This document shows, in pieces, positions 1 through 64,000 of a DNA stretch of 64,000 bases. How positions within the stretch are numbered: the stretch's first letter is position 1; the number at the start of each line of letters is the position of its first letter. The position numbers were made by a program, and so were the translations under genes. The notes under the pieces were generated by a model. The model ran no database searches, was not told where the DNA came from, and saw only the letters and a list, made by a program, of their open reading frames with translations. This stretch comes from Streptomyces sp. NBC_01689 (GTDB lineage: Bacteria; Actinomycetota; Actinomycetes; Streptomycetales; Streptomycetaceae), in contig NZ_CP109592.1 of assembly GCF_036250675.1 (NCBI RefSeq), positions 1,612,001 to 1,676,000 of the forward strand, given 5' to 3'.

Positions 1-585
1 CGGCTCTTCTACCGCATCGCCTTCTTCCTGCCGTACGTCGTGCCGTCCTCCGTGGTCACCCTGGTCTTCCTGTGGATGTACACCCCGCAGATCGGCCTCA
101 TACCGAAGGTCTTCGACGCCGTCGGGCTGCCGGTGCCGGACTTCATCGGCAGCACTTCGGGCGGCTGGACCGCCGTCGTGCTGATGACCGTGTGGTGGAC
201 CTTCGGCTTCAACTTCGTCCTCTTCACCGCCGCGATCCAGGACGTCCCCGCGGACGTCTACGAGGCGGCGGCGATCGACGGCGCGAGCCCCTGGCAGCAG
301 ATCCGCCACATCACGGTGCCCCTGCTCGGCCGGACCACCAGCCTGGTGCTGATCCTTCAGATCCTCGCCTCGCTCAAGGTGTTCGACCAGATCTACCAGC
401 TGCTCGGCGGCGGACCCAACCAGTCCACCCGACCGGTCATCGAGTACATCTACGACACCGGCTTCACCGCCTACCGGGGTGGCTACGGCGCTGCCGCCAC
501 CATGGTGTATTTCGTCATCATCGTCGCGATCTCGGCGGCCTGGTACGGGCTGCGGCGCCGTCGTGCGACCAGCAGCGCGGCCTGA
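1..585 (+). CDS. Sugar ABC transporter permease, N-terminus outside window
   Basis: Membrane permease of a CUT1-type carbohydrate ABC importer (MalF/LacF-like half). The frame is open from base 1, so the start codon and first helices lie left of the window; 194 residues remain. Several hydrophobic helices are visible. The cytoplasmic EAA loop that docks the ATPase is present (EAAAIDGASPWQQI, about residue 88 of the fragment), followed by the usual GGP-rich loop (LLGGGPNQST). The second permease begins 11 bases after the stop, so the two are co-transcribed. A binding-protein gene probably lies upstream. The substrate cannot be deduced. Confidence 0.92.
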   Translation, partial: RLFYRIAFFLPYVVPSSVVTLVFLWMYTPQIGLIPKVFDAVGLPVPDFIGSTSGGWTAVVLMTVWWTFGFNFVLFTAAIQDVPADVYEAAAIDGASPWQQIRHITVPLLGRTTSLVLILQILASLKVFDQIYQLLGGGPNQSTRPVIEYIYDTGFTAYRGGYGAAATMVYFVIIVAISAAWYGLRRRRATSSAA

Positions 586-596
586 GCGGAGGACTC

Positions 597-1463
597 ATGA
601 CCACCATCACCCAGCCGCGGCCCGCCGACCCGAAGGGCGCGGTCAACGGCGCCAAGCTCTTCAACCGGCTCTGCGCCGTGTGCCTGACCCTGTTCGCCCT
701 GATCTGGCTGGTGCCCTTCGTCTGGGCACTGATCACCTCGCTGCGCGACGACGCGTCCATCACCCAGAGTCCCACGTCGATCTTCGCCGGCGGCTGGTCA
801 CTGGACGCGTACTCGACCTCCTGGGACAACCATCCGATCGGCACCTGGTACCTCAACAGCCTGGTGATCTCGGTGCTCGCCGTGATCTTCACGGTGGCCT
901 TCTGCTCCATGGCCGGGTTCGCGCTGGCCTTCCTGCGGTTCCGCGGCCGGGGCGTGGTCATGGCCGTCGCCACGGCCGGCCTGATGCTGCCGACCGAAGC
1001 GCTGGTGCTGCCCCAGTTCATCGAGTACCGGTCGTTCCACCTGCTCGGCACGTTCTGGGCACTGGTCCTGCCGTCGGTCGCGGCACCGATCTCGGTGTTC
1101 GTCTTCCACTCCTTCTTCCGCGGCATCCCCACGGCGCTGATCGAGGCGGCCCGCATCGACGGGGCGAGCTGGTGGCGCATCTACGCCAACGTCTGCATGC
1201 CGATCTGCCGCCCGGCGGTGTCCACGGTCGCGATCCTCACCTTCATCAGCTCCTGGAACTCGTTCCTGTGGCCGCTGCTGGTCCTCAGCCAGACCAAGTC
1301 CCAGACCATCCCGGTGGGCCTGGCCTCGCTGGTGGACCCGAGCAGTCCCCAGTACGCCGAGGTCATGGCCTCCTCGGTCCTCGGCTTCATCCCGCTCATC
1401 GCGGTCTTCCTGGTCTTCCAGCGGCAGATCGTCCAGGGAATCGCCACGACAGGCATCAAGTGA
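597..1463 (+). CDS. Sugar ABC transporter permease (MalG/LacG-like)
   Basis: Second permease of the same CUT1-type importer, 288 residues, a normal length for the family. The ATG follows GGAGG with a 4-base gap; the open frame extends further upstream but that part overlaps the first permease and is not used. It has an N-terminal helix at about residues 25-47, further helices across the middle, and the EAA loop near residue 183 (EAARIDGASWWRIYANV). The two permeases would form the heterodimeric channel. No ATPase gene is nearby, which is usual in Streptomyces, where a shared MsiK-type ATPase energises many sugar importers (family knowledge, not visible here). Confidence 0.92.
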   Translation: MTTITQPRPADPKGAVNGAKLFNRLCAVCLTLFALIWLVPFVWALITSLRDDASITQSPTSIFAGGWSLDAYSTSWDNHPIGTWYLNSLVISVLAVIFTVAFCSMAGFALAFLRFRGRGVVMAVATAGLMLPTEALVLPQFIEYRSFHLLGTFWALVLPSVAAPISVFVFHSFFRGIPTALIEAARIDGASWWRIYANVCMPICRPAVSTVAILTFISSWNSFLWPLLVLSQTKSQTIPVGLASLVDPSSPQYAEVMASSVLGFIPLIAVFLVFQRQIVQGIATTGIK

Positions 1464-1475
1464 CGGACCCCTCCC

Positions 1476-1539
1476 CCGCCGCGGCGGTGCCACGTCCCCC
1501 ACCGGGAGACCGGAACGGGAGACGGCACCGCCGCGGCGG
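1476..1539. terminator. Long inverted repeat after the sugar permease operon
   Basis: Arms of 16 bases (1476-1491 and 1524-1539) pair perfectly around a 32-base loop, starting 12 bases after the permease stop. There is no T tract, as is common for Streptomyces terminators. It lies between the end of the plus-strand operon and the 3' end of the minus-strand MerR gene and may serve both directions. Confidence 0.55.
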
Positions 1540-1661
1540 CGTGCCCGGTTCGTACCCCCACTTTCGCGGCACCCGGCACGGCGCCGCGTCGTCCACCGGG
1601 CGGAGAAGCGCTCCCCCGTCTCCGGTCCCCGTCGCTGGTGCGGGCCGGTGGGACCGCCGGG

Positions 1662-2600
1662 TCATCGAGCCGCCCGGTTGCGCAGGGCGGTGAGGGACCA
1701 GTCGAGCACCGGGGCGAGCCGGTCGGGCTCCGGCCAGCCGTTGACCAGCGCGAGCAGACGGAAGTACCGCTCCCTGCGGGGGTCGTTCACGGCCTCCAGA
1801 CGGTGCAGCAGCCACCGGCGCAGGGCGCCGTCGTCGGGACGGTGGTGGATGCGCGCGCACCGGGCGGTGAGCACCGCGACGATCTCGTCGGCCTGGGGCG
1901 CGTACGGACTGACGCCGGACGCCACAGCGGGTCCGACGAGATCACGGGCGACGGCGACCACGCCCGGGCGCGGTCGTACGGGGGCGCCCCGGGGCGGCTC
2001 GTCCAGGTGATCGGCGGCCAGACCGCGCACCATGGCGCGGAAGTCCGCGTCCAGGGACAGTTCGGCCAGCTCCACCCAAGCCCTGACCTGCTCGTCCGTC
2101 GGCCTGTCGGGCAGCTCGGGTGTCATGGAGCGCCGGACCCCCGCGAGGCGGGAGCCACCGAGCGGACCGTCGAATACGTTGTCGAGGAAGTCGTCGATCA
2201 GATGTCGGCGTTCGGCTTCCGAGAGGGTGGCCAGCCGGTGCATGAGTTCCATCTCCTCGGGGGTGGGCGCGCGTTCCGCGGCGGCCGTCAGCACCGCCCG
2301 CCGCAGACGCAGGATGCTGATCTGCACGTCCAGTGCGGCGGCGTGCTCCGCGGCGACCTCATCGAGGGTGCGTTCCCGATCCACGACTTGGCGGACCACA
2401 TCGAGGCCGAGCCCCAGTTCTCGGAGGGTCCGCACGAGGGCGAGGCGGGTGACGGCCTCCGGGGCGTAGCGCCGGTAGCCCGCGTGTGTGCGGGCGACGG
2501 GCGCCACGATGCCGCGGTCGGAGTAGAACCTGATCGTCTTGACCGCCAGCCCGGTGCGCCGGGCCAGTTCACCGATCGAGTAGAGGATGTCGCCGTCCAT
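1662..2600 (-). CDS. MerR-family transcriptional regulator with long C-terminal domain
   Basis: 312 residues. Residues 6-75 are a MerR winged helix-turn-helix (YSIGELARRTGLAVKTIRFY, then GYRRY), followed by the dimerisation helix. The remaining ~220 residues are helical and hydrophobic-patterned and match no effector domain I can name; simple MerR proteins are about half this length, so a ligand-binding role is likely. The ATG at 2600 has no good Shine-Dalgarno site but sits about 7 bases after a promoter with a 19-base spacer (2607-2637), so the transcript is probably leaderless and self-regulated. It lies 72 bases after the DUF2690 gene on the same strand but has its own promoter. Confidence 0.9.
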   Translation of the reverse strand: MDGDILYSIGELARRTGLAVKTIRFYSDRGIVAPVARTHAGYRRYAPEAVTRLALVRTLRELGLGLDVVRQVVDRERTLDEVAAEHAAALDVQISILRLRRAVLTAAAERAPTPEEMELMHRLATLSEAERRHLIDDFLDNVFDGPLGGSRLAGVRRSMTPELPDRPTDEQVRAWVELAELSLDADFRAMVRGLAADHLDEPPRGAPVRPRPGVVAVARDLVGPAVASGVSPYAPQADEIVAVLTARCARIHHRPDDGALRRWLLHRLEAVNDPRRERYFRLLALVNGWPEPDRLAPVLDWSLTALRNRAAR

Positions 2601-2606
2601 GGGCTC

Positions 2607-2637
2607 ATCTTCCGGTCTCCCCCTGCGGGAGACTCAA
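2607..2637 (-). promoter_or_regulatory. MerR-type promoter with operator in a 19-bp spacer
   Basis: On the minus strand a -35 TTGAGT (2632-2637) and a -10 GAAGAT (2607-2612) are separated by 19 bases, the abnormal spacing typical of MerR-controlled promoters. A 7-base inverted repeat, GTCTCCC-N5-GGGAGAC (2615-2633), fills the spacer. The predicted start site falls at or next to the MerR ATG. Autoregulation is an inference from the family. Confidence 0.6.
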
Positions 2638-2672
2638 GTCCGAGCTCACGTCTCCACGCGCCGTCGCCGAAC

Positions 2673-3794
2673 TCAGGGTGCGGATTTCTCGCGTTGCGTA
2701 CGCGCCTCGAAGCATTCCTTCCGGCCGCCCGCCGCGGGAAGGAAACAGGATCGCACGGACGTCCCGAGGCTGATCACGCTCATGGTGGTGTGGACATAGG
2801 TGTCCGCCTCGTTGCGGCTGGTGACCCGGGCGGCGCGGAGGGAGTCGTCCCGGCCGCCCACACGGATCTCGACACGGTCGTCCACGGCCGCGCCCCACAT
2901 CCGCACCCAACTCGTCCCGCATTCCTCGCTGTAGCGGACTTGGATCCAGGCTCCCGTGGTGGTCTCGTGCTCGGCGAGGGTCAACGGGGATGCGGCGCAC
3001 CGCGTCGAGATCGGGTCCTTGTTCTCGCAGGCGGTGTGCCGGCACAGTGCCCCCGTGACCGGAGGGGATGTGGGGGACGGTGACACCTGCCTGCGCGGGG
3101 CGGCGGGAAGGTGCGTCAGCACCAGTGTTCCCAGGACCACGGCGCCGAGCGCGGACGCGAGGGCGGCGAGGACGGTTGCGCGCCGGTGGGTGGCCGGGCC
3201 GAAGCGGGCGTGGTCAGGGGCGCGCGGTGCTGATTCGCTCGCGGCTGTCTCGCTCCGGCCCGTGGCGGGCGGAGAGCTGACGGGCCGAGCGGTGATGGAC
3301 GAGTCGGTCGGGGACGGGTCGGTCGCGGACGCGCCGGTCGCGGGGGCGTCGGTCGCGGGGGCGTCGGTCGCGGGGGCGTCGGTCGCGGGGGCCGCAGCCG
3401 GAGGGTCGCTTCGGGTGGCGGTGAGCTGCCGCGCGGGTGGCTCCCGCGTCGACTGGATGTCCTCCGTCGGGTCCGTCCGGTCCGACTGACCCACCTGATC
3501 CGCTGGGTTGGTCCGCTCCGTTCGGTCCGTTCGGTCCGTTCGGTCCGTTCGGTCCGTTCGGGCGATGTCCAAGAGCGCCAGCAGATGGTCCGCGGGCTCA
3601 CCGGCGAGACGGCACAGCTCCTTGACCGCACTGCGGGACGGCAGGCTCTTGCCGTTGAGATAGCGCTCCCAGGACGACTTGCTGAAGGTGGTCGCGTTCG
3701 CGAGCTGCGCCAGGCTCAGCCCGGTGCGCTGCTTCAACTGCCTCAGCGCGATGGCCAGTCGGGCACCCGACGGCGAGGGTGCGCTCGGAGTCAT
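2673..3794 (-). CDS. Membrane-anchored HTH protein with DUF2690 domain
   Basis: 373 residues. Residues 10-78 form an XRE/HTH_31-type helix-turn-helix (LSLAQLANATTFSKSSWERY). Residues 79-205 are a disordered Thr/Asp/Ala/Pro linker with RTD and APATD repeats. One membrane helix spans about 206-229 and the C-terminus is a DUF2690-like domain with at least six Cys (C251, C256, C266, C291 and two near the end), suited to disulfides outside the cell. Predicted topology: DNA-binding domain inside, Cys domain outside. The start overlaps the stop of the upstream HTH-PGBD gene (ATGA), so translation is coupled. Frames further upstream in this phase are shadow. Function is unknown; a membrane-bound transcription regulator is inferred. 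Confidence 0.85.
   Translation of the reverse strand: MTPSAPSPSGARLAIALRQLKQRTGLSLAQLANATTFSKSSWERYLNGKSLPSRSAVKELCRLAGEPADHLLALLDIARTDRTDRTDRTDRTERTNPADQVGQSDRTDPTEDIQSTREPPARQLTATRSDPPAAAPATDAPATDAPATDAPATGASATDPSPTDSSITARPVSSPPATGRSETAASESAPRAPDHARFGPATHRRATVLAALASALGAVVLGTLVLTHLPAAPRRQVSPSPTSPPVTGALCRHTACENKDPISTRCAASPLTLAEHETTTGAWIQVRYSEECGTSWVRMWGAAVDDRVEIRVGGRDDSLRAARVTSRNEADTYVHTTMSVISLGTSVRSCFLPAAGGRKECFEARTQREKSAP
3331..3390. repeat. 15-bp tandem repeat (4 copies) in the HTH-DUF2690 linker
   Basis: Four head-to-tail copies of GCGYCGGTCGCGGGG, the last three identical. They encode APATD-type units in the linker between the DNA-binding and membrane parts and keep frame, so copy number could change linker length without breaking the gene. 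Confidence 0.85.
3524..3559. repeat. 9-bp tandem repeat (4 copies) in the HTH-DUF2690 linker
   Basis: Four perfect copies of GGTCCGTTC, with degenerate copies on the 5' side. They encode RTD-type units just after the helix-turn-helix, and being a multiple of three the array is frame-neutral. Confidence 0.85.
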
Positions 3795-4756
3795 CCGCGC
3801 AGCGCCTTCCAGGAGCGCGGCCCCAGCATGCCGTCGGCGACCAGGCCGGCGCGTTGTTGAAACGCCTTGACCGCCCGCAGGGTCAACGGGCCGAACATGC
3901 CGTCGATCCCACCGGGTGAGATGCCTGCCCGGCGCAGCAGGCACTGCGCCTCGGCGACATCGGCACCGGTGGCGCCGTAGAAGATCTCGGTGTTCCGGCC
4001 GTCGTTGATGCCGGCCGACCAGTGACCGTCGACGCGAGTGATGCGGCAGGTGTAGGTGGGCGGTGGCGAGGCCGTGGTGGTGCGGGGCGAGACCACGACA
4101 GGCGCCGGAGCACCGTCCTCGTCGAGGCGCAGCATGAGCAGCACCGCCGCCAGTACGGCGACGGTCAGGGCGACGACGCCCGCCGTGAGGGCGATGTGCG
4201 GGAACCGGCCGGGGGCGGGGGCGGGTGACGGCGTGCGGTCGATCGACGAGGCCGGTGCCGCGACCTGCGGCTCCGTCTGCTGTATCGGTGGTATCGGCTG
4301 TCCCTGCTTCTCCTCCCGCTCCTCGCCCTGATCCCCTCTCCCCTCCCGCGGGCGCTCGCGCTGTTGTTCCTGCTCCTGCTCTTTTTCGTGCTCTTTCTCC
4401 TGCTGCCGTTCCGGCTGTTGTCCCTCCTGGTGTCGCCGCTCCCGCACGGGCGCGGTGGGCCGGGGTGGTGCGGCCGGGCCGGCACGGCGGCTGCCCCAGG
4501 TGGCGGCGGCGACCTCGTGCAACGCGAAGAGAGGGACGGGGTCGGCGCCGGTGATCCGGGCCAGCGCCTCGACCGCTTCCCCGGGCGGCAGCGTCGTACC
4601 TCCCAGGTAGCGCTCCCACGACCTGGCGCTGTAGCCGGTCTTGGCCGCGAGTTGCCGCATCGTCAACTCGCTGTGGTCCTTGAGTCGACGTAACTGCTCG
4701 ATCAACTGCCGGGCGCAGGGATCTAGTTCGGCGGGCAGCACCTTGGAGCGCGGCAT
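3791..4756 (-). CDS. Membrane-anchored HTH protein with extracytoplasmic peptidoglycan-binding domain
   Basis: 321 residues. Residues 16-75 are an HTH_31-type DNA-binding domain (LTMRQLAAKTGYSARSWERY). Residues 107-150 are extremely charged and Gln/Glu-rich, probably coiled coil. A single membrane helix lies at about 187-209. The C-terminus (262-318) is a PG_binding_1 domain (DGMFGPLTLRAVKAFQ, DGMLGPRSWKAL) with Cys237 and Cys272 placed much like the Cys pairs in the secreted protein at 5718-7364. The start MPRSK is preceded by a G-rich tract; an upstream Met at 4819 would add 21 residues. The next gene overlaps by ATGA. A cell-wall-sensing membrane regulator is inferred; no direct function is known to me. 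Confidence 0.87.
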   Translation of the reverse strand: MPRSKVLPAELDPCARQLIEQLRRLKDHSELTMRQLAAKTGYSARSWERYLGGTTLPPGEAVEALARITGADPVPLFALHEVAAATWGSRRAGPAAPPRPTAPVRERRHQEGQQPERQQEKEHEKEQEQEQQRERPREGRGDQGEEREEKQGQPIPPIQQTEPQVAAPASSIDRTPSPAPAPGRFPHIALTAGVVALTVAVLAAVLLMLRLDEDGAPAPVVVSPRTTTASPPPTYTCRITRVDGHWSAGINDGRNTEIFYGATGADVAEAQCLLRRAGISPGGIDGMFGPLTLRAVKAFQQRAGLVADGMLGPRSWKALRG

Positions 4757-4848
4757 GTTTCCCCCCAATGCGTTCATCGGTGTCAACAGCGGCCCCCTCC
4801 GCTGTTGCGCATTCTGCATGAGCCCACCACATCTGTCACAGGTGTCTC

Positions 4849-4876
4849 ACGCCACCGTCCTGCGGGACGGTGGCGT
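4849..4876. promoter_or_regulatory. Perfect 12-bp hairpin in the divergent intergenic region
   Basis: ACGCCACCGTCC (4849-4860) pairs perfectly with 4865-4876 around a TGCG loop. It lies between the divergent HTH-PGBD gene and the secreted PGBD gene, so it is an operator, an attenuator or part of a structured leader rather than an end-of-operon terminator. Confidence 0.45.
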
Positions 4877-4967
4877 CCCAGGTCAGCGGGGTGGTCGTCC
4901 CGAAAAGCCGCCACCTGCGCCGCGGAGGTAGCCGTCGCGCCCGGGTCGCCCGCACCTTGGATCTCGC

Positions 4968-4993
4968 CACCTGCCCGCCGGGCGGGACAGGTG
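4968..4993 (+). promoter_or_regulatory. Leader hairpin upstream of the secreted PGBD gene
   Basis: CACCTG-CCCGCC pairs with GGCGGG-a-CAGGTG, ending 26 bases before the ATG at 5020. A competing pairing exists between GCACCT (4952-4957) and AGGTGC (4989-4994). Mutually exclusive stems near a ribosome-binding site are suggestive of a cis-regulatory RNA. It does not match the ydaO consensus as I know it. Confidence 0.35.
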
Positions 4994-5019
4994 CCGACCC
5001 ACGACCGAAAGAGGAACGC

Positions 5020-5466
5020 ATGCGACCGAACGCTCTGGGCAGGACCATCGCCGGCCTCATCGCCGTTGCCGGCCTCGCCGCCGGAAGTGTGGCGACCGCG
5101 GGGACCAGCTTCGCGGCGACCGCGACCACCGCGCGGTCCGCCGTGGCCGTACAGCCCGCAGCCGCGGCCGCGACGCAGAACTTCGGCCTGACCACGGCCG
5201 AGGCCAAGAACGTCCAGGAGTTCCTCGCGGACTACTGGGGTTACACCGACTCCATCGACGGCCAGCTGGGCACCAACAGCTGGAAGGCATTCCAGCGCTG
5301 CCTCGCGAGGTACTGGGGATACACGGGCGCCATCGACGGGGACCCGGGCACCAACACCATCAAGGCGCTGCAGCGTCTGCTGGCGGACGACTACGGCTAC
5401 ACGGGCGCGATCGACGGCGTCGCCGGGGCGGGCACCCGGGCGGCGTTCAAGCGCTTCGCCGCCTGA
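5020..5466 (+). CDS. Secreted protein with three peptidoglycan-binding-like repeats
   Basis: 148 residues. An N-terminal signal peptide (about residues 1-33, ending near SFAA) is followed by three ~33-residue repeats of the PG_binding_1 type, each with a WGYT/YGYT-x-x-IDG core and a TxxxxKALQR-like helix. Only one Cys is present. The ATG follows GAGG with a 5-base gap; the frame remains open upstream, but the signal peptide fixes this start. It is divergent from the membrane HTH-PGBD gene and about 250 bases before the CHAP-PGBD gene. It probably binds cell wall; no catalytic domain is present. Confidence 0.88.
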   Translation: MRPNALGRTIAGLIAVAGLAAGSVATAGTSFAATATTARSAVAVQPAAAAATQNFGLTTAEAKNVQEFLADYWGYTDSIDGQLGTNSWKAFQRCLARYWGYTGAIDGDPGTNTIKALQRLLADDYGYTGAIDGVAGAGTRAAFKRFAA

Positions 5467-5481
5467 TCAGCCCGGCTCACC

Positions 5482-5525
5482 CGGCGGGGCCGCCGTTCGG
5501 ACCGGTCCGAACGGCGGCCCCGCCG
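5482..5525. terminator. 44-bp perfect palindrome after the secreted PGBD gene
   Basis: Two 22-base arms (5482-5503, 5504-5525) are exactly complementary with no loop, starting 16 bases after the stop codon. The form and position fit a strong Rho-independent terminator without a T tract. Confidence 0.65.
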
Positions 5526-5536
5526 ACCGACACCGG

Positions 5537-5576
5537 GTCCCGGCCCGTCCTCGCGGAGCGAGGGCGGGCCGGGGAC
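5537..5576. terminator. Second imperfect hairpin downstream
   Basis: A stem of about 16 pairs with one G-T pair and one bulge (5537-5553 against 5559-5576), directly after the perfect palindrome. The tandem hairpins insulate the CHAP gene from upstream transcription. Confidence 0.4.
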
Positions 5577-5717
5577 GCGTGTTCCCGCTCCTCGTCCGGA
5601 CCGGGTCCGGCCCCGTGACCACGCGGCGCAGGCCGGAAAGCACCGGACACACCCGACGGCCGTCACATGACCATGCGTCAGGCCGTGTTCCAGCGAACGA
5701 AGGAGAACCTCGCCGCC

Positions 5718-7364
5718 ATGGGAAGACTCGCGCCCCCAGTGCGCACCGAAGACGCAAGCTCACGGCGCCGGGAGGCGCGCCGCACCGGGACCGGGTGGCG
5801 GATCCGCGTCGGGACCTTCGCCGCAACCGCGGCGATGATCTCGGCCGGCCTCGTGCTCGGTGCCGGCCCCGCGATGGCGGCCGCGCCCGCCGCGATCAAG
5901 CTGACCTCCGCGTCCTGCCCCGTCGAGATCGTGCAGGGTCAACTCAGCGGCTGTGTGACGGAGTTGCAGAACCTGCTCAACGCGCACGGTGCCGGTCTGG
6001 TGGTGGACGGCCAGTTCGGGCCGAGTACGCTCTACGCGGTCCGTGAGTACCAGGCGTCCACCGCGATCGCCGTGGACGGGCGGGTGGGCCCCGCGACCAA
6101 GAGCAAGCTGTACGCGACCGGAGGCTCGGCGCCGGCCCCGATCAACCTCCAGTCCTCCTCGTGCCCCGCGAACATCGTCCAGGGCGACAAGGGCGGTTGT
6201 GTCACCGAGCTCCAGCGGCTGCTGCGCCACCACGGTTACGCGGTGGACGTCGACGGCGACTTCGGCGCCGGGACCGCGAGTGCCGTGCGCAGCTTCCAGA
6301 CCTCCTACGGCCTGACGGCCGACGGCCAGGTCGGCACCAACACCAAGCGTGCGCTGTACGACACCGACGAGTCACCCTCGACGGGCCTGGACCTGCGGTC
6401 GTCATCCTGCCCGGAGAACATCGTGGAGGGCCAGAGCGGCGGTTGCATCGCCACGCTGCAGTCGCTGCTGAACGGCAAGGGCCAGAGCCTCGACGTCGAC
6501 GGCAGTTTCGGCCCCCAGACCCTGGCGGCCGTGAAGGCGTTCCAGTCCGCGAGCGGCCTCAGCGCCGACGGCGAGGTCGGTCCGAACACCAAGGCCGCCC
6601 TGTACGCGAACATCGGCGGTGGCGGCGGCAACGGCGCGCCCGCGCCGATCAACCTGAACTCCGCCTCCTGCCCCGGCGAGATCGTCCAGGGGCAGCGGAG
6701 CGGCTGCGTCACCGAGCTGCAGAGCCTGCTCAACCACCACGGTGCCGACCTAGCCGTCGACGGCGACTTCGGTTCGCTCACCGACAGCGCCGTCCGGGAC
6801 TTCCAGGCCGAGAAGGGTCTCTCGGTCGACGGCCATGTCGGTCCGAACACCAAGTCCGCACTGTACGGCGCGGTCACCCCGCCGTCGTCGCCCCCGCCCG
6901 GCGGTGGCTACGCCAAGATGCTCGACGTGGCCGCGGCCGAGGTCGGTACGGTCGAGGGCAGCGCCCGCGCGAACAGCTACGGCTCCGCGGTGGGGCTCTC
7001 GCTGTCCACCAGCGACTACGCCTGGTGCGCGACCTTCGTGAGCTGGGTGGCCAAGCAGACCGGGGCCACCTCCTACCGCAACTCCTATGTCTCGGGCTGG
7101 GTCAAGCAGGCGCGGGCCGGCAACTACCACCTGTCGGTGACGACCAGCCCGCAGCCGGGTGACATCGTGGCCTTCGACTGGGACGGCGGAAGCGACTTCA
7201 CCGGCGGGAACGAACACATAGGTTTCGTGCGGACGGTGTCCGGGTCGTCCTTCACCACGGTCGAGGGCAACACGGGTAACCCCAACGGCGGCAGTGACGG
7301 TGTGTACGTCAAGTCGCGTTCCACGAACAGCGGTTACGACGTGGTCTTCATCCGGGTCCGCTGA
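5718..7364 (+). CDS. Secreted CHAP-domain cell-wall hydrolase with four PGBD repeats
   Basis: 548 residues. A long signal peptide (to about residue 53, AMAA) precedes four PG_binding_1 repeats at about 56-125, 140-210, 223-293 and 311-381. Each repeat carries a Cys pair (SSCPxxIVxG...GCV/I). A Gly/Pro linker leads to a C-terminal CHAP domain (about 399-548) with the catalytic Cys near 436 (WCATFVSW) and His near 500 (EHIGFV). CHAP enzymes are amidases or endopeptidases of peptidoglycan. The chosen ATG follows AAGGAG with a 12-base gap; an upstream ATG at 5667 has no ribosome site. The 20 bases ending at this ATG recur almost exactly before the DUF4177 gene at 57124. Confidence 0.9.
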   Translation: MGRLAPPVRTEDASSRRREARRTGTGWRIRVGTFAATAAMISAGLVLGAGPAMAAAPAAIKLTSASCPVEIVQGQLSGCVTELQNLLNAHGAGLVVDGQFGPSTLYAVREYQASTAIAVDGRVGPATKSKLYATGGSAPAPINLQSSSCPANIVQGDKGGCVTELQRLLRHHGYAVDVDGDFGAGTASAVRSFQTSYGLTADGQVGTNTKRALYDTDESPSTGLDLRSSSCPENIVEGQSGGCIATLQSLLNGKGQSLDVDGSFGPQTLAAVKAFQSASGLSADGEVGPNTKAALYANIGGGGGNGAPAPINLNSASCPGEIVQGQRSGCVTELQSLLNHHGADLAVDGDFGSLTDSAVRDFQAEKGLSVDGHVGPNTKSALYGAVTPPSSPPPGGGYAKMLDVAAAEVGTVEGSARANSYGSAVGLSLSTSDYAWCATFVSWVAKQTGATSYRNSYVSGWVKQARAGNYHLSVTTSPQPGDIVAFDWDGGSDFTGGNEHIGFVRTVSGSSFTTVEGNTGNPNGGSDGVYVKSRSTNSGYDVVFIRVR

Positions 7365-7450
7365 GCGGCCGTGCCGGGGTTCCCGGGAGGTCTCGCCCGC
7401 ACCGGGCGGTCTCCTCGGAGCTCCGGCACTCCGCACCCCGCCCCGGAGGG

Positions 7451-7660
7451 TCAGGCGGGCCGGACCTCCACGGCTCGTACCGCCGCGACCGCCCCTTCGG
7501 TCGCGTAGATGACGGGCTGTCCCTCCGTGACCCGGTCCACGAACCTGATGGCCTGTGCCTGGAAGGGAACGTGCTCGTCACCGCCGTAGGGCGCGATGAG
7601 GCCTAGCCCGTTCGCGACATCGAAGGAGACCACCTTGCCGGCTCGCAGACCACTCCGCAC
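7451..7660 (-). CDS. Divergent cold-shock-domain-like small protein
   Basis: 69 residues from a GTG that follows GGAGG with a 6-base gap. The whole protein aligns by eye to a cold-shock domain: AGKVVSFDVANGLGLIAPYGG matches the KWFNxxKGFGFI strand, and EGQPVIYATEGAVAAVRAV the last strands. Both RNA-binding motifs are altered: RNP1 reads NGLGLIA instead of KGFGFI, and RNP2 reads EHVPFQ instead of VFVHF, removing most stacking aromatics. It may have lost nucleic-acid binding or changed specificity. It stands alone, convergent with the CHAP gene. Confidence 0.75.
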   Translation of the reverse strand: MRSGLRAGKVVSFDVANGLGLIAPYGGDEHVPFQAQAIRFVDRVTEGQPVIYATEGAVAAVRAVEVRPA

Positions 7661-7983
7661 CTGACACCTCCGCTGACGCTGCCGACCAGTGCCCCATCTT
7701 TCCCCTTCCGAAGGGGTCCGCAACCCGAATCCCCGAACGGGCGCAGACCTTCACTCCGTGACGGGGCCGCCGTCCAGGAGGGTGCCGCCCGTGCCGCAGC
7801 GGGCCGGCACCCGGCGGCAGTGCGCCCGGCCCGGGCAGGAGCGGCCGCCGTCCCGGCCTCACCCTTCCGAACGATCGCGGTCCGAATCCGTACAACCATC
7901 CGGCCACCCCGTATGTCGTAGAGCGCAGTCGATCTGATCTTCTTCACAGGTCACTCACAGCACGTTCTCGACAACGGAGTCCC
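7661..7983. other. Divergent intergenic region without a recognisable gene
   Basis: This 323-base stretch holds the promoters of the CSD-like gene (minus) and the FG-GAP gene (plus). The last 90 bases are comparatively AT-rich, as expected of a promoter for the FG-GAP gene. I see no confident -35/-10 pair or conserved motif. Confidence 0.4.
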
Positions 7984-9435
7984 ATGCACGCCAGACGTAC
8001 CGCGCTCGCTGCCGCCGTGGCCCTCGTGGCAGCGGTCTGCACACCGTTCCTGACCGCCCCCGTGGCCTCGGCGGCTCCCGCCAAGCTGCCCGACGACTTC
8101 AACGGCGACGGCTACCGTGACCTCGTCATGCAGGGCGGCACCCACGGCAAGGACGGCCGCATCACCGTCGTCTACGGCACCTCGTCCGGTCCCGGTACCC
8201 GCGTCCAGACCATCCACCAGGACTCGCCGGGCATCCCGGGCTCGGTGGAGGCGGGGGACGGGTGGGCAACCGCCGCCACCACGGCCGACCTCGACCGCGA
8301 CGGCTACGCCGACCTGGTCGTCTCCTCGCCCGGCGAGAACGTCGGCGACATAAAGATGCGCGGCGGGCTGACCGTCGTGTGGGGTGGCGCCCAGGGCCTC
8401 GGCTCGGGCACGGTCTTCAACTCGCCGGTCCCGCAGGAGTACGAGAACGCGGGTGACGCGTTCGGTGAGGACGTGGTGTCCGGTGACTTCGACGGCGACG
8501 GCGACCAGGACCTGGCCGTCACCAGCAACAGCCGGGCGGGTGTGGTCCTCCTGAAGGGCCCCTTCACCCGCGCCGGCGGCAAGAGCGGCTGGAGCTCCCT
8601 GGGCGACTCCTACGGCCTCCTGTGGGGCGCCGACCTGGTCGCCGGGCGGGTCACCGCCGACGCCGCCACCGACCTGTACATCCTCGGCGCCGACCTCCAG
8701 CGCAACAGCGATGTGGACCTGCGGGCCTACTTCCACCGCGGCGGCAGCACCTTCACCCAGCGCGCGGCCGAGGTGCGGGTGCCCGACGACGGGGGCCACC
8801 AGAGCGGCGACCTCCTCTCCGTCGGTGACTTCGACAAGGACGGCTACGGCGACCTCGCCATCGGCCGCGGCTACGAACCGGGCGACCGTGAACGCGGTTA
8901 CGTGACGGTCCAGTACGGGGGCTCGAACGGGCCCAACTCCGCGCGCAAACCGGTCAAGTTCACCCAGGACACGGCCGGCGTGCCGGGCTCCTCCGAGAAC
9001 GGGGACCGCTTCGGCGCGGCCGTCGCCGCCGGTGACGTCAACGGTGACGGCTACGCGGACCTCGCCGTCGGCATCCCGGGCGAGGACCTCGGCACCACGC
9101 GCGACGCCGGCACGGTCACCGTCCTCCTCGGCCGCGCCGGAGGCCTGTCCGGCACCGGTGCCAAGTCCTTCACCCAGGACACCTCGGGCATCACCGGCAC
9201 CGCCGAGGCCGACGATCTGTTCGGCGCCCACCTCAAGCTCACCGACTTCACCCGGGACGGCCGCTCGGACCTCCTGATCGACACCAATGAGCAGCTGGGC
9301 TCCGACAACCGCTGGGGCCTCGTCCACCAGCTGAAGGGCTCCGCCTCGGGCATCACGGCGACGGGCTCGAAGTCCTACTCCGTGACGTCGTTGAAGATGT
9401 CGTACAACCGACTGGGCGGACCGTTCGCCCGCTGA
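7984..9435 (+). CDS. Secreted FG-GAP/integrin-alpha-like beta-propeller protein
   Basis: 483 residues. The signal peptide (about 1-32, ending VASA-AP) is followed only by FG-GAP repeats. Six Asp-rich calcium-binding loops are visible (DFNGDGYRD, DLDRDGYAD, DFDGDGDQD, DFDKDGYGD, DVNGDGYAD, DFTRDGRSD), consistent with a six- or seven-bladed propeller filling the protein. No catalytic domain is fused. Such proteins are exported and thought to mediate adhesion or ligand binding; the partner here is unknown. The start has a weak ACGGAG ribosome site. A hairpin terminator follows. Confidence 0.9.
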   Translation: MHARRTALAAAVALVAAVCTPFLTAPVASAAPAKLPDDFNGDGYRDLVMQGGTHGKDGRITVVYGTSSGPGTRVQTIHQDSPGIPGSVEAGDGWATAATTADLDRDGYADLVVSSPGENVGDIKMRGGLTVVWGGAQGLGSGTVFNSPVPQEYENAGDAFGEDVVSGDFDGDGDQDLAVTSNSRAGVVLLKGPFTRAGGKSGWSSLGDSYGLLWGADLVAGRVTADAATDLYILGADLQRNSDVDLRAYFHRGGSTFTQRAAEVRVPDDGGHQSGDLLSVGDFDKDGYGDLAIGRGYEPGDRERGYVTVQYGGSNGPNSARKPVKFTQDTAGVPGSSENGDRFGAAVAAGDVNGDGYADLAVGIPGEDLGTTRDAGTVTVLLGRAGGLSGTGAKSFTQDTSGITGTAEADDLFGAHLKLTDFTRDGRSDLLIDTNEQLGSDNRWGLVHQLKGSASGITATGSKSYSVTSLKMSYNRLGGPFAR

Positions 9436-9466
9436 TCCACCCACCGCCGGGAAGCGATCCCGGCAG

Positions 9467-9502
9467 GCCCCCGCCCGCCCGCACGGTGCGACGGGCGGGG
9501 GC
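9467..9502 (+). terminator. Terminator after the FG-GAP gene
   Basis: 11-base perfect arms, GCCCCCGCCCG (9467-9477) and its complement (9492-9502), with a 14-base loop that can fold further; TTCG follows. It lies 31 bases after the stop codon. Confidence 0.6.
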
Positions 9503-9635
9503 TTCGTGCCGTCCCGGCGAGGAGAGTGAGAACCCGGCCAGGGGGAGCGTCACCCCCGGCGCGCGGAAGATGTCCCTCGGGTACGTGAGGACTTGGCGGC
9601 CGGGGACCCGGGTGTCAGCGGGTGGCCGTCCGTCT

Positions 9636-9676
9636 CGGCGGTCGGCGGTCGGCGGTCGGCGGTCGGCGGTCGGCGG
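9636..9676. repeat. Heptamer tandem repeat CGGCGGT (5 perfect copies plus one partial)
   Basis: Five exact 7-base copies (9636-9670) and a sixth degenerate copy end one base before the stop codon of the small secreted protein gene on the minus strand. A comparable heptamer array lies at 45485-45564. Confidence 0.85.
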
Positions 9677-9677
9677 C

Positions 9678-10085
9678 TCAGATGGTGTCGCTGGTCCAGA
9701 TGTCCGTGTAGGCCTGGCTGCCGATGAAGGGGTTGCTGACGGCCCAGAGCTCACCCTTCTGGTTCTCCGGCACGTCGAAGTTGCACATCACCCAACCACC
9801 GGCCTCACCACGGTCGTTGAAGCACTCACGGCCCCAGTGCGCCGGGAGCTTCGACTTGATCGTGCCCGCGACGGACTCCCCGTTCGCCTTCGTGTCCTTG
9901 ACATAGACCCGGTCCCCGTAGGCGACGAAGCATGCCTTGGCGCCGGTCGTCGACACACACGTGGCGCCCGACGGAGGCGCGCCGCTCGCGGTGCCGTCCG
10001 CCGCGGACGCCGCTGTCGCCGTCCCGACGGCGATGAGTGCCGCCGCCGCGGGAATCACCGTCAGCGCGCCCCTCAGCCTGTTCAT
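9678..10085 (-). CDS. Small secreted protein with four Cys
   Basis: 135 residues. The ATG at 10085 is preceded by GGAGAG at a short spacing; a longer start at 10133 would put a charged stretch before the signal peptide and is unlikely. A clear signal peptide (MNRLRGALTVIPAAAALIAV, cleavage near ASAADG) precedes a mature chain of about 105 residues with four Cys (ATCVS, KACFV, RECFN, VMCNF), enough for two disulfides. I do not recognise the family. The body is polar with several aromatic residues, consistent with a small globular exported protein. Confidence 0.75.
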   Translation of the reverse strand: MNRLRGALTVIPAAAALIAVGTATAASAADGTASGAPPSGATCVSTTGAKACFVAYGDRVYVKDTKANGESVAGTIKSKLPAHWGRECFNDRGEAGGWVMCNFDVPENQKGELWAVSNPFIGSQAYTDIWTSDTI

Positions 10086-10315
10086 ACGCTCTCCACTCCG
10101 CCGCAATCGTCCCTTTGTCTTGACCGGTGCCATTCAACATCATGTGGTCCCGACCGGACTCACCCACCTCCTGGCGGGGAGGGGAGGAAGGTGACCTCGG
10201 TTCTGCCGCAACACCGGTGCGGAGAGCGCCCGTTCACCACCGGCGTCGGATCAGGGATGCACACCTGCGGAAACCCCGGGTCATCGCGAGGCCTACGACG
10301 GAAGCCCGGACACCC

Positions 10316-11299
10316 TCAGCCTCGCTGGATGCCGCGCGCCTCGGCGATGAGTTCCGCGGGCAGGGAAGGGCCCGCGCACGCGTGGTCGACCAGCAGGTCC
10401 CGGTACGAGTCGTGGGGCAGCCGGGGGAACAGTCCGATCAACTCGCGCAAGGCGTCCGGCTCGCCCGAGTGCCGGGCGCGGTAGGCGGCCTCGGCCGCGC
10501 GGAGCGTGATCTCTTCCGGCCCGTGCTCCAGCCCCTCCGCCGCACATCGCGCCGCGTCGGCGAAACTGCCCTGCTCGGCGTGCAGGTCGGCCAGGTCGAG
10601 ATGGAGCGACCAGTTGTCCGGCTCCAGGGCGAGGGCACGACGGAACGCCGCCGCCGCGCGTGCCGGATCGCCCGACTTGCGCCAGGTCCCCGCCCGTACG
10701 ACCTCCGTCAGCATGACCCGCTCGATCGAGTCGGCGCGGTCACAGAGGGCCAGCGACTCTTCGACAAGTCCGCTCGCCCGCAGGAAGATCGCCATCCTGG
10801 CCATCGCCTCCGGCAGGGGCTCACGGTCGCAGACCACGGGGAGGAGGTCGAACCAGGGGCGGAGCGCTTCCCGTACCGCGGGTGCCTCCAGGTCCCTGCC
10901 GTGGTCCATGGTCCGCATGACCGCCTCGGCCACGGCCTCGGGCCCCACCCCGGCGAGGAAGCGCGCGTCGCTGAACCAAGGGGCCTTCGCCCAGGCGACG
11001 GAGGGCTGCGCGCCGGTCACCGAGCCGAGGGACATCACGGCGAAATCCATGTCGTTCTCCAGGAAACCGACATACGCCTGCGCCAGCACCGCCGGCAGGG
11101 AGTCGCTGCCCTGAAGCACCTCGGCCAGGTCCTGCCGCCGGTCCCGCCACAGCTCGGCGAGGATCTCGTACGGCTCCGGGGCCTCGGGCGCCGAGGCAAT
11201 GGCCCTCACCCCGTAATGAACGGCCGCCTTGAGGTCGCCTCCGCAGTGCGCCATCACCCGGGCGAGGCCGACCCCGGGAGCAGCGGTTCGATTCACCAT
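10316..11299 (-). CDS. Tetratricopeptide-repeat-like protein
   Basis: 327 residues, all helical by pattern. Residues ~205-275 give the clearest TPR units (SGDPARAAAAFRRALALEPD and the next helix pair), with degenerate repeats before them. There is no signal peptide or membrane helix, so it is cytoplasmic, probably a protein-interaction scaffold; no partner is apparent. No Shine-Dalgarno site precedes the ATG, but a good -10 box (TATATT, 11308-11313) ends 8 bases before it, so the transcript is probably leaderless or nearly so. Confidence 0.8.
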   Translation of the reverse strand: MVNRTAAPGVGLARVMAHCGGDLKAAVHYGVRAIASAPEAPEPYEILAELWRDRRQDLAEVLQGSDSLPAVLAQAYVGFLENDMDFAVMSLGSVTGAQPSVAWAKAPWFSDARFLAGVGPEAVAEAVMRTMDHGRDLEAPAVREALRPWFDLLPVVCDREPLPEAMARMAIFLRASGLVEESLALCDRADSIERVMLTEVVRAGTWRKSGDPARAAAAFRRALALEPDNWSLHLDLADLHAEQGSFADAARCAAEGLEHGPEEITLRAAEAAYRARHSGEPDALRELIGLFPRLPHDSYRDLLVDHACAGPSLPAELIAEARGIQRG

Positions 11300-11702
11300 C
11301 GCCCGAGAATATAAGAGCCGTTGAACGCCCCTCGGGCCCCGGTACGCGGTAGGCCACGGCCCCGGCCGGGCGTTCCGCCGACTCCGGCCTGTCGCGGCCC
11401 TCCGTCCTGGTCACCCGCTCCGGCGTCGACGGCTCCCGTCGCTGCCGGAGGTGCACCGTCCACAGCCGTTCAGGTGAATCCTCGGGCCCACGCGGATCGG
11501 GCCCGCTCGGATCAGGCACGCTCGGACCGGATCAGGCGACAGGCGTCCCGAGCGTCCCGCGCCCGCCGCTCACCGGGCTCGCCACCCGCCGCGACACCCT
11601 TGGTGAACGCTTCATGGCCGGGACGGGGGCACACCACCGGGGCAGCGGGACGCCCCCCGGCCCAGAGGGCCGGGGGGCGTCGCGCGTGCGGGGCGAAGCC
11701 GG
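11300..11702. other. Intergenic region with terminator only
   Basis: 403 bases upstream of the TPR gene and downstream of csbD. It holds the TATATT box at 11308-11313 and the hairpin at 11648-11680. I see nothing else that is convincing; the open frames inside lack codon bias. Confidence 0.4.
11648..11680 (-). terminator. Strong terminator after the CsbD gene
   Basis: Perfect 15-base stem (11648-11662 and 11666-11680) with an AGA loop, 22 bases after the CsbD stop on the minus strand. It is very GC-rich and has no T tract. Confidence 0.7.
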
Positions 11703-11888
11703 TCAGTGCTTGTCGCGGAGTGAGTCGCGGGCACCCGCCGCCTTGCCGCGGGCCTTCTCCGCGGCCTCGCGGACGTTGGCCTTGGCCTGGTCGGTCTTGC
11801 CCTCGGCTTCCATGCGCTCGTTGCCGGTGGCCTTGCCGGCCATCTCCTTGGCCTTGCCCTTGGCCTTGTCCATGGAACTCTTGCCCAT
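11703..11888 (-). CDS. CsbD-family stress protein
   Basis: 61 residues. It has the Lys/Ala/Glu-rich CsbD pattern (KGKAKEMAGKATGNERMEAE), hydrophilic and helical. The ATG at 11888 follows AAGGAG with a 5-base gap; an in-frame GTG two codons earlier would overlap that site and is rejected. CsbD proteins are abundant general-stress proteins of unknown molecular role, sigma-B dependent in Bacillus. A strong terminator follows, so it is monocistronic. Upstream, TAGCGT on the minus strand could be a -10 box, but no good -35 is visible. Confidence 0.9.
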   Translation of the reverse strand: MGKSSMDKAKGKAKEMAGKATGNERMEAEGKTDQAKANVREAAEKARGKAAGARDSLRDKH

Positions 11889-12263
11889 GATCACTCCTTG
11901 GTTGGGGGGTTACGCCTGCCACGCTAGGGGCGGTCACCGGCTCCCGCATCCGGAGCGAGCGGCCCCGGCCGTCGCGGACCCTTGACCGCTCGCCCGGCGT
12001 ACCGAGACCATCCGCCCGACACCTGCCTCCGGGGCCCGGCACCCACGCACCCACCTCCTCGGGGGCGCTTCCTGGAACACCAGTGCTCCACACGCGCCCA
12101 GAGGGAGGACCACCTTGCATTCCGTGTGCGTCGCCACCGAATTCGAGCACGACGTCCACCGTCCACGCACGGCACGGCAGGGACGTACAGCGCGATACCC
12201 CGGGTCCCGGGCGGCAGGGCTCGGAGCCGGCCGGGGGCCGTCACCCGATCGGAGGCGCCGACG
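11889..12263. other. Divergent intergenic region, no gene seen
   Basis: 375 bases between csbD (minus) and the ABC exporter (plus). Frames open here run into the exporter but have poor codon bias before its GTG start. The only site I can support is GGAGG at 12251-12255, the exporter ribosome site. Confidence 0.4.
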
Positions 12264-14270
12264 GTGAGGATCCGGACGAAACGCGCCCCGGCGGCGAGTG
12301 GGATCTCCGACGCCGAGCAGGAGCTGTACGGCGGCCGACTCCGGTGGGACCAGACCTTCGTGCACTATGCAGGCGCCCTGACCAGAATGGGATTCGGACA
12401 GATGGCGGCGGCCCTGCCGCGTATGGCGGGAATGGTGCTGCGCACCGGCTGGCAGGTCGACCGGCGGGCACTGGCCGGGGTGATTGCGGCCCAGGTCGGG
12501 CAGGGGGTGACCGCCGGCTGGGGTCTGGTCGCGGTCAACAGTGTCCTGACGCGGCTGTTCGCGAACGGTCCGACCGGGGACAAGCTGCGTGAGGCGCTTC
12601 CGTCGCTGGTCGTGCTGGCGGCGCTGTCCGTGGGCACGGCCCTCCTGAGCGCCTGGTCGACGGCGATGTCCGGTCGTCTGGAACCCCAGGTGGAACGCGC
12701 GGTCTCCGCCCGCTACTACGAGGCCGTCACCCGGGTCGAGGTGGCGGTGACGGAACGACCGGAGGTCCAACGGGTGCTGGAGGCGGGCAAGTTCGGCACC
12801 GACTCGGCCCGGAGCATGCTGCGTCTCTCGGTAGGGGTCGGGAACGTGGTGATCGGCATGGTGGCCGCCGCCGTCGTGCTGGCCTCCCTGCACTGGGTCC
12901 TGCTGCCGATGCTGCTGGCGATCGCCCTGCCCAAGGGGTGGGGCGCGGTCCGCTCCGCCCGCCGCGACTACGGCTCGCGCCTGGCCTGGGTCGATCACCG
13001 GCGCGCGATCGCCTCCCTGCTGGCGTACCTGACGCGGCCGCACGCCGCCGGGGAGATCCGCGTGCACGCGGCCGGAGCGAAACTGCTGTCCGGCTACGAG
13101 GAGATGTCCCGGCAGACGGAGGCGGAGCAGCGTCGTCTGGCCCGGGCCCAGGCAACCACCGACCTGGTCGCGGGAGGATTCTCGGGTCTGGCCTCGTTCG
13201 CCTGCTACGGGCTGCTGTGGTGGCTGCTGAGCGGCGGCGGCCTCCCGCTGGCCGTCGGCGGAACGGCGGTCATCGCCATCCGCAACTCCACCGCCCGGCT
13301 CACCTCCTTGGTCCAGCAGGTCAACCGGCTCTACGAGGAGATGCTCTTCCTCACCGATACCGAGCGGGCCACCGAACTCGCCGCCGAGCACGCCATCCCG
13401 CTCACCGGCGTTCCCCTGCCGTCCGACGTGTCCGTCGTGCACCTGGAGGACGTGTCCTTCTGCTACCCCGGTGCGGCAGCGCCCTCGCTGAGGGGCGTGA
13501 GCCTGTCGGTGCGTCGCGGCGAGGTGACCGCCCTGGTGGGCGCGAACGGCTCGGGCAAGACCACCCTGACCCGCATCCTCGCGGGACTGCTGCTGCCCGA
13601 CGACGGGAACGTGTGGTGGACGGGCGCGTCCGGTGAGCGGGTCGAGCTCAGGGCCGCCGCCCGCGCCCAGGTCTTCGCCCAAGTGGGGCTGCTCGCACAG
13701 GACTTCCCGCACTGGGAGATGACCGCGGCGACGAACGTGGCCATCGGTGCCGGCGACCGGCCGCGGAACATGGACGAGGTCAGGGCGGCCGCGCAGGCCG
13801 CCGACGTCCGCGCCCTCGTCGAGGAACTCCCGCACGGCTGGGACTCGATCGTGTTCAAGGGCTATGAGCGTGGTGTCCAGCTCTCGGGCGGGCAGTGGCA
13901 GAAGCTCGGCACCGCCCGCACCCGCTACCGTGAGGCGCCGTTCCACCTCGTCGACGAGCCCACCTCGGCACTCGACCCGCACGCGGAGATAGCGGCGTTC
14001 GAGAGTCTGTGGTCGCTGTCCCAGCGCGGTCACGCGGTCGTCCTGGTCACGCACCGCCTCGCCGCGACCGCGAGGGCCGACCACATCTACGTACTCGACC
14101 GGGGCCGCGTCGCCGAGGAGGGCACCCACGCCCAGCTCATGGCCCTCGACGGCGGCCTCTACCGGCGGATGTACGCCGCCCAGGCCGCCCAGTACGGGCT
14201 CGCCGTGCCGACCGGGGAGCCGCTCCCCGCGCCCCGGTCCCCCTCCGACCGGCGGCAGGAACCCCGGTGA
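12264..14270 (+). CDS. ABC transporter, fused membrane and ATPase domains
   Basis: 668 residues, a half-transporter in the exporter layout. Membrane helices lie within about residues 60-370. The ATPase follows: Walker A GANGSGKTT (about 425), signature LSGGQWQK (about 539), Walker B FHLVDEPTSALD (about 561) and switch VTHR. The GTG start is set by GGAGG eight bases upstream. The ATPase has all motifs and should be active as a homodimer, but the substrate is not indicated; the family includes lipid, peptide and drug exporters. The next gene starts 81 bases downstream. Confidence 0.88.
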   Translation: MRIRTKRAPAASGISDAEQELYGGRLRWDQTFVHYAGALTRMGFGQMAAALPRMAGMVLRTGWQVDRRALAGVIAAQVGQGVTAGWGLVAVNSVLTRLFANGPTGDKLREALPSLVVLAALSVGTALLSAWSTAMSGRLEPQVERAVSARYYEAVTRVEVAVTERPEVQRVLEAGKFGTDSARSMLRLSVGVGNVVIGMVAAAVVLASLHWVLLPMLLAIALPKGWGAVRSARRDYGSRLAWVDHRRAIASLLAYLTRPHAAGEIRVHAAGAKLLSGYEEMSRQTEAEQRRLARAQATTDLVAGGFSGLASFACYGLLWWLLSGGGLPLAVGGTAVIAIRNSTARLTSLVQQVNRLYEEMLFLTDTERATELAAEHAIPLTGVPLPSDVSVVHLEDVSFCYPGAAAPSLRGVSLSVRRGEVTALVGANGSGKTTLTRILAGLLLPDDGNVWWTGASGERVELRAAARAQVFAQVGLLAQDFPHWEMTAATNVAIGAGDRPRNMDEVRAAAQAADVRALVEELPHGWDSIVFKGYERGVQLSGGQWQKLGTARTRYREAPFHLVDEPTSALDPHAEIAAFESLWSLSQRGHAVVLVTHRLAATARADHIYVLDRGRVAEEGTHAQLMALDGGLYRRMYAAQAAQYGLAVPTGEPLPAPRSPSDRRQEPR

Positions 14271-14351
14271 CCTCGCCGAAGTACGCCACGGTGCGCGGCC
14301 CCGGGACCTCCCCCGCCGACCGCGCACCGGCACGGCGGGTACCCTTCCCCG

Positions 14352-14891
14352 GTGAAACGCATCCTCGTGGCCGGCATCACCGGGGCCGGAAAGACCACCA
14401 TGGCCCAGGCCCTCGCCGCGCGGCTGGGGCTGCCCTTCCACGAGATGGACGCCCTGAAGTTCACCGGCCCGCGGTGGACGTCCAACCCGGAGCTGGAGAG
14501 CCAGGTGGCCACCATCACGGACGGCCCGGGCTGGGTCTTCGACTCCTTCGGCTATCCGGAGGTCCGCGATCTGCTGTGGACGCGGGCCGACACCGTGGTC
14601 TGGCTCGACTACCCGCGATCCGTCATCATGCCGCGCATCCTGCGCAGGTCGCTGCGCCGGACCCTGCTGCGCGAACGCATCTTCGGCGGGAACGTGGAGA
14701 CCCTGTCCGACTGGTTCACGCGCGATCACCCGGCGTGGTGGGCCTGGTCCCAGCACGGCGCGCGGCGGTCCGAGATCGGCCGACGCGCTCAGGACCCCCG
14801 CTTCGCGCCGCTCCGCGTCGTGCGCTTCCGCTCGCCCCGGCAGGCGGACGCATGGCTCCGCACGCTGGATGAGGCCGGGCCCCCGGCCTGA
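14352..14891 (+). CDS. P-loop nucleoside/shikimate-kinase-like protein
   Basis: 179 residues. It begins directly with a phosphate-binding loop (VAGITGAGKTT, residues 6-16), followed by a DALKF motif and a VVWLDYPRS strand, as in the adenylate-kinase-like family sometimes called topology modulation or FlaR-like proteins. The arginine-rich segment RILRRSLRRTLLRER would be the lid. It is probably a small-molecule or nucleotide kinase; the substrate is unknown. The GTG start lacks a Shine-Dalgarno site, but TACCCT lies six bases upstream (14340-14345), which fits a leaderless mRNA. Confidence 0.8.
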   Translation: MKRILVAGITGAGKTTMAQALAARLGLPFHEMDALKFTGPRWTSNPELESQVATITDGPGWVFDSFGYPEVRDLLWTRADTVVWLDYPRSVIMPRILRRSLRRTLLRERIFGGNVETLSDWFTRDHPAWWAWSQHGARRSEIGRRAQDPRFAPLRVVRFRSPRQADAWLRTLDEAGPPA

Positions 14892-14951
14892 CGGTGCCCG
14901 GCTCGCCGCGTGCCGCGTCCCCGGTCGGTGACGACGGGGAAGGGCAGCGGA

Positions 14952-15677
14952 TCAGCCGAGCCTGAGCAGCAGTCCGGTGAGCTCCGCCGGCATCGTGATC
15001 ATGCAGTCGTGGCCGGTCGCCAGTTCCCACACCTGTGCGGGGGTGCCATCGGGCTGTGTCGCGGGTACGGGGCGGCGGGCGAAGCCGTCCGGCAGACCGG
15101 CGGTGCAGTGGATGTGCGTCCGCGGGACGGCGTCCAGGGCGGGGTCGTCCAGTGTGACCGGCTGCTGGAGGCACCGCACGGGCTGGTCCGACAGCATGGT
15201 GCGCAGCCAGGCCACGTCCTCCGGGTCGGTGACCCCGAACAGCCCTGCGGGCGGCGGAAGTTCGGGGAGCGGCGGAACCCGCCAGCCACTGTCCGACGCC
15301 AGGGCGAGGTCGATCAGCGCCTGGGTCACGGGCATGACGTCGGCCGCGCTCTCGCCGTCCCGCGGGACCATCGCGTCGAGGTGGACCAGGTGCGCGATCC
15401 GGTCCGGCACCCTGTTGGCGGCGGACGAGACGACCAGCCCCGCGTAGCTGTGCCCCACGAGGATCACGTCGGTGAGGTCCTCGTCGAGGATCAGCGCGAC
15501 GATGTCGTCGACGTGGGTGTCGAGTCCCACCTCGGGGCCGAGCAGATGCGCCTTGTCCCCGTAGCCGGTGAGCGACGGGGCGAGCACCCGGTGGCCGGCG
15601 GCCTCGAGCAGGGGTACCACCCGCTTCCAGCACTCCCCGCTGTGCCAGGCTCCGTGTACCAACAGATAGGTCGACAT
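14952..15677 (-). CDS. Alpha/beta hydrolase
   Basis: 241 residues spanning one complete alpha/beta-hydrolase domain. The oxyanion region HGAWHSGECW lies at the N-terminus, the nucleophile elbow GHSYAG near residue 77, and the catalytic His in TGHDCM near the C-terminus. It resembles the esterase/salicylate-esterase-like branch (short, capless). No signal peptide, so cytoplasmic. It is divergent from an XRE/MmyB-type regulator at 15821, the usual arrangement in which that regulator controls the neighbouring enzyme gene; this link is inferred from position only. Confidence 0.88.
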   Translation of the reverse strand: MSTYLLVHGAWHSGECWKRVVPLLEAAGHRVLAPSLTGYGDKAHLLGPEVGLDTHVDDIVALILDEDLTDVILVGHSYAGLVVSSAANRVPDRIAHLVHLDAMVPRDGESAADVMPVTQALIDLALASDSGWRVPPLPELPPPAGLFGVTDPEDVAWLRTMLSDQPVRCLQQPVTLDDPALDAVPRTHIHCTAGLPDGFARRPVPATQPDGTPAQVWELATGHDCMITMPAELTGLLLRLG

Positions 15678-15808
15678 GGTCGTGCTCCTCGCTGTGCCGG
15701 TCCGCGTTCCGCGGGTCGTCGACCACGCTGGCGTCCCGGCTCGGGCCGGGCCAGGGCCCCCGCGATCCTGGGGGTGACAGGGCCAGGCACCCTCGGCGGG
15801 GGCCGACC

Positions 15809-15814
15809 TACAGT
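15809..15814 (+). promoter_or_regulatory. -10 box for a leaderless regulator mRNA
   Basis: TACAGT ends six bases before the ATG at 15821, placing the start site at the start codon. The GGAG between them would then be untranscribed. No convincing -35 is visible. Confidence 0.4.
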
Positions 15815-15820
15815 GGAGCG

Positions 15821-16714
15821 ATGACCGACGGACCGAACCCGCTGGGCGACTACGTGCGCGCCCGGCGCGAGCTCGTCACTCCCGACCAGGCCGGCATCCC
15901 GGTCGTGGGGATCCGGCGCGTGCCGGGCCTGCGCCGGGAGGAGGTCGCGATGCTGGCCGGCATCAGTGCCGACTACTACCTGCGCCTGGAGCAGGGACGT
16001 GACCGCAATCCGTCCGCGCAGGTCCTGGAGTCCCTCGCGCGGGTGCTGCGGCTCGACGACGACGCGACGGCCCATCTGCTGCGCCTCGGCGCCGGTCCAC
16101 CCCGGCGGCGACGCCGACGCCCGAAGGAGACGGTTCCGCCGGGCATCGTCAAGCTCGTCGCCACGCTCCCGCTGCCCGCACTGGTGGAGGGCCGCTACTT
16201 CGACGTGCTCGCCGCGAACTCCCTGGCCACCGCGCTGTCCCCGCGCCTCGTCGCGGGGGCCAACCGGCTGCGGGACACTTTCCTCGACCCCGCCGAGCAG
16301 GCCCTGTACGCGGACTGGGACGGCGCCGGTGCGGGCATGGTCGCCGGGTTCCGCGAGTCCGTCGGGACCGACACCGACGACCCCCGGTTCATCGAGCTCG
16401 TGGGTGAACTCAGCCTGGCCAGCCCGCGTTTCAGCCGGCTCTGGGCCCGTCATGACGTAGCGACGTGCGAGGGCGCGTCCAAACACATCGACCACCCGCA
16501 GGTCGGTGGTCTGTCGCTGAACCGGGAGAGGCTCGGCATCGCGGGGACGGCGGGTCAGACACTCGTCGTCTACCACCCGGACGCCGGTACCGACAGCGCC
16601 GACAGGCTGGCGCTCCTCGCCTCCGGCGCCCCGGCACCGGCCGCACCCCGGGACACCGTCGCCGAGGCGCGGGCGGGTACCGGCTCCGGACACCGGGCCA
16701 CCGGCGCGGGTTGA
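15821..16714 (+). CDS. XRE-family regulator with MmyB-like ligand-binding domain
   Basis: 297 residues. The N-terminal helix-turn-helix is the typical MmyB-class version (GIRRVPGLRREEVAMLAGIS, then DYYLRLEQGRDRNPS). After a basic RRRRRRP linker, residues ~105-260 form the MmyB-like PAS-type domain thought to bind a fatty-acid-like ligand, ending with LVVYHPDAGTDSADRLALLA. About 30 residues of low-complexity tail follow. Such genes often sit divergent from a dehydrogenase or hydrolase they control, here the hydrolase at 14952-15677. Confidence 0.9.
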   Translation: MTDGPNPLGDYVRARRELVTPDQAGIPVVGIRRVPGLRREEVAMLAGISADYYLRLEQGRDRNPSAQVLESLARVLRLDDDATAHLLRLGAGPPRRRRRRPKETVPPGIVKLVATLPLPALVEGRYFDVLAANSLATALSPRLVAGANRLRDTFLDPAEQALYADWDGAGAGMVAGFRESVGTDTDDPRFIELVGELSLASPRFSRLWARHDVATCEGASKHIDHPQVGGLSLNRERLGIAGTAGQTLVVYHPDAGTDSADRLALLASGAPAPAAPRDTVAEARAGTGSGHRATGAG

Positions 16715-16752
16715 GTCACCCTCGCCCCGACCCGCCCCGCTCCGGGGGCGGT

Positions 16753-17517
16753 TCAGACGGGAAGTCTCGGCACGCTGTCGAGCAGGCGGCGGGTGTAGGG
16801 GTGCGCGGGGTCGCCCAACACCTGCTCGGTGTCGCCCTGTTCGACGATGTGGCCGCGTTCCAGTACGGCGGTCCGTTCACACAGGGCCGCGACGACCGAG
16901 AGGTCGTGGGAGACCATGACGATCGTGAGTCCTTGTTCCTGCTTGAGGTCGGCGAGCAGGTCGACGACCTTGACGCGGGTGGTGACGTCGAGCGCGCTGA
17001 CGGGCTCGTCGGCCAGCAGCACCCGCGGATGGCACACCGTGGCGCGGGCGATGGCGATCCGTTGCCGCTGCCCGCCGGAGAACTCGTGCGGGTAGCGGTC
17101 CGCCGCGTCGGCCGGCAGACCGACGCGTTCGAGGGCGGCCGCCGCCTTCGGCGCCGCGCCGGCCCGGCTGTCGATCCCCAGGGAGCGCAGCGGCTCCGCC
17201 ACGATGGCGCCGACCCGGCGGCGGGGGTCGAGTGAAGAGTAGGGGTCCTGGAAGACGCACTGGACACTGCTGCGGAAGCTGCGCAGCTGCCGCCGGTCGC
17301 GCGGGGACAGGTCGGCGCCGTCGAAGCGGACACTGCCCGCGGTGGGGCGGGAGAGACCGAGCAGCAGACGCAGCAGCGTCGTCTTGCCCGCGCCGGACTC
17401 GCCGACGAGGGCGAGGCTGTGCCCGGTCTCGACGGTGAGCGAGACGTCCTCGACCACGTTGGCCGCGCTCCCGCGGTGGCGCAGTGCCACATCCTTCAGT
17501 TCCAGTACGGGCGTCAC
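16753..17517 (-). CDS. Peptide ABC importer ATPase (DppF/OppF-like)
   Basis: 254 residues, last gene of the six-gene importer operon. Walker A GESGAGKTT, Q-loop, signature FSGGQRQR, Walker B VLLADEPVSALD and switch SHD are all present. The C-terminal segment contains the peptide-family PHEFSGG and HPYTRRLL motifs. The GTG at 17517 overlaps the stop of the upstream ATPase gene (GTGA), so translation is coupled; open sequence before it in the same frame is shadow of that gene. It pairs with the product of 17514-18314 to energise the permeases. Confidence 0.92.
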   Translation of the reverse strand: MTPVLELKDVALRHRGSAANVVEDVSLTVETGHSLALVGESGAGKTTLLRLLLGLSRPTAGSVRFDGADLSPRDRRQLRSFRSSVQCVFQDPYSSLDPRRRVGAIVAEPLRSLGIDSRAGAAPKAAAALERVGLPADAADRYPHEFSGGQRQRIAIARATVCHPRVLLADEPVSALDVTTRVKVVDLLADLKQEQGLTIVMVSHDLSVVAALCERTAVLERGHIVEQGDTEQVLGDPAHPYTRRLLDSVPRLPV

Positions 17518-18314
17518 CGCGCGCTCCTCAGGTCCAGGGCCGACTGCAGTCTGCGGGCGCTGGCCACGAGCGCTTGGGTGTACTCCTCGCGCGGCGAGCG
17601 GATGAGGGTGTGCACGGGTCCTTGCTCGACGGCCCGGCCGTCCTTCATCACCAGGGCACGGTCGGTCACCCTGGCCACGACGGCGAGGTCGTGGCTGACG
17701 AAGAGCACCGCCATCTCCCGTTCCCGCACGAGAGTGTCCAGGAGGTCGAGCATCTCGGCCTGTACGGACACGTCCAGCGCGGTGGTCGGCTCGTCGGCGA
17801 TCAGCAGTGCGGGTGAGCACGCCAGGGCCATGGCCAGGGCGACACGTTGCCGCTGTCCGCCGGACATCTCGTGCGGAAACGCGCGGGCGATCCGTTCGGG
17901 TTCCGGCAGCCGGACCTGTGCGAGGGCGTCCCGTACGGCGTCCCGCAGACCGGCTCCCCGCAGTCCGGTGTGCCTGCGGAGGGGTTCGGCGATCTGCCGG
18001 CCCACCCGCATCAGCGGGTCGAGCGCGGTGAGCGGTTCCTGGAAGACGACGGCGGCGTCCCGGCCGCGTACGGCGGTGAGTCTCTTCTCGCCGGCGCCCA
18101 CGATCTGGGTGCCCGCGAGTTCGATACCGCCGGTGACGGTCATGCCGTCGGGCAGCAGGCCGAGCACGGCGAGGGTGGTGAGCGACTTGCCGGAGCCCGA
18201 CTCGCCGATGAGACCGAGCCGTTCGCCGCTCGCCACGGTGAAGGAGAGGTCGTCGACCAGGGTCCGGCCGTCGGCGGCGGTGACGGTGAGGCCGCGTACG
18301 TCGAGGAGGGTCAT
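17514..18314 (-). CDS. Peptide ABC importer ATPase (DppD/OppD-like)
   Basis: 266 residues. Walker A GESGSGKS, signature MSGGQRQR, Walker B LLIADEPTTALD and switch SHD are all intact. The segment ERIARAFPHEMSGG and the late EEYTQALV stretch are typical of the DppD/OppD subfamily, although the C-terminal oligopeptide extension is short. The ATG at 18314 overlaps the stop of the preceding permease (ATGA). With the next ATPase it would form the nucleotide-binding heterodimer at the inner face of the membrane. Confidence 0.92.
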   Translation of the reverse strand: MTLLDVRGLTVTAADGRTLVDDLSFTVASGERLGLIGESGSGKSLTTLAVLGLLPDGMTVTGGIELAGTQIVGAGEKRLTAVRGRDAAVVFQEPLTALDPLMRVGRQIAEPLRRHTGLRGAGLRDAVRDALAQVRLPEPERIARAFPHEMSGGQRQRVALAMALACSPALLIADEPTTALDVSVQAEMLDLLDTLVREREMAVLFVSHDLAVVARVTDRALVMKDGRAVEQGPVHTLIRSPREEYTQALVASARRLQSALDLRSAR

Positions 18315-19189
18315 GTGCGCCTCCGGCGGGTCGCGGGGTCGAGGGCGTCCCGCACGCCGTCGGCGATGAGATTGACACCGATGACGAGCAGGACGAGCAG
18401 GATGCCGGGAGCGAGGGCTCCGGCGGGGGCCGTGGTGAAGGTGGCCTGCGCCTCCTGGAGCATGCGGCCCCACGAGGCGTTGGGCGGGGGCGCGCCCAGG
18501 CCCAGGTACGACAGGCCGGCCTCGGCCAGCACGGCGAGCCCGAACTGCAGGGCCAGGTTGACCACGAGGGTGGGCCAGATGTTGGGCAGGACGTGTCCGA
18601 GCACCGTACGCGGCCAGGAGGTCCCGGAGGTACGGGCGGCGGTGATGTAGTCCTGGGCCAGGACCCGCTTGACCAGGATGCGTACGAGGCGGGCGACGAC
18701 GGCGCTCTGCGCCAGCCCGATCGCGAGGATCGCGGAGCCGAGGGTCGCCGAGCGCGCGGCGACGATGAGCATCGCGAGCAGCAGCGTGGGGAAGGCGATC
18801 AGGATGTCGAGGAAAGCGGAGAGCGTGTCGTCGATCCAGCCCTGCGCGAACGCCGCGAGCACACCGAGGGTGACGCCGATGGCGGCGGCGAGCAGCACCG
18901 ATCCGAGGCCGGCCTCGACGGCGATCCGTGAGCCGGTCATGACCTGGGTGAACAGGTCGCGGCCGAGTTTGTCGGTGCCCAGGAGATGTCCCCCGCCGGG
19001 TCCGGCGAGCCGTCCGCCGGAGGTGTCGTCCGCCGAGTAGGGCAGCCAGAAGAGGGAGACGAGGGCGAGCAGCGCGATGAGTCCGGCGAGGACGCAGCCG
19101 ACGACGAGCGTGACGGAGCGGCCGAGGCGCTTGCGGCTCGGCGGCGCGTCCTGGGACAGCACCGGTCCGAGCACGTCGGACGGGGTCAT
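18311..19189 (-). CDS. Peptide ABC importer permease (DppC/OppC-like)
   Basis: 292 residues. An N-terminal cytoplasmic stretch and first helix (about 24-46) precede the LLGTDKLGRDLFTQVM motif that marks DppC-type permeases. The remaining five helices hold the BPD-type EAA-like loop (YITAARTSGTSWPRTVLGHV). The start is fixed by GGAGG six bases upstream and by the ATGA overlap with the preceding permease. The substrate could be a peptide, nickel or a related solute; the sequence does not tell. Confidence 0.92.
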   Translation of the reverse strand: MTPSDVLGPVLSQDAPPSRKRLGRSVTLVVGCVLAGLIALLALVSLFWLPYSADDTSGGRLAGPGGGHLLGTDKLGRDLFTQVMTGSRIAVEAGLGSVLLAAAIGVTLGVLAAFAQGWIDDTLSAFLDILIAFPTLLLAMLIVAARSATLGSAILAIGLAQSAVVARLVRILVKRVLAQDYITAARTSGTSWPRTVLGHVLPNIWPTLVVNLALQFGLAVLAEAGLSYLGLGAPPPNASWGRMLQEAQATFTTAPAGALAPGILLVLLVIGVNLIADGVRDALDPATRRRRT

Positions 19190-20151
19190 CGGGCACCTCC
19201 GGAGAGCCGTCCGCGCAGCCGCGGGTCCACGATCCGCTGGACGAGGTCGGCGGCGAAGCCGATGAGCAGGACGGCGAGGGTGGAGACGAACAGGACGGCC
19301 TGGATGACGGGGTAGTCGTGCTGGGCGATGCCGGTGGCGAGCATCGAGCCGAGACCCGGCAGCGCGTACACGGACTCCACGACGACGGCGCCGAGCAGGG
19401 TGGAGGCGAGTTCGATGGCGAGGACGGAGATCACCGGCACGGAGCTGTTGCGCAGTCCGTGCCGCCACATGGCCCGTCCGAACGACGATCCCAGGGCGCG
19501 GGCGGTGCGCAGGTAGTCGCTGTCGAGGACGTCGAGGGTGGCGGAGCGGACGTAGCGGATCAGCGAGGCGCTCATCACCAGGGCGATGGTGACGACGGGC
19601 AGCACCAGGGAGCGGACCGCCTCGGCGGGCTGGGACCAGCCGTCGGGCGGGAAGCCGCCTGCCGGGAGCCAGCCCGCGTTCAGCGCGAACACGGCGATGA
19701 GGATCATGCCGAGCCAGAACACCGGTATGGCGATGCCCAGTTGGGACACACCGCTGAGGAGCGCGCCGTACCAGGTGCGTCGCTTGTACGCGGCGACGAA
19801 CCCGGCGGGCACGGCGATGAGTACGGCGAGCACGAAGGCGGCCAGGGTCAGCGGGACGGTGACGTCGAGCCGGGAGGTGACCTCGGGGCCGACGGGCAGT
19901 GAGCTGACGAAGGACGTGCCGAGGTCGCCGTGGGCCAACTGCCCGAGCCAGTGGGTGAACTGCTCGGGCAGCGGCCGGTCGGACCCGATGGAGTGCCGTG
20001 CCGCGGCGATCTGTTCGGGGCTGGCGCCCACCGAGGTCAGCGCGTTGGCCGGGTCGCCCGGGAGCAGCCGCAGCAGGACGAACAGCACGACACTCGCCAG
20101 GGCCAACGACACGACGAGGAAGGCCAGTCGGCGCAGGAGATAGCGCGCCAT
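19186..20151 (-). CDS. Peptide ABC importer permease (DppB/OppB-like)
   Basis: 321 residues with the six-helix layout of the family. MARYLLRRLAFLVVSLALAS is the classic start, followed by the RLLPGDPA motif and a periplasm-side loop. The cytoplasmic coupling loop is YLRTARALGSSFGRAMWRHG. The ATG overlaps the last base of the binding-protein stop codon (TGATG). It forms the channel together with the DppC-like protein encoded next. Confidence 0.92.
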   Translation of the reverse strand: MARYLLRRLAFLVVSLALASVVLFVLLRLLPGDPANALTSVGASPEQIAAARHSIGSDRPLPEQFTHWLGQLAHGDLGTSFVSSLPVGPEVTSRLDVTVPLTLAAFVLAVLIAVPAGFVAAYKRRTWYGALLSGVSQLGIAIPVFWLGMILIAVFALNAGWLPAGGFPPDGWSQPAEAVRSLVLPVVTIALVMSASLIRYVRSATLDVLDSDYLRTARALGSSFGRAMWRHGLRNSSVPVISVLAIELASTLLGAVVVESVYALPGLGSMLATGIAQHDYPVIQAVLFVSTLAVLLIGFAADLVQRIVDPRLRGRLSGGAR

Positions 20152-21674
20152 CAGCCCTTCTTCTTGATGTCGTAGGCGTAGAACTGCGAGTTGAGGCCGT
20201 TGAGCGGGTAGTCCGAGAGCTTGCTGCTCGCGACGACGATCTGCGGGTAGAGGTACAGCCAGTCGCTGGCCGCGTCCTGGGCGGTCTTCTCGTTGACCTT
20301 CTTCAGCAGTGCGGTCTGCTCGGCGGTGGTGGAGGCCTCTTCGGCCTGCTCGACCCACTGGGTGACCTGCTTGTCGTCGTAGCCCCAGTAGAAGTCGGGG
20401 TTGCCGTACCAGACGAGGTCACGGTCGTTGACGTGCTCCTGGAGCGTGGCCGTGAAGTCGTGGTTCTTGTAGACCTTCGTGTACCACTCGTCGGGCGTGA
20501 TCGTGTTGATCTTGACGGTGATGCCGACCTTGGCGAGCTGGGACTTGATGAAGGTCGCGGCGGTGGGGTGCGGGTCGTAGTTCGGGGTGTCGAGGGTGAA
20601 GGTGAAGCCCTTGGCGTACCCGGCGTCGGCGAGCAGCTGCTTGGCGTGCGCCGGGTCGTAGGCGTTGACCTTGGTGAGGTCCTCGTACCAGGGGTCGGTG
20701 GGCGGCACCATCGATCCGATGAGCTTTCCGTAGCCGGCCCAGACCGACTCCAGCAGCTTCTTGTCGTCGATGGCGGCGGACACGGCCTGGCGCACCTTGA
20801 CGTCGGTGAAGGGCTTGGCCTTGTCGTTGAAGGCCAGCAGCAGCTTGGTGGTGGAGTTGCCGTCGTTGACCTTGTAGTTCTGGTTGCTCTTGAACTGGTC
20901 CAGGGCGTCGGGCGACTGCTCGCTGGTGACCACGTCGACGGCGTTGGTCAGCAGCGCGTTGTTCAGTGCCGTGGCGTCCTTGTAGTAGTGGAAGACGACT
21001 TTCTGGTTGCCGGCGGCGCGGCCCCAGTATCCGGCGTAGCGGTCGAGACCGAGGGCGGAGCCGCGGGTCCACTTGTCCAGCTTGTAGGGGCCGGTGCCGT
21101 CCTCGGTCGTCTTCAGGTTCTTGGCCTGGGAGTTGATGATCCAGACGTAGGAGAGGTTGTAGACGAAGGAGATCGACTTCTTGGACAGCGTGACCTTGAC
21201 GGTCCGCGCGTCCGGAGTGGCGATGTCCTTGACGACCTCGAGGTTGCTCTTGCGCGCGGACTGGGAGTCGTCGGCGAGCACCTTCTGCAGGCTGTACTTG
21301 ACGTCCTGGCTGGTGAACGCCTTGCCGCTGTGGAACTTCACGCCGTCGCGCAGCGTGAACGTGTACGTGAGCCCGTCGCCGCTGACCTTGTAGTCCCGGG
21401 CGAGGAGCTTCTCCACCTTGCCGTCGTCGGTGAGCTTGAACAGACCTTCGTAGACGTTGCCGTTGAGGGCTTCGGTGACGCCCTGTCCGCCGCCCGCGGT
21501 GTTGTCGAGGTTCTGCGGCTCGTAGAGGGAGCCGATGTTGACGGTGGCGTTCTTGTCGTAGGACCCGCCGGCCGTGGCACCGCCGCCCGTGCCGGAGCCG
21601 CCGCAGGCGGTCAGGGCCAGGACGAGAGTGGCCGCCGTCGCGGTGCCGTACAGGGACGTCTTCTTGATGCTCAT
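20151..21674 (-). CDS. Peptide-type ABC solute-binding lipoprotein
   Basis: 507 residues, family 5 extracellular solute-binding protein. A lipoprotein signal (lipobox LTAC-GGS, Cys near residue 23) anchors it to the outside of the membrane. The family signature region lies early (GVTEALNGNVYEGLFKLTDD), followed by DYKVSGDGLTYTFTLRDGVKFH. The length and full C-terminus look intact. It delivers substrate to the two permeases encoded directly downstream. It follows the DUF1684 gene by 45 bases. Confidence 0.93.
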   Translation of the reverse strand: MSIKKTSLYGTATAATLVLALTACGGSGTGGGATAGGSYDKNATVNIGSLYEPQNLDNTAGGGQGVTEALNGNVYEGLFKLTDDGKVEKLLARDYKVSGDGLTYTFTLRDGVKFHSGKAFTSQDVKYSLQKVLADDSQSARKSNLEVVKDIATPDARTVKVTLSKKSISFVYNLSYVWIINSQAKNLKTTEDGTGPYKLDKWTRGSALGLDRYAGYWGRAAGNQKVVFHYYKDATALNNALLTNAVDVVTSEQSPDALDQFKSNQNYKVNDGNSTTKLLLAFNDKAKPFTDVKVRQAVSAAIDDKKLLESVWAGYGKLIGSMVPPTDPWYEDLTKVNAYDPAHAKQLLADAGYAKGFTFTLDTPNYDPHPTAATFIKSQLAKVGITVKINTITPDEWYTKVYKNHDFTATLQEHVNDRDLVWYGNPDFYWGYDDKQVTQWVEQAEEASTTAEQTALLKKVNEKTAQDAASDWLYLYPQIVVASSKLSDYPLNGLNSQFYAYDIKKKG

Positions 21675-21719
21675 GGTGAGGGTGCGCTTTCGTGCTGCGG
21701 TGCGGGAGGCTGGGGGCGA

Positions 21720-22463
21720 TCAGTGCTGCGCGGAGGAGCCGGCGCGGAGGACGGGAAGCTTCTCGCCCGCCTCGACGGGCAGGTGGAAGCGGTTCTGCCG
21801 CGGCGGCATCGGACAGTTGTACTGATCCGAGAACCCGCAGGGCGGTACGAAGGCCCGGTTGAAGTCGAGCAGGACGCGGTGCTCGTCCTCCGTGCGCCGG
21901 ACGAAGAGGAAGCGGCCGGCTCCGTACGTGGTGTCCCCGTTGGTGGGGTCGCCGAAGACGAGGAGCAGGGTGCCGTCGTCGTCGAAGGCGCTGAGGGTGT
22001 AGTCGCGGCCGTCGACGGTGAGGGTGATGTCGCCGGGCACGACCAGATCGCGGGTGCCCCCGTTGTCCCTCAGGTGCTCGAAGGAGACCCGCCGGGCGCC
22101 GGAGACGGGCGTGTACGTCGCGTGGAGCACCCAGGACGGGTCGTAGGCGAAGGCGTCCACCCGGTCGAAGGCGCGGATGGCGGGCGCGTCGGCGTCCCAG
22201 AAACGCAGGCCGTCCTCGATCCCGCCGGTGACGAGGTCCGTCCGGCTCAGCGTGGTGACCGTGACGGTGTCCGGCTGACCGGCCCGCGCCTGCTCGGCGT
22301 CCGGCCGGGTGCCGGCGGGGAGCCAGCGGGTCTCGACGAGGGCGAGGTTCCCGGACGCCGAGGTGAGGGCCCGATGACGTTCGGCGCGCCAGGCGTGCCA
22401 CTGCCCGACGGCGTCGGCTGCGGGCTGTTCGGCGATGGGGTGGGGCACGGCGGACTCATTCAC
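21720..22463 (-). CDS. DUF1684 protein leading the peptide-importer operon
   Basis: 247 residues from a GTG at 22463. The C-terminal block FVPPCGFSDQYNCPMPPRQN is the hallmark of DUF1684, with two Cys that could bind metal or pair. The start is uncertain: the frame is open to 22559, but the promoter (-35/-10 at 22531-22559) lies inside that stretch, so translation must begin downstream. No strong ribosome site is visible. DUF1684 proteins have no known activity; being first in the operon suggests a role in processing the imported solute. There is no signal peptide. Confidence 0.82.
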   Translation of the reverse strand: MNESAVPHPIAEQPAADAVGQWHAWRAERHRALTSASGNLALVETRWLPAGTRPDAEQARAGQPDTVTVTTLSRTDLVTGGIEDGLRFWDADAPAIRAFDRVDAFAYDPSWVLHATYTPVSGARRVSFEHLRDNGGTRDLVVPGDITLTVDGRDYTLSAFDDDGTLLLVFGDPTNGDTTYGAGRFLFVRRTEDEHRVLLDFNRAFVPPCGFSDQYNCPMPPRQNRFHLPVEAGEKLPVLRAGSSAQH

Positions 22464-22880
22464 TCGGGCGGGGTGGCGGCCTCGCGCCGCGGGGGTCCCG
22501 CCACGCACATGTATGGCCAAAGCAACTTCTTTATCATCCATAAGAGGATCTAATGTCAAATGCCAGAGTCACATGGTGAGACGACCCCGGTGTGACGTTT
22601 CCCCCAGGCCGGCCGGACTCGACCCGGTGACTGGCCGTGGGGGCGTCCCGCACAGGGGTGCGCCCAGGACCGACAGGATCGGCACCGGTCGCCGTACCCG
22701 CAGGATCAGTCCCGCCCGACGCACCGGTAAGACCGAGACCCGCCTCGCCGGACCGGGCGGGGCGGGTATCGGCTGTTCGAGGCCCGCCCGGGCCTCGGGC
22801 GGACTGAGGCAGCCCGGGCGGCCGGAGCTGCCAGGGGCATCCGGGGCACCGGGATGCGGGGGCGACGGAGCGGCCCAGGG
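22464..22880. other. Intergenic region with operon promoter
   Basis: 417 bases holding the DUF1684-importer promoter and its unusually AT-rich surround (about 22505-22570). From 22570 to 22880 the sequence returns to high GC without a supported gene or motif. Confidence 0.4.
22531..22559 (-). promoter_or_regulatory. Promoter of the DUF1684-peptide importer operon
   Basis: On the minus strand TTGACA (perfect -35, revcomp of 22554-22559), a 17-base spacer and TGATAA (-10, 22531-22536). The best vegetative-type promoter in the window, set in an AT-rich island. An imperfect inverted repeat, CTTTAT-N5-ATAAG (about 22529-22544), overlaps the -10 and could be an operator. Confidence 0.65.
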
Positions 22881-23570
22881 TCACCCCAGGTCGAGGAGCT
22901 CCTCGTAGAAGCCGCCGAAGCCGCGCTCGCGGTCGACGAGGTGGATCTCCAGGATCCAGTGGCAGACACGTCCCGCGCGGTCGGGACGCCGGAGCCGGGT
23001 GTCGTTCCCCGGGGCGATGTACGACTCGATGTCCGCGCCGTCGATCTTCTCGTGCGGGAACTCACCCACCGGATGTCCGGCGTGCCACCCGCCCAGGTCC
23101 CATCCGCGTCCCGCGGCCAGGCGCCCGATCTCGTTGTGCAGGCGGGCGCCGGTGATGTCCGGGTCGGCCTCGAAGGCGCGCCGGCCTGCGGCGAAGACCT
23201 CGGCGAGGTCGTCGCGCAGCCGGTGCTTGACGGGGTCGTCACCGAGGACGAAGGTGCGGCCGAAGTCGGCCTCCCACTCCTCGAAGATCGGCCCGAAGTC
23301 GGCGAAGGCGATGTCGTCCCGGCCGATGACCCGGTCCGGGGGATTCTCCCGGTACGGGTGGAGGGTGTTCGGTCCCGAGCGGACGATGCGCTTGTGCCAG
23401 TGGCGCGTCGGGCCGAACAGGTCGTTCGCCAGGTCGCGGATCCGGTCGCTGACGGCCCGCTCCCCCTCGCCCGGCGCGACGAGACCCCTGGCCTCGATCT
23501 CGGCGAAGAGCGCGGCCGCCTTGGCCTGGGCGTCCAGCAGTCGTGCGGCACGGGTGGTCTCGTCGGTCAC
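22881..23570 (-). CDS. M24-family metallopeptidase-like protein (Xaa-Pro peptidase-like)
   Basis: 229 residues from a GTG preceded by GGGGGAG. The pita-bread fold ligands can be placed: Asp in AFADFGPIFEEWEADFGRTF, His in GWHAGHPVGEF, Glu in ILEIHL and Glu in GFYEELLDL. The protein lacks the N-terminal domain of full-length aminopeptidases P and is short for the family. It may be a peptidase or a related amidinohydrolase-like enzyme; only the fold is reasonably certain. Cytoplasmic. The 15-bp repeats at 23612-23656 lie in its upstream region. Confidence 0.75.
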   Translation of the reverse strand: MTDETTRAARLLDAQAKAAALFAEIEARGLVAPGEGERAVSDRIRDLANDLFGPTRHWHKRIVRSGPNTLHPYRENPPDRVIGRDDIAFADFGPIFEEWEADFGRTFVLGDDPVKHRLRDDLAEVFAAGRRAFEADPDITGARLHNEIGRLAAGRGWDLGGWHAGHPVGEFPHEKIDGADIESYIAPGNDTRLRRPDRAGRVCHWILEIHLVDRERGFGGFYEELLDLG

Positions 23571-23611
23571 GTCTCCCCCATCGTCGTGCGTCCCGTCGTC
23601 TTGTTTCCCAC

Positions 23612-23656
23612 AGACGTGCGTCCCGTGGACGTGCGTCCCGGAGACGTGCGTCCTGT
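23612..23656. repeat. 15-bp tandem repeat (3 copies) upstream of the M24 gene
   Basis: Three near-identical copies of RGACGTGCGTCCYGK, with a further related copy at 23582-23596. They lie 42-86 bases upstream of the GTG of the M24 gene, in what should be its leader or promoter. Confidence 0.7.
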
Positions 23657-23787
23657 CGTCGTGGCCTCGGACTCCACCAGGACCGATCATGACGGTACCC
23701 GGCGCATGCCGCGGTCGGGCCTCCGGAAAGGGCGCCGTGGCCACCGGACACCCGACAGGCCGCGGCGACCCAGCCGGCACGGGCCGC

Positions 23788-25071
23788 TCAGCAGGTGCGG
23801 ACGGCACGGGCCAGGAAGTGCGCGGCGGCGTCCTCGTAGCGGTCCAGCTGCCAGCCGCTGCCGTCGAGCAGGGGACGGAGGTTCGGCTCGCCCAGCGGGT
23901 CGTCGGGGCTCAGCGGGCGGCCGTGACGGCGGGCGCGTTCGACGCGGCCCGAGGGATGGAAGAGGAGCAGCGCTCCGCCCGGCGCGGTGACCCGCGCCCA
24001 TTCGCGCAGGGCGGTGATCGGGTCGGGGAGGTGGTCGAGCAGCCCGGCGGTGAAGATCCCGTCCACCGCGCCGGCCGGGAGAGGCAGGCGGTGGCAGTCG
24101 GCGAGCAGCAGACCGGCCTGGCCGGCCCGGCCCTCGCGGGCCGCGGTCACCAGCATGGCCGACGTGACGTCCACGCCCAGCACCGTCCCCTTGTCACCCA
24201 CCTCGGCGCGCAGCGCCGGCAGGGCGCGTCCGGTGCCGCAGCCGAGGTCGAGAGCCGTCTGGCCGGGGCTCAGACCCATACGGGCGACGGCCGCCTCGTA
24301 GCGCGGGCCGTCGGCGGCGAAGCGTGCCTCCCAGGCGGCCGCCTTCGGGGTGAAGAAGGCCCGGGTCGCGGTGTGTTCGGCCCGTGCGGCGACCAGCTCC
24401 GCGAACCGGCCGAACACCCGGTCCCGGTGCGGAGCCAGCGCGGCCAGCTCGGCGGGCGCGTCCTCCAGCAGGCCGGGAGCGGTCGCGGCCTCCTCCGGGA
24501 ACGCGGCCGCGAACGCGTCCACGGCCGCCTCGTCGGCCTCCAGGTGGAACTGGAGGCCCCAGGCGGCCCCGCCCACCCGGAAGGCCTGCGCCGGATACCG
24601 CTCGCAGGACGCCAACGGCACCGACCCGGGCGGCAGTTCCATGGTGTCGGCATGCCAGTGGAGCACCCGCAGCCGCTCGGGCGCTCCCGCGAACAGGGGG
24701 TCGCGGGCCGCCGCCGGACGCGTCCGTACCTCGCCCCAGCCCACCTGTGCGCCGGATCCCGTACGCGCCGTGCCGCCCGCCGCGACCGCCAGCAGCTGCG
24801 CGCCCAGGCACACCCCGAGCACCGGCACCTCGGCGGCCAAGGCCGCGCGCAGCAGGGCGAGTTCGGCTTCCCGGGTGGGAAATCCGGCATCGCTGTACGC
24901 GGCCATCGGGCCCCCCATCACGACCAGCGCCTCGACCCCGGCCAGGTTCTCCGGCAGCGGATCCCCCGCCGACACCCGGCAGGGGCGCATCCGGAGCCCC
25001 GCGGCGGCCAGCGCCTCGCCCACCGCGTACGGGCCTTCCTCCCGCACGTGCTGCACCACCAGAACACCCAC
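23788..25071 (-). CDS. Fusion of class I glutamine amidotransferase and SAM methyltransferase
   Basis: 427 residues from a GTG. Residues 1-235 are a class I glutamine amidotransferase-like domain: nucleophile Cys88 in GVCLGAQ and the His-x-Glu pair in LQFHLEA (His176, Glu178), a full catalytic triad. Residues 240-427 are a class I methyltransferase: motif I DLGCGTGRALP (about 275-285), motif II GVDVTSAM, and LLDHLPDPITALREWARV as the post-II/IV region. There is no stop or frameshift between the halves. I know of no described enzyme with this pairing; ammonia transfer or gamma-glutamyl hydrolysis coupled to methylation is speculation. A -10-like TGTAAT on the minus strand lies at 25116-25121. 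Confidence 0.85.
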   Translation of the reverse strand: MGVLVVQHVREEGPYAVGEALAAAGLRMRPCRVSAGDPLPENLAGVEALVVMGGPMAAYSDAGFPTREAELALLRAALAAEVPVLGVCLGAQLLAVAAGGTARTGSGAQVGWGEVRTRPAAARDPLFAGAPERLRVLHWHADTMELPPGSVPLASCERYPAQAFRVGGAAWGLQFHLEADEAAVDAFAAAFPEEAATAPGLLEDAPAELAALAPHRDRVFGRFAELVAARAEHTATRAFFTPKAAAWEARFAADGPRYEAAVARMGLSPGQTALDLGCGTGRALPALRAEVGDKGTVLGVDVTSAMLVTAAREGRAGQAGLLLADCHRLPLPAGAVDGIFTAGLLDHLPDPITALREWARVTAPGGALLLFHPSGRVERARRHGRPLSPDDPLGEPNLRPLLDGSGWQLDRYEDAAAHFLARAVRTC

Positions 25072-25244
25072 AGCCTCGCCCCCATCAGTCAGCAGATACG
25101 ACCCGGATCGCGGTGATTACACCGTACTTGCGAGCCGATGCGCACATATTGCCTCGCACTAGCTGCCGGAGTGACGCCGCGTCCCATGGGTTCCGCCGTA
25201 CGCCTCACGTCGGCCGCCTCCGGCCGGCGTCGGGGTGTCCCTGG

Positions 25245-26150
25245 TCAGCCCAGGTAGAGGTCCTTGTGCGCGGCCACGAACTCCTCGACCGACCGGGGCG
25301 GGACCCCCGTCAGGCGTTCGACGTCGCCGGAGGTCCGGTCGTAGCGGTTCTCGTGGTGCAGCCGGGCCATGGTGGCGATGTGCTGTTCGGTGTGCGGCGG
25401 CAGGCCGGCCCGGGAGAGCACCTGGGACCGCCACTGGTCCAGCGGGACGTCCACGTAGGACACGGGACGCCCGAGGGCCCGGGCGAACTCCTCGGCCATC
25501 TCGGCCATGTCGATCGAGCGGGGACCGGTGAGCTCGTAGACGTGGCCGATGTGCGGCGCCGGGTCGAGGAGGACCGTGGCGACCACCCGGGCGACGTCCT
25601 CGACGGCGATGGGCGAGGTGCGACCGGTACCGAAGGGCAGCACGATGGTGCCGTTCTCGCGGATGGTCCGTGCCGGCAGCGCGGTGAAGAGGGGGTTGTC
25701 CAGGAACGAGGTGGGACGGATGTGCACCACGGGCAGGCCCGACCAGTTCAGCACCTGCTCGCCCAGCCAGTGCAGTCGCTGCTGGTTCGACTCGCCGGTG
25801 CTGGTGGCGGTCATCTGCGACACCGTCATCTGCGACATGTCGACCAGCGCGTCCAGCTCCGCGCAGTCACGGGCCACGGTGGCCACCACGGTCGTCGCCA
25901 GCAGGTGGTCCGGCGACACAGGCATCGCGAAGTACATCCTCCCGACGCCTTCCAGCGCGGCGGCGACGGTCTCCGGCCGGGTCAGGTCGCCGACGACGAC
26001 CTCGGCCCCGAGCGCGCGCAGCCCGGCCGCGCGCTCGTCGTCACGGCGGACCAGCACGCGGACGGGGACGTCCTCGGCGCGCAGCCGGTCGAGAACCGCG
26101 CGGCCCACGTCACCGGCGCTGGAGAGGAGAACAAGGTCGTTGGCGGGCAT
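25245..26150 (-). CDS. NmrA-like NAD(P)-binding reductase
   Basis: 301 residues. An N-terminal Rossmann fold (LVLLSSAGDVGRAVLDRL, then VRVLVRRDDE for the adenosine phosphate) and the later VVHIRPTSFLDN and GPRSIDMAEMAEEFARALGR segments place it in the atypical SDR/NmrA-HSCARG group. The first glycine of the GxxGxxG loop is replaced (SSAGDVG). Members act as quinone or nitrogen-redox sensors or as reductases; the substrate is unknown. MSQMTVSQMTATS in the middle is unusual but in frame. Same strand as, and 173 bases before, the amidotransferase-methyltransferase gene. Confidence 0.88.
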   Translation of the reverse strand: MPANDLVLLSSAGDVGRAVLDRLRAEDVPVRVLVRRDDERAAGLRALGAEVVVGDLTRPETVAAALEGVGRMYFAMPVSPDHLLATTVVATVARDCAELDALVDMSQMTVSQMTATSTGESNQQRLHWLGEQVLNWSGLPVVHIRPTSFLDNPLFTALPARTIRENGTIVLPFGTGRTSPIAVEDVARVVATVLLDPAPHIGHVYELTGPRSIDMAEMAEEFARALGRPVSYVDVPLDQWRSQVLSRAGLPPHTEQHIATMARLHHENRYDRTSGDVERLTGVPPRSVEEFVAAHKDLYLG

Positions 26151-26517
26151 CGGTGGGCCTCCTGCTGAGTCGGTGGGAGGGGGTGTCGGTGGACTGGGTG
26201 AGCGAGGGGTCAGCCGGGTGACGGGCCCGGGGCGAACGCGCTGCCTGGCGGGGGCGGGGTCGGCGCAGGGGTGCCGGGTCCGGCCGGCGGCCCTGGGCGG
26301 GCGGTCGAGGCGGGCTTCCGGGCCGGTCCACGGCGACGGTCCCGTGCCACCGCGTCTCCGGGTCCGAGGGCCCGCGCCTCCGCCCCTCCCAATCTATGGA
26401 GGCCCGAGCGCCCCCGCTTGCCGGGCCGTCCGCGCTCCTGCCCCCTCACACGCCCGCGTCCGTGACGCGTTCCGGGCGCGGCGACGGAGGAACGGAGCGT
26501 GGCCGGAGCGACGGCGC
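26151..26517. other. Intergenic region, nothing recognised
   Basis: 367 bases between the 3' end of the YhgE-like gene and the start of the NmrA-like gene, both on the minus strand. It should contain the NmrA-like promoter, but I can point to no convincing boxes, hairpin or small gene. Confidence 0.4.
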
Positions 26518-27555
26518 TCAGGCGGTGCCCCGGGCGCGCCGCCGCGTCAGACGGGGTCGCAGGGCCAGCAGGAACGCGGCGACGCAGGCCCACAGGGCGA
26601 GCGTGATCACCGGACCCGCCACGTGCGCGCCCTCGAAATAGCTCAGATCGGTGACGGCGCGGACGGCGGCGCCCGGCGGCAGGAGGGCCGAGACGGCCCG
26701 GGCCGCGGCGGGCAGCAGATCCGGCCCGATGGTGGCACCGCTGGTGGCGTTGCCGACGGTGAGGAGCAGAAGGGTCGCGACGGGGACCCCCACGGGGCCG
26801 AGGTAGGTGCCCAGCAGTTTGGTGGTGAAGGACGCCGCGGCGGCCAGCAGGGTGAGGGTGAGGATCAGAGGGGCGACCGGGGCGGGGACCGCTCCCATGA
26901 GGGGGCCCGCGATGATCGCGGCGAGCGTGCCGATGGCCACCGAGGCGCCGGCCAGCAGCCAGAACCGGTGGCGCAGGTGCAGGAGGTTCGCCAGTCCGAG
27001 CGCGTTCGAGCCGAGGACGAACCCGGCCAGGGTCACTCCGAAGGCCATGTAGAAACCGGCCAGGCCCCTGGTGTCGAAGTGGGCGAGCGGTACCACGTCC
27101 TCGGTGGTGACGTGCTTGCCCGCTCCCTGGGCGTACGCGCTCACGAGCGTCTTCACGGCCGACGTGGTGGACGTGCCGTCGGCGCCGGCGATCTCCAGAC
27201 GCAGGCCGTCCGGGCCGTCCGCGCTCAGCGCGGCGACGGCGTCATGGCCCTCCACCGTCTGGCGTGCGACGCGGGCGTCCGCCGCCGGACGCACCTCGAC
27301 GGTGTCGCCGAGGGCCGCGCGTATCGCCCCGGGCGGGACAGGCGCGGCGACGGCGACGGGCAACCGGTGGGGCCGAGGATCGCGCTGCAGGCCGACGTAG
27401 CAGGAGATGAAGGCCGCGACGACGACCAGGGAGATCACGGCCGGCTGCAGCCACGTCCGCACCGGAGGACGGACAGGGCGCGGCGGCCGGGACGGCTCGG
27501 TCACTGCCGGACGGGTCTGCTCACGCTCGGGCGCGGCTCCGACGGGGGATTCCAT
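26518..27555 (-). CDS. YhgE/Pip-like multispanning membrane protein (ABC-2 type fold)
   Basis: 345 residues from the ATG at 27555; the frame is open upstream but those codons cross the MarR operator. One helix near the N-terminus (about 37-56) is followed by an extracytoplasmic domain of ~110 residues and five further helices, the layout of YhgE/Pip and ABC-2-type permeases. No ATPase is adjacent. It may be a drug- or lipid-related export component. It is divergent from a MarR regulator with a palindromic operator between them, so its expression is probably ligand-induced. Confidence 0.75.
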   Translation of the reverse strand: MESPVGAAPEREQTRPAVTEPSRPPRPVRPPVRTWLQPAVISLVVVAAFISCYVGLQRDPRPHRLPVAVAAPVPPGAIRAALGDTVEVRPAADARVARQTVEGHDAVAALSADGPDGLRLEIAGADGTSTTSAVKTLVSAYAQGAGKHVTTEDVVPLAHFDTRGLAGFYMAFGVTLAGFVLGSNALGLANLLHLRHRFWLLAGASVAIGTLAAIIAGPLMGAVPAPVAPLILTLTLLAAAASFTTKLLGTYLGPVGVPVATLLLLTVGNATSGATIGPDLLPAAARAVSALLPPGAAVRAVTDLSYFEGAHVAGPVITLALWACVAAFLLALRPRLTRRRARGTA

Positions 27556-27619
27556 GGCGGGGCTTTCTGGGGAGAGGGCGCGGGAACGGAGCAGGCGGAC
27601 AGGCACGCCCCATCGATCG

Positions 27620-27639
27620 TTAGGAGCATATACTCCTAA
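27620..27639. promoter_or_regulatory. MarR-type operator palindrome
   Basis: TTAGGAG-CATATA-CTCCTAA: 7-base perfect arms around an ATAT core, 18 of 20 positions symmetrical and AT-rich against a GC-rich background. It lies between the divergent membrane protein and marR genes, where MarR dimers classically bind. Confidence 0.7.
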
Positions 27640-27703
27640 TGTGGGGACGGCAAGTCCGCGCGGCGGGGGCCACCCCGCCCCCGGCCCCCGCGGGCCGCCC
27701 GAC

Positions 27704-27751
27704 AGGCATGAGCAGTATGACCGGCATGAGCAGCATGACCGGCATGACCGG
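27704..27751. repeat. 18-bp direct repeats in the marR leader
   Basis: ATGAGCAGYATGACCGGC occurs twice in tandem (about 27708-27743), followed by a shortened copy (ATGACCGGC). The array ends about 30 bases before the marR ribosome-binding site. Confidence 0.7.
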
Positions 27752-27793
27752 CAGCACCTGCTCGTACGATGGGCGGGAGCCCAGGAGGAGACG

Positions 27794-28246
27794 ATGACCG
27801 GTACGTCGACGAGCGCCGCCGACCAGTGCAACAACCTGGCCCTGCGCAAGGCGGCCCGCTATCTCGGGGCGACGTACGACAGGGCGCTGGCCCCCGTCGG
27901 TCTGCGCTCCACGCAGTTCAGCATCCTCCAGCGACTGGGCACGCTCGGCGAGATGACCATCACCAGCCTCGCCGACACGATCGCCATGGACCGTACGACG
28001 ATGGCGTCGAACCTCAAACCACTCGCGCGGGAGGGCCTGGTGACCGTCGAGACGTCGGCGACCGACCGCCGCGCCCGGATCGCCTCCATCACCCCGGAGG
28101 GCCGCGCCCGGCTGAAGGCCGCGATCCCGCTGTGGAAGGCCGTGCAGGACCGGTTCGAGGAGAAGTTCGGCAGCGACGAGGCGGCCGGTCTGCGCAGATC
28201 GCTCAAGGCCGTTCTCGACACCGGTTTCCAGCCCTGGGCCGAATAG
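27794..28246 (+). CDS. MarR-family transcriptional regulator
   Basis: 150 residues, standard for the family. The winged helix-turn-helix spans about 35-105 (MTITSLADTIAMDRTTMASNLKPLAREGLV, then DRRARIASITPEGRARL for the wing). The start is fixed by AGGAGGAG three bases upstream. It is divergent from the YhgE-like membrane protein and should bind the palindrome at 27620-27639 to repress that gene and itself until a small molecule binds; this is inference from the layout. Confidence 0.93.
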   Translation: MTGTSTSAADQCNNLALRKAARYLGATYDRALAPVGLRSTQFSILQRLGTLGEMTITSLADTIAMDRTTMASNLKPLAREGLVTVETSATDRRARIASITPEGRARLKAAIPLWKAVQDRFEEKFGSDEAAGLRRSLKAVLDTGFQPWAE

Positions 28247-28565
28247 CCCACCGGATCCCGGCGACCGGACCGCCCACCGGGACCACGGACACCCCGGGGG
28301 CGGGCCGGGTCCGCCCTTCGTTCTCGACGACTCGAAGAGAGGCGCCGCCGCGCGCCGCCGGCGCGGACATCACCCGGGCTGACACCATCGGCCCCGCGTT
28401 CCCCTGCGGTGCCGCGGGCCCGGCGCGGCCCCCGATCACGATCGTGCTCACCCGCGTCGGAGCACGGCCCGGCCCAGGACAGGCCGAAGGCCGGTGCGCG
28501 CCCACGCACGCACCGGCCCGACGCACACCGGGCGACGCCCGGCATCATGCCCTGCCCGAAGGGCG
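28247..28565. other. Convergent intergenic region, nothing recognised
   Basis: 319 bases between the 3' ends of marR (plus) and the lamin-tail gene (minus). GC-rich short inverted repeats occur but none is long enough to call as a terminator. No gene seen. Confidence 0.4.
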
Positions 28566-29261
28566 TCAGGCACGCCGGTGCGGCCCCTGGTGACCGTGGC
28601 CGTTGTGGCCACCGGGACCCTGCTGACCGTGACCGATGTGACCACCGGGACCCTGCTGACCGTGACCGATGTGACCACCGGGACCCTGCTGACCGTGACC
28701 GTGGTGACCGCCCGGAGCCTGGTGTCCGTGACCGTGGTGACCACTGGGGACACCGTGTCCGTGACCGTGGTGTCCGGGCACCTCGTGCCCACGGCCGCCG
28801 TGCCCACGGCCCCAGCTCACGACGTCGACGACACGACGGTGGTCGTTGCGCAGCGTCGCGGTGTCGGAGCGGTTGTCCCACGCGTAGCTACGGCGGTCCT
28901 GGTACACGTCCCGGCCGGCGTCACGCCCCACACCCGTGTGGACCCGCACCGTCTCGCGGCCACCCAGACGCAGGTGGAACACGTACGCGCGACCGTCACG
29001 CCCCGCCAGCGTCCACCCGTTCAGGTTCACGCCGTGCCGCCCCGTGTTCGTCACCTCCACCCACTCCTTGTTCAGCGACCAGTTGCTCCCCGAGTCCCAG
29101 CCCGGAGAGTCGTACTGCACCTGGCTGATCTGCACCTGCGCACGAGACGGAAAACGCCCCTGGTCCGCCGAGGCCGGCAGCGCCGCCACACCCACCACCA
29201 CACCGGCAGCCACCGCAGCCGCAGCAACGCGACGAACCATCACAGACCGCGAAACAGACAC
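28566..29261 (-). CDS. Secreted lamin-tail-domain protein with Gly/His-rich tail
   Basis: 231 residues from a GTG after AGGGGG. The signal peptide (to about ASA-DQ, residue 33) precedes a lamin-tail domain (about 40-150): ISQVQYDSPG, NKEWVEVTNTG, LNGWTLAG, VVDVVSWG. The last ~80 residues are a GHGQQGPGGHI-type repeat with about 25 His, a plausible metal-binding or mineral-binding tail. Lamin-tail domains in bacteria occur in exported nucleases and adhesins; no enzyme domain is fused here. The tail is encoded by the 33-bp repeats at 28615-28713. Confidence 0.85.
   Translation of the reverse strand: MSVSRSVMVRRVAAAAVAAGVVVGVAALPASADQGRFPSRAQVQISQVQYDSPGWDSGSNWSLNKEWVEVTNTGRHGVNLNGWTLAGRDGRAYVFHLRLGGRETVRVHTGVGRDAGRDVYQDRRSYAWDNRSDTATLRNDHRRVVDVVSWGRGHGGRGHEVPGHHGHGHGVPSGHHGHGHQAPGGHHGHGQQGPGGHIGHGQQGPGGHIGHGQQGPGGHNGHGHQGPHRRA
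28615..28713. repeat. 33-bp tandem repeat encoding the Gly/His tail
   Basis: Two identical 33-base units (28615-28647, 28648-28680) and a third that diverges after 20 bases; further degenerate units continue on the 3' side. Each encodes 11 residues (GHGQQGPGGHI), so unit gain or loss keeps frame. Confidence 0.85.
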
Positions 29262-29729
29262 GAACGCCCCCTACAGGGAACAGGCGGACCGCACCAGAGG
29301 ATCCGCGAGTACAAGTCCCGGCCCGTTGGCCGAGAACCACACCCTCCCGCCCTCTCGCATCACCCGTGCACAGCAACCGCACAGCATTACCGACCGACGA
29401 CATCACCGTGACCCTCGGCTGCATTCTGCATGTATCGCCCAGTTCTCCACATTGACGCTACAAGCCCTTAAAACACGGGACTTCATCGTAAACGCCACCC
29501 TTTACGCCACCCCACCCTTCACCCGAAAGTGAGTAACACCCCGACCGCGCCGCGGACCGTGGATCAGGCCTGTCCGCCCCGCCGGGCGGAGGCCGTCCAC
29601 GCGAGGGCGGATTTGGTATGGACCTCCGCGCGATCGGTCGCTAGCCTCGGCGTCGCACATCTCTGAGAGCGCTCTCAGCCTGCCCTTCCGCTCCACTCCC
29701 CCATGACGGAACGACGAAAGGCAACTCCC
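29262..29729. other. AT-richer intergenic region upstream of the S1 protease
   Basis: 468 bases between divergent secreted-protein genes. Notable content: an inverted repeat CGTAAA-N8-TTTACG (29487-29506) within a direct repeat of CGCCACCC, and the 16-bp palindrome at 29663-29678. TTGACG at 29452-29457 resembles a -35 but no -10 follows at the right distance. No gene seen. Confidence 0.4.
29663..29678. promoter_or_regulatory. LacI-family-like operator CTGAGAGCGCTCTCAG
   Basis: Perfect 16-bp palindrome with a central CG, matching the general form of Streptomyces LacI-family (CebR-like) operators such as TGGGAGCGCTCCCA. It lies 52 bases before the protease start, in the position of a promoter or just downstream of one. 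Confidence 0.6.
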
Positions 29730-30893
29730 TTGAGACGCACTACAGTTCTGCGCGCCGGCCTGTCCGCTGCGCTGCTCCTGAGCACCGTGGCCGCGGGTCT
29801 CGGCACCCAGGCTTCGGCCTCCGACACCTCCGTGGGCGCGCCCCCCTCCGCGCCCACGGCCCAGGCGTCGTCGGCTCTGATCACCGCCATGCAGCGGGAC
29901 TTGGGCCTGTCCCAGGACCAGGCCACCGCACGGCTGAAGGCCGAGACGGCCGCGCGGGCGGTGGACCGCGCGGCCAGGCGGGCCGCGGGTCACGCGTACG
30001 GCGGCTCCTGGTTCGAGGCGAAGACCGGGAAGCTCACCGTGGCCGTCGCCGACAGATCCGTACGGAACGCCGTCGCCGCGACGGGGGCCGAGGTCACCCT
30101 CGTCCGGCACGACGAGCGGCAGCTCGACGCCGCCCTGAAGCGGATCGACGCCCTCGACGCACCGGCCGGCGTGAGCAGTTGGCACGTCGACGCGAAGAAC
30201 AACTCGGTCGTCGTCGACGTGGTCTCCGCGCACCGCGACGACAACGATGTCCGCGCCTTCCTGGACCGGGCCCGCAGGAGTGGTCCGGTGACCGTCGAGG
30301 AGACGCGGCAGAGACCGCGTACCTTCGCCGCGGGAACGGTGGGCGGCGACCCGTACTACACGGGCAACGTCCGTTGTTCCATCGGCTTCTCGGTGTACGG
30401 CGGTTTCGTCACCGCGGGCCACTGCGCACAGCCGGGAGCCGGTGTCAGCGGCTGGGACGGCAGCTACATCGGCAACTTCCAGGGGTCGTCCTTCCCCGAC
30501 AACGACTACGCCTGGGTCAACGTGGGCAGCGGATGGTGGACCGTCCCGGTCGTGCTGGGCTGGGGAACCGTCTCCGACCAGCTCGTCCGTGGGTCCGCGG
30601 AGGCTCCCGTCGGCGCCTCCATCTGCCGGTCGGGGTCCACGTCGCACTGGCACTGCGGGACCGTGCTCGCGAAGAACGAGACCGTCAACTACAGCCAGGG
30701 CGCGGTGCACCAGATGACGAAGACCAGTGTCTGCGCCGAACCGGGCGACTCCGGCGGCTCGTTCATCAGCGGCGACCAGGCCCAGGGTGTCACCTCGGGC
30801 GGCTGGGGCAACTGCGGCAGCGGCGGTGAGACCTGGTACCAGCCGGTCAACGAGATCCTCGGCCGGTACGGGCTGACGCTGCACACCGCCTGA
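29730..30893 (+). CDS. Secreted S1-family serine protease with alpha-lytic-type propeptide
   Basis: 387 residues from a TTG. Signal peptide (to about QASA, residue 30), then an alpha-lytic-protease-type propeptide (to about residue 200) that acts as folding chaperone in the family, then a chymotrypsin-fold domain. The triad is visible: His in FVTAGHC, Asp in PDNDYAW, Ser in PGDSGGS. Cys in RCSIG/GHCAQ and CRSG/WHCG plus CAEPG/NCGSG would form three disulfides. It resembles streptogrisins. The TTG is preferred because AAAGG lies eight bases upstream; an ATG at 29703 has no ribosome site. A terminator follows. Confidence 0.9.
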   Translation: MRRTTVLRAGLSAALLLSTVAAGLGTQASASDTSVGAPPSAPTAQASSALITAMQRDLGLSQDQATARLKAETAARAVDRAARRAAGHAYGGSWFEAKTGKLTVAVADRSVRNAVAATGAEVTLVRHDERQLDAALKRIDALDAPAGVSSWHVDAKNNSVVVDVVSAHRDDNDVRAFLDRARRSGPVTVEETRQRPRTFAAGTVGGDPYYTGNVRCSIGFSVYGGFVTAGHCAQPGAGVSGWDGSYIGNFQGSSFPDNDYAWVNVGSGWWTVPVVLGWGTVSDQLVRGSAEAPVGASICRSGSTSHWHCGTVLAKNETVNYSQGAVHQMTKTSVCAEPGDSGGSFISGDQAQGVTSGGWGNCGSGGETWYQPVNEILGRYGLTLHTA

Positions 30894-30908
30894 CCGGGAC
30901 CGTTCGTC

Positions 30909-30961
30909 CCCCCGCACACCGTACCGGCGCGCGGTCCCGGCCTCGGTACGGTGTGCGGGGG
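30909..30961 (+). terminator. Terminator of the S1 protease gene
   Basis: Perfect 18-base arms (30909-30926 and 30944-30961) with a 17-base loop, starting 15 bases after the stop codon. It is the longest interrupted stem of the window. Confidence 0.75.
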
Positions 30962-31035
30962 AGATCGAACACGGCTCCGCACGGCATGCAGTACGGTGTT
31001 AAACCGTCAAGGCGGTCGGTCTCGGGGAGGGCGCT

Positions 31036-32040
31036 GTGTCGCTTGAGGCGGCAGGGGTGTCGGTGACCGAGGAGTTCGTCTACCGCCACCTGGTGACGAC
31101 GGGCCGGGCCTCGGCGCGGGACGTCGCCGAACGCACCGGTCTGAGCCACGCGGAGGCCGAGCAGGCGCTCGAAGCGCTCTCGGCCAAGGGCATGGCCAGC
31201 CACACGGACGTGCTCCCCCGCACCTTCCAGGCCACCCCGCCCGACGTCGCGCTGATGCCACGGCTCAAGCGGAACGCCGACGCGCTGGACCTCGCCAGGG
31301 CGGAGGCCACCAGTCTGCTGCAGGCCTACCGCGACACGATGCGCAGGCAGGACGCCAGCGAACTGATCGAGGTCATCATCGGGGCCGAGGCGCTGCGCCA
31401 GCATCTGCGCCACATCCAGGCGAGCGTGCAGGACGAGATGCTCTGGTTCTGCAAGGCCCAGTACGTGGCGATGCCGTCGGGCAGCAACAGCTCGGAGTTC
31501 GAGGCACTGGCGCGAGGGGTGCGCTACCGGGTCCTGTACGAGAAGGCCTTCTTCGACGACGCGGGCGCCGTGGACAACGTGGTGGCCGGGGTGCGGGCCG
31601 GGGAGGTCGCACGCGCGGTCCCCCATCTGCCGCTGCGCCTGGCCGTCGCGGACCGCGCGATCGCGGTCTGCCCGCTCGTGCCGGGCGGCCCGCAGGGCAG
31701 CCCCGACGAGCCGACCGCCGCGCTGGTACGGGACAGCAATCTGCTGGCCGCTCTCATCGCGCTGTTCGAACGCTACTGGGAGGACGCCGTCCCGCTGGAC
31801 GTCGACGACGCGGGCGCGGTGGCCGGCACGGACGGTGTCGGCGCGGCCGACCCGCTCTCGGCCACGGACCGGCGGCTGTTGTCCCTCCTCGTGGCCGGTG
31901 TCGCCGACAAGGCGATCGCCACGCAGATGGGTCTGAGCCGCCGTACCGTGCAGCGTCACATCCAGCACATGATGGAACTCGCCGGCGCGGCCACCCGGAT
32001 GCAGCTCGCCTGGCAGGCGGCACGCCGGGGATGGCTCTGA
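31036..32040 (+). CDS. TrmB-like/LuxR-type transcriptional regulator
   Basis: 334 residues from a GTG preceded by GGGGAGG. Residues ~10-60 are a TrmB/MarR-like winged helix (ASARDVAERTGLSHAEAEQALEALSAKG). The middle part (about 95-245) resembles the phospholipase-D-like sensor region of TrmB proteins. The C-terminus (about 275-330) is a LuxR-type helix-turn-helix (LSATDRRLLSLLVAGVADKA, then GLSRRTVQRHIQHMM). Two DNA-binding domains in one chain are characteristic of this Streptomyces group, some of which act in secondary metabolism; no target can be assigned here. Convergent with the acyl-CoA ligase, 10 bases apart. Confidence 0.85.
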   Translation: MSLEAAGVSVTEEFVYRHLVTTGRASARDVAERTGLSHAEAEQALEALSAKGMASHTDVLPRTFQATPPDVALMPRLKRNADALDLARAEATSLLQAYRDTMRRQDASELIEVIIGAEALRQHLRHIQASVQDEMLWFCKAQYVAMPSGSNSSEFEALARGVRYRVLYEKAFFDDAGAVDNVVAGVRAGEVARAVPHLPLRLAVADRAIAVCPLVPGGPQGSPDEPTAALVRDSNLLAALIALFERYWEDAVPLDVDDAGAVAGTDGVGAADPLSATDRRLLSLLVAGVADKAIATQMGLSRRTVQRHIQHMMELAGAATRMQLAWQAARRGWL

Positions 32041-32050
32041 GGGAGACCGG

Positions 32051-33586
32051 TCAGTCGACTCCCCGGCCGTGACCTTCCCAGTAGCGCTCACGGAGTCTGT
32101 ACTTCTGGAGTTTGCCGGTCGCCGTCCGGGCCAGCCGGTCCCGGAACTCGACGGAGGTCGGCGCCTTGAACCCGGCGAGGCGCTCCTTGCTGTACCGGAC
32201 CAGTTCGTCCTCCGTCACCTCGGCCCCGGGCGCGAGGACCACCAGTGCCTTCACCGTCTCGCCCCACTTCTCGTGCGGCACGCCGATCACGGCGACCTCG
32301 GCGACCGCCGGGTGGCTGAAGAGCACGTCCTCCACCTCGATCGAGGACACGTTCTCACCACCGGTGATGATCACGTCCTTCTTGCGGTCGCTGATGGTCA
32401 GGTGGCCGTACTCGCCGAGCGATCCGCCGTCCCCGGTGTGGAACCAGCCGTCGGACAGCGCGCGGGCGGTCTCCTCGGGCTGATCCCAGTAGCCCTCCAG
32501 CACCACGTTCGAGCGGGCGAGGATCTCTCCCTCCTCGTCGGTGCGCAGGGTGACGCCGAGCGCGGGGGCGCCGGCCCGGACCAGGTGCTCCGCGCGCGCC
32601 TGCGTGTCCAGTCCGTCCCACTCGGCGCGGGCGCGGTTGACCGTGAGCAGGGGCGAGGTCTCGGTGAGGCCGTAGATCTGGATGAACTCCCAGCCCAGTT
32701 CGGACTCGACGCGGGCGACGGTCCGGGTGGGCGGCGGGGCACCGGCGACGATGATCCGTACCCGGTCCCGGCCGGGGATCGCGCCCTCCCAGGAACGGGC
32801 CGCGTCGAGCACCGCGTTGACGACCGCGGGGGCCGCGCACATGACCGTCACGCCGTGCTCCGCGACCCGGCGCAGGATCTCGGCGCCGTCGACCTTGCGC
32901 AGGACGACCTGCCGTACGCCGAGGGCCGACATCGCGAACGGCATGCCCCAGCCGTTGGCATGGAACATCGGAAGCGTGTGCAGGTAGACGTCGCGGTCCG
33001 TGACCCCCGCGTGCAGGGCGAAGGTCACCGCGTTCACCCAGATGTTGCGATGGGTGATCTGGACGCCCTTGGGGCGGGCGGTCGTGCCGCTGGTGTAGTT
33101 GATGGTCGCGGTGGCGTTCTCGTCGGGCCGCCAGGGCGCCGGTTCGGTGCCGAACCGGTACAGCTCCGCGTCGCTGGCCGCCCCCATCGTGAACCGGTGC
33201 TTGGCCGTGATCCCGGCCAGCCGGTCGGTCAGTTCGGGGTCGACGAGGACGACGCTCGCCCCCGAGTGGTCGACGATGTAGTTCACCTCGCCCGCGGTCA
33301 GCCGGAAGTTGACCGGTACCAGGACCCGCCCGTGACCGCTGACGCCGAAGAAGGCGGTGAGCAGCCGCGCGCTGTTGGGGGAGACCACCGCCACCCGCGC
33401 GCCGTGCGGCACGCCGAGCGCGTCGAGACCTGCGGCCTGGGCGCGCGCCAGCTCGCCGATCCGCCGGTACGTCAGCCCGTCCCAGGGATCGGCCGGCTGC
33501 TCCGGTTCGTCTACGACGCCGATCCGGTCGGCGTACACGGTCGTGGCGCGGTCCAGAAAATCACGGGCCCCGAACGGGACGATCAT
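32051..33586 (-). CDS. AMP-dependent acyl-CoA synthetase
   Basis: 511 residues. Activates a carboxylic acid to an acyl-adenylate and transfers it to CoA. ANL-family motifs: P-loop YTSGTTARPKGVQITHRN, A5-like YGLTETSP, A7/A8 GWFHTGD and SDRKKDVIITGGENVSS, and the catalytic Lys near the C-terminus in RTATGKLQKY. The length suits medium- or fatty-acid ligases. The start is one of two adjacent ATGs; the second (33586) is better placed behind GGGAGG. Cytoplasmic, monocistronic. The acid substrate is not indicated by neighbours. Confidence 0.92.
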   Translation of the reverse strand: MIVPFGARDFLDRATTVYADRIGVVDEPEQPADPWDGLTYRRIGELARAQAAGLDALGVPHGARVAVVSPNSARLLTAFFGVSGHGRVLVPVNFRLTAGEVNYIVDHSGASVVLVDPELTDRLAGITAKHRFTMGAASDAELYRFGTEPAPWRPDENATATINYTSGTTARPKGVQITHRNIWVNAVTFALHAGVTDRDVYLHTLPMFHANGWGMPFAMSALGVRQVVLRKVDGAEILRRVAEHGVTVMCAAPAVVNAVLDAARSWEGAIPGRDRVRIIVAGAPPPTRTVARVESELGWEFIQIYGLTETSPLLTVNRARAEWDGLDTQARAEHLVRAGAPALGVTLRTDEEGEILARSNVVLEGYWDQPEETARALSDGWFHTGDGGSLGEYGHLTISDRKKDVIITGGENVSSIEVEDVLFSHPAVAEVAVIGVPHEKWGETVKALVVLAPGAEVTEDELVRYSKERLAGFKAPTSVEFRDRLARTATGKLQKYRLRERYWEGHGRGVD

Positions 33587-34161
33587 CATGGCCTCCCGAA
33601 GCTCAGAAGATGTGCGGCTTCCATCCGGCCACGGCGGGGCCGGATGGACAACCCCGCGGGCCCGGCGACCTGCTCGGGCGCCGAACCGCGTCCGGGCCGT
33701 GTCCGGGGCGGAGGCGACGGTGAGCCGTGACCGGCGGCGGGTGACGCGCCGCGGTGTCCGGTGACACGGCAGCCACGACGGCGGCGGCCGGGATCACGGC
33801 CACCGGCATCACCCTGTGCGTCGCCGCGGCCGGCGCTGTGCTGGGTGTCCGGCGTCGGCGTCCCGGTGTGCGGTGCCGTCGGCGGTCCCGGACGGACCCG
33901 CAGTGGACCGTGGGCGGACCGGTTCCCCTGTCGGACGCGGGCCGGTGCGGACCGGTACCGACCGCCTCCGTCCGGCGCCGTCGCCGAGTGCGTCGGGTGC
34001 TCCGCTCACCTGCGCGGGAGCCTCGCCCGCGGACCGTAACCGCATCGGTACGAACTGCTTCGCGATTCCTGCACAGTCGTCGTCGGACTGGGCTAGATTC
34101 GTGAATCCTCGGCACAGGCGCCTCTCCGCGGGGCCATGGCGAGGAGAATTCTGGAGCGGGG
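33587..34161. other. Long divergent intergenic region
   Basis: 575 bases between two divergent acyl-CoA ligase genes. On the plus strand TAGATT (34094-34099) with TGCACA 18 bases upstream is a possible promoter for the second ligase. A frame at 33754-34104 starts with a hydrophobic 30-residue stretch but then becomes Arg-rich, has no ribosome site, and is not called. Nothing else found. Confidence 0.4.
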
Positions 34162-36066
34162 ATGCACGCGTTCGAACTTCCTCCACCGGCCACCGGCGTC
34201 ATGCAGGGGGGACTCGCCGACAGTCTCTTCGAGACGGCACGGCGTGAGCCGGCACTCGCCCAGGTGGCGCGCCGTCTCGACGGGGCCTCCGGCATCTGGG
34301 CACCGATCACCGCGGCCGAGCTGTGGGACGAGGTCCAGGACGTCGCCAGGGGGTTGGTCGCCTCCGGGATACGCCCGGGCAACCGTGTCGCCATCATGGC
34401 CCGCACACGCTACGAATGGACCGTGCTCAGCTACGCGCTGTGGACGGTGGGCGCCGAGCTGGTCCCGATCTACCCGACCTCCTCGCACGAGCAGGTCGCG
34501 TGGATCCTGCGGGACGCGTCCTGCGTCGCCGTGGTCGTCGAGGACGAACAGGGCATCATGACCGTCGGCTCGGCCTGCGCGTCACTCCCCGCGCTGCGCC
34601 ACGTCTGGCAGTTGGACGCCGGGGCCCTCACACAGCTCGCCGAACGCGGCCGGGTGATCCCACCGACGACGGTCGACTCGCTCCGCCGTATCGTGCTGCC
34701 CGACTCGACCGCGGTCATCGCGTACACCTCCGGCACGACGGGGACCCCGCGCGGCTGCGCCCTGACCCACCGCAGCCTGGCCGGCCCCGTCGACACGCTG
34801 CTCTCGGGCTGGAGACACACGGCCGCGCCCCCCGGCGAACAGCCCGCCATCCTCGCGTTCCTGCCGTTCTCCCACGTGTACGGGCTGATGATCCAGGGTC
34901 TGTGTCTGCGGGGCGGCATCCTGCTGGGTCACGAGCCCGACCTGGGCGAGGAGGCGCTCTCCGCGGCGCTCCTCTCCTTCCGTCCCACCTTCCTCTACGC
35001 CGTCCCGTCGCTCTTCGAGAAGATCTACAAGAACTTCGTGCGGGCGGCGCACCAGAGCGGGCGTGGCGCCCTGTTCGAGCGCGCCGTGCAGACCGCCAAG
35101 GATTTCGCCGCGGCCGGGGAGCGCCAGCGGCTGGGCACCGGGTCCGGCCCCGGCTTCGACCTGAAACTGCAGCACGCCCTCTACGAGAAGACCGTCTACC
35201 GGAAGCTGCGGGCCACCCTGGGCGGCAGGGTGTGCGGCGCGGTGTCGGGCGGTTCGCCGCTCAACCGGGATCTCGCGCTCTTCTACGCGGGCATCGGGAT
35301 CCTCGTCCACGACGGCTACGGGCTGACCGAGACGAGCGGCGGCATCACCGCGCAGCCGGTGGGCCGGGCGAAGTTCGGAACCGTCGGGCAGGCGCTGCCG
35401 GGCACCGACATCCGGGTGGCCGACGACGGGGAGATCCTGGTCTGGGGGCCGTCGGTCTTCCAGGGGTACATCAACGACGACGCCGCCACCCAGGCTTCGT
35501 TCCAGGACGGCTGGCTCGCGACGGGCGACATCGGCCACCTCGACACGGAGCGGTATCTGACCATCACCGGCCGCAAGAAGGACATCATCATCACGAGCGG
35601 CGGCAAGAGCGTGGCACCGGCCGCCCTCGAAGAGCGGCTGCGGGTCCATCCGTTGATCCACCAGGCGGTGATCGTGGGCGACAACCGGCCGTGCGTGGGC
35701 GCCCTCATCACGCTGGACCCCGACTTCCTCGCGCACTGGCGCGGGACGTGGACCAAGGGCGAGGCGGCGGCTCCCCGGGACGCCCGGGAGGAGAACGAGC
35801 TGCGGGAGGAGGTCAGGCGGGCGGTGGCCGCGGCCAACAGCACCGTCTCCCCCACGGAGTCCATCAGGGTGTTCCGCGTCCTGCCGGAACCCTTCGACCT
35901 GGCCAACGGGTTGTTGACGCCTTCGATGAAACTGCGACGGGACGCCATCTCGCAGCGGTTCGCCGCCGAGATCGACGCCATGTACCAGACGTCCTCGCGC
36001 CTGCCGCGCGAGTACACGCCGAACGAGCCCTCGGTCTGGGAAGACTCGGACAACGTGTTCCGCTGA
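34162..36066 (+). CDS. Long-chain acyl-CoA synthetase (FadD15/FAA1-like)
   Basis: 634 residues. Long-chain fatty-acid ligase of the ANL family: YTSGTTGTPRGCALTHRS (P-loop), YGLTETSGG, GWLATGDIG and GRKKDIIITSGGKSV, with a C-terminal substrate-dependent hinge. The insert typical of long-chain enzymes (SLFEKIYKNFVRAAHQSGRG) is present. The C-terminal Lys region (LTPSMKLRRDAI) fits the eukaryote-like FadD15 group. Start: GGAG five bases before the ATG. It would activate membrane-derived or imported fatty acids in the cytoplasm. Convergent with a hypothetical gene across a hairpin. Confidence 0.93.
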   Translation: MHAFELPPPATGVMQGGLADSLFETARREPALAQVARRLDGASGIWAPITAAELWDEVQDVARGLVASGIRPGNRVAIMARTRYEWTVLSYALWTVGAELVPIYPTSSHEQVAWILRDASCVAVVVEDEQGIMTVGSACASLPALRHVWQLDAGALTQLAERGRVIPPTTVDSLRRIVLPDSTAVIAYTSGTTGTPRGCALTHRSLAGPVDTLLSGWRHTAAPPGEQPAILAFLPFSHVYGLMIQGLCLRGGILLGHEPDLGEEALSAALLSFRPTFLYAVPSLFEKIYKNFVRAAHQSGRGALFERAVQTAKDFAAAGERQRLGTGSGPGFDLKLQHALYEKTVYRKLRATLGGRVCGAVSGGSPLNRDLALFYAGIGILVHDGYGLTETSGGITAQPVGRAKFGTVGQALPGTDIRVADDGEILVWGPSVFQGYINDDAATQASFQDGWLATGDIGHLDTERYLTITGRKKDIIITSGGKSVAPAALEERLRVHPLIHQAVIVGDNRPCVGALITLDPDFLAHWRGTWTKGEAAAPRDAREENELREEVRRAVAAANSTVSPTESIRVFRVLPEPFDLANGLLTPSMKLRRDAISQRFAAEIDAMYQTSSRLPREYTPNEPSVWEDSDNVFR

Positions 36067-36146
36067 GCGGGGGCCCGTCCGGTTCCTGACCCGTTCGCCC
36101 GACCCGTTACCCCGGTCCGGTCGCCCGGCCGTCGCCCCACGGTCTG

Positions 36147-36181
36147 CCGCCCTGGGGTCCGCCGCCCGGCGGACCGGGCGG
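36147..36181. terminator. Bidirectional hairpin between convergent genes
   Basis: Core GGTCCGCCG-CC-CGGCGGACC flanked by CCGCCC and GGGCGG that extend the stem across a small bulge. It lies between the ends of the fatty-acyl ligase (plus) and the hypothetical gene (minus), 5 bases after the latter's stop codon in its direction. Confidence 0.55.
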
Positions 36182-36186
36182 CCGTC

Positions 36187-36729
36187 TCACCTGCCCGGTC
36201 CGGGCCTCCGGGCCTCCAGGTGGTGCCACCACGACTGGCGCTCCATCCGGTCCAGTTCACGCTCGGCCCAGGAGCCGAAGCCCGAGCCGACGGTCTCCTC
36301 CTCGAGGGACGGGATGGTCCCGCCGACGGCCTCGGCCCACCCGTCGCCGTCAGCGGAGCGGATGGTCGAGTGCCGCAACAGCAGTTCCCGCTCCCGGAGT
36401 TGCCTCCCGACCTGCACGGCGGGCCGTCTGGCCGGGATGTCCCTCCTCCGGAAGGCAGGGCGGGCGTAGAGGTTCGTGACGGTGGGCTCGGGGGGATCAC
36501 GCAGCCACACCGCGTCCGGCAGTGGATTCTCCCGCAGTTCCCGTGGCGCCTCCCTCGGATCGTTGACGATGACGATCATCGCCAGCCGCCCACCTCCGTA
36601 GTGCGGTTCGGGTTCGGTGACGACGGCCACGTAGACGTGGGTGTGCGGGGGAAAGGCGCGCAGGTCCACCTCGCACACGACCACCCGCCCCACCACGGTC
36701 GCCAGGGGAGGCAGTTGACCTCTCAGCAT
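36187..36729 (-). CDS. Hypothetical protein
   Basis: 180 residues with good third-position GC, so probably real. I do not recognise it. There is no signal peptide or membrane helix. The N-terminal half has alternating hydrophobic strands (VVVCEVDL, VYVAVVTEPE, LAMIVIV), the C-terminal half is charged and helical, ending with WAERELDRMERQSWWHHLEA. The ATG follows GGGG closely. Convergent with the fatty-acyl-CoA ligase. No neighbour suggests a role. Confidence 0.6.
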   Translation of the reverse strand: MLRGQLPPLATVVGRVVVCEVDLRAFPPHTHVYVAVVTEPEPHYGGGRLAMIVIVNDPREAPRELRENPLPDAVWLRDPPEPTVTNLYARPAFRRRDIPARRPAVQVGRQLRERELLLRHSTIRSADGDGWAEAVGGTIPSLEEETVGSGFGSWAERELDRMERQSWWHHLEARRPGPGR

Positions 36730-36872
36730 GACCCCAGCATCGCAGGTCCCACGCGTCGACGATCAACACGAGCGGCGCATCGCGGACAACACCTAGACCT
36801 GGCGGCCGTTTCACATCCGGCGAGGTCCGAGAGCCGGGAACGGCCGTCGCCGGCACGCGCGGTCGCCCCCCC

Positions 36873-36992
36873 GGCGACGGCGAACTCGCCGCACGCGGCC
36901 TCACGGAGGCGGTCGCGTCGGTGGCCGAGTGCCTGCGGCCGGACCGCGCCTTCCTCACCGCCCTCGGCTTCACCTGCCCGCAGGCCCTCGCT
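36873..36992 (+). pseudogene. Possible 3' gene remnant
   Basis: About 40 codons with very high third-position GC read GELAARGLTEAVASVAECLR and DRAFLTALGFTCPQALAR on the plus strand. The composition is that of a coding C-terminus, but there is no start, no ribosome site, and the frame runs into the methyltransferase gene on the other strand. It may be a decayed fragment or chance. Confidence 0.25.
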
Positions 36993-37638
36993 AGACCTTG
37001 CGGGCGAGCAGGTGGACCTCCTGGAACTGCCGTCGGTCGGTGGGCAGGGGCTCGCGCACCAGGCGGGCCACCTCGGTCAGCCCCGACTCGCGCAGCAGCG
37101 CGGCGAGATGGTCGGGCCACCACCGATAGGCCGGCGCGACCGCGTGATCGAAGACCTGCGTCGGGTGGGACGGACCGTCGGTCGCCGAGAAGCCCGCCAG
37201 CAGGTGCCCGCCGGGTGCCAGCACGCGATGGAACTCGGCGAGGACGGCGGGGAGTTCCCTCGGGGGCGTGTGGATGACGGACCAGCGGGACAGGACGCCG
37301 TCCAACGTGCCGTCCGCGAGGTCCAGCGCGGTCATCGCGCCGACGTCGAAGCGCAGTCCCGGGTAGGCCTGCCGAGCCAGCTCGATCATCGCGGGAGAGG
37401 CGTCGACACCGAACGCCGCCAGCCCCAGTCCGTCCAGATGAGCGGTGACATGCCCGGGCCCACAGCCCACGTCGGCGACCCGCCCGCCCCCGTCCGCACC
37501 GACGAGTTCGGCGAAGACGCCGAGGATGCCGCGGTCCAGGGGACTGTCCCGCAGGCTGTCACCGAAGAGCCGCGCGTACGTGGAAGCCGCCGCGTCATAG
37601 GCCTCGCGGGTGGCACTGAAAGCATCGTGTTCGACCAT
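36991..37638 (-). CDS. Class I SAM-dependent methyltransferase
   Basis: 215 residues, a complete small-molecule methyltransferase fold. Motif I VADVGCGPGHVTAHL, the acidic residue after strand 2 in AFGVDASPAM, LDGVLSRWSVIHTP for motif IV and LAPGGHLLAGF for motif VI. The N-terminal YDAAASTYARLFG is typical of the UbiE/UbiG-like branch. The start ATG opens MVEHDAFS; the frame continues upstream without codon bias. The substrate is unknown. Its 3' end abuts the possible remnant at 36873-36992. Confidence 0.9.
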   Translation of the reverse strand: MVEHDAFSATREAYDAAASTYARLFGDSLRDSPLDRGILGVFAELVGADGGGRVADVGCGPGHVTAHLDGLGLAAFGVDASPAMIELARQAYPGLRFDVGAMTALDLADGTLDGVLSRWSVIHTPPRELPAVLAEFHRVLAPGGHLLAGFSATDGPSHPTQVFDHAVAPAYRWWPDHLAALLRESGLTEVARLVREPLPTDRRQFQEVHLLARKV

Positions 37639-37862
37639 GCTGCGCGACAGTAGCCGGTCACGGATCCGCAGCCGCGCCCCGGACGGCGGAAACCGTCCGG
37701 TTCTTCGGTCCTCCCGTCCCCCGGCCCCCGGTCCTCCGGGTGCTGGCAGCGAACTCGTCCTGATGCCGCGGGACTTGGAAGAACCCGCTCGCGACGCGTG
37801 TCGGCCGGTACGCCGGAAGCCCTCCTGCCCGGTGTTGGTGCCGTGCGGCCTTCGCCGCGCCG

Positions 37863-38618
37863 TCAGGTGGTGGGCCAGGTGCCGAGCGCGTGGGCCAGCC
37901 GGTCGCTCTGCTCCCGGGTGATGCCCCGGGCGAGGTGAGTGCCGAACCGGGGGCTCAGGGGCTCGTCGCAGTGCAGGATTCCCTGGAAGGGTTCCCGGCC
38001 GCCCGAGAGCGGAGACGCTGAGGCGAGCTCCCACTCGGCCGGCTCCCAGAGAGGGTGGTCCGCGAGGAGCGCCTCCGCGAGGGAACGTGCCTCCACCGCC
38101 GGAAGACCGGTGCTCGTCAGCGCGTCCCCGACCGTGTCCGTGGCGTCCTCGGGCAGGTCCCGGTCGCCGAGCACCGGCAACAGCAGGAGCAGGCGCGCGT
38201 GTTCGGCGTGGATCCCGGGGGCGGTGAGGTCGGGCGTGCGGGCGATGTGGTGGAGCTCCCGCCAGGAGAGTCCCGGACCCGCGTGGTGACCGCCGAGGCC
38301 GGCCAGGCGCCCGTGGCGTCCCCAGTCCGGGTGGGTGATGAAGTACTCCGTTCCCGGGTCGTCGGGGAAGTTGACGCCGAGGACGTTCGCGGTGTGGCCG
38401 CCCCCGAACGGGATACGGAAGAGCGGCCACCGGTCCTCGTCGGTCAGCGCGTCCAGGGCCGCGTCGGCGTCGGCCCCGTCGACACCGAACCACTCCGGCA
38501 CAGGGTCGTACTCCGCCGTCTCGCTCAGCCACATCAGATGAGCCGCCCAGAACCCCGGCAACCCCTGCAGTTCCTCCCCCGCGACGATGGGGGCGTTCAC
38601 GAATCCCTCTGTCAGCAC
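37863..38618 (-). CDS. Hypothetical protein
   Basis: 251 residues with consistent Streptomyces codon bias. I do not recognise the family. There are no signal peptide, membrane helix or Cys cluster. The middle part (RIPFGGGHTANVLGVNFPDD, then EYFITHPDWG) and the acidic, Leu-rich remainder recall SMI1/KNR4-type or immunity-like cytoplasmic proteins, but this is impression only. Monocistronic on the minus strand. Confidence 0.65.
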   Translation of the reverse strand: MLTEGFVNAPIVAGEELQGLPGFWAAHLMWLSETAEYDPVPEWFGVDGADADAALDALTDEDRWPLFRIPFGGGHTANVLGVNFPDDPGTEYFITHPDWGRHGRLAGLGGHHAGPGLSWRELHHIARTPDLTAPGIHAEHARLLLLLPVLGDRDLPEDATDTVGDALTSTGLPAVEARSLAEALLADHPLWEPAEWELASASPLSGGREPFQGILHCDEPLSPRFGTHLARGITREQSDRLAHALGTWPTT

Positions 38619-38751
38619 CGGCCCAGGCTCTCACCCGCCTACGACATCCCGCGCCGTGCCCGGTGACCCGGCGGAGCGGCGCAACGCCCGGCTGACGTAC
38701 GCCGATCCAGCCGGACCCCGCCGGCCGGTCCGGGCCGGGGGAACTCAGGAT

Positions 38752-40212
38752 TCAGCCGAAGTGCCGGACACGGGCGGCCGTCGCGGGTGCGTAGGGCGGC
38801 CAGTCGGTCGCCGCGCCGGTCGTGACGAACGCGGCGACCGCGGTCGCGAAGCTCTCCCCCAGGGCCCGGTCGGCGTCGCCGGTCGTGCCCAGCATCGGGC
38901 TGTCCGGGTAAGCGTCGAAGGTGTTGAAGAGGAAGGGCAGTTCGGCGCAGTGCGTGGCGCCCAGGGCGAACTCGTCCCCGGCCGGCCGGCGGTCGAACCG
39001 GTAGACGTAGGTCGCGTCGCCTCCGGCCGCGTGGTGGTCGGCGATCCGCAGCGAGTCGTCGCGGAACAGCCGGTCGGTCTGCACCGCGGTGAAGAGCTGC
39101 GCCGGAGTGGCCCCCGGGAGCCTGACGGCGTAGCGCCGGTGGATGTCGTGGGCCTGTTCGCCGAACCGGGCGGTCAGGAGGTCCAGCACGCCGGCGGAGG
39201 TGAGGTTCTGGATCCGGGGGTCGAAGGCGGTGAAGGCCGTGGCCTCGTCCCGGGTGGTGCCGATCAGCACGGCCTTGCCCTCCAGCGCGCCGTCCTCGAT
39301 CGCCCGCTGGAAGCCGCGCGGTACGCCTGGACCCCCGAGCACCGGATACATCGGAGGGGCGGCGTCGCCCGGCACCGAGAGGTGGCCGGCGAGCCGGCCG
39401 TAGGCGGACAGCAGCCGCTCGACGGGCAGCGCGCGCAACGCCTTCGCGACGTCCGCGCCGTCCGGCACACCGAGCAGCCGCAGGTAGGCCTCGGCGTGCT
39501 CGGCCGCGTCCTGCGGGTCCTGAGGCGTCAGGCCGAAGGGGCCGCTCTGCAGCAGCAGCCCGGTCACGAGTTCCGACGTCCGCGGATCGAGCGCCAGCGA
39601 CAGTGCCGAGTACGCCCCGGCGGACTGCCCGCCGACCGTCACCACGCGCGGATCACCTCCGAAGGAGGCGATGTTGTCCCGCACCCAGCGCAGCACGGCG
39701 GCCTGGTCCCGGCCTCCGAGGTTGGCGGCGCCGATCTCCGGCAGGTACAGGTAACCGAGCGGACCCACGCGGTAGTTCGCGGTCACCACCACGATGTCTC
39801 CGAGTGCGGCCAGTCCGCTCCCGTCGTACCAGTCCCATCCGCCGGAGCCACTGGTGAAGCCGCCTCCGTGCCACCACACCAGGACCGGCCGGGACGCGCC
39901 GTTCCCGAAGGCTGCCGACGGAGTGTGGACGTTGACGGTCAGACTGCCGTCCTCCCGCCAGTCCGGCACACGGCGCCCCATCACCCGCTCCAGCCGGGAC
40001 GCCGCCTGGGGGACCGCGACCCCGGCGTGAACCGCCTCCCGCGTCCCGGTCCATCCCGGGTGCGGCCGGGGCGGGGCGAACCGCAGGTCACCGACCGGCG
40101 AGGCGGCGTAGGGGATGCCCCGGAAGGAGATCACCTCACCTCGCGCGGCCCCCTCGACCCGGCCCCGGTCCGTCTCCGCGACGCGGTCCTCGGCAGCCGT
40201 CACCGTGCTCAC
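38752..40212 (-). CDS. Type B carboxylesterase
   Basis: 486 residues, full-length carboxylesterase/para-nitrobenzyl esterase family. FRGIPYA near the N-terminus, oxyanion hole WWHGGGF, nucleophile GGQSAGAYS, acidic residue in the GTTRDEATAF region and catalytic His in GATHCAELPF. There is no signal peptide, so it is cytoplasmic; substrates in the family are short esters. The ATG opens MSTVTAAEDRV and overlaps no neighbour. The downstream methyltransferase and hypothetical genes on the same strand are spaced too far for an obvious operon. Confidence 0.92.
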   Translation of the reverse strand: MSTVTAAEDRVAETDRGRVEGAARGEVISFRGIPYAASPVGDLRFAPPRPHPGWTGTREAVHAGVAVPQAASRLERVMGRRVPDWREDGSLTVNVHTPSAAFGNGASRPVLVWWHGGGFTSGSGGWDWYDGSGLAALGDIVVVTANYRVGPLGYLYLPEIGAANLGGRDQAAVLRWVRDNIASFGGDPRVVTVGGQSAGAYSALSLALDPRTSELVTGLLLQSGPFGLTPQDPQDAAEHAEAYLRLLGVPDGADVAKALRALPVERLLSAYGRLAGHLSVPGDAAPPMYPVLGGPGVPRGFQRAIEDGALEGKAVLIGTTRDEATAFTAFDPRIQNLTSAGVLDLLTARFGEQAHDIHRRYAVRLPGATPAQLFTAVQTDRLFRDDSLRIADHHAAGGDATYVYRFDRRPAGDEFALGATHCAELPFLFNTFDAYPDSPMLGTTGDADRALGESFATAVAAFVTTGAATDWPPYAPATAARVRHFG

Positions 40213-40985
40213 CCCTCTCGACCCGGTTGTGTCGTACCGTCCTGCCGGGAGGCGTCCGGCCGGGCCGGCACCGGTCCGCCGACCGCACGCCGCCGCCTGG
40301 AGGCGCCGGCGCCCGGCCAGGTCCTCAGTCCCGCGGCCGAGGCCGACCGCCCGGCGGCGTCCCGGATCTCACCGGCACGGACGGCTCCCGTCGATGGTCA
40401 CATCGCCTGCACCGCCCGTCGAGCCGCCGACCCTCTGTCTCCGTCTTCCGGCCCCGGTACCTTCGGCACCGCCGCTCACGACGCCTGTCCCCGCGATGCC
40501 GGCGCCCATGTCGCCGGCGTCGACGCGGTCGGCGCCCGTGTTCCCGGTGCCGGTCCCTCCGGCGCCCGTCCTTCCGATGCTGATCCCTCCGGCACCCGTA
40601 CCGCCGGTGCCGTTCCCCACGGTGCCGGTACTCCCGCCGGTGTTTCCGCCTCCGCCGCCGGTTCCGGTGTTCGGGCCCGTGCTCCGGGCGCCGTGTCCCG
40701 CGCGTCCGTCGCGTGGGACGTACGTGCGTCCCACGAGCGACCTCAGGGGCGTGACCCGGACTCCGGCCCCCGACATCCTGGTGGTGTTCATGGGACCACA
40801 GTGCTCCCAGGGAGCCGGGGCAGCCAGATCACCGCTGTGCGAGGGAACGCGGATCCTGGTACCCGCGGCACCACTCTGCGGAGGTCAGCGGTCGTGGTCC
40901 CGCGCGGTCCCCCGCACGGTCGGTGGCCGCCGCGACACGGCTCCCGGACGGCCGCCGGGCGCGGTCCCGCACGCCCCACGGACGG
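40213..40985. other. Low-complexity intergenic region
   Basis: 773 bases upstream of the esterase and downstream of the histidine kinase, both on the minus strand. Bases 40490-40690 form an imperfect short-period repeat of CCGGTGCC-like units. Apart from the doubtful Gly/Thr-rich frame at 40369-40791 I find no gene. Confidence 0.4.
40369..40791 (-). CDS. Doubtful Gly/Thr-rich low-complexity protein
   Basis: 140 residues. After a 40-residue basic start (MNTTRMSGAGVRVTPLRSLV) the chain is nearly only Gly, Thr, Asn, Ala (GTGGGGGNTGGSTGTVGNG). No signal peptide, no ribosome site at proper spacing, and the antisense frame is also open (Pro-rich). It could be a secreted-like structural repeat protein without visible export signal, but more likely the frame is open because the repeat lacks stops. 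Confidence 0.25.
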   Translation of the reverse strand: MNTTRMSGAGVRVTPLRSLVGRTYVPRDGRAGHGARSTGPNTGTGGGGGNTGGSTGTVGNGTGGTGAGGISIGRTGAGGTGTGNTGADRVDAGDMGAGIAGTGVVSGGAEGTGAGRRRQRVGGSTGGAGDVTIDGSRPCR

Positions 40986-42824
40986 TCAGCGGTCGTTCTC
41001 CGCGCCGGTCGGCGGGACGCCTCCGGGGAGCCGCAGGGTGAACACCGAGCCCGTCCCGAGCTCGCTCGCCACGGTGACGGTACCCCCGTGCGCCACGACG
41101 AGCTGACGGACGATGGACAGGCCGAGTCCGCTGCCGCCCGTGCGCCGGCTGCGTGACTTCTCCGCCCGCCAGAAACGGTCGAAGACGCTGGACAGGTCCT
41201 CCGGCGCGATGCCGCTGCCGGTGTCGGACACGTCGAGGACCACCTCGGAATCCACCCGTCGGGCCGAAAGGGTGACCGTGCCGCCCCGCGGGGTGTGGCG
41301 GACCGCGTTGGACACCAGATTCCCGAGCGCCTGCCGCATCCGCACCGGATCGGCGTCGAACCACGGTGTCCCGTCCACCGCCGTCCGCAGAGCGATACCC
41401 GCCGCCTCGGCGCCCACCCGGTGGACGGCCGCCACCTGCTCGACGAGCTCGTCGGCGCGGACCGCCTCCGCGTGCAGGGTGAGGGCGCCCGCGTCGGCCG
41501 CCGCGAGATCCTGGAGGTCGTCGATGACCCGCTGGAGGAGCATCGCCTCCTCGTGCAGGGACGCGAGCAGCTCGGGGTCGGGGGCGACGATGCCGTCCCG
41601 GGTCACCTCCAGCCAGCCCCGGATGTTGGTCAGCGGGGTGCGCAGCTCGTGGGCGATGTCGCTGACCATCGCCTTGCGCTGGGCCTCCAGCCGTTCGCGG
41701 CGCTCGGTCAGCTCGTTGAACGCCATGGCCAGGATGCCCGTCTCGTCCCGGGTGGTGACCGGTACCCGTACGTGCGCCTCGGGCGGTTGCTGGGCGGCCT
41801 GGGTGAGCGCGCGCAGCGGACGGACGAGCCGGGTGGCGACCAGCGCGGTCACGGCCACGGTGAGAGCGAGGACGAGACCTGCGACGGCGACGACCTTGGC
41901 CTTGTTGGCGGGTGACATGTCGAAGTGGGGTACGGCCGTGTCGCCCGTGCCGAGGAACAGCTCGGCGACCGGGGCGACCGTGGGGTCGAGCTGTTCGCGG
42001 CGTGCCTCGGTGACGCACTCGTTGCCCTTGCGCTCGCGCGCCGCGTCCTGGCCGCCGGGCGCCGCCTTGCCGAGGGCGAAGCCCGGCAGCATCATCCGGC
42101 CGGTGACACCGAAGTCGACGAACCCGCTGGGGCCGACGCGCTCCCGGTCCAGGCACGGCCGGGCGATCCTCGTCAGGTCGTCCAGCGCCTTCTGCTCGGT
42201 GCGCGTGGGGGTGTTGAGCAGTCCGTCGGCGCACTCGTTCGGCACGTTCGCGTTGCCGTCCACGCCGTTCCCGTCGATCAGGACGGGCCGGCCGCTCGGC
42301 GTCTTCACGACGGTGGTCTCGATGCCGTTGCGCCGGAAGCACTTCTGGCGTTCCGCCGCCAGGACGCTCAGCCGCGCCCGTTCCGGCGAGGGCAGGCGGT
42401 AGGGACCGACCGCGCGGGGGTCGATGCCGCTGAGCTGTGCCCCGGGTTCGGTGTAGGTGTCGGTGTGCAGGGGGTCGACGGTGGCCGCGGCCCCGGGCGG
42501 CAGGGCGGTGCCACGGGCCGCGGAGTCGGCGACGGGTGTGCGGTCCGGCGCGGTCAGCGCGACGCGCCGTCCCGTCCGCTCTGACAGGGCGCGCACCGTG
42601 GGCCCGACCCCGGACCAGTCGGGGTGCGTCGCCGCGTACCCGCTGAGCTGCCGGAGGATCTCCGTGTCGTCGGCGAGCGCCTGCCCCTGCTCCTCCTGGA
42701 TGGCGCGCGTCGTGGTCTGCACCGCGAGCCACGCGGTCGCCGCCACCGAGCACAGGGCGATCAGCACCGAGGTGATCATCAGTCGTACGAGCAGGCTCTT
42801 GCGGAGCGGTATGCCGGACCTCAT
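40986..42824 (-). CDS. Sensor histidine kinase
   Basis: 612 residues. Helix 1 (about 14-36), an unusually large extracytoplasmic sensor of ~265 residues with four Cys (QKCF, NECA, RPCL, NECV), helix 2 (about 304-325), then HAMP, HisKA with the phospho-His in VSDIAHELRTPL, and HATPase with NLVSNAVRH (N), DVSDTGSGI (G1) and GGSGLGLSIV (G2). The layout is BaeS-like. The ATG overlaps the stop of the response regulator gene (ATGA), so the two are coupled. The four-Cys sensor suggests disulfides and an extracellular cue, but none is identifiable. Confidence 0.93.
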   Translation of the reverse strand: MRSGIPLRKSLLVRLMITSVLIALCSVAATAWLAVQTTTRAIQEEQGQALADDTEILRQLSGYAATHPDWSGVGPTVRALSERTGRRVALTAPDRTPVADSAARGTALPPGAAATVDPLHTDTYTEPGAQLSGIDPRAVGPYRLPSPERARLSVLAAERQKCFRRNGIETTVVKTPSGRPVLIDGNGVDGNANVPNECADGLLNTPTRTEQKALDDLTRIARPCLDRERVGPSGFVDFGVTGRMMLPGFALGKAAPGGQDAARERKGNECVTEARREQLDPTVAPVAELFLGTGDTAVPHFDMSPANKAKVVAVAGLVLALTVAVTALVATRLVRPLRALTQAAQQPPEAHVRVPVTTRDETGILAMAFNELTERRERLEAQRKAMVSDIAHELRTPLTNIRGWLEVTRDGIVAPDPELLASLHEEAMLLQRVIDDLQDLAAADAGALTLHAEAVRADELVEQVAAVHRVGAEAAGIALRTAVDGTPWFDADPVRMRQALGNLVSNAVRHTPRGGTVTLSARRVDSEVVLDVSDTGSGIAPEDLSSVFDRFWRAEKSRSRRTGGSGLGLSIVRQLVVAHGGTVTVASELGTGSVFTLRLPGGVPPTGAENDR

Positions 42825-43513
42825 CCCCGGTCACCGCTGAGCTTGTACCCGACGCCGAACACCGTCAGCAGCCGTACGGGCCGGCGCGGATCCGGTTCGA
42901 TCTTCCGGCGCAGGTTCATGATGTGCACGTCGATGGCCCGCTCGGTGGAGGCCCGGTCGCTGCCGCGGGTGCGGTCCAGCAACTGCCTCCGGGAGAAGAC
43001 CCGTTCGGGCTCGGCGGTCATGGCGCGCAGGATCTCGTACTCGCCCGGCGTGCACTCCACGCGCGAGCCGTCGCAGTACACCTCGTGCCGTACCGGATCC
43101 ACGGCGATGCCCGCGGCGCGTACGACGCGGTCCTTCCCGGTGGACGTACGCCCGCTGCGCCGCAGGACCGTGCGGATCCGGGCCATCAGCTCACGGGGGC
43201 TGTACGGCTTGGTCATGTAGTCGTCCGCGCCGAGTTCCAGGCCGAGCAGGACGTCGTCCTCGGTGGAGCGGGCGGTGAGCATGAGGACCGGGATGTCGCC
43301 GTCCCTGCGCAGCACCCGGCACACCCCGAAGCCGTCGATCACCGGGAGCATCAGGTCCAGGACCACGAGGTCCGGCCTGAGGCGCCGGACCTCGTCGAGA
43401 GCGGCCCCGCCGTCGTGGACCACGGTCGCGGTGTGTCCCTCCTGCAGCAGGGAGCGGCGTATCAGCTCCGCCTGCTTCTCGTCGTCCTCCGCGACCAGCA
43501 CATGTGCGCACAC
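42821..43513 (-). CDS. OmpR-family response regulator
   Basis: 230 residues. Receiver domain with acidic pair EDD near the start, phospho-acceptor Asp in VVLDLMLPVIDG, and Lys in MTKPYSP; OmpR-type winged helix at the C-terminus (CTPGEYEILRAM, RAIDVHIMNLRRKI, VFGVGYKL). The GTG giving MCAHVLVAEDDEKQ is chosen because it gives the usual short lead before the first strand; longer frames upstream show no coding bias. First gene of the two-component operon. Target genes are unknown; the TAP-type peptidase downstream on the same strand order lies upstream of this operon. Confidence 0.93.
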   Translation of the reverse strand: MCAHVLVAEDDEKQAELIRRSLLQEGHTATVVHDGGAALDEVRRLRPDLVVLDLMLPVIDGFGVCRVLRRDGDIPVLMLTARSTEDDVLLGLELGADDYMTKPYSPRELMARIRTVLRRSGRTSTGKDRVVRAAGIAVDPVRHEVYCDGSRVECTPGEYEILRAMTAEPERVFSRRQLLDRTRGSDRASTERAIDVHIMNLRRKIEPDPRRPVRLLTVFGVGYKLSGDRG

Positions 43514-43760
43514 CCGGCCGATGGTAGGCGCCGGCGGATCGGAACGGTGCAGGTGGGAGACGCTTCCCACACGCTGACAACTTCCTGATATCCGGGTGCG
43601 AGGGTGCCCGGCGGGTGCCCGCGGTCCCGTCGCCGCCGCCGCGCGGAGTCCCGCTCGCGGGGTCGGCGCGGGCCCTCGGAGGGCGGACGAGCAGGCAGGC
43701 GGAGAAGCAGGGACGAGGCGCCCGGGTGAGGCGGGTCCGGGGCCGGTCGACGGTGTCGGT

Positions 43761-45380
43761 TCAGGAGACGGAGGCCGCTTCTCCGCCGCCGCCGGTGGCG
43801 ACGCCGCCCCGCGGTTTGGGGGCGGGGAAGGGCCTGGTGTCCTGCCGGCACGTCGCTCCGGCGGGCGGGAGGGCACCGTCGACCAGGTAGCGGCTCTCGT
43901 ACCGTCCGACGCACGCGCTGGGATTGAGCAACGCCGTGTGCCCGTACCCCTGAGCGGTGAGGAGCCGGGCGGAGGCCAGCTCCGCCGCCATCGCCCGCGC
44001 GCCCGCGTAGGGCGTGGCCGGGTCGTAGGTGGTACCGACCACCAGGAGCGGATGGGCCGTCGGCCTGTCCCACGGCCCGCGGTAGCGGTTCGCGGCGACG
44101 ACCGGCCAGGTGGCACAGGCCTCCGCCGCCCAGGCCCAGAAGCGTCCGGAGTCGCCCGCGCGCAGGGCTGCGGCCTCCTCCAGCGCGTGGTACACACCGG
44201 GGTCACGCGGAGTGGGACTCTCGGAGCACAGGATGGAGCCGGCCTGTTCGTCTCCCGTGTAGGGGACGGGCACCGGCGGCTCCGGCGACGGGGCGGCGGG
44301 CGGCGGGACGCGTCCTTGCCAGAGGTCCTGCAGCCTGCCCGCGAGGTCCGTCCAGCCCGGGTGGACGACGTAGAGGCCGCTCACCACGTCACCGACCGTC
44401 CGGCCGTACGTCCAGTCGCCCACCGGCCGCTGCCGCAGGCGCCGCATCAGCTCGTCGAACTTGTCCCGGGTCGCCCGCGCCCCGCCCGCCGAGAAGGCGC
44501 ACCCGCCCGTGGAGGCGGCCCCGCACAGGGAGAGGAACTGGTCCAGGGTCGCCGCGGCGCCGAGGTCCGAGCCGAGGCGGAGGAAGGGCGTCAGTCGGGG
44601 CTCCGCGTCGGAGGCGTGGTTCGTCCAGGCCTGCGGGTCGACGTTGCTGTCGAGGACCATGGCGCGGACCTTGCCGGGGAAGAGATTGGCGTAGGTGGCG
44701 CCGAGGAACGTGCCGTAGGAGACGCCGAGGTAGGTCAGCTGCGGGTCGCCCACCGCCTGCCGGAGCTGGTCGAGATCGCGGGCGGTGTCGGCGGTCGACA
44801 CATGACGCAGGAGGTCGGGGTCCCGCAGCTCACAGCGCCGGCCCAGATCCGCGAACGCGTCGATCCAGTCCCGCCGCTGCTTCTCGCCCACCGGGAGACC
44901 GACCGGTTTGCTCGTGCGCCAGGCGACCGCCTCCGCCGTGGTCGCGAAGCAGTTCACCGCCGTACTGTTCCCGACGCCGCGGGGATCCCAGCTGACGATG
45001 TCGAAGCGCTCCCTCACCTCGCGGGGGAAGGACTCGTAGTTCTGCGGCATCTGCACCGTCCCCGGGCCGCCCGGACCGCCGGGGTTGAAGAACAGGGTGC
45101 CCGCGCGTCGTCCGGGACCGGTCGCCCGGTGCCGGACGACGGCCAGTTCGATGGTCCGGCCACCGGGGTCGAGATGGTCCAGCGGTACCCGGGCGACCGC
45201 GCAGTCGAACTCCGGTCCGTCGGCGCACGGTTGCCAGTCCAGTCGCGGGACGGGAGCCGGGGGGAACGGCCCGCCGCCCGGAGCCGGGCCCGCCGCGACG
45301 AGGCCCGTGGCACAGAACACCGCCGACGCGATGACCATGGCCCCGCGCCGACGGCCCGCTGTGGAACCGGATATGGGCAC
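43761..45380 (-). CDS. Secreted TAP-type alpha/beta-hydrolase (tripeptidyl aminopeptidase-like)
   Basis: 539 residues from a GTG behind AAGGGGA. An N-terminal export signal (RRRGAMVIASAVFCATGLVA) precedes an alpha/beta-hydrolase: FFNPGGPGGPG oxyanion region, nucleophile GVSYGT, and the C-terminal TAP domain with HPLLVVGTTYDPATPYAGAR and His in QGYGHTALL. Streptomyces proteases of this type (SlpD/SlpE, tripeptidyl aminopeptidase) clip peptides from protein N-termini outside the cell. The tail is low-complexity Gly/Pro. The start upstream at 45488 would lose the signal-peptide geometry. Confidence 0.9.
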   Translation of the reverse strand: MPISGSTAGRRRGAMVIASAVFCATGLVAAGPAPGGGPFPPAPVPRLDWQPCADGPEFDCAVARVPLDHLDPGGRTIELAVVRHRATGPGRRAGTLFFNPGGPGGPGTVQMPQNYESFPREVRERFDIVSWDPRGVGNSTAVNCFATTAEAVAWRTSKPVGLPVGEKQRRDWIDAFADLGRRCELRDPDLLRHVSTADTARDLDQLRQAVGDPQLTYLGVSYGTFLGATYANLFPGKVRAMVLDSNVDPQAWTNHASDAEPRLTPFLRLGSDLGAAATLDQFLSLCGAASTGGCAFSAGGARATRDKFDELMRRLRQRPVGDWTYGRTVGDVVSGLYVVHPGWTDLAGRLQDLWQGRVPPPAAPSPEPPVPVPYTGDEQAGSILCSESPTPRDPGVYHALEEAAALRAGDSGRFWAWAAEACATWPVVAANRYRGPWDRPTAHPLLVVGTTYDPATPYAGARAMAAELASARLLTAQGYGHTALLNPSACVGRYESRYLVDGALPPAGATCRQDTRPFPAPKPRGGVATGGGGEAASVS

Positions 45381-45484
45381 GATCTGTCCCCTTCGACGGA
45401 GGGCCCTGCGGTCCACCCAGTCGACTCCACCCCCACCGGCGGAGCATCCACAGCTGAGCCGATGGAGTGACCCGCCCCGCCCCG

Positions 45485-45564
45485 CCACCGGCCATCAGTC
45501 ACCGGCCACCGGCCACCCGCCACCGGCCACCGGCCACCGGCCACCGGCCACCGGCCACCGGCCA
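45485..45564. repeat. Heptamer tandem repeat CACCGGC
   Basis: Six perfect 7-base copies (45521-45562) preceded by degenerate copies from 45485. The array ends 17 bases past the stop of the LacI gene (in its direction) and lies between it and the TAP-type peptidase gene. Compare the heptamer array at 9636-9676. Confidence 0.85.
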
Positions 45565-45580
45565 GGATCCCCGCGGGCCC

Positions 45581-46612
45581 TCACCTCACGCCGAGTGGCA
45601 CCCCCGGTCCGCCGTCGTGCCGTCCTCCCTCGCGCGGCGCCGCGGTGCTGGCGCGCACCACGAGCTTGGTCGGGACGAGGGTGGTCCCGTGCTCCGTCCC
45701 CTCCAGATGCATCCGCCGCAGGACACCCTCGACGCAGAGGCGTCCCACCTCGGCGAAGTCCTGGTGCACCGTGGTCAGCGGCGGGAGGAAGGACCCGGCC
45801 TCGGGGATGTCGTCGAAGCCGATGACACTGACGTCCTCGGGAATCCTCAGGCCCCGCTCGTGCAGGGCCCGCAACAGCCCGAGCGCCATCTGGTCGTTGG
45901 CGGCGAACACCGCCGTGCACTCCGGCTCGTCCGCGAGGCTCAGCCCCGCGCGGTACCCGGACTCCGCCGACCAGTCGCCCCGTACGAGGGGAGGCGCGAC
46001 GCGGCCCTCCTCCGCCAGCGCGGCGCTCCAGGCGTCGGCGCGGCGCTGCGCCGCGAACGACTCCTCCGGCCCCGCCAGGTGCCAGACCGTGCGATGGCCG
46101 AGGTCCAGCAGATGCCGTACGGCGGCACGGGCGCCCCCGGCCTGGTCGGTGTCGACCACGGCGTAGCGGTCACCGGCGTCGGAGTCGGCCACCACGACCT
46201 GCACATGGGGAGGGAGGGAGATGGTCGCCGCGTCGAGCAGGTGCACCTCCATGATGGCGATGACGGCGTCGACGGCCAGCTCACCCAGCCGGGAGAAGGC
46301 GCCCCGCACCTCGTCCTGGGTCGGGACGGCGACGGGCAGGAGCGTGACGGCGTAACCGTCCTGCGCCGCGGAGGTGGCGATCGCCTCCAGGGTGCGCATG
46401 TTGCCCGTGGTGGAGAGGTTGAAGGTGATGACGCCGATGGTGCGGAACTCACCGCGCTTCAGGGCCCGGGCCGCGCTGTTGGGCCGGTACCCCAGCTCCT
46501 TCATGGCCGCCAGCACCTGCTGCCGGGTCTCCTCGTTGACACCGTCGTAGCCGTTGGACACCCGGGACACCGTCTGCGAGGAGACGCCGGCCAGTCGCGC
46601 GACGTCCGCCAT
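45581..46612 (-). CDS. LacI-family repressor of the galactoside operon
   Basis: 343 residues from the ATG at 46612, which follows GGGAG by five bases. The N-terminal LacI helix-turn-helix is canonical (MADVARLAGVSSQTVSRVSN, then GYRPNSAARAL), followed by the periplasmic-binding-type sugar-sensing domain (IGVITFNLST to VVRAS). A longer frame from 46759 has weak codon bias, a rare TTA codon, and would make the protein unusually long, so it is rejected. Divergent from the ABC-GH42 operon with two operators between them: it should repress both directions until a galactoside-derived inducer binds. Confidence 0.9.
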   Translation of the reverse strand: MADVARLAGVSSQTVSRVSNGYDGVNEETRQQVLAAMKELGYRPNSAARALKRGEFRTIGVITFNLSTTGNMRTLEAIATSAAQDGYAVTLLPVAVPTQDEVRGAFSRLGELAVDAVIAIMEVHLLDAATISLPPHVQVVVADSDAGDRYAVVDTDQAGGARAAVRHLLDLGHRTVWHLAGPEESFAAQRRADAWSAALAEEGRVAPPLVRGDWSAESGYRAGLSLADEPECTAVFAANDQMALGLLRALHERGLRIPEDVSVIGFDDIPEAGSFLPPLTTVHQDFAEVGRLCVEGVLRRMHLEGTEHGTTLVPTKLVVRASTAAPREGGRHDGGPGVPLGVR

Positions 46613-46745
46613 GGACGCTCCCTGCGTACGACGCCCCGCCCGTTTTCCCGTGCGCGTACGGGCCCGATCCAGGTCCGTCGCCCCGCTGTCCGCAGTGCCC
46701 ACCGGTCTCCCCTGCTCCGCGAGTAACCGTTTCCTCCGGCGACTC

Positions 46746-46775
46746 TTGACCACCGACATTGGCGCAGTGTAGACA
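46746..46775 (+). promoter_or_regulatory. Promoter of the ABC-beta-galactosidase operon
   Basis: TTGACC (46746-46751), 18-base spacer, TAGACA (46770-46775); predicted start near 46782, just before operator 1. An opposing promoter for the LacI gene overlaps it: -10 TACACT (complement of 46766-46771) with TAAACA 17 bases away inside operator 1. Confidence 0.55.
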
Positions 46776-46787
46776 TGCCGCCATCAG

Positions 46788-46803
46788 ATGTTTACGTAAA
46801 CAT
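46788..46803. promoter_or_regulatory. LacI operator 1
   Basis: ATGTTTACGTAAACAT, a perfect 16-bp palindrome with central CG, the LacI-family form. It covers the region just after the operon start site and the -35 of the divergent LacI promoter. Confidence 0.8.
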
Positions 46804-46830
46804 AACAGGCCAAGCCCCTTCCCGCGGCTG

Positions 46831-46846
46831 ATGTTTACGCAAACAT
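46831..46846. promoter_or_regulatory. LacI operator 2
   Basis: ATGTTTACGCAAACAT, identical to operator 1 except for one base near the centre. The centres are 43 bp apart, about four helical turns, so both sites face the same side of the DNA and a repressor tetramer or paired dimers could occupy both. Confidence 0.75.
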
Positions 46847-46894
46847 CGCGACGGCGTGAGACGCCGGTTCCGAGATGGACGAGCGAGGAACGAC

Positions 46895-47821
46895 ATGACG
46901 ACGCTTCAACCCTCCGCGGCCGTGACCCGGCGCCCGGACAGGCCTCCGGGGAAACGGGACCGCCGCTCCTGGACAGGCTGGGGGTTCATCGGCCCCTTCG
47001 CGGTGGTCTTCGCCTTCGTCTTCCTGGCTCCGATCGCGTATTCGATCTATCTCAGCCTCTTCCGCGACAAGCTCATCGGCGGGACGTCGTTCGTCGGCCT
47101 CGACAACTACCGACAGGCGCTCCAGGACCAGCAGTTCTGGGACTCCCTGACCCGCGTCTCCCTGTTCCTGGTGATCCAGGTGCCGATCATGCTCGGCATC
47201 GCGCTGTTCGTGGCACTCGCCCTGGACAGCGGCCGCCTGTACGGCCGGGACTTCTTCCGGATCTCGATCTTCCTGCCGTACGCGGTGCCCGCCGTGGTCG
47301 CCACCCTGATGTGGGGCTTCATGTACGGCACGCGGTTCGGACTGGTGGGCGACATCAACAGCGCCTTCGGCGTCACCCTTCCCGACCCGCTCTCCTCCGA
47401 CCTGATCCTGGCGTCGATCGGCAACATCGTCACCTGGGAGTTCGTCGGCTACAACATGCTGATCTTCTACTCCGCGCTGCGGGTGATCCCGCAGTCCCTG
47501 TACGAGGCGGCGGAGATCGACGGCGCCGGGCAGCTCCGCGTCATCACGGCCATCAAACTCCCCGCGATCCGCGGCGCCCTGGTCATCGCGACGATCTTCT
47601 CGATCATCGGCAGCTTCCAGCTGTTCAACGAGCCCAGCATCCTGCGCCCGCTCGCGCGCAACGCGATCACCACGGACTACACCCCGAACTTCTATACGTA
47701 CTCACTGTCCTTCAACGGACAGCAGCACAACTACTCCGCGGCGGTCGCCATCATCATGGGGCTGATCACCATGGTCATCGCCTATGTCGTGCAGCTCCGC
47801 GGCATGCGCAAGGGAGCGTGA
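46895..47821 (+). CDS. Galactoside ABC importer permease (LacF/MalF-like)
   Basis: 308 residues, first gene of the galactoside operon. Start ATG with AGGA upstream; 48 bases after operator 2. Six-helix CUT1 permease: the first helix at about 30-52 (GFIGPFAVVFAFVFLAPIAY), and the EAA loop LYEAAEIDGAGQLRVITAIK near residue 205. No ATPase gene is in the operon. The context with a GH42 beta-galactosidase implies uptake of lactose-like or galacto-oligosaccharides. Confidence 0.93.
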   Translation: MTTLQPSAAVTRRPDRPPGKRDRRSWTGWGFIGPFAVVFAFVFLAPIAYSIYLSLFRDKLIGGTSFVGLDNYRQALQDQQFWDSLTRVSLFLVIQVPIMLGIALFVALALDSGRLYGRDFFRISIFLPYAVPAVVATLMWGFMYGTRFGLVGDINSAFGVTLPDPLSSDLILASIGNIVTWEFVGYNMLIFYSALRVIPQSLYEAAEIDGAGQLRVITAIKLPAIRGALVIATIFSIIGSFQLFNEPSILRPLARNAITTDYTPNFYTYSLSFNGQQHNYSAAVAIIMGLITMVIAYVVQLRGMRKGA

Positions 47822-47825
47822 CCCG

Positions 47826-48782
47826 ATGAGCAGCACGAGCGGCCCCGTCACGGACGGCTCCCTCTCCACCCCCGCCGGGCCGGGCGCGATCGCCACGCCC
47901 CGACTGCGTTCCTCCCGCAAGAACAAGCAGGTGTCCAGGCGCCCGAGACGCAGCATCCTGCTGACCGTGCTCACGGGCCTGATCCTGGTCTACACGGTGG
48001 TCCCCCTGCTGTGGCTCGTCATCAGCGCCACCAAGACCCAGGAAGGGCTCGCCCACTCGTCCGGACTGTGGTTCAGCCACAAGTTCGCCCTCTGGAGCAA
48101 CGTCCACGACACGTTCACGTACCACGACGGCATCTTCGTCCGGTGGTTGCTGAACACCCTGCTGTACGTGGTGCTGGGGGCCGGCGGTGCCACCCTCCTC
48201 GCGATCCTCGGCGGCTACGCGCTGGCGAAGTTCCGGTTCCCGGGGAAACGCGCCGTCTTCGCCGTGGTCATCGGCGCCGTGGCCGTCCCCGGCACGGCCC
48301 TCGCGGTCCCGACCTTCCTGATGTTCAGCAAGATGGGGCTGACCGACACGCCCTGGGCGGTGATCATCCCCTCGCTCGTGTCGCCCTTCGGTCTGTATCT
48401 GATGTGGGTCTTCGCCAGTGAGGCCATCCCCACCGAACTGCTGGAGGCCGCCCGCATCGACGGAGCGGGCGAGATCCGCACCTTCTTCCAGGTGGCCCTG
48501 CCCCTGCTCGCCCCCGGCACGGTGACCGTCCTGCTGTTCACCACCGTCGCGACCTGGAACAACTACTTCCTGCCGTTGATCATGCTCAAGGATCCGAAGT
48601 GGTATCCGCTGACCCTCGGTCTGGACGCGTGGAACTCCCAGGCCCAGACCATCGGCGGCGACGTGATCTTCAATCTGGTGATCACCGGTTCGCTGCTCAC
48701 CATCGTGCCGCTGATCGCCGCGTTCCTGCTGCTGCAGAAGTACTGGCAGTCGGGCCTCGCCGCCGGAAGCGTCAAGGAATGA
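47826..48782 (+). CDS. Galactoside ABC importer permease (LacG/MalG-like)
   Basis: 318 residues, four bases after the previous stop. After a 45-residue basic, Ser/Pro-rich cytoplasmic tail come six helices. EAA loop LLEAARIDGAGEIRTFFQVA near residue 213. The unusually long N-terminal tail is typical of some Streptomyces MalG proteins. It completes the membrane channel with the preceding permease. Confidence 0.93.
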   Translation: MSSTSGPVTDGSLSTPAGPGAIATPRLRSSRKNKQVSRRPRRSILLTVLTGLILVYTVVPLLWLVISATKTQEGLAHSSGLWFSHKFALWSNVHDTFTYHDGIFVRWLLNTLLYVVLGAGGATLLAILGGYALAKFRFPGKRAVFAVVIGAVAVPGTALAVPTFLMFSKMGLTDTPWAVIIPSLVSPFGLYLMWVFASEAIPTELLEAARIDGAGEIRTFFQVALPLLAPGTVTVLLFTTVATWNNYFLPLIMLKDPKWYPLTLGLDAWNSQAQTIGGDVIFNLVITGSLLTIVPLIAAFLLLQKYWQSGLAAGSVKE

Positions 48783-48875
48783 CCCGGGGCCGGACCCCCG
48801 TGGCCCGGCCTCCTTCCTTCTCCCCGTGTCCCACCCATGAAGAAGTCCCGCCCACGAAGAAGTGGAAGCACCTCC

Positions 48876-50216
48876 ATGCGTAGAACCACCGGCCGCCTGC
48901 TGCGCGGCTTCACCGTCCTCTCCGTCCTCGCCCTGGGGGCGACCGCCTGCGGCGGCTCCGACGACAGCAGCTCCGGTCAGAAGGCGGTCTCCGCCACGGA
49001 CATCCAGGCGGCCCTCAAGAAGGGCGGGTCGGTCACGGTCTGGGCCTGGGAGCCCACGCTGAAGACGGTCGTCGCCGACTTCGAGAAGAAGTACCCCAAG
49101 GTCAAGATCAACCTGGTCGGCGACCGGTCCGGCGACAAGCACTACACCGCCCTGTCGAACGCGATCGCGGCCGGCAAGGGCGTCCCCGACGTCGCCCAGG
49201 TCGAGTACTTCGCGCTGAGCCAGTACTCCCTCACCAAGGGCCTCAGCGACCTGGCCCCGTACGGCGCCGGCAAGCTCGCCGCCAAGTACACCCCGGGCCC
49301 CTGGAACGCCGTGAGCGACGGTGACAAGGTCTACGGCCTGCCGATGGACTCCGGCCCGATGGCGATGTTCTACAACAAGAAGGTCTTCGACAAGTACAAG
49401 ATCGCCGTCCCGACCACCTGGGACGAGTACGTCGACGCGGCCCGCAAGCTGCACAAGGCCGACCCCAAGGCGTACATCGCCAACGACGCCGGCGACGCGG
49501 GCTTCACCACCAGCATGCTGTGGCAGGCCGGTTCGCGCCCCTACAAGGTCGACGGCACCAAGGTGGCGGTCAACTTCGAGGACGCGGGCGCCAAGAAGTA
49601 CACGGACACCTGGCAGAAGCTCATCGACGAGAAGCTTCTCGCGCCCATCAACGGCTGGACCGACGACTGGTACAAGGGCCTCGGCGACGGCACCATCGCC
49701 ACCCTGACGACCGGCGCCTGGATGCCCGCCAACTTCGTCTCCGGAGTGCCGAACGCCTCAGGTGACTGGCGCGCGGCCCCGATGCCGCAGTGGACCGAGG
49801 GCGACAAGACGACCGCGGAGAACGGCGGCAGCTCCCTCGCCCTGCCCGCGCTGGGCAAGAACAAGGAACTCGCCTACGCGTTCGTGGAGTACGCCGACTC
49901 CGGTGCCGGCGTGCAGAGCCGCATCAAGGAGGGCGCGTTCCCGGCGACCAAGGCCGAACTCCAGTCCGCCGACTTCCAGAACATCAAGTTCGACTACTTC
50001 GGTGGCCAGCAGGCCAACAAGATCTTCGCCGAGTCCGCCGCGAACGTCGGCAGCGACTGGTCGTACCTGCCCTTCCAGCAGTACGCCAACTCGATCTTCA
50101 ACGACACCGTCGGCAAGGCCTACATCTCCGGCACCAAGCTGGCCGCGGGCCTGAAGTCCTGGCAGGACGCCTCGATCAAGTACGGCAACGAGCAGGGCTT
50201 CACCGTCGAGAAGTAA
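48876..50216 (+). CDS. Galactoside-binding lipoprotein of the ABC importer
   Basis: 446 residues. Start MRRTTGRLLRG is chosen over an ATG at 48837: GGAAG lies upstream and the signal peptide then has normal length. Lipobox LGATAC-GGS anchors it outside the membrane. The rest is a family 1 extracellular solute-binding protein (VTVWAWEPTLKTVVADFEKK, then DVAQVEYFAL, GLPMDSGPMAMFYNK). Probably binds beta-galactosides, from context. A 16-bp hairpin follows at once, before the GH42 gene. Confidence 0.93.
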   Translation: MRRTTGRLLRGFTVLSVLALGATACGGSDDSSSGQKAVSATDIQAALKKGGSVTVWAWEPTLKTVVADFEKKYPKVKINLVGDRSGDKHYTALSNAIAAGKGVPDVAQVEYFALSQYSLTKGLSDLAPYGAGKLAAKYTPGPWNAVSDGDKVYGLPMDSGPMAMFYNKKVFDKYKIAVPTTWDEYVDAARKLHKADPKAYIANDAGDAGFTTSMLWQAGSRPYKVDGTKVAVNFEDAGAKKYTDTWQKLIDEKLLAPINGWTDDWYKGLGDGTIATLTTGAWMPANFVSGVPNASGDWRAAPMPQWTEGDKTTAENGGSSLALPALGKNKELAYAFVEYADSGAGVQSRIKEGAFPATKAELQSADFQNIKFDYFGGQQANKIFAESAANVGSDWSYLPFQQYANSIFNDTVGKAYISGTKLAAGLKSWQDASIKYGNEQGFTVEK

Positions 50217-50222
50217 GCACAC

Positions 50223-50263
50223 GGGGGCTGCCGCCGAGAAGCGGACGCTCGGCGGCAGCCCCC
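50223..50263 (+). terminator. Intra-operon hairpin between binding protein and beta-galactosidase
   Basis: Perfect 16-base arms (50223-50238 and 50248-50263) with a 9-base loop, starting 6 bases after the lipoprotein stop. It could partially terminate transcription or protect the 3' end of the upstream message, raising binding protein over enzyme. Confidence 0.65.
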
Positions 50264-50316
50264 GGTACCCACCACGCACCATGCGCCACCCCGTGCAGCA
50301 CATCGGAAGGACCGCC

Positions 50317-52377
50317 ATGATCTCCACCCTCCTGTCCCCGTTGCGGCACGGGCCGGACGGTGACCCCGCTCCCCGGCTCGCCTACGGCGCCGACTACAAC
50401 CCGGAGCAGTGGCCGCGCGAGGTGTGGGAGGAGGACATCCGGCTGATGCGCGAGGCCGGCGTCAACATCGTCTCCGTCGGCATCTTCTCCTGGGCGCGCA
50501 TCCAGCCGGCCGAGAACGAGTGGGACTTCGCCTGGCTCGACGAGGTCATGGACCTGCTGCACGCGGGCGGCATCGGCGTCGACCTGGCCACCGCCACCGC
50601 GTCCCCGCCGCCCTGGCTCACCACGGCGCACCCGGAGATCCTCCCGGTGACCGCCTCCGGCGAGACGCTGTGGCCCGGGGCGCGGCAGCACTGGCGTCCC
50701 ACCTCGCCCGTGTTCCGCGAGCACGCGCTGCGCCTGGTGCGGACGATGGCCGAACGGTACGCGGACCACCCGGCGCTGGTGGCCTGGCACGTCTCCAACG
50801 AGCTGGGCTGCCACAACGTCTACGACTACTCCGACGACGCCGCCCGTTCCTTCCGCGACTGGCTGCGCGTGCGCTACACGACGCTCGACGCCCTCAACCA
50901 CGCCTGGGGCACCGCGTTCTGGTCGCAGCGGTACAGCGACTGGGAGCAGATCCTGCCGCCGCGGCTGGCCGCCTCCCACCCGAACCCCACCCAGCAGCTG
51001 GACTTCAAGCGCTTCTCGTCCGACGCGCTCAAGGGGTACCTGCGCGCGGAGCGGGACGTGCTGCGCGAGCTGACCCCCGCGGTGCCGGTCACCACCAACT
51101 TCATGGTGATGGGCGGGACGAAGGGCATGAACTACACGGACTGGGCGGCCGAGATCGACTTCGTCTCCAACGACCACTACGTGGTGCCGGGACCGCAGGA
51201 CCGGGACGAACTGTCCTTCTCCGCCAACCTCGTCAGCGGGATCGCGGGCGGCCGGCCGTGGTTCCTCATGGAGCACTCCACCAGCGCCGTCAACTGGCAG
51301 CCCGTCAACGTGGCCAAGCGGCCGGGCGACCTCGCCCGCGACTCGCTGGTCCACGTGGCGCACGGCGCGGACGCGGTGTGCTTCTTCCAGTGGCGCCAGT
51401 CGGCGGCCGGCGCGGAGAAGTACCACTCGGCGATGGTCCCGCACGCCGGCGCGGACAGCGAGGTCTTCCGTGCCGTGGCCGGTCTCGGGCAGACCCTGGA
51501 GGCGCTGGCCCCGGTCGCCGGGACCGAGCGCGAGCCGGCCCGGGTCGGCATCGTCTTCGACTGGGACTCCTGGTGGGCGAGCGAGCAGGACTCCCACCCG
51601 AGCTCCCTGCTCGACTACCGGCAGGAGGCGCTGAACTGGTACTCGGCGCTCCTCGCCCTAGGTGTCCGCGCCGACGTCGTCACCCCGCACACCGAACTGG
51701 ACCGGTACCAGGTCCTGATCGCGCCGGTGCTGCACGTGGTCCCGGCCCCGCTGGCCAAGGAACTCACCCGGTACGTGGAGAACGGCGGCCATCTGGTCAC
51801 GACGTACTTCTCCGGCGTCGTCGACGAGAACGACCACATCTGGCTCGGCGGCTACCCGGGCGCCCTGCGTGACCTGCTCGGCATCCGCATCGAGGAGTTC
51901 GGCCCGCTGCTCGGCACGGACACCGTCGACGTCGGCGTGAAGGGCGTGGCCGACGGGGCGACCGGTTCGGTCTGGACCGACCGGATCACCGTCACCGACC
52001 CCTCGGTGGAGGTGCTGGCCCACTACCGCAGCGGCACGTACGCCGACCGGCCCGCGGTCACCCGCCGCACGGTGGGCCAGGGTTCGGCCGCGTACGTGTC
52101 CACCCGGCTCGGCGCCGGGGGGCTCACCGGCCTGCTCCCGGAGCTGCTGCTGCCCGCCGGGGTCGGCAGTGAACTGCCGGACGCGGCGCGCGGGAGCGTC
52201 GAGCTGATCGTGCGCCGCGGTGGCGGCAGCCGCTATCTCTTCCTGGTCAACCGGACCGACGAGACGGTGGCGCTCCCCGGGATCACGGGGGAGCCGCTGG
52301 TCGGCCGGGCGGACGACGACGGCACCGTCGTCCTCCCCCCGAGGGGCGTCGCCGTGCTCCGGCGGCCCGCCGGCTGA
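50317..52377 (+). CDS. GH42 beta-galactosidase
   Basis: 686 residues from an ATG behind GGAAGG. Catalytic TIM barrel (about 1-395), with the acid/base Glu in WHVSNELGCH (about 153) and nucleophile Glu in WFLMEHSTSAVNWQP (about 317), then the trimerisation and C-terminal beta domains of GH42. There is no signal peptide, so it hydrolyses beta-galactosides inside the cell after uptake by the operon's transporter. Last gene of the LacI-controlled operon; a hairpin follows. Confidence 0.94.
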   Translation: MISTLLSPLRHGPDGDPAPRLAYGADYNPEQWPREVWEEDIRLMREAGVNIVSVGIFSWARIQPAENEWDFAWLDEVMDLLHAGGIGVDLATATASPPPWLTTAHPEILPVTASGETLWPGARQHWRPTSPVFREHALRLVRTMAERYADHPALVAWHVSNELGCHNVYDYSDDAARSFRDWLRVRYTTLDALNHAWGTAFWSQRYSDWEQILPPRLAASHPNPTQQLDFKRFSSDALKGYLRAERDVLRELTPAVPVTTNFMVMGGTKGMNYTDWAAEIDFVSNDHYVVPGPQDRDELSFSANLVSGIAGGRPWFLMEHSTSAVNWQPVNVAKRPGDLARDSLVHVAHGADAVCFFQWRQSAAGAEKYHSAMVPHAGADSEVFRAVAGLGQTLEALAPVAGTEREPARVGIVFDWDSWWASEQDSHPSSLLDYRQEALNWYSALLALGVRADVVTPHTELDRYQVLIAPVLHVVPAPLAKELTRYVENGGHLVTTYFSGVVDENDHIWLGGYPGALRDLLGIRIEEFGPLLGTDTVDVGVKGVADGATGSVWTDRITVTDPSVEVLAHYRSGTYADRPAVTRRTVGQGSAAYVSTRLGAGGLTGLLPELLLPAGVGSELPDAARGSVELIVRRGGGSRYLFLVNRTDETVALPGITGEPLVGRADDDGTVVLPPRGVAVLRRPAG

Positions 52378-52396
52378 CACCCCACGCACCGCACCG

Positions 52397-52425
52397 CCGC
52401 CGTGTCCCCGTCCGGGGCACGGCGG
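52397..52425 (+). terminator. Terminator of the galactoside operon
   Basis: CCGCCGTG-T-CCCC pairs with GGGGCACGGCGG, one bulged T, tight loop; 20 bases after the GH42 stop. Confidence 0.6.
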
Positions 52426-52529
52426 TTCGCGTGTCCGCCGCGGACGGAAACGGAAAACGACGCGTGGCGCCGGCGCCACGGAAGGGGACGCGCGGCGGCG
52501 TCCGGCGCCGTCGCGGTGCCGGAAGGGGA

Positions 52530-53162
52530 TCAGGTCCTCCGCTCCCCGGCGGCCGACGGGCGCCGCCGCACCCACCCGTACAGCACCACGGAGCAGACCG
52601 CCGCGAACGCGCACCAGGTCGACACGAACTCCAGCTCCCACAGCGCCCAGCAGACCAGCGCGCCCGCGGCGACGAGCACCCCGAGCAGCCGCAGCACACG
52701 GTCGGCGGAGAGCAGCAGCGCGCCGACGGTGGCCAGCAGATAGCCGGCGATCAGCAGCCCCGGGTGGGCCAGATCGACCACGTAGCCGAGGGTGCGGCCG
52801 CGGATCTCGGCCCGCACCGGGCGGGTCACGAGTGCGTGGGCGAGGGCGGCGGCGGTGGCCACGCCGACCACGAGGGGAACGGCGAGGACGCGGCGGGCGT
52901 GCCGGGGAGCCGCGCACAGCACACCGGCCGACACCCACAGGGGCAGCAGCGGAAGGGCGATGGCGGCCCAGGCGACGGTGGCGGGGCCGGTGCCCCCGCC
53001 GGAGCGCCAGACCAGGGACTCCACGATCTGGTGGGCTCCCAGCAGCAGCGGCAGCACGGCCAGCGGCAGGTCCCCGGGCCGCCGCGCACGCGTCACACAG
53101 GCCACGCCGACAGCGGCGACAGCGGCACCGGCCGCCAGGTCGGCCGTCGCACTCCAACACAT
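52530..53162 (-). CDS. DUF6629-family membrane protein
   Basis: 210 residues with six to seven hydrophobic helices. The start MCWSATADLAAGAAVAAVGV is the family's characteristic opening (MCWSATADL). A conserved LLGAHQIVESLVW segment follows helix 2. The function of the family is unknown. Lone gene on the minus strand, convergent with the galactoside operon. Confidence 0.85.
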   Translation of the reverse strand: MCWSATADLAAGAAVAAVGVACVTRARRPGDLPLAVLPLLLGAHQIVESLVWRSGGGTGPATVAWAAIALPLLPLWVSAGVLCAAPRHARRVLAVPLVVGVATAAALAHALVTRPVRAEIRGRTLGYVVDLAHPGLLIAGYLLATVGALLLSADRVLRLLGVLVAAGALVCWALWELEFVSTWCAFAAVCSVVLYGWVRRRPSAAGERRT

Positions 53163-53467
53163 CGCGTCACCCGGGGGTCGGCCGTCACGGTCTTCCAGCT
53201 CTACGGTGCCCCACCGTACGGCTCCCCCGGCCGATGCCCGGCCCGGACACGGCCACCGCGGCGACCGACCACGCGGTGGGTGGGTGGGCCGGGGCGCCCG
53301 AGCGGTGTCCGGTGCGGCCAGTGGCCGACCCCGCCGACCGGGCCGGGTGCTGGGGTACCGGGACGTCGGCCTCCTGAGGTCCGTCGACCGGACCTGTCCC
53401 CCGCGGGGATTCCCGGCGCCCGATCGGCCCGGCCCATGGGCGCGGCCGGCCCTGGCATGCTGCACCC
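53163..53467. other. Divergent intergenic region, nothing recognised
   Basis: 305 bases between the divergent DUF6629 and ABC transporter genes. No ribosome site precedes the ABC start; CATGCT six bases before it is a weak -10 candidate for a leaderless mRNA. No other feature seen. Confidence 0.4.
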
Positions 53468-55186
53468 ATGTCGACGCCCATGCAGCCGCGCTCGTCCGCC
53501 GAAGCCCCCGCACCCCCGCTCAACGGCACACACGTACAGGCGCGTTCGGTGAGTCAGCGGGTCCGCGGGGCGGGCCGGGTCCTCGCCGGCGTCTCCCTCG
53601 ACCTCGCCCCCGGACGGCTCACCGTGATCGCGGGCAGCAGCGGCGCGGGCAAGACGGTCCTGCTCCAGACCCTGGCCGGACTGCGCACCCCGACGGAGGG
53701 ATCGGTCCTGCACGACGGAGCCGAACCGGGGCCGCCCGGAACGGAGTTCGGGTTCGTACCGCAGGAGGACATCCTCCACCGGGAACTGCCGCTGCGCCGG
53801 ACGCTGGTGTACGCGGCGGGACTGCGGATGCCCGCGGACACCCCCGCCGGGTCGGTCGCCGCGCGCGTGGACCGGGTCCTGGAGACGCTCGGGCTGTCCC
53901 CGCGGGCCGCGACGCCCGTGCGCGCGCTCAGCGGCGGGGAGCGCAAACGGGCCTGTGTCGCGGCCGAGTTGCTCACCCGGCCACGGATGCTGTTCCTCGA
54001 CGAGCCCACCTCCGGGCTCGACCCGGTGACCGGGGCCGCTCTGCTGCGGACCCTGCGCGCGCTGGCCGAGGAGGGCACCACCGTCGTCCTCACCACCCAC
54101 ACCCTCGCCGATCTGCTCCGCGGTGACCAGGTGGTGTTCCTCTCGCCCGGCGGCGAGGTCGCGTACACCGGTGAACCGGGGGCGCTGTGCGGCGCGTTCG
54201 GGGTCGGCACGGTCGAGGAGGTCTACGAGGCGGTGGCGGCCGGGGCGCGGAGGGGGCCGGAGGACGCCGGGGCGCCCGTTCCGCCCGCCGCCGGACGGAC
54301 CGGGGCCGCGCCGTCTCCCCCGCACACGCGGCGGATCGGCGCCGTGCGGCAGTGGTCGCTGCTCACCCGCCGCGGTGTCGCGCTGCTGGTGCGCAACCGT
54401 CTCTCGGTCGCGGTCCTGGCCGGTTCGCCGCTGATGATCGTGGCGATGTTCGCGGTGCTGTTCCGCCCGGGCGCGTTCGATCCCGCGGCGCCCGATCCGG
54501 GGTCGAGCGCGATGATCATGTTCTGGATCGCCTTCGGCGCGTTCTTCTTCGGGCTGACATACGGACTGCTCCAGATCTGCGCCGAGCTGCCGGTGGTGCG
54601 CCGCGAGTGGCTCGCCGGTCTGCGGATCGGGCCGTATCTCGCGTCGAAGCTGGCCACTACATTGCCGGTGCTCGCGGTCGCGGACGCCCTGCTGCTGGTG
54701 GTGCTGCGCGCGCTGGACCGGCTGCCCGCCGCCGGGTGGCCCGCGTACGGGTCCCTGTTCGTGTCGAGCGTGCTGGCCTCGGCCGCCGCACTCGCGCTGG
54801 GACTGCTCGCCTCGGCCGCGGTGGCGGAACCGGCACAGGCGACCCTGATGCTGCCGCTGCTCTGTTTCCCGCAGGTGCTGTTCTCGGGGGCGTTCGTGCC
54901 GGTACCGCGGATGACGGGTGCCGGGGAGGCGATCAGCTGGGCGATGACGAACCGGTGGGCGTTCGAGGCGCTGGGCAGCGGGGTCGGCCTGGAGTCGCTG
55001 TGGCGCGCGGGCGCCTCGCCGCTGGGCCGGCCCCTGCTGGATTCGTACGGGGACTCGTTCGGTCGTCCCGCGGGTCGGGGCTGGCTCGTCCTGGCCGGGT
55101 TCACGGCGGTGTTCCTGGCGGTGACATGGGCGGTTCTGGTCCGCAAGTGCCGGGAGGGTGCGGTGCGCAGCCGCGCGGGACGGTGA
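53468..55186 (+). CDS. ABCG-like half transporter (ATPase plus ABC-2 permease)
   Basis: 572 residues in the ABCG order, ATPase first. Walker A AGSSGAGKT, signature LSGGERKR, Walker B MLFLDEPTSGLDP, switch TTHT; then from about 300 on a six-helix ABC2-type permease. Fusions of this orientation are uncommon in bacteria but recurrent in Streptomyces. It probably exports a lipid or drug-like compound as a dimer. The ATG has no Shine-Dalgarno site. Confidence 0.9.
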   Translation: MSTPMQPRSSAEAPAPPLNGTHVQARSVSQRVRGAGRVLAGVSLDLAPGRLTVIAGSSGAGKTVLLQTLAGLRTPTEGSVLHDGAEPGPPGTEFGFVPQEDILHRELPLRRTLVYAAGLRMPADTPAGSVAARVDRVLETLGLSPRAATPVRALSGGERKRACVAAELLTRPRMLFLDEPTSGLDPVTGAALLRTLRALAEEGTTVVLTTHTLADLLRGDQVVFLSPGGEVAYTGEPGALCGAFGVGTVEEVYEAVAAGARRGPEDAGAPVPPAAGRTGAAPSPPHTRRIGAVRQWSLLTRRGVALLVRNRLSVAVLAGSPLMIVAMFAVLFRPGAFDPAAPDPGSSAMIMFWIAFGAFFFGLTYGLLQICAELPVVRREWLAGLRIGPYLASKLATTLPVLAVADALLLVVLRALDRLPAAGWPAYGSLFVSSVLASAAALALGLLASAAVAEPAQATLMLPLLCFPQVLFSGAFVPVPRMTGAGEAISWAMTNRWAFEALGSGVGLESLWRAGASPLGRPLLDSYGDSFGRPAGRGWLVLAGFTAVFLAVTWAVLVRKCREGAVRSRAGR

Positions 55187-55298
55187 CATGACCCTCCGCC
55201 CGCCGTCACCGAGGGCACGACCGGCCCCGGGCCCTGGGCCCCTGCGGGGTCGGTCCGGTTTCTCCCGCGCGGCCGGCTCCCCGGTCCCGGGTCCTCGC

Positions 55299-56900
55299 TC
55301 AGCAGCCCGCCCGGGCCGCCAGGCCCCCGGCGCCGGGGACGCGGTCGCGGTAGGTCCGGGTCACGAACGCCAGGAACGTGTCGATGTCCCTGGGCTGTGA
55401 CGAGATGCCCAGCGAGACCCGCACGGCGCCCGCCGACGGCAGTCGCAGCAGTTCCAGGTACTCCTCCAGCGAACCGACCTTGCGGCGTGCCGCCGAGCGC
55501 AGCAGGCGCGGCGGGAGGGAGAACGCCGCTTCGCCGGCGCCGGGGTTGCAGAAGCATCCGGTGCGCAGGGAGATGCCGTGGTCGGCGCTGTCACGGATGA
55601 CGATCCGCTCGTCGACGATCCGGCCGTCGGCTCCGAGCAGGTTCAGCGCGACGGTGCCGCCGCGGGCTGCCCCGGCCTGTTCGGGACCGTAGATCCTGAC
55701 CATCGGGGAGCCGTCGCTGTGGCGTGCCGCGCGCAGCCCGTCGAGCAGCCGCCCGGTGAGGCCGGCGACGTGGGCCCGCACCCGGTCCATGCCGAGGCCG
55801 CCGATCCAGCGGAGGCCCGCGGTGACGTCCGGGATGGACAGGAAGTTCACCGTGCCGTCCTCGAAGGCCGCCTCGTCCTCCGCGAGGACGTGCCACTGGG
55901 CCTGGGCGCTGACCGCGTAGATGGTGCCGCCGGAGAACCAGGGGCGGCGCAGCTTGGCGAGGGCCGCGCGGCGGGCTATGAGACTGCCGATGCCGGTGGG
56001 ATGGCCGAAGACCTTGTACCAGCTGACGACGGTGAAGTCCGGGTGGAACCGGCCGAGGTCGAGGGGGCTGGCCGGGACGAACGCGGCGGCGTCGAGCAGG
56101 ACGTCGTAGCCGTGTTCCTGGGCCCGCGCTATCCATTCGAGCGGATGCCGGACCCCGGTGAAGTTGCTCTGCGCCGGGTAGGCCAGCAGCCCGCGTGCCC
56201 CCGGCGCGCGCCGCCCGCGCGCCGGACCTGGCCGTCGGCGCCGGCCCGAGAGCGCCTGCCGCAGCTCCTCCTCGTCGATGCGCAGACCGGGTCCGCTCAC
56301 CGGTACGTAGGCGGTCGCGGCGCCGCCCGCCCGCGCGTACTCGCGCAGTCCGTTCACCGAGTTGTGGTTGTCGAGCGACATGACGAGCCTGCCGCCGCGC
56401 CGGAACGGGTAGGCCTCTCCGACCAGACGGAGGGCACCCGTCGCGTTGGGCGTGAAGATCACGGCGTACTCGGCGGGATCGGCGCCGAAGTGCGCGAGGA
56501 CGGCCCGGCGGGCCTCGGCCAGCAGCTGCCCCGAGGCGCGGGAGGCCGGGCTCTCGGAGTGCGGGTTGCCGAACACCCCGCCGGTGATGCGCGCCGCGCT
56601 CGCGGTGACGAGCGACCTCGGCGGAAGCCCCGCGCCCGTGTGGTCGAGATAGGTGTGGCCGCCTTCGTCGAGGTAGCCGAACTCGCGCGTCCGCAGACCG
56701 GCGAAGCCGTCGTCCTCCCCCGCCCCGGCCCTGCCGGCCGCGACCTCCTCGCGGTGGCCCGCGTCCCCGGCGTCCTCGGCCCGGTGGCTCCCGTCCCCGG
56801 CGTCCCCGGCCCTTCGGACTCCGTCCCCGGCGTCCTCGTTCCCGCAGCCCGCGTCCTCCGCGCCGTCGCCCCCGCGTCCGTAGCTCCGTGTCACGTCCAT
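55299..56900 (-). CDS. Molybdenum-cofactor-sulfurase-like aminotransferase class V
   Basis: 533 residues from an ATG behind GGAGGGG. Residues 2-75 are an acidic low-complexity extension with GDAGDG-type repeats. The PLP fold follows: HTYLDHTGAG, then the PLP Lys in VSWYKVFGHPTG. The late motif RTGCFCNPGAGE is the hallmark of the N-terminal, sulfurase domain of Moco sulfurases, with the persulfide-type Cys. The C-terminal MOSC domain of eukaryotic enzymes is missing. It may transfer sulfur to a molybdenum enzyme or other target; no target gene is nearby. Confidence 0.85.
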   Translation of the reverse strand: MDVTRSYGRGGDGAEDAGCGNEDAGDGVRRAGDAGDGSHRAEDAGDAGHREEVAAGRAGAGEDDGFAGLRTREFGYLDEGGHTYLDHTGAGLPPRSLVTASAARITGGVFGNPHSESPASRASGQLLAEARRAVLAHFGADPAEYAVIFTPNATGALRLVGEAYPFRRGGRLVMSLDNHNSVNGLREYARAGGAATAYVPVSGPGLRIDEEELRQALSGRRRRPGPARGRRAPGARGLLAYPAQSNFTGVRHPLEWIARAQEHGYDVLLDAAAFVPASPLDLGRFHPDFTVVSWYKVFGHPTGIGSLIARRAALAKLRRPWFSGGTIYAVSAQAQWHVLAEDEAAFEDGTVNFLSIPDVTAGLRWIGGLGMDRVRAHVAGLTGRLLDGLRAARHSDGSPMVRIYGPEQAGAARGGTVALNLLGADGRIVDERIVIRDSADHGISLRTGCFCNPGAGEAAFSLPPRLLRSAARRKVGSLEEYLELLRLPSAGAVRVSLGISSQPRDIDTFLAFVTRTYRDRVPGAGGLAARAGC

Positions 56901-57123
56901 GAGTCCCCTCCGCACGGCCGGTCCTCCCCCGAACCCCCGGACGGGTCCTTCAGTGGACCGGTCCTTCATGAAGCTTCAACAAAGGTATCCCCACCGGCGG
57001 GTTCGCCCCTGTGCCACGGCGGCGAAGGGTGATTGGGTGGACACCGCCCCACCCGGGATCCACGTCTTCGAGATCCACACCGTGCGATCCCCGCCCTTCG
57101 ATCCGCAGGAGAACCTCGCCACC

Positions 57124-57339
57124 ATGAGCAGCGCCTACACGTACGAATACAAGGTCGTCACCTTCCGCGAGTCGCTCATCGGCGACGCGCTGGACAGCGA
57201 CAAGCTGGAGAAGGTGCTGAACAAGCACGCCGAGGACGGCTGGGCGCTCAAGGCGATCACGTCCGCGGACGTCAAGGGCCGGATAGGTCCGGGCGCCGTC
57301 GAGGGGCTTCTCCTGACCTTCGAGCGACCGCGCGGATAA
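57124..57339 (+). CDS. DUF4177 small protein
   Basis: 71 residues, a complete DUF4177: YEYKVVTFRESLIG, DKLEKVLNKHAEDGWALKAI, VEGLLLTFER. Role unknown; members are small cytoplasmic proteins. The ATG follows AGGAG with a 12-base gap, and the 20 bases ending at ATG match 19 of 20 at the CHAP hydrolase gene (5701-5720). Confidence 0.9.
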   Translation: MSSAYTYEYKVVTFRESLIGDALDSDKLEKVLNKHAEDGWALKAITSADVKGRIGPGAVEGLLLTFERPRG

Positions 57340-57582
57340 GTCCGTTTACGTTTCTTTATGCCCGCTTGTGACCTCGTTGGAGTGCGCCGGACGCCGAGCC
57401 GGGGGATGCTGTTACTGATGGGACAGCGGATCCGCGAGTGAACTGATGCCGCCGGAGGCCTTCCGGACCGGAGGGCCCCTGTCGGCTGTGCGGATACCGG
57501 AGGCGAGCTGCAGGCCGCGGACATCCCCACGGGCACCCGTTGCCCGACCGCAGCCGGCCAGTGATGTCAGGACGGTGCGGCG

Positions 57583-58383
57583 ATGATGAGCGACAGGACA
57601 CTCGACCGTGGGGTCGTCTCCAGCCACACGGTGTTCGGCGCGCCGTGCTGGGTCAGTCTGACCACACACAATCTGCGCGCCACCGAGGATTTCTACCACG
57701 CCGTCCTGGGCTGGGAATGGCATTCCGGCACCCTGGGCGACCAGTACCGGTTCGCACGCGTCAACGGGGTGCCGGTCGCCGGAGTGTCGGGGATGTCCGG
57801 GATCGGGCCGAAGATGGCCACCTGGACCGCCTACTTCGCCGTGTCCTCGGCCGACGAGACCGTGGCACGCAGCCAGGAGCGCGGCGGCACGACGGCGGTG
57901 GGTCCCATCTCCTTCCCCCCGGGGCGGGCCGCGCTGCTGGCCGACCGGGACGGCGCGGTCTTCGGTATCTGGGAGGGCCGGCTGGTGGCCGGCTGGGAGG
58001 CCTGGCGCCGGGCGGCGCCGGTCTTCGTACGCCTGCACACCCGTGACGCCTTCGACGCCGCCATCTTCTACGCGGAGGTCCTGCAGTGGGCCTCCGCCGA
58101 TCCCGCCTCCTGCCAGGTCGACTACGAGGACAACGAGGTCGTGCTGCGCAGCCAGGGCGACGTCGTGGCGCGTATCCACTCGGGGGCGGTCGGGGCCGCC
58201 CCCGACCCCACGATCAGACCGCACTGGCGGGTCCACTTCACGGTCGACGACGTGGAGGCCTGCGCCCGCGCCGCGCGTGCCCACGGGGGCACGGCCCACC
58301 AGCAGGGGGCCGGCTCCACGGAGGCGATCCTCAGTGACCCCGACGGGGCGCACTTCAGCGTGAGCTGCCACGACGCGAAATAG
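57583..58383 (+). CDS. VOC-family protein with two glyoxalase domains
   Basis: 266 residues. Two tandem VOC (glyoxalase/bleomycin-resistance-type) domains: residues ~20-130 (CWVSLTTHNLRATEDFYHAV) and ~145-263 (FVRLHTRDAFDAAIFYAEVL, ending DPDGAHFSVS). Metal ligands cannot be assigned with certainty; the first residues of the expected H/E triad vary. Dioxygenase, lyase or antibiotic-binding roles are all possible. Two adjacent ATGs start it. Confidence 0.88.
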   Translation: MMSDRTLDRGVVSSHTVFGAPCWVSLTTHNLRATEDFYHAVLGWEWHSGTLGDQYRFARVNGVPVAGVSGMSGIGPKMATWTAYFAVSSADETVARSQERGGTTAVGPISFPPGRAALLADRDGAVFGIWEGRLVAGWEAWRRAAPVFVRLHTRDAFDAAIFYAEVLQWASADPASCQVDYEDNEVVLRSQGDVVARIHSGAVGAAPDPTIRPHWRVHFTVDDVEACARAARAHGGTAHQQGAGSTEAILSDPDGAHFSVSCHDAK

Positions 58384-58570
58384 ACGTCCGCGGGCCTCCC
58401 CCGCCCCCCGGCTCCTGCCGTCCGTCGTCCCCCTACCCCTTCACCCCACGCCCGCCCGCCGTTCCCTCACCTGCGTCCCGGGCCGGATCGGGGCCGGGGC
58501 ACCGCGTGCCGGGGCACACCACACGCCCCGCGCCCGTCGGGGACGGGGCGGGGCGGCCCGGGAACTCGAC

Positions 58571-58807
58571 TCAGGAAAGCGGTTCGGCGGTGGGTGACAC
58601 CGGCGACTGGTAGCCGCCGCTGGCGAGCATCCGCACCTCGCCCGCCGAGCTGATCTCGGCGCGGAGTATGCCCGTGGGATCGGAGTACACCGGGTTTCCG
58701 CCCGGCCCGAGGGTGGCGGTGCGTTCGACGACCACCTCGTCCGTGATGACGCCGACGCCCGATTCCTGGTGGGTGAAGCTCAACCGGTAGCGGTCAGGGG
58801 TGTGCAT
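58571..58807 (-). CDS. Small DUF6296-like protein
   Basis: 78 residues from an ATG preceded by GGGAGG and a 5-base gap. Beta-rich: RYRLSFTHQESGVGVI, VVVERTATLGPGGNPVYSDP, GILRAEISSAGEVRMLASGG. This matches my memory of the Streptomyces DUF6296 family. Function unknown. Confidence 0.75.
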   Translation of the reverse strand: MHTPDRYRLSFTHQESGVGVITDEVVVERTATLGPGGNPVYSDPTGILRAEISSAGEVRMLASGGYQSPVSPTAEPLS

Positions 58808-58972
58808 CGTGACCTCCCGCGCCCGAGATACAAATACGGGCAAATGACTTCCCTCCATGATGCGGCCAGATGGCCCCACCGGCACCACGCGCCGGAGGTC
58901 ACGGCGGGGACGCCCGTATTCCGGCCTCATCCGCACCGTGCGAGGCCTCTCGCCTCAGGGCGCCGGGCAGTG

Positions 58973-58978
58973 TAGACA
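58973..58978 (+). promoter_or_regulatory. -10-like box before the PP2C phosphatase gene
   Basis: TAGACA ends seven bases before the ATG at 58986; the surrounding 14-mer GCAGTGTAGACATG is identical to the one at the galactoside operon promoter (46764-46777). Fits a leaderless mRNA; no Shine-Dalgarno site is present. Confidence 0.4.
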
Positions 58979-58985
58979 TGGGCAC

Positions 58986-61694
58986 ATGGTCCGACTTTTG
59001 GGTCGCTCCCGGACTCGGTCGACCGCTCGCCCGGGAGGGCCGCGCGAGCGGGCCGGGCGCGCGGCGATCCTGAGGTCGGCGCTGGGCGGACGCAGCGTCG
59101 CGGGCCAGGTGTTCGTCCTGCAAGTGGTGATCGTGCTGGTGCTGGTCGTCTCCGCGGTGGTGGCGCTGGTGCTGCAGGTACGGCACGACAGCACGCAGGA
59201 GGCCCGCAATCGTTCCCTGGCCGTCGCCGAGACCTTCGCCAACTCGCCCGGCACCCGTGAGGCGCTGCACAGCTCCGACCCCACGGCGGCCCTGCAGCCG
59301 CGGGCCGAGGCCGCCCGCAAGGCGTCCGGCGTCGACTTCATCGTCGTGATGAACACCGACGGCATCCGCTACACGCACCCCAAGCCGGACCGGATCGGCA
59401 AGAAGTTCGTCGGGAACATCGCCGCCGCCCAGGAGGGCCGCACCAGCGTCGAGGAGGTCCACGGCACCATAGGGCAGCTCGTGCAGGCCGTGGTCCCCGT
59501 CAAGGAACCCGGCGACAAGGTCGTGGGACTGGTGTCGGCGGGCATCACCACCGCGAACGTGGGCGGTGTCGCCAACCGGCAGCTGCCCCTCGTCCTGGCC
59601 GCCGCGGCCGCGGCCCTCGCCCTGGCCACGGCGGGGACGGCCCTGGTGAGCAGACGGCTGCTGCGCCAGACCCGTGGCCTCGGTCCGTACGAGATGACCC
59701 GGATGTACGAGCACCACGACGCGGTGCTGCACGCCGTCCGGGAGGGGGTGATCATCGCCGGCGGGGAGGGGCGGCTGCTGCTCGCCAACGACGAGGCGCA
59801 GCGGCTGCTGGACCTGCCGCCGGACGCGGAGGGACGGCACGTCCTCGAACTGGGGCTGGACCCGGACACCGCCGCGCTGCTCTGCTCGGGCCGCGTCGTC
59901 ACCGACGAGGTGCACCTGGTCGGTGACCGGCTGCTGGCCGTCAACCAGCGGCCCACGGACCTCCAGGGCGGCCCGCCCGGCAGCGTCGCGACCCTGCGCG
60001 ACTCGACCGAGCTGCGCGCGCTGTCCGGCAGGGCCGAGGTGGCGCGGGAGCGGCTGAAGCTCCTGTACGACATCGGGGTGGGCATCGGCACGAGCCTGGA
60101 CGTGACCCGCACCGCCGAGGCGCTGGCCGAGGTGGCCGTGCCGCGGTTCGCGGACTTCGTGACGGTGGACCTGGCCGACTCGGTGCTGAACGGCGACGAT
60201 CCCGAGGCGGGCACCGACGTGCGCCGTACGGCGTTCAGCGGCATCCGCGACAACGCCCCGCTCTACCCGGTGGGCGAGCACATCCGGTTCCTCGCCACGA
60301 CGCCGCAGGCCCGCAGCCTCCGTACCGGTGAGGCCATCGTCGAGCCCGAGCTGGACGAGGCCCCGGGCTGGCTCGCCCAGGACCTCCGGCGCACCGGCCA
60401 GGTCGTGGAGTACGGCATCCACTCGCTGATCACGGTGCCGCTGCGGGTGGGCCCGCTCGCGATGGGCGTGGTCAACTTCTGGCGCTCCGAGAAGCCGGAG
60501 CCGTTCGACGACGAGGAGCTCGCCCTCGCCGAGGAGCTGGTCGCGCGGGCCGCCGTCTCCATCGACAACGCGCGCCGCTACACCCGCGAGCACAACATGG
60601 CCGTGACCCTCCAGCGCAGCCTGCTGCCGCGCAGCCTGCCCGCGCAGAACGCCCTGGACATCGCCTACCGCTATCTCCCGGCGCAGGCCGGGGTGGGCGG
60701 CGACTGGTTCGACGTCCTGCCGCTGTCCGGCGCGCGGGTCGCAGTCGTCGTGGGTGACGTCGTGGGCCACGGGCTGCACGCGGCGGCCACGATGGGGCGG
60801 CTGCGTACCGCGGTGCACAACTTCTCCTCCCTGGACCTGCCGCCCGACGAGATCCTCGGGCTCCTCGACGAGCTGGTCGCCCGCATCGACCTGGACGAGG
60901 CGACGGAGGAGAGCAGCGCCGCGATCACGGGCGCCACCTGCCTGTACGCCATCTACGACCCGGCGTCCCGGCTCTGCACCGTCGCCCGGGCGGGGCACCC
61001 GCCGCCCGCGCTGGTGCGGCCCGACGGCAGCGTCGAGTTCCCCGACGTGCCGGCCGGTCCCCCGCTGGGACTGGGCGGCCTGCCGTTCGACACGGCCGAA
61101 CTGAAGCTGGAGGAGGGCAGCCGCCTGGTGCTGTACACGGACGGGCTGGTCGAGGAACGGGACCGGGACATCGACGTCGGCCTGGAACTGCTGCGCAGCA
61201 CGCTCGCCGGGACCGGCCGCCGTTCCCCGGACGACACCTGCCGGGCCGTCCTCGACGCCCTGCTGCCCGCCCGGCCCGGCGACGACATCGCCCTGATCGT
61301 CGCCGACACGCGGGTGCTCGACGCCGACCACATCGCGGAATGGGACATTCCGTCCGATCCGGTGGCCGTCGGCGAGGTGCGCGCCGCGGTCACCCGTCAG
61401 CTCGCCGCGTGGGGACTGGACGAACTGGTGTTCAGCGCCGAGCTGATCCTCAGCGAGCTGGTCACCAACGCGCTCCGCTACGGCACCGGCCCCATCCAGG
61501 TCCGTGTGCTGCGCGACCACAGTCTGATCTGCGAGGTCTTCGACGGGAGCAGCACCTCGCCGCGGTTGCGCTACGCGGCCGGCACCGACGAGGGCGGCCG
61601 CGGCCTGTTCCTGGTGGCTCAGCTGGCGGAACGCTGGGGTACGCGCTATACGCTCGCCGGCAAGGTGATCTGGGCGGAGCTGCCCCTGCCCTGA
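58986..61694 (+). CDS. Multidomain PP2C/SpoIIE-type phosphatase sensor with kinase-like domain
   Basis: 902 residues. Helix 1 (about 39-60), single-Cache extracytoplasmic sensor (about 65-195; VMNTDGIRYTHPKPDRIGKK), helix 2 (about 198-218), PAS (about 240-340), GAF (about 356-535), SpoIIE/PP2C phosphatase (about 540-780; GGDWFDVLPL, VGDVVGHGLHAAATMGRLR, YTDGLVEERD) and HATPase_c_2 (about 795-900; ELILSELVTNALRYG). Both an anti-anti-sigma phosphatase and an anti-sigma-like kinase activity would be combined in one chain, a common Streptomyces pattern. Partner anti-sigma-antagonists are not encoded nearby. Confidence 0.92.
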   Translation: MVRLLGRSRTRSTARPGGPRERAGRAAILRSALGGRSVAGQVFVLQVVIVLVLVVSAVVALVLQVRHDSTQEARNRSLAVAETFANSPGTREALHSSDPTAALQPRAEAARKASGVDFIVVMNTDGIRYTHPKPDRIGKKFVGNIAAAQEGRTSVEEVHGTIGQLVQAVVPVKEPGDKVVGLVSAGITTANVGGVANRQLPLVLAAAAAALALATAGTALVSRRLLRQTRGLGPYEMTRMYEHHDAVLHAVREGVIIAGGEGRLLLANDEAQRLLDLPPDAEGRHVLELGLDPDTAALLCSGRVVTDEVHLVGDRLLAVNQRPTDLQGGPPGSVATLRDSTELRALSGRAEVARERLKLLYDIGVGIGTSLDVTRTAEALAEVAVPRFADFVTVDLADSVLNGDDPEAGTDVRRTAFSGIRDNAPLYPVGEHIRFLATTPQARSLRTGEAIVEPELDEAPGWLAQDLRRTGQVVEYGIHSLITVPLRVGPLAMGVVNFWRSEKPEPFDDEELALAEELVARAAVSIDNARRYTREHNMAVTLQRSLLPRSLPAQNALDIAYRYLPAQAGVGGDWFDVLPLSGARVAVVVGDVVGHGLHAAATMGRLRTAVHNFSSLDLPPDEILGLLDELVARIDLDEATEESSAAITGATCLYAIYDPASRLCTVARAGHPPPALVRPDGSVEFPDVPAGPPLGLGGLPFDTAELKLEEGSRLVLYTDGLVEERDRDIDVGLELLRSTLAGTGRRSPDDTCRAVLDALLPARPGDDIALIVADTRVLDADHIAEWDIPSDPVAVGEVRAAVTRQLAAWGLDELVFSAELILSELVTNALRYGTGPIQVRVLRDHSLICEVFDGSSTSPRLRYAAGTDEGGRGLFLVAQLAERWGTRYTLAGKVIWAELPLP

Positions 61695-61887
61695 GCTCGG
61701 CGCAGCGGCCGGACGGGGTGGGATGCGGCCCGTGGTCCGAAGGTTCCGGCGCGGCCCGGAGGACAGCGGGGTCCCCCGACGAGACGAATCGGGCGGATCC
61801 GGCTCCAATGGAGGGTGACGGTATTCCACCGGCACGACAGCGCCGCCGAGCCCGCGTGGTCCCGCGGCGGTGCGATGGAGGTCCGCG

Positions 61888-62346
61888 ATGCCCACTGCCC
61901 TGCGGCTGCTGCCCGCCCTCTCCGCCGAACACCGCGACCGGCTGATGACCGTGGCACGGGAGGTCTCCTTCCCCGCGGACGGAAAGATCTTCGAGGCGGG
62001 GGGAACCGCGGACCGCTTCTGGGTGGTCCGCTCGGGCACCGTTTCGCTGTACCAACAGGTCGTCGGGGAACGGCGCATCTCCGTGGCCACGCTGGGGCCG
62101 GGGGATCTGCTGGGCTGGTCCTGGCTGTTCCCACCGCACCACTGGGACTTCGGCGCCGAGGCGTTCAGCCCGGTACGCGCCTACGAGTTCGACGCCGGCG
62201 AGGTGCTCGGGCTCTGCGCGAAGGATCCGGCGCTGGAGCTGTCGCTGACCCGGACGATCGCGGCGATCCTCGCCCACCGGCTGGAAACGACCCGGGCGGC
62301 CCTGATCGAGCACTACGCGCGGCACGGAGGCGGGGGCCTGCGCTAG
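61888..62346 (+). CDS. Cyclic nucleotide-binding (Crp-like) domain protein
   Basis: 152 residues, ATG behind GGAGG with a 6-base gap. One cNMP-binding beta-roll (about 20-120: IFEAGGTADRFWVVRSGTVS, ATLGPGDLLGWSWL) and a C-terminal helix; no DNA-binding domain follows. The phosphate-binding cassette is atypical, and the Arg/Ser contacts of Crp are not evident, so nucleotide binding is uncertain. It lies 193 bases after the PP2C sensor on the same strand and might belong to that signalling unit. Confidence 0.87.
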   Translation: MPTALRLLPALSAEHRDRLMTVAREVSFPADGKIFEAGGTADRFWVVRSGTVSLYQQVVGERRISVATLGPGDLLGWSWLFPPHHWDFGAEAFSPVRAYEFDAGEVLGLCAKDPALELSLTRTIAAILAHRLETTRAALIEHYARHGGGGLR

Positions 62347-62443
62347 GAAGCGACGCGCACGGGCCCTCTCCGGTCCGCCCACCCATGGGCCCCCCCGCTC
62401 CTGGGGCTCACGGGCTCCCTCCGGTCTGCGGTAGGAATCAGGG

Positions 62444-63247
62444 GTGACCGAGAACCCCGCCTCCTTCGCGCTGCTGCCCGGCGCCGACACCTCCCCCGTC
62501 GTCCTGCACGTCCCGCACTCCTCGCGGCACGTCCCGGCGTCCGTGCGCGCCGGGATCGCTCTCGACGACCGGGCCCTGGAAGCCGAGTTGGACCACATCA
62601 CGGACGCGCACACCGCCGAACTCGCGGAACGGGCGTCACGCGCGGCCCGCGTCGCTCCGTGGCGATGCGTGAACCGCCTCTCCCGTCTCGTGGTCGATCC
62701 CGAGCGGTTTCCGGACGAGCGGGAGGAGATGCGCGCCGTCGGCATGGGCGCGGTCTACACGCGCACGACCCACGGCGCCGTGCTGCGTCCGGCCGACACC
62801 GACCCGGAACCGCTGATCGAACACTTCTTCCGCCCGTACGCGCGGGCGATGACCGCCGCCGTGGCCGACCGGCTGGCCGCCACCGGGCGGGCCGTGGTGA
62901 TCGACGTCCACTCGTATCCGACGGCCCGGCTGCCGTACGAGCTGCACGGCGAGGGCCCACGTCCGGCGGTCTGTCTGGGCACCGACGCCTTCCACACCCC
63001 CGCCGCACTGGTGGACCGGGCGAGGAAGGCGTTCGAGGGCGTCGGGACCGTGGGGATCGACAGCCCGTTCTCCGGCGCCTATGTGCCGCTGCGCTTCCAC
63101 GGCGAGGATCCACGGGTCACCTCCCTGATGGTGGAGATCAGGCGGGACACGTACATGAGCGAGCCCGGCGGCCCGGCCGGTCCGGGGCTCGCGCGTCTGG
63201 CGAGCGCGCTCGGGACCCTGGTCGACGCCCTGTCGGAGCAGCCGTGA
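62444..63247 (+). CDS. N-formylglutamate amidohydrolase-like protein
   Basis: 267 residues from a GTG. FGase/HutG-like fold: LHVPHSSRHVP near the N-terminus, DHITDAHTAEL, VVIDVHSYP, and VEIRRDTYM at the end carry the expected zinc-binding His/Asp/Glu set. HutG hydrolyses N-formylglutamate in histidine degradation, but no other hut gene is nearby, so the substrate may differ. TAGGAA (62432-62437) six bases before the GTG suggests a leaderless mRNA; AGG at normal spacing is also present. Confidence 0.87.
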   Translation: MTENPASFALLPGADTSPVVLHVPHSSRHVPASVRAGIALDDRALEAELDHITDAHTAELAERASRAARVAPWRCVNRLSRLVVDPERFPDEREEMRAVGMGAVYTRTTHGAVLRPADTDPEPLIEHFFRPYARAMTAAVADRLAATGRAVVIDVHSYPTARLPYELHGEGPRPAVCLGTDAFHTPAALVDRARKAFEGVGTVGIDSPFSGAYVPLRFHGEDPRVTSLMVEIRRDTYMSEPGGPAGPGLARLASALGTLVDALSEQP

Positions 63248-63274
63248 CGGGGTGGTCGCACCACGGTGGCCCTG

Positions 63275-63302
63275 TCGGGGTGGCCGTATCGGGGTGGCCG
63301 TA
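63275..63302. repeat. 14-bp perfect tandem duplication
   Basis: TCGGGGTGGCCGTA occurs twice head to tail, with related GGGGTGG units on both sides (63249-63340), between the FGase-like gene and the broken amidohydrolase. Confidence 0.75.
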
Positions 63303-63410
63303 CGGACGTGCGCGGGGAGTCGGTCATATGGGGGTGGCCGCGCGGCGGGGCCGCCGCCTGGGGTCGGGGCGAGCAGTCGCTCCGCCTCGGACTCCGGAGG
63401 GCAAGGGATC

Positions 63411-63856
63411 ATGCCGGTCGTCGACGCGTGGATGCAGCACCCCACCGTGCGCCACGCCAACCACGAGATGTTCGCCCCACCGGGCCGCTGCGCCCCTCGG
63501 AGACCGGCCGGCCCATCCCGTACATCCACCAGGTCGCGCTGGACTTCCCCGAACTCATCGTCGTCTGCGGGCACATCGGCCATCCGTGGACCACCGAGAT
63601 GATCGCGGTCGCCGACAAGCACGCCAACGTGTACATCGACACGAGCGCCTACACCGTCAGCCGCTACCCGCCCGAACTGGTCGCTCATCTCCGCGGCCGG
63701 GGGCGGCGGAAGATCCTCTTCGGCAGCAACTACCCCATGATCACGCCGAGTCGGGCGCTGGAGCACCTCCCCGAGCTGGGCCTCGACGAGGAGACCACCG
63801 AGCTGTTCCTCTCCGGCAACGCCAGGCGCGTCTTCCACCTCGACGATCATTCGTAG
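63411..63856 (+). pseudogene. Amidohydrolase_2 pseudogene with internal deletion
   Basis: The first 23 codons from the ATG (ribosome site AAGG) read MPVVDAWMQHPTVRHANHEM, a normal family start with the metal-binding type of beginning. Around 63474-63479 the coding frame jumps by deletion to another phase, and continues as TGPLRPSETGRP, PELIVVCGHIGHPW, VYIDTSAYTVSRYPPELV, ILFGSNYPM, LFLSGNARRVFHL. The catalytic middle, roughly 120-150 residues of the usual 270-300, is missing. The original function is a metal-dependent amidohydrolase/decarboxylase; the remains cannot be active. Confidence 0.8.
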
Positions 63857-63905
63857 ATGCTGGGGGCAGGTACCCGTCCGACCCCGAGGTGAGGGCAGCC
63901 CGCCG

Positions 63906-64000
63906 ATGGCCTTGCAGATCAGCGCCACCAACCCGGAGCACCCCACGCTCCTGCTCGACCTGCCCTGGCACCTGCCGCTGGAGGAGTGGCCCGAGCATCA
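63906..64000 (+). CDS. DUF4032-like protein, cut by the window end
   Basis: Only 31 codons are inside the window (MALQISATNPEHPTLLLDLP, then HLPLEEWPEH). The opening is that of Streptomyces DUF4032/LPS-kinase-like proteins as I remember them. A GAGG-like site lies upstream. The rest, and the actual domain, are outside. Confidence 0.6.
   Translation, partial: MALQISATNPEHPTLLLDLPWHLPLEEWPEH

Follow-up and report, generated by a model that had tools for sequence, protein, structure and literature searches.

Genes of the putative regulator pair and their neighbours

The window, the whole 64,000-nucleotide stretch of DNA that was analysed, contains two reverse-strand genes whose ends overlap by the sequence ATGA. 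According to translation, Pfam, hydropathy and a survey of 37 loci, the first gene (3791–4756, reverse strand) encodes regulator 1 (P0001, 321 aa), which consists of an HTH_31 domain (aa 20–74; 4535–4699), a charged linker, a single transmembrane (TM) segment (about aa 188–206; 4139–4195, hydropathy) and a PG_binding_1 domain (PGBD) outside the membrane (aa 263–319; 3800–3970). The second gene (2673–3794, reverse strand) encodes regulator 2 (P0004, 373 aa), in which an HTH_31 domain (aa 12–71; 3582–3761), a repeat-rich linker and a TM segment (about aa 208–226; 3117–3173, hydropathy) are followed by a Cys-rich DUF2690 domain outside the membrane (aa 255–338; 2781–3032; Pfam and alignment). All four domain assignments are above the Pfam cut-offs, and each protein shows one hydrophobic segment after a low-complexity linker. 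The overlap and the domain layout proposed in the original prediction are thus borne out, including the disordered or charged linkers. The HTH was placed inside the cell, and hydropathy does not indicate the inverted orientation.

The cysteines expected in the outside domains are conserved. C237 and C272 are invariant in the alignment of 40 PGBD regulators, and C251, C256, C266 and C292 are invariant in that of 45 DUF2690 regulators. HTH positions (SW.RYL) are strongly conserved in both alignments. Regulator 2 belongs to the HTH_31-DUF2690 class and has many homologues. In a sequence search of solved structures, the DUF2690 regulator gave weak matches over the HTH part only, and the PGBD regulator matched known PGBD chains. 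A second complete regulator pair is present elsewhere in the same genome; neither this pair nor the operator-like element described below figured in the original prediction.

Two secreted proteins are encoded on the forward strand. The small protein P0005 (148 aa; 5020–5466), whose gene is putatively controlled by the pair, was predicted to have three PGBDs; it is a secreted protein with PGBD repeats, and Pfam reports two PGBD stretches, the third being recognized by eye. It resembles its own sensor in the window only weakly. The second is the predicted secreted CHAP hydrolase with four PGBDs, which is confirmed by translation and Pfam (kept ORF 5667–7364); its start is likely near 5718, inside the kept ORF. 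A Cys-pair layout common to the CHAP repeats and the membrane PGBD had also been claimed. The spacing does not agree: the two Cys of the CHAP repeats are 12 residues apart (SCP..GCVTELQ), whereas those of the membrane PGBD are 35 residues apart, the second following the Q of EAQCLL.

Conservation of the pair and its neighbourhood

The regulator pair is a conserved unit. Directly downstream of the HTH-PGBD gene, a partner gene encoding HTH, DUF2690 or both is found at 37 of the 37 first-set loci (HTH at 36, DUF2690 at 35, both domains in one ORF at 34); the partner of L051 is a TM-DUF2690 protein without any HTH. The held-out set of named loci was defined by dropping L179 and L212, which have no intact HTH+PGBD ORF, and 6 of the remaining 77 that overlapped the training set. 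All 71 held-out loci have an HTH partner gene, and DUF2690 was seen at 67. The nearest gene is a divergent one for a small protein read as secreted at 30/37 first-set and about 60/71 held-out loci, where the secretion call is by hydropathy only and some gene starts were called too far downstream (L134, L136 and L066). At L134 and L136, signal-peptide-like residues lie in frame upstream of the called start.

Of the four-gene linkage that was to be checked, the pair is conserved, in most loci together with a small secreted gene in divergent orientation, and the CHAP gene is not part of the core. In the first set, two of the 37 loci (those of the window and L042) have a CHAP gene near the pair; among the 79 named loci there are ten, including L191, which is on the same contig as L042. 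A CHAP gene as a core target was rejected: in the sets surveyed it is a neighbour restricted to the clade of the window, and a scan of the window with the position weight matrix (PWM) of the element gave no match above 13 besides the element itself.

The secreted partners vary, and the pair and the element persist. In some loci the partners are I36 or unknown sequences, several without PGBD, and the sensor PGBD is kept; 12 of 19 tested target proteins have no Pfam family. On the regulator tree, the target classes need 12 changes and motif presence needs 6. The former count may be a few too many: L072 was put wrongly, and the glyoxalase-like L224 probably wrongly, among the other secreted targets (the divergent gene of L072 does not encode a secreted protein), and the 59-aa call at L066 is clipped.

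The operator-like element and its sites

An operator-like element lies between the divergent genes (4842–4914, reverse strand; E 8.6e-10 in a motif search whose training set included the window sequence). The motif consists of GGGACGTCCC-N6-TGACCTGC-N-GGGAYG and further GGGAC boxes. The 31-bp core in the window (4871–4901) matches GGGACGTCCCA-N4-CTGACCTGC-N-GGGAYG imperfectly; at 19.9 it scores lower than any other of the 34 first-set sites. The last GGGAC-like box abuts a predicted promoter of the regulator pair (GTGACA-17-CAGAAT; 4811–4839, reverse strand), a pattern match found once against a mean of 0.0 in shuffles. On the other side, a position profile of 95 sites gave conserved CTGTGGC-like and GCA-n-T-like blocks (4926–4961, forward strand), which are weak in the window copy and may be the -35 and -10 of the secreted gene.

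The element scores above 19 at 34 of 37 first-set loci, on which the motif was both discovered and first scored; the maximum was 8.0 for 296 random sequences, which were first-order Markov draws and not exact shuffles. It scores above 15 at 61 of 71 held-out loci. Over 1055 site pairs chosen for diverged flanks, the element is 72% identical, and the flanks are 34% and 28% identical. At L072 the element accompanies a secreted gene located downstream of the pair, and L066 carries two copies, the second in front of another secreted PGBD gene. Pairs also occur without the element: it was not found at six of six non-Streptomyces loci that keep the pair, nor at L183, L193 and L195. L044 has no local element at its pair and has an unlinked site elsewhere in its genome. 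By eye, the partner HTH reads PPW in seven matched motif-negative loci and PPR or PPL in positives; an exception among the negatives is L218 (PPR), whose upstream region is cut by the contig end. This covariation, seen by eye and confounded by descent, was not taken as evidence.

Strong sites (E<=1e-6) are present in 35 of 35 genomes with an HTH+PGBD ORF and in 1 of 66 without, the latter meaning no such ORF among matches at E<=1e-20 (8 of the 66 were re-examined at 1e-5). The exceptional genome, G014, has an HTH-TM gene near its site. The Fisher p value of 2e-26 ignores relatedness and is partly circular, these loci having served to train the model. Independently of training, unlinked sites reaching the same threshold (E<=1e-6) occur in 7 of 35 genomes with the gene and in 1 of 66 without (p 0.002). 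The only two strong sites in the genome of the window are those of its two pair loci.

Outside training, 15 unlinked sites reach E<=3.0e-5. A gene read as secreted lies about 95–240 bp away on the predicted side at 13 of them, and the other two (L133 and L145) have no secreted gene. A strict script found a small secreted target at 10 of the 15, against 4.6% of other genes. Of five weaker unlinked sites, L147, L148, L149 and L151 are without a convincing target, and L150 has a 53-aa lipoprotein-like gene 131 bp away. Weak copies of the element (scores 9.1–17.5) lie 98–99 bp before a small lipoprotein-like gene at L046, L048, L049 and L052; at L138 a homologous lipoprotein gene has no site. The exact core pattern CTGACCTGCNGGGAYG gave 70 matches in 101 genomes against 32 for the backwards-read control. 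Exact matches were therefore rejected as a regulon list; the match at G077:C25, for example, has no PWM support.

The core also occurs upstream in a second family, HTH_31-TM-ricin lectin, at 5/5 loci matched over the HTH part. Among three ricin-type sensors, only that of L284 directly faces a secreted ricin lectin. L247 and L249, matched over the lectin part only, have scores of 13.6 and 12.6; L249, which has a separate HTH ORF beside the lectin ORF, was not counted. Two HTH families that differ in their heads have the core TGACCTGC-N-GGGAYG at their loci.

Proposed mechanism and comparison with known systems

From sequence comparison, the overlapping genes probably encode paired one-component transcription regulators, each with a single membrane pass, that would control secreted surface proteins. 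This reading is favoured because the element follows the distribution of the pair among genomes and is also found in front of further secreted genes, as a regulator of this kind would lead one to expect. Together with the linkage, these features partly support the predicted regulator of the divergent genes; the CHAP gene falls outside the core. It is likely that the pair regulates the small secreted gene. The cytoplasmic HTH_31 heads, perhaps acting as homo- and heterodimers, would bind the multi-box element, i.e. the GGGACGTCCC palindrome, TGACCTGC and the further GGGAC boxes. Binding would most likely activate the secreted gene, because the element is upstream of the conserved -35-like block of that gene; we hold activation to be rather probable, with less assurance than regulation itself. 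The box touching the -35 of the regulators would allow self-control.

The element might instead be bound by a third common regulator or sigma factor, the membrane HTH proteins being members of its regulon. The presence of the core before two HTH families with different heads fits this idea, as do exact core matches in genomes without the HTH-PGBD gene, although the control count shows that many of these arise by chance. The restriction of strong full-length sites to genomes with the HTH-PGBD gene, with the one exception, is hard to explain by a general regulator, and no other recurring regulator gene was noticed in the neighbourhoods read, where no systematic count was made. We consider a third regulator unlikely. 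A scaffold like RodZ, whose gross layout is the same, is less likely still: the HTH heads would dock cytoplasmic wall-synthesis or cytoskeletal proteins rather than DNA, and the secreted neighbour would be a co-inherited wall protein. The partner of L051 does manage without an HTH. Against a scaffold speak the conserved element, which accompanies the pair and also unlinked secreted genes, and the strongly conserved HTH positions; in addition, neither HTH_25 nor the C-terminal domain of RodZ is found by Pfam at E<=0.1.

What the outside domains sense is a separate question. The PGBD and the Cys-rich DUF2690 domain may read the wall. Since the secreted product has the fold of the sensor in many loci, product and sensor may compete for wall sites, so that the gene would be on when the sites are free and off when they are occupied. 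Such wall-occupancy feedback is put forward tentatively. The small secreted protein could also be a ligand, a quorum or self-recognition signal, and the module would then sense its own product and not the wall. The partner is indeed small and variable, adjoins the sensor and in several loci lacks a PGBD; yet the PGBD is a wall-binding fold, and the sensor keeps it even where the partner has become an I36 or unknown sequence, which makes a ligand improbable. More speculatively than the feedback, Streptomyces may possess 'mirror sensors', HTH_31 TM regulators with an outside domain that mimics, in its fold, the secreted protein under their control (PGBD/PGBD, ricin lectin/ricin lectin). With one operator grammar, each binder would be regulated by measuring free sites, and the exchangeable product, including I36-type and possibly amylase-inhibitor-like proteins, would make a plug-in surface-defence module.

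The paired-regulator reading gives DUF2690 a testable function and predicts an operator and a regulon; in the open-access literature covered, the only paper found for DUF2690 is on a fungal secretome. It may point to a Streptomyces route from wall state to secretion of small wall-binding and inhibitor-like proteins. The pair and its element, carried by many Streptomyces, suggest an unstudied bacterial means to read the surface and adjust secretion. The mirror principle, if true, would be a simple one-protein path from surface binding sites to transcription.

In transmembrane transcription regulators (TTRs; Demey et al., 2023, PMC10269533), one protein carries both a DNA-binding domain and a TM segment, and this description fits both regulators, which have HTH_31 and a TM segment on one chain. 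None of the terms XRE, HTH_31, peptidoglycan and DUF2690 was found in a search of the main text of that paper, and Streptomyces occurs in a reference only. Compared with the TTRs as treated there, two proteins are paired here, the element is conserved, and sensor and secreted product often share a fold. ToxR/TcpP and CadC are likewise membrane-anchored one-component regulators, and ToxR and TcpP act together. Their heads are winged-helix domains (Trans_reg_C), and no winged helix is among the Pfam matches at E<=0.1; the present pair has an HTH_31 head, a Gram-positive host and a putative wall-binding ectodomain. In XRE/DUF397 pairs (BldB/WhiJ type) the partner protein is DUF397, which is not among the Pfam matches of P0001–P0005. 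RodZ has a cytoplasmic HTH (HTH_25), one TM segment and an outside domain (DUF4115-type). The arrangement is alike, but the HTH family and ectodomain differ here, no DUF4115-type domain is among the matches at E<=0.1, and a DNA element tracks the genes. In BlaR1 and Clostridium RsgI, as proposed here, the genes under control encode enzymes or binding domains similar to the sensor domain. Those proteins signal via proteolysis or anti-sigma factors, whereas here the DNA-binding head is on the sensor's own chain.

The putative regulator pair and its divergent gene

The original prediction placed in the window two membrane HTH genes with an ATGA overlap, one encoding a PG_binding_1 domain (PGBD, putatively wall-binding) and the other DUF2690, divergent from secreted PGBD and CHAP genes, and this arrangement was found. 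The overlapping HTH_31-TM-PGBD and HTH_31-TM-DUF2690 regulator genes are located at 3791–4756 and 2673–3794, respectively, on the minus strand; a secreted PGBD protein of 148 aa is encoded at 5020–5466 and a secreted four-PGBD CHAP protein at 5667–7364 (likely start near 5718) on the plus strand. According to hydropathy and the nature of the domains, the HTH of these regulators is on the cytoplasmic side. The closest named homologues place the genome in Streptomyces. The Cys layout proposed to be common to the CHAP repeats and the membrane PGBD was absent when the protein sequences were compared. The linker of the DUF2690 regulator carries 15-bp and 9-bp tandem repeats at 3303–3392 and 3517–3561 (ATDAP and TDR repeats), and thus may vary in length.

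Matches at E ≤ 1e-20 were found in 39 of 101 genomes sampled from the genus. From 40 fetched stretches, the window and stretches of its own genome, 37 loci with an HTH+PGBD ORF were obtained in 35 genomes (first set). The linkage of the pair is retained, mostly with a divergent small gene as well: the partner gene lies directly 3' in 37/37 loci, and the nearest upstream gene encodes a divergent protein of ≤170 aa, read as secreted, in 30/37 (start clipped in L066). The partner carries HTH and DUF2690 within one ORF in 34/37 loci. In L057 it has the HTH, with DUF2690 on the next ORF; in L059 the HTH is seen and the locus is cut by a contig end; in L051 (3135–3690) it is a TM-DUF2690 protein lacking any HTH.

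Genome contigs were also scanned with a profile built from 40 homologues, giving 79 named loci, which are biased to close relatives because the best 80 of 232 relatives were taken. Nearly all are from Streptomyces; Streptacidiphilus, Actinacidiphila and Catenulispora are also present. An intact ORF was found in 77, and the 71 of these without overlap with the first set were held out. Among these close relatives, the partner gene has the HTH in 71/71 and DUF2690 in 67/71, a small secreted divergent gene was accepted by script in 61/71 (L224 doubtful), and the nearest divergent gene encodes a PGBD in 55/71. In S. griseorubiginosus (L205, 3093–4820), the nearest divergent gene is the CHAP gene, where other loci have the small PGBD gene. 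A third HTH-DUF2690 gene follows the PGBD pair in several genomes.

A search of the window's genome with the PGBD regulator detected a second HTH_31-TM-PGBD gene followed, with an ATGA overlap, by an HTH_31-TM-DUF2690 gene; this pair diverges from a further small secreted protein, to which Pfam assigns no family. At an mdh/folD-like locus of the same genome (L010, 5552–7803), a short HTH-TM protein without an outside domain adjoins an HTH-TM-DUF2690 protein. In L011 (7042–8492), an HTH-TM-DUF2690 gene is located immediately 3' of a small secreted gene and is flanked by two fumarase-like genes.

The operator-like element and candidate regulon

The intergenic sequences of the 37 first-set loci share common words far more than shuffled ones. 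The 31-bp weight matrix (PWM) GGGACGTCCCA-N4-CTGACCTGC-N-GGGAYG scores >19 in 34/37 loci, and the top score among 296 first-order random sequences was 8.0. L067 has the same motif with a spacer one base shorter; with this PWM the motif is absent upstream of the pair in L044 and L072. Two more DUF2690 loci of the window's genome (mdh/folD-like and fumarase-like, as read) gave no match >13.

Among the held-out loci, again from the best 80 of 232 relatives, 61/71 score >15: 61/65 in Streptomyces (counting L189, labelled Actinobacteria bacterium; one of the four misses, L218, is cut by a contig end) and 0/6 in Streptacidiphilus, Actinacidiphila and Catenulispora. Element and divergent small secreted gene occur together in 59 of these 71 loci, neither occurs in 8, and 4 are discordant. 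Over 1055 site pairs chosen for diverged flanks, identity is 72% in the element and 34% and 28% in the flanks. More GGGAC-like boxes are located at about +42 and +53. Conserved blocks at a fixed distance on the secreted-gene side are read as the -35 and -10 of that gene, and in the window a promoter-like site of the regulators abuts the opposite end. The operator-like region of the window also contains a perfect 12-bp inverted repeat (4849–4876).

Genomes were scanned with a sequence-only model built from 36 sites. In the window's genome, the sites at E < 1e-9 are the two pair loci alone, and the next match is at 1e-3. Sites at E ≤ 1e-6 occur in 36/101 genomes, namely 35/35 with the HTH+PGBD ORF and 1/66 others (G014, whose site has a secreted-protein gene and a PGBD-less HTH-TM gene nearby). 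At E ≤ 0.01, 81/101 genomes have matches, taken as mostly noise.

Twenty sites outside the training set were fetched. At 13 of the 15 best (E ≤ 3.0e-5), a gene read as secreted lies at a distance of ~95–240 bp on the predicted side. Twelve of these genes are small, and one encodes a 530-aa PGBD protein. Starts are clipped in L134 and L136, yet signal-peptide-like residues are in frame. A strict script accepted 10/15, against a background of 4.6%. Inspection of the neighbourhood revealed no secreted gene at the L145 site, and none was found at a strong copy among transposase genes on another contig (L133, 4153–4225). The nearest target-side genes encode a PGBD in 25/48 cases versus 2/35 other small secreted proteins, one of which (L066_6) is itself at an element.

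Four of the five weaker sites had no convincing target gene. The other (L150, 4162–4526) is 131 bp 5' of a 53-aa lipoprotein-like gene; this gene and its homologues are near hemB-like genes. Weak PWM matches, each with the TGACCTGC core, are located 98–99 bp upstream of the homologues in L046 (3703–4030; 9.1), L048 (11500–11886; 10.6), L049 (3772–4081; 17.5) and L052 (2944–3258; 13.4), and thus the small lipoprotein may belong to the regulon; the L138 homologue has no PWM match upstream. In the window's genome, a weak copy (L151, 4518–4590; E 1e-3) precedes a Lon-like protease gene by ~100 bp.

Secreted partners and putative ricin-lectin regulators

The secreted partners tested by Pfam include PG_binding_1 and Inhibitor_I36, and one has a sub-threshold match to an alpha-amylase inhibitor family; 12/19 have no family at E ≤ 0.01. 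On a tree of 108 regulators, target classes, some of whose labels are wrong, need 12 changes, and motif presence needs 6. The secreted protein shows 47% identity over 73 residues to the sensor's outside domain in L065 and 33% over 101 residues in L053; the two are only weakly alike in the window.

Five stretches were inspected from genomes that lack the PGBD pair; that of G018 encodes an HTH_31-TM-Ricin_B_lectin protein, and the core element lies upstream of its gene. A search matched 14/101 genomes, and the five loci matched over the HTH part (L236, L237, L239, L244, L248) all have the core upstream (scores 12.8–25.1). In five larger stretches, each regulator is opposite a secreted-protein gene across the element. 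Three regulators are of the ricin type (L233, 4265–5134; L283, 3467–4324; L284, 4848–5711). That of L284 faces a secreted ricin-type lectin gene (4023–4553); those of L233 and L283 face NlpC/P60-like genes just below the cut-off, followed in L283 by a secreted ricin lectin gene. L285 (4669–5153) and L286 (4079–5489) have HTH-TM proteins of unknown ectodomain with the core upstream, facing similar 93-aa secreted proteins without a Pfam family. The ricin-lectin regulators and their facing genes are the thin basis for a possible reading, in which the sensor's outside domain would copy the fold of the secreted surface protein it controls.

Proposed mechanism

The best-supported view is that the pair are transmembrane one-component regulators, which would act on the divergent secreted gene and on their own transcription. 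Activation of the secreted gene is favoured, since the element is upstream of its putative -35. Only the PGBD fold hints at what the outside domains may sense. As the L051 partner is HTH-less, the DUF2690 protein may be able to act without DNA contact of its own. The pair appears to predate this element, since three other genera retain the pair but lack the element. Searches of open-access full text (DUF2690, membrane XRE/HTH regulators in Streptomyces and the core word) turned up no system recognised as this one; transmembrane transcription regulators are already known as a kind (PMC10269533).
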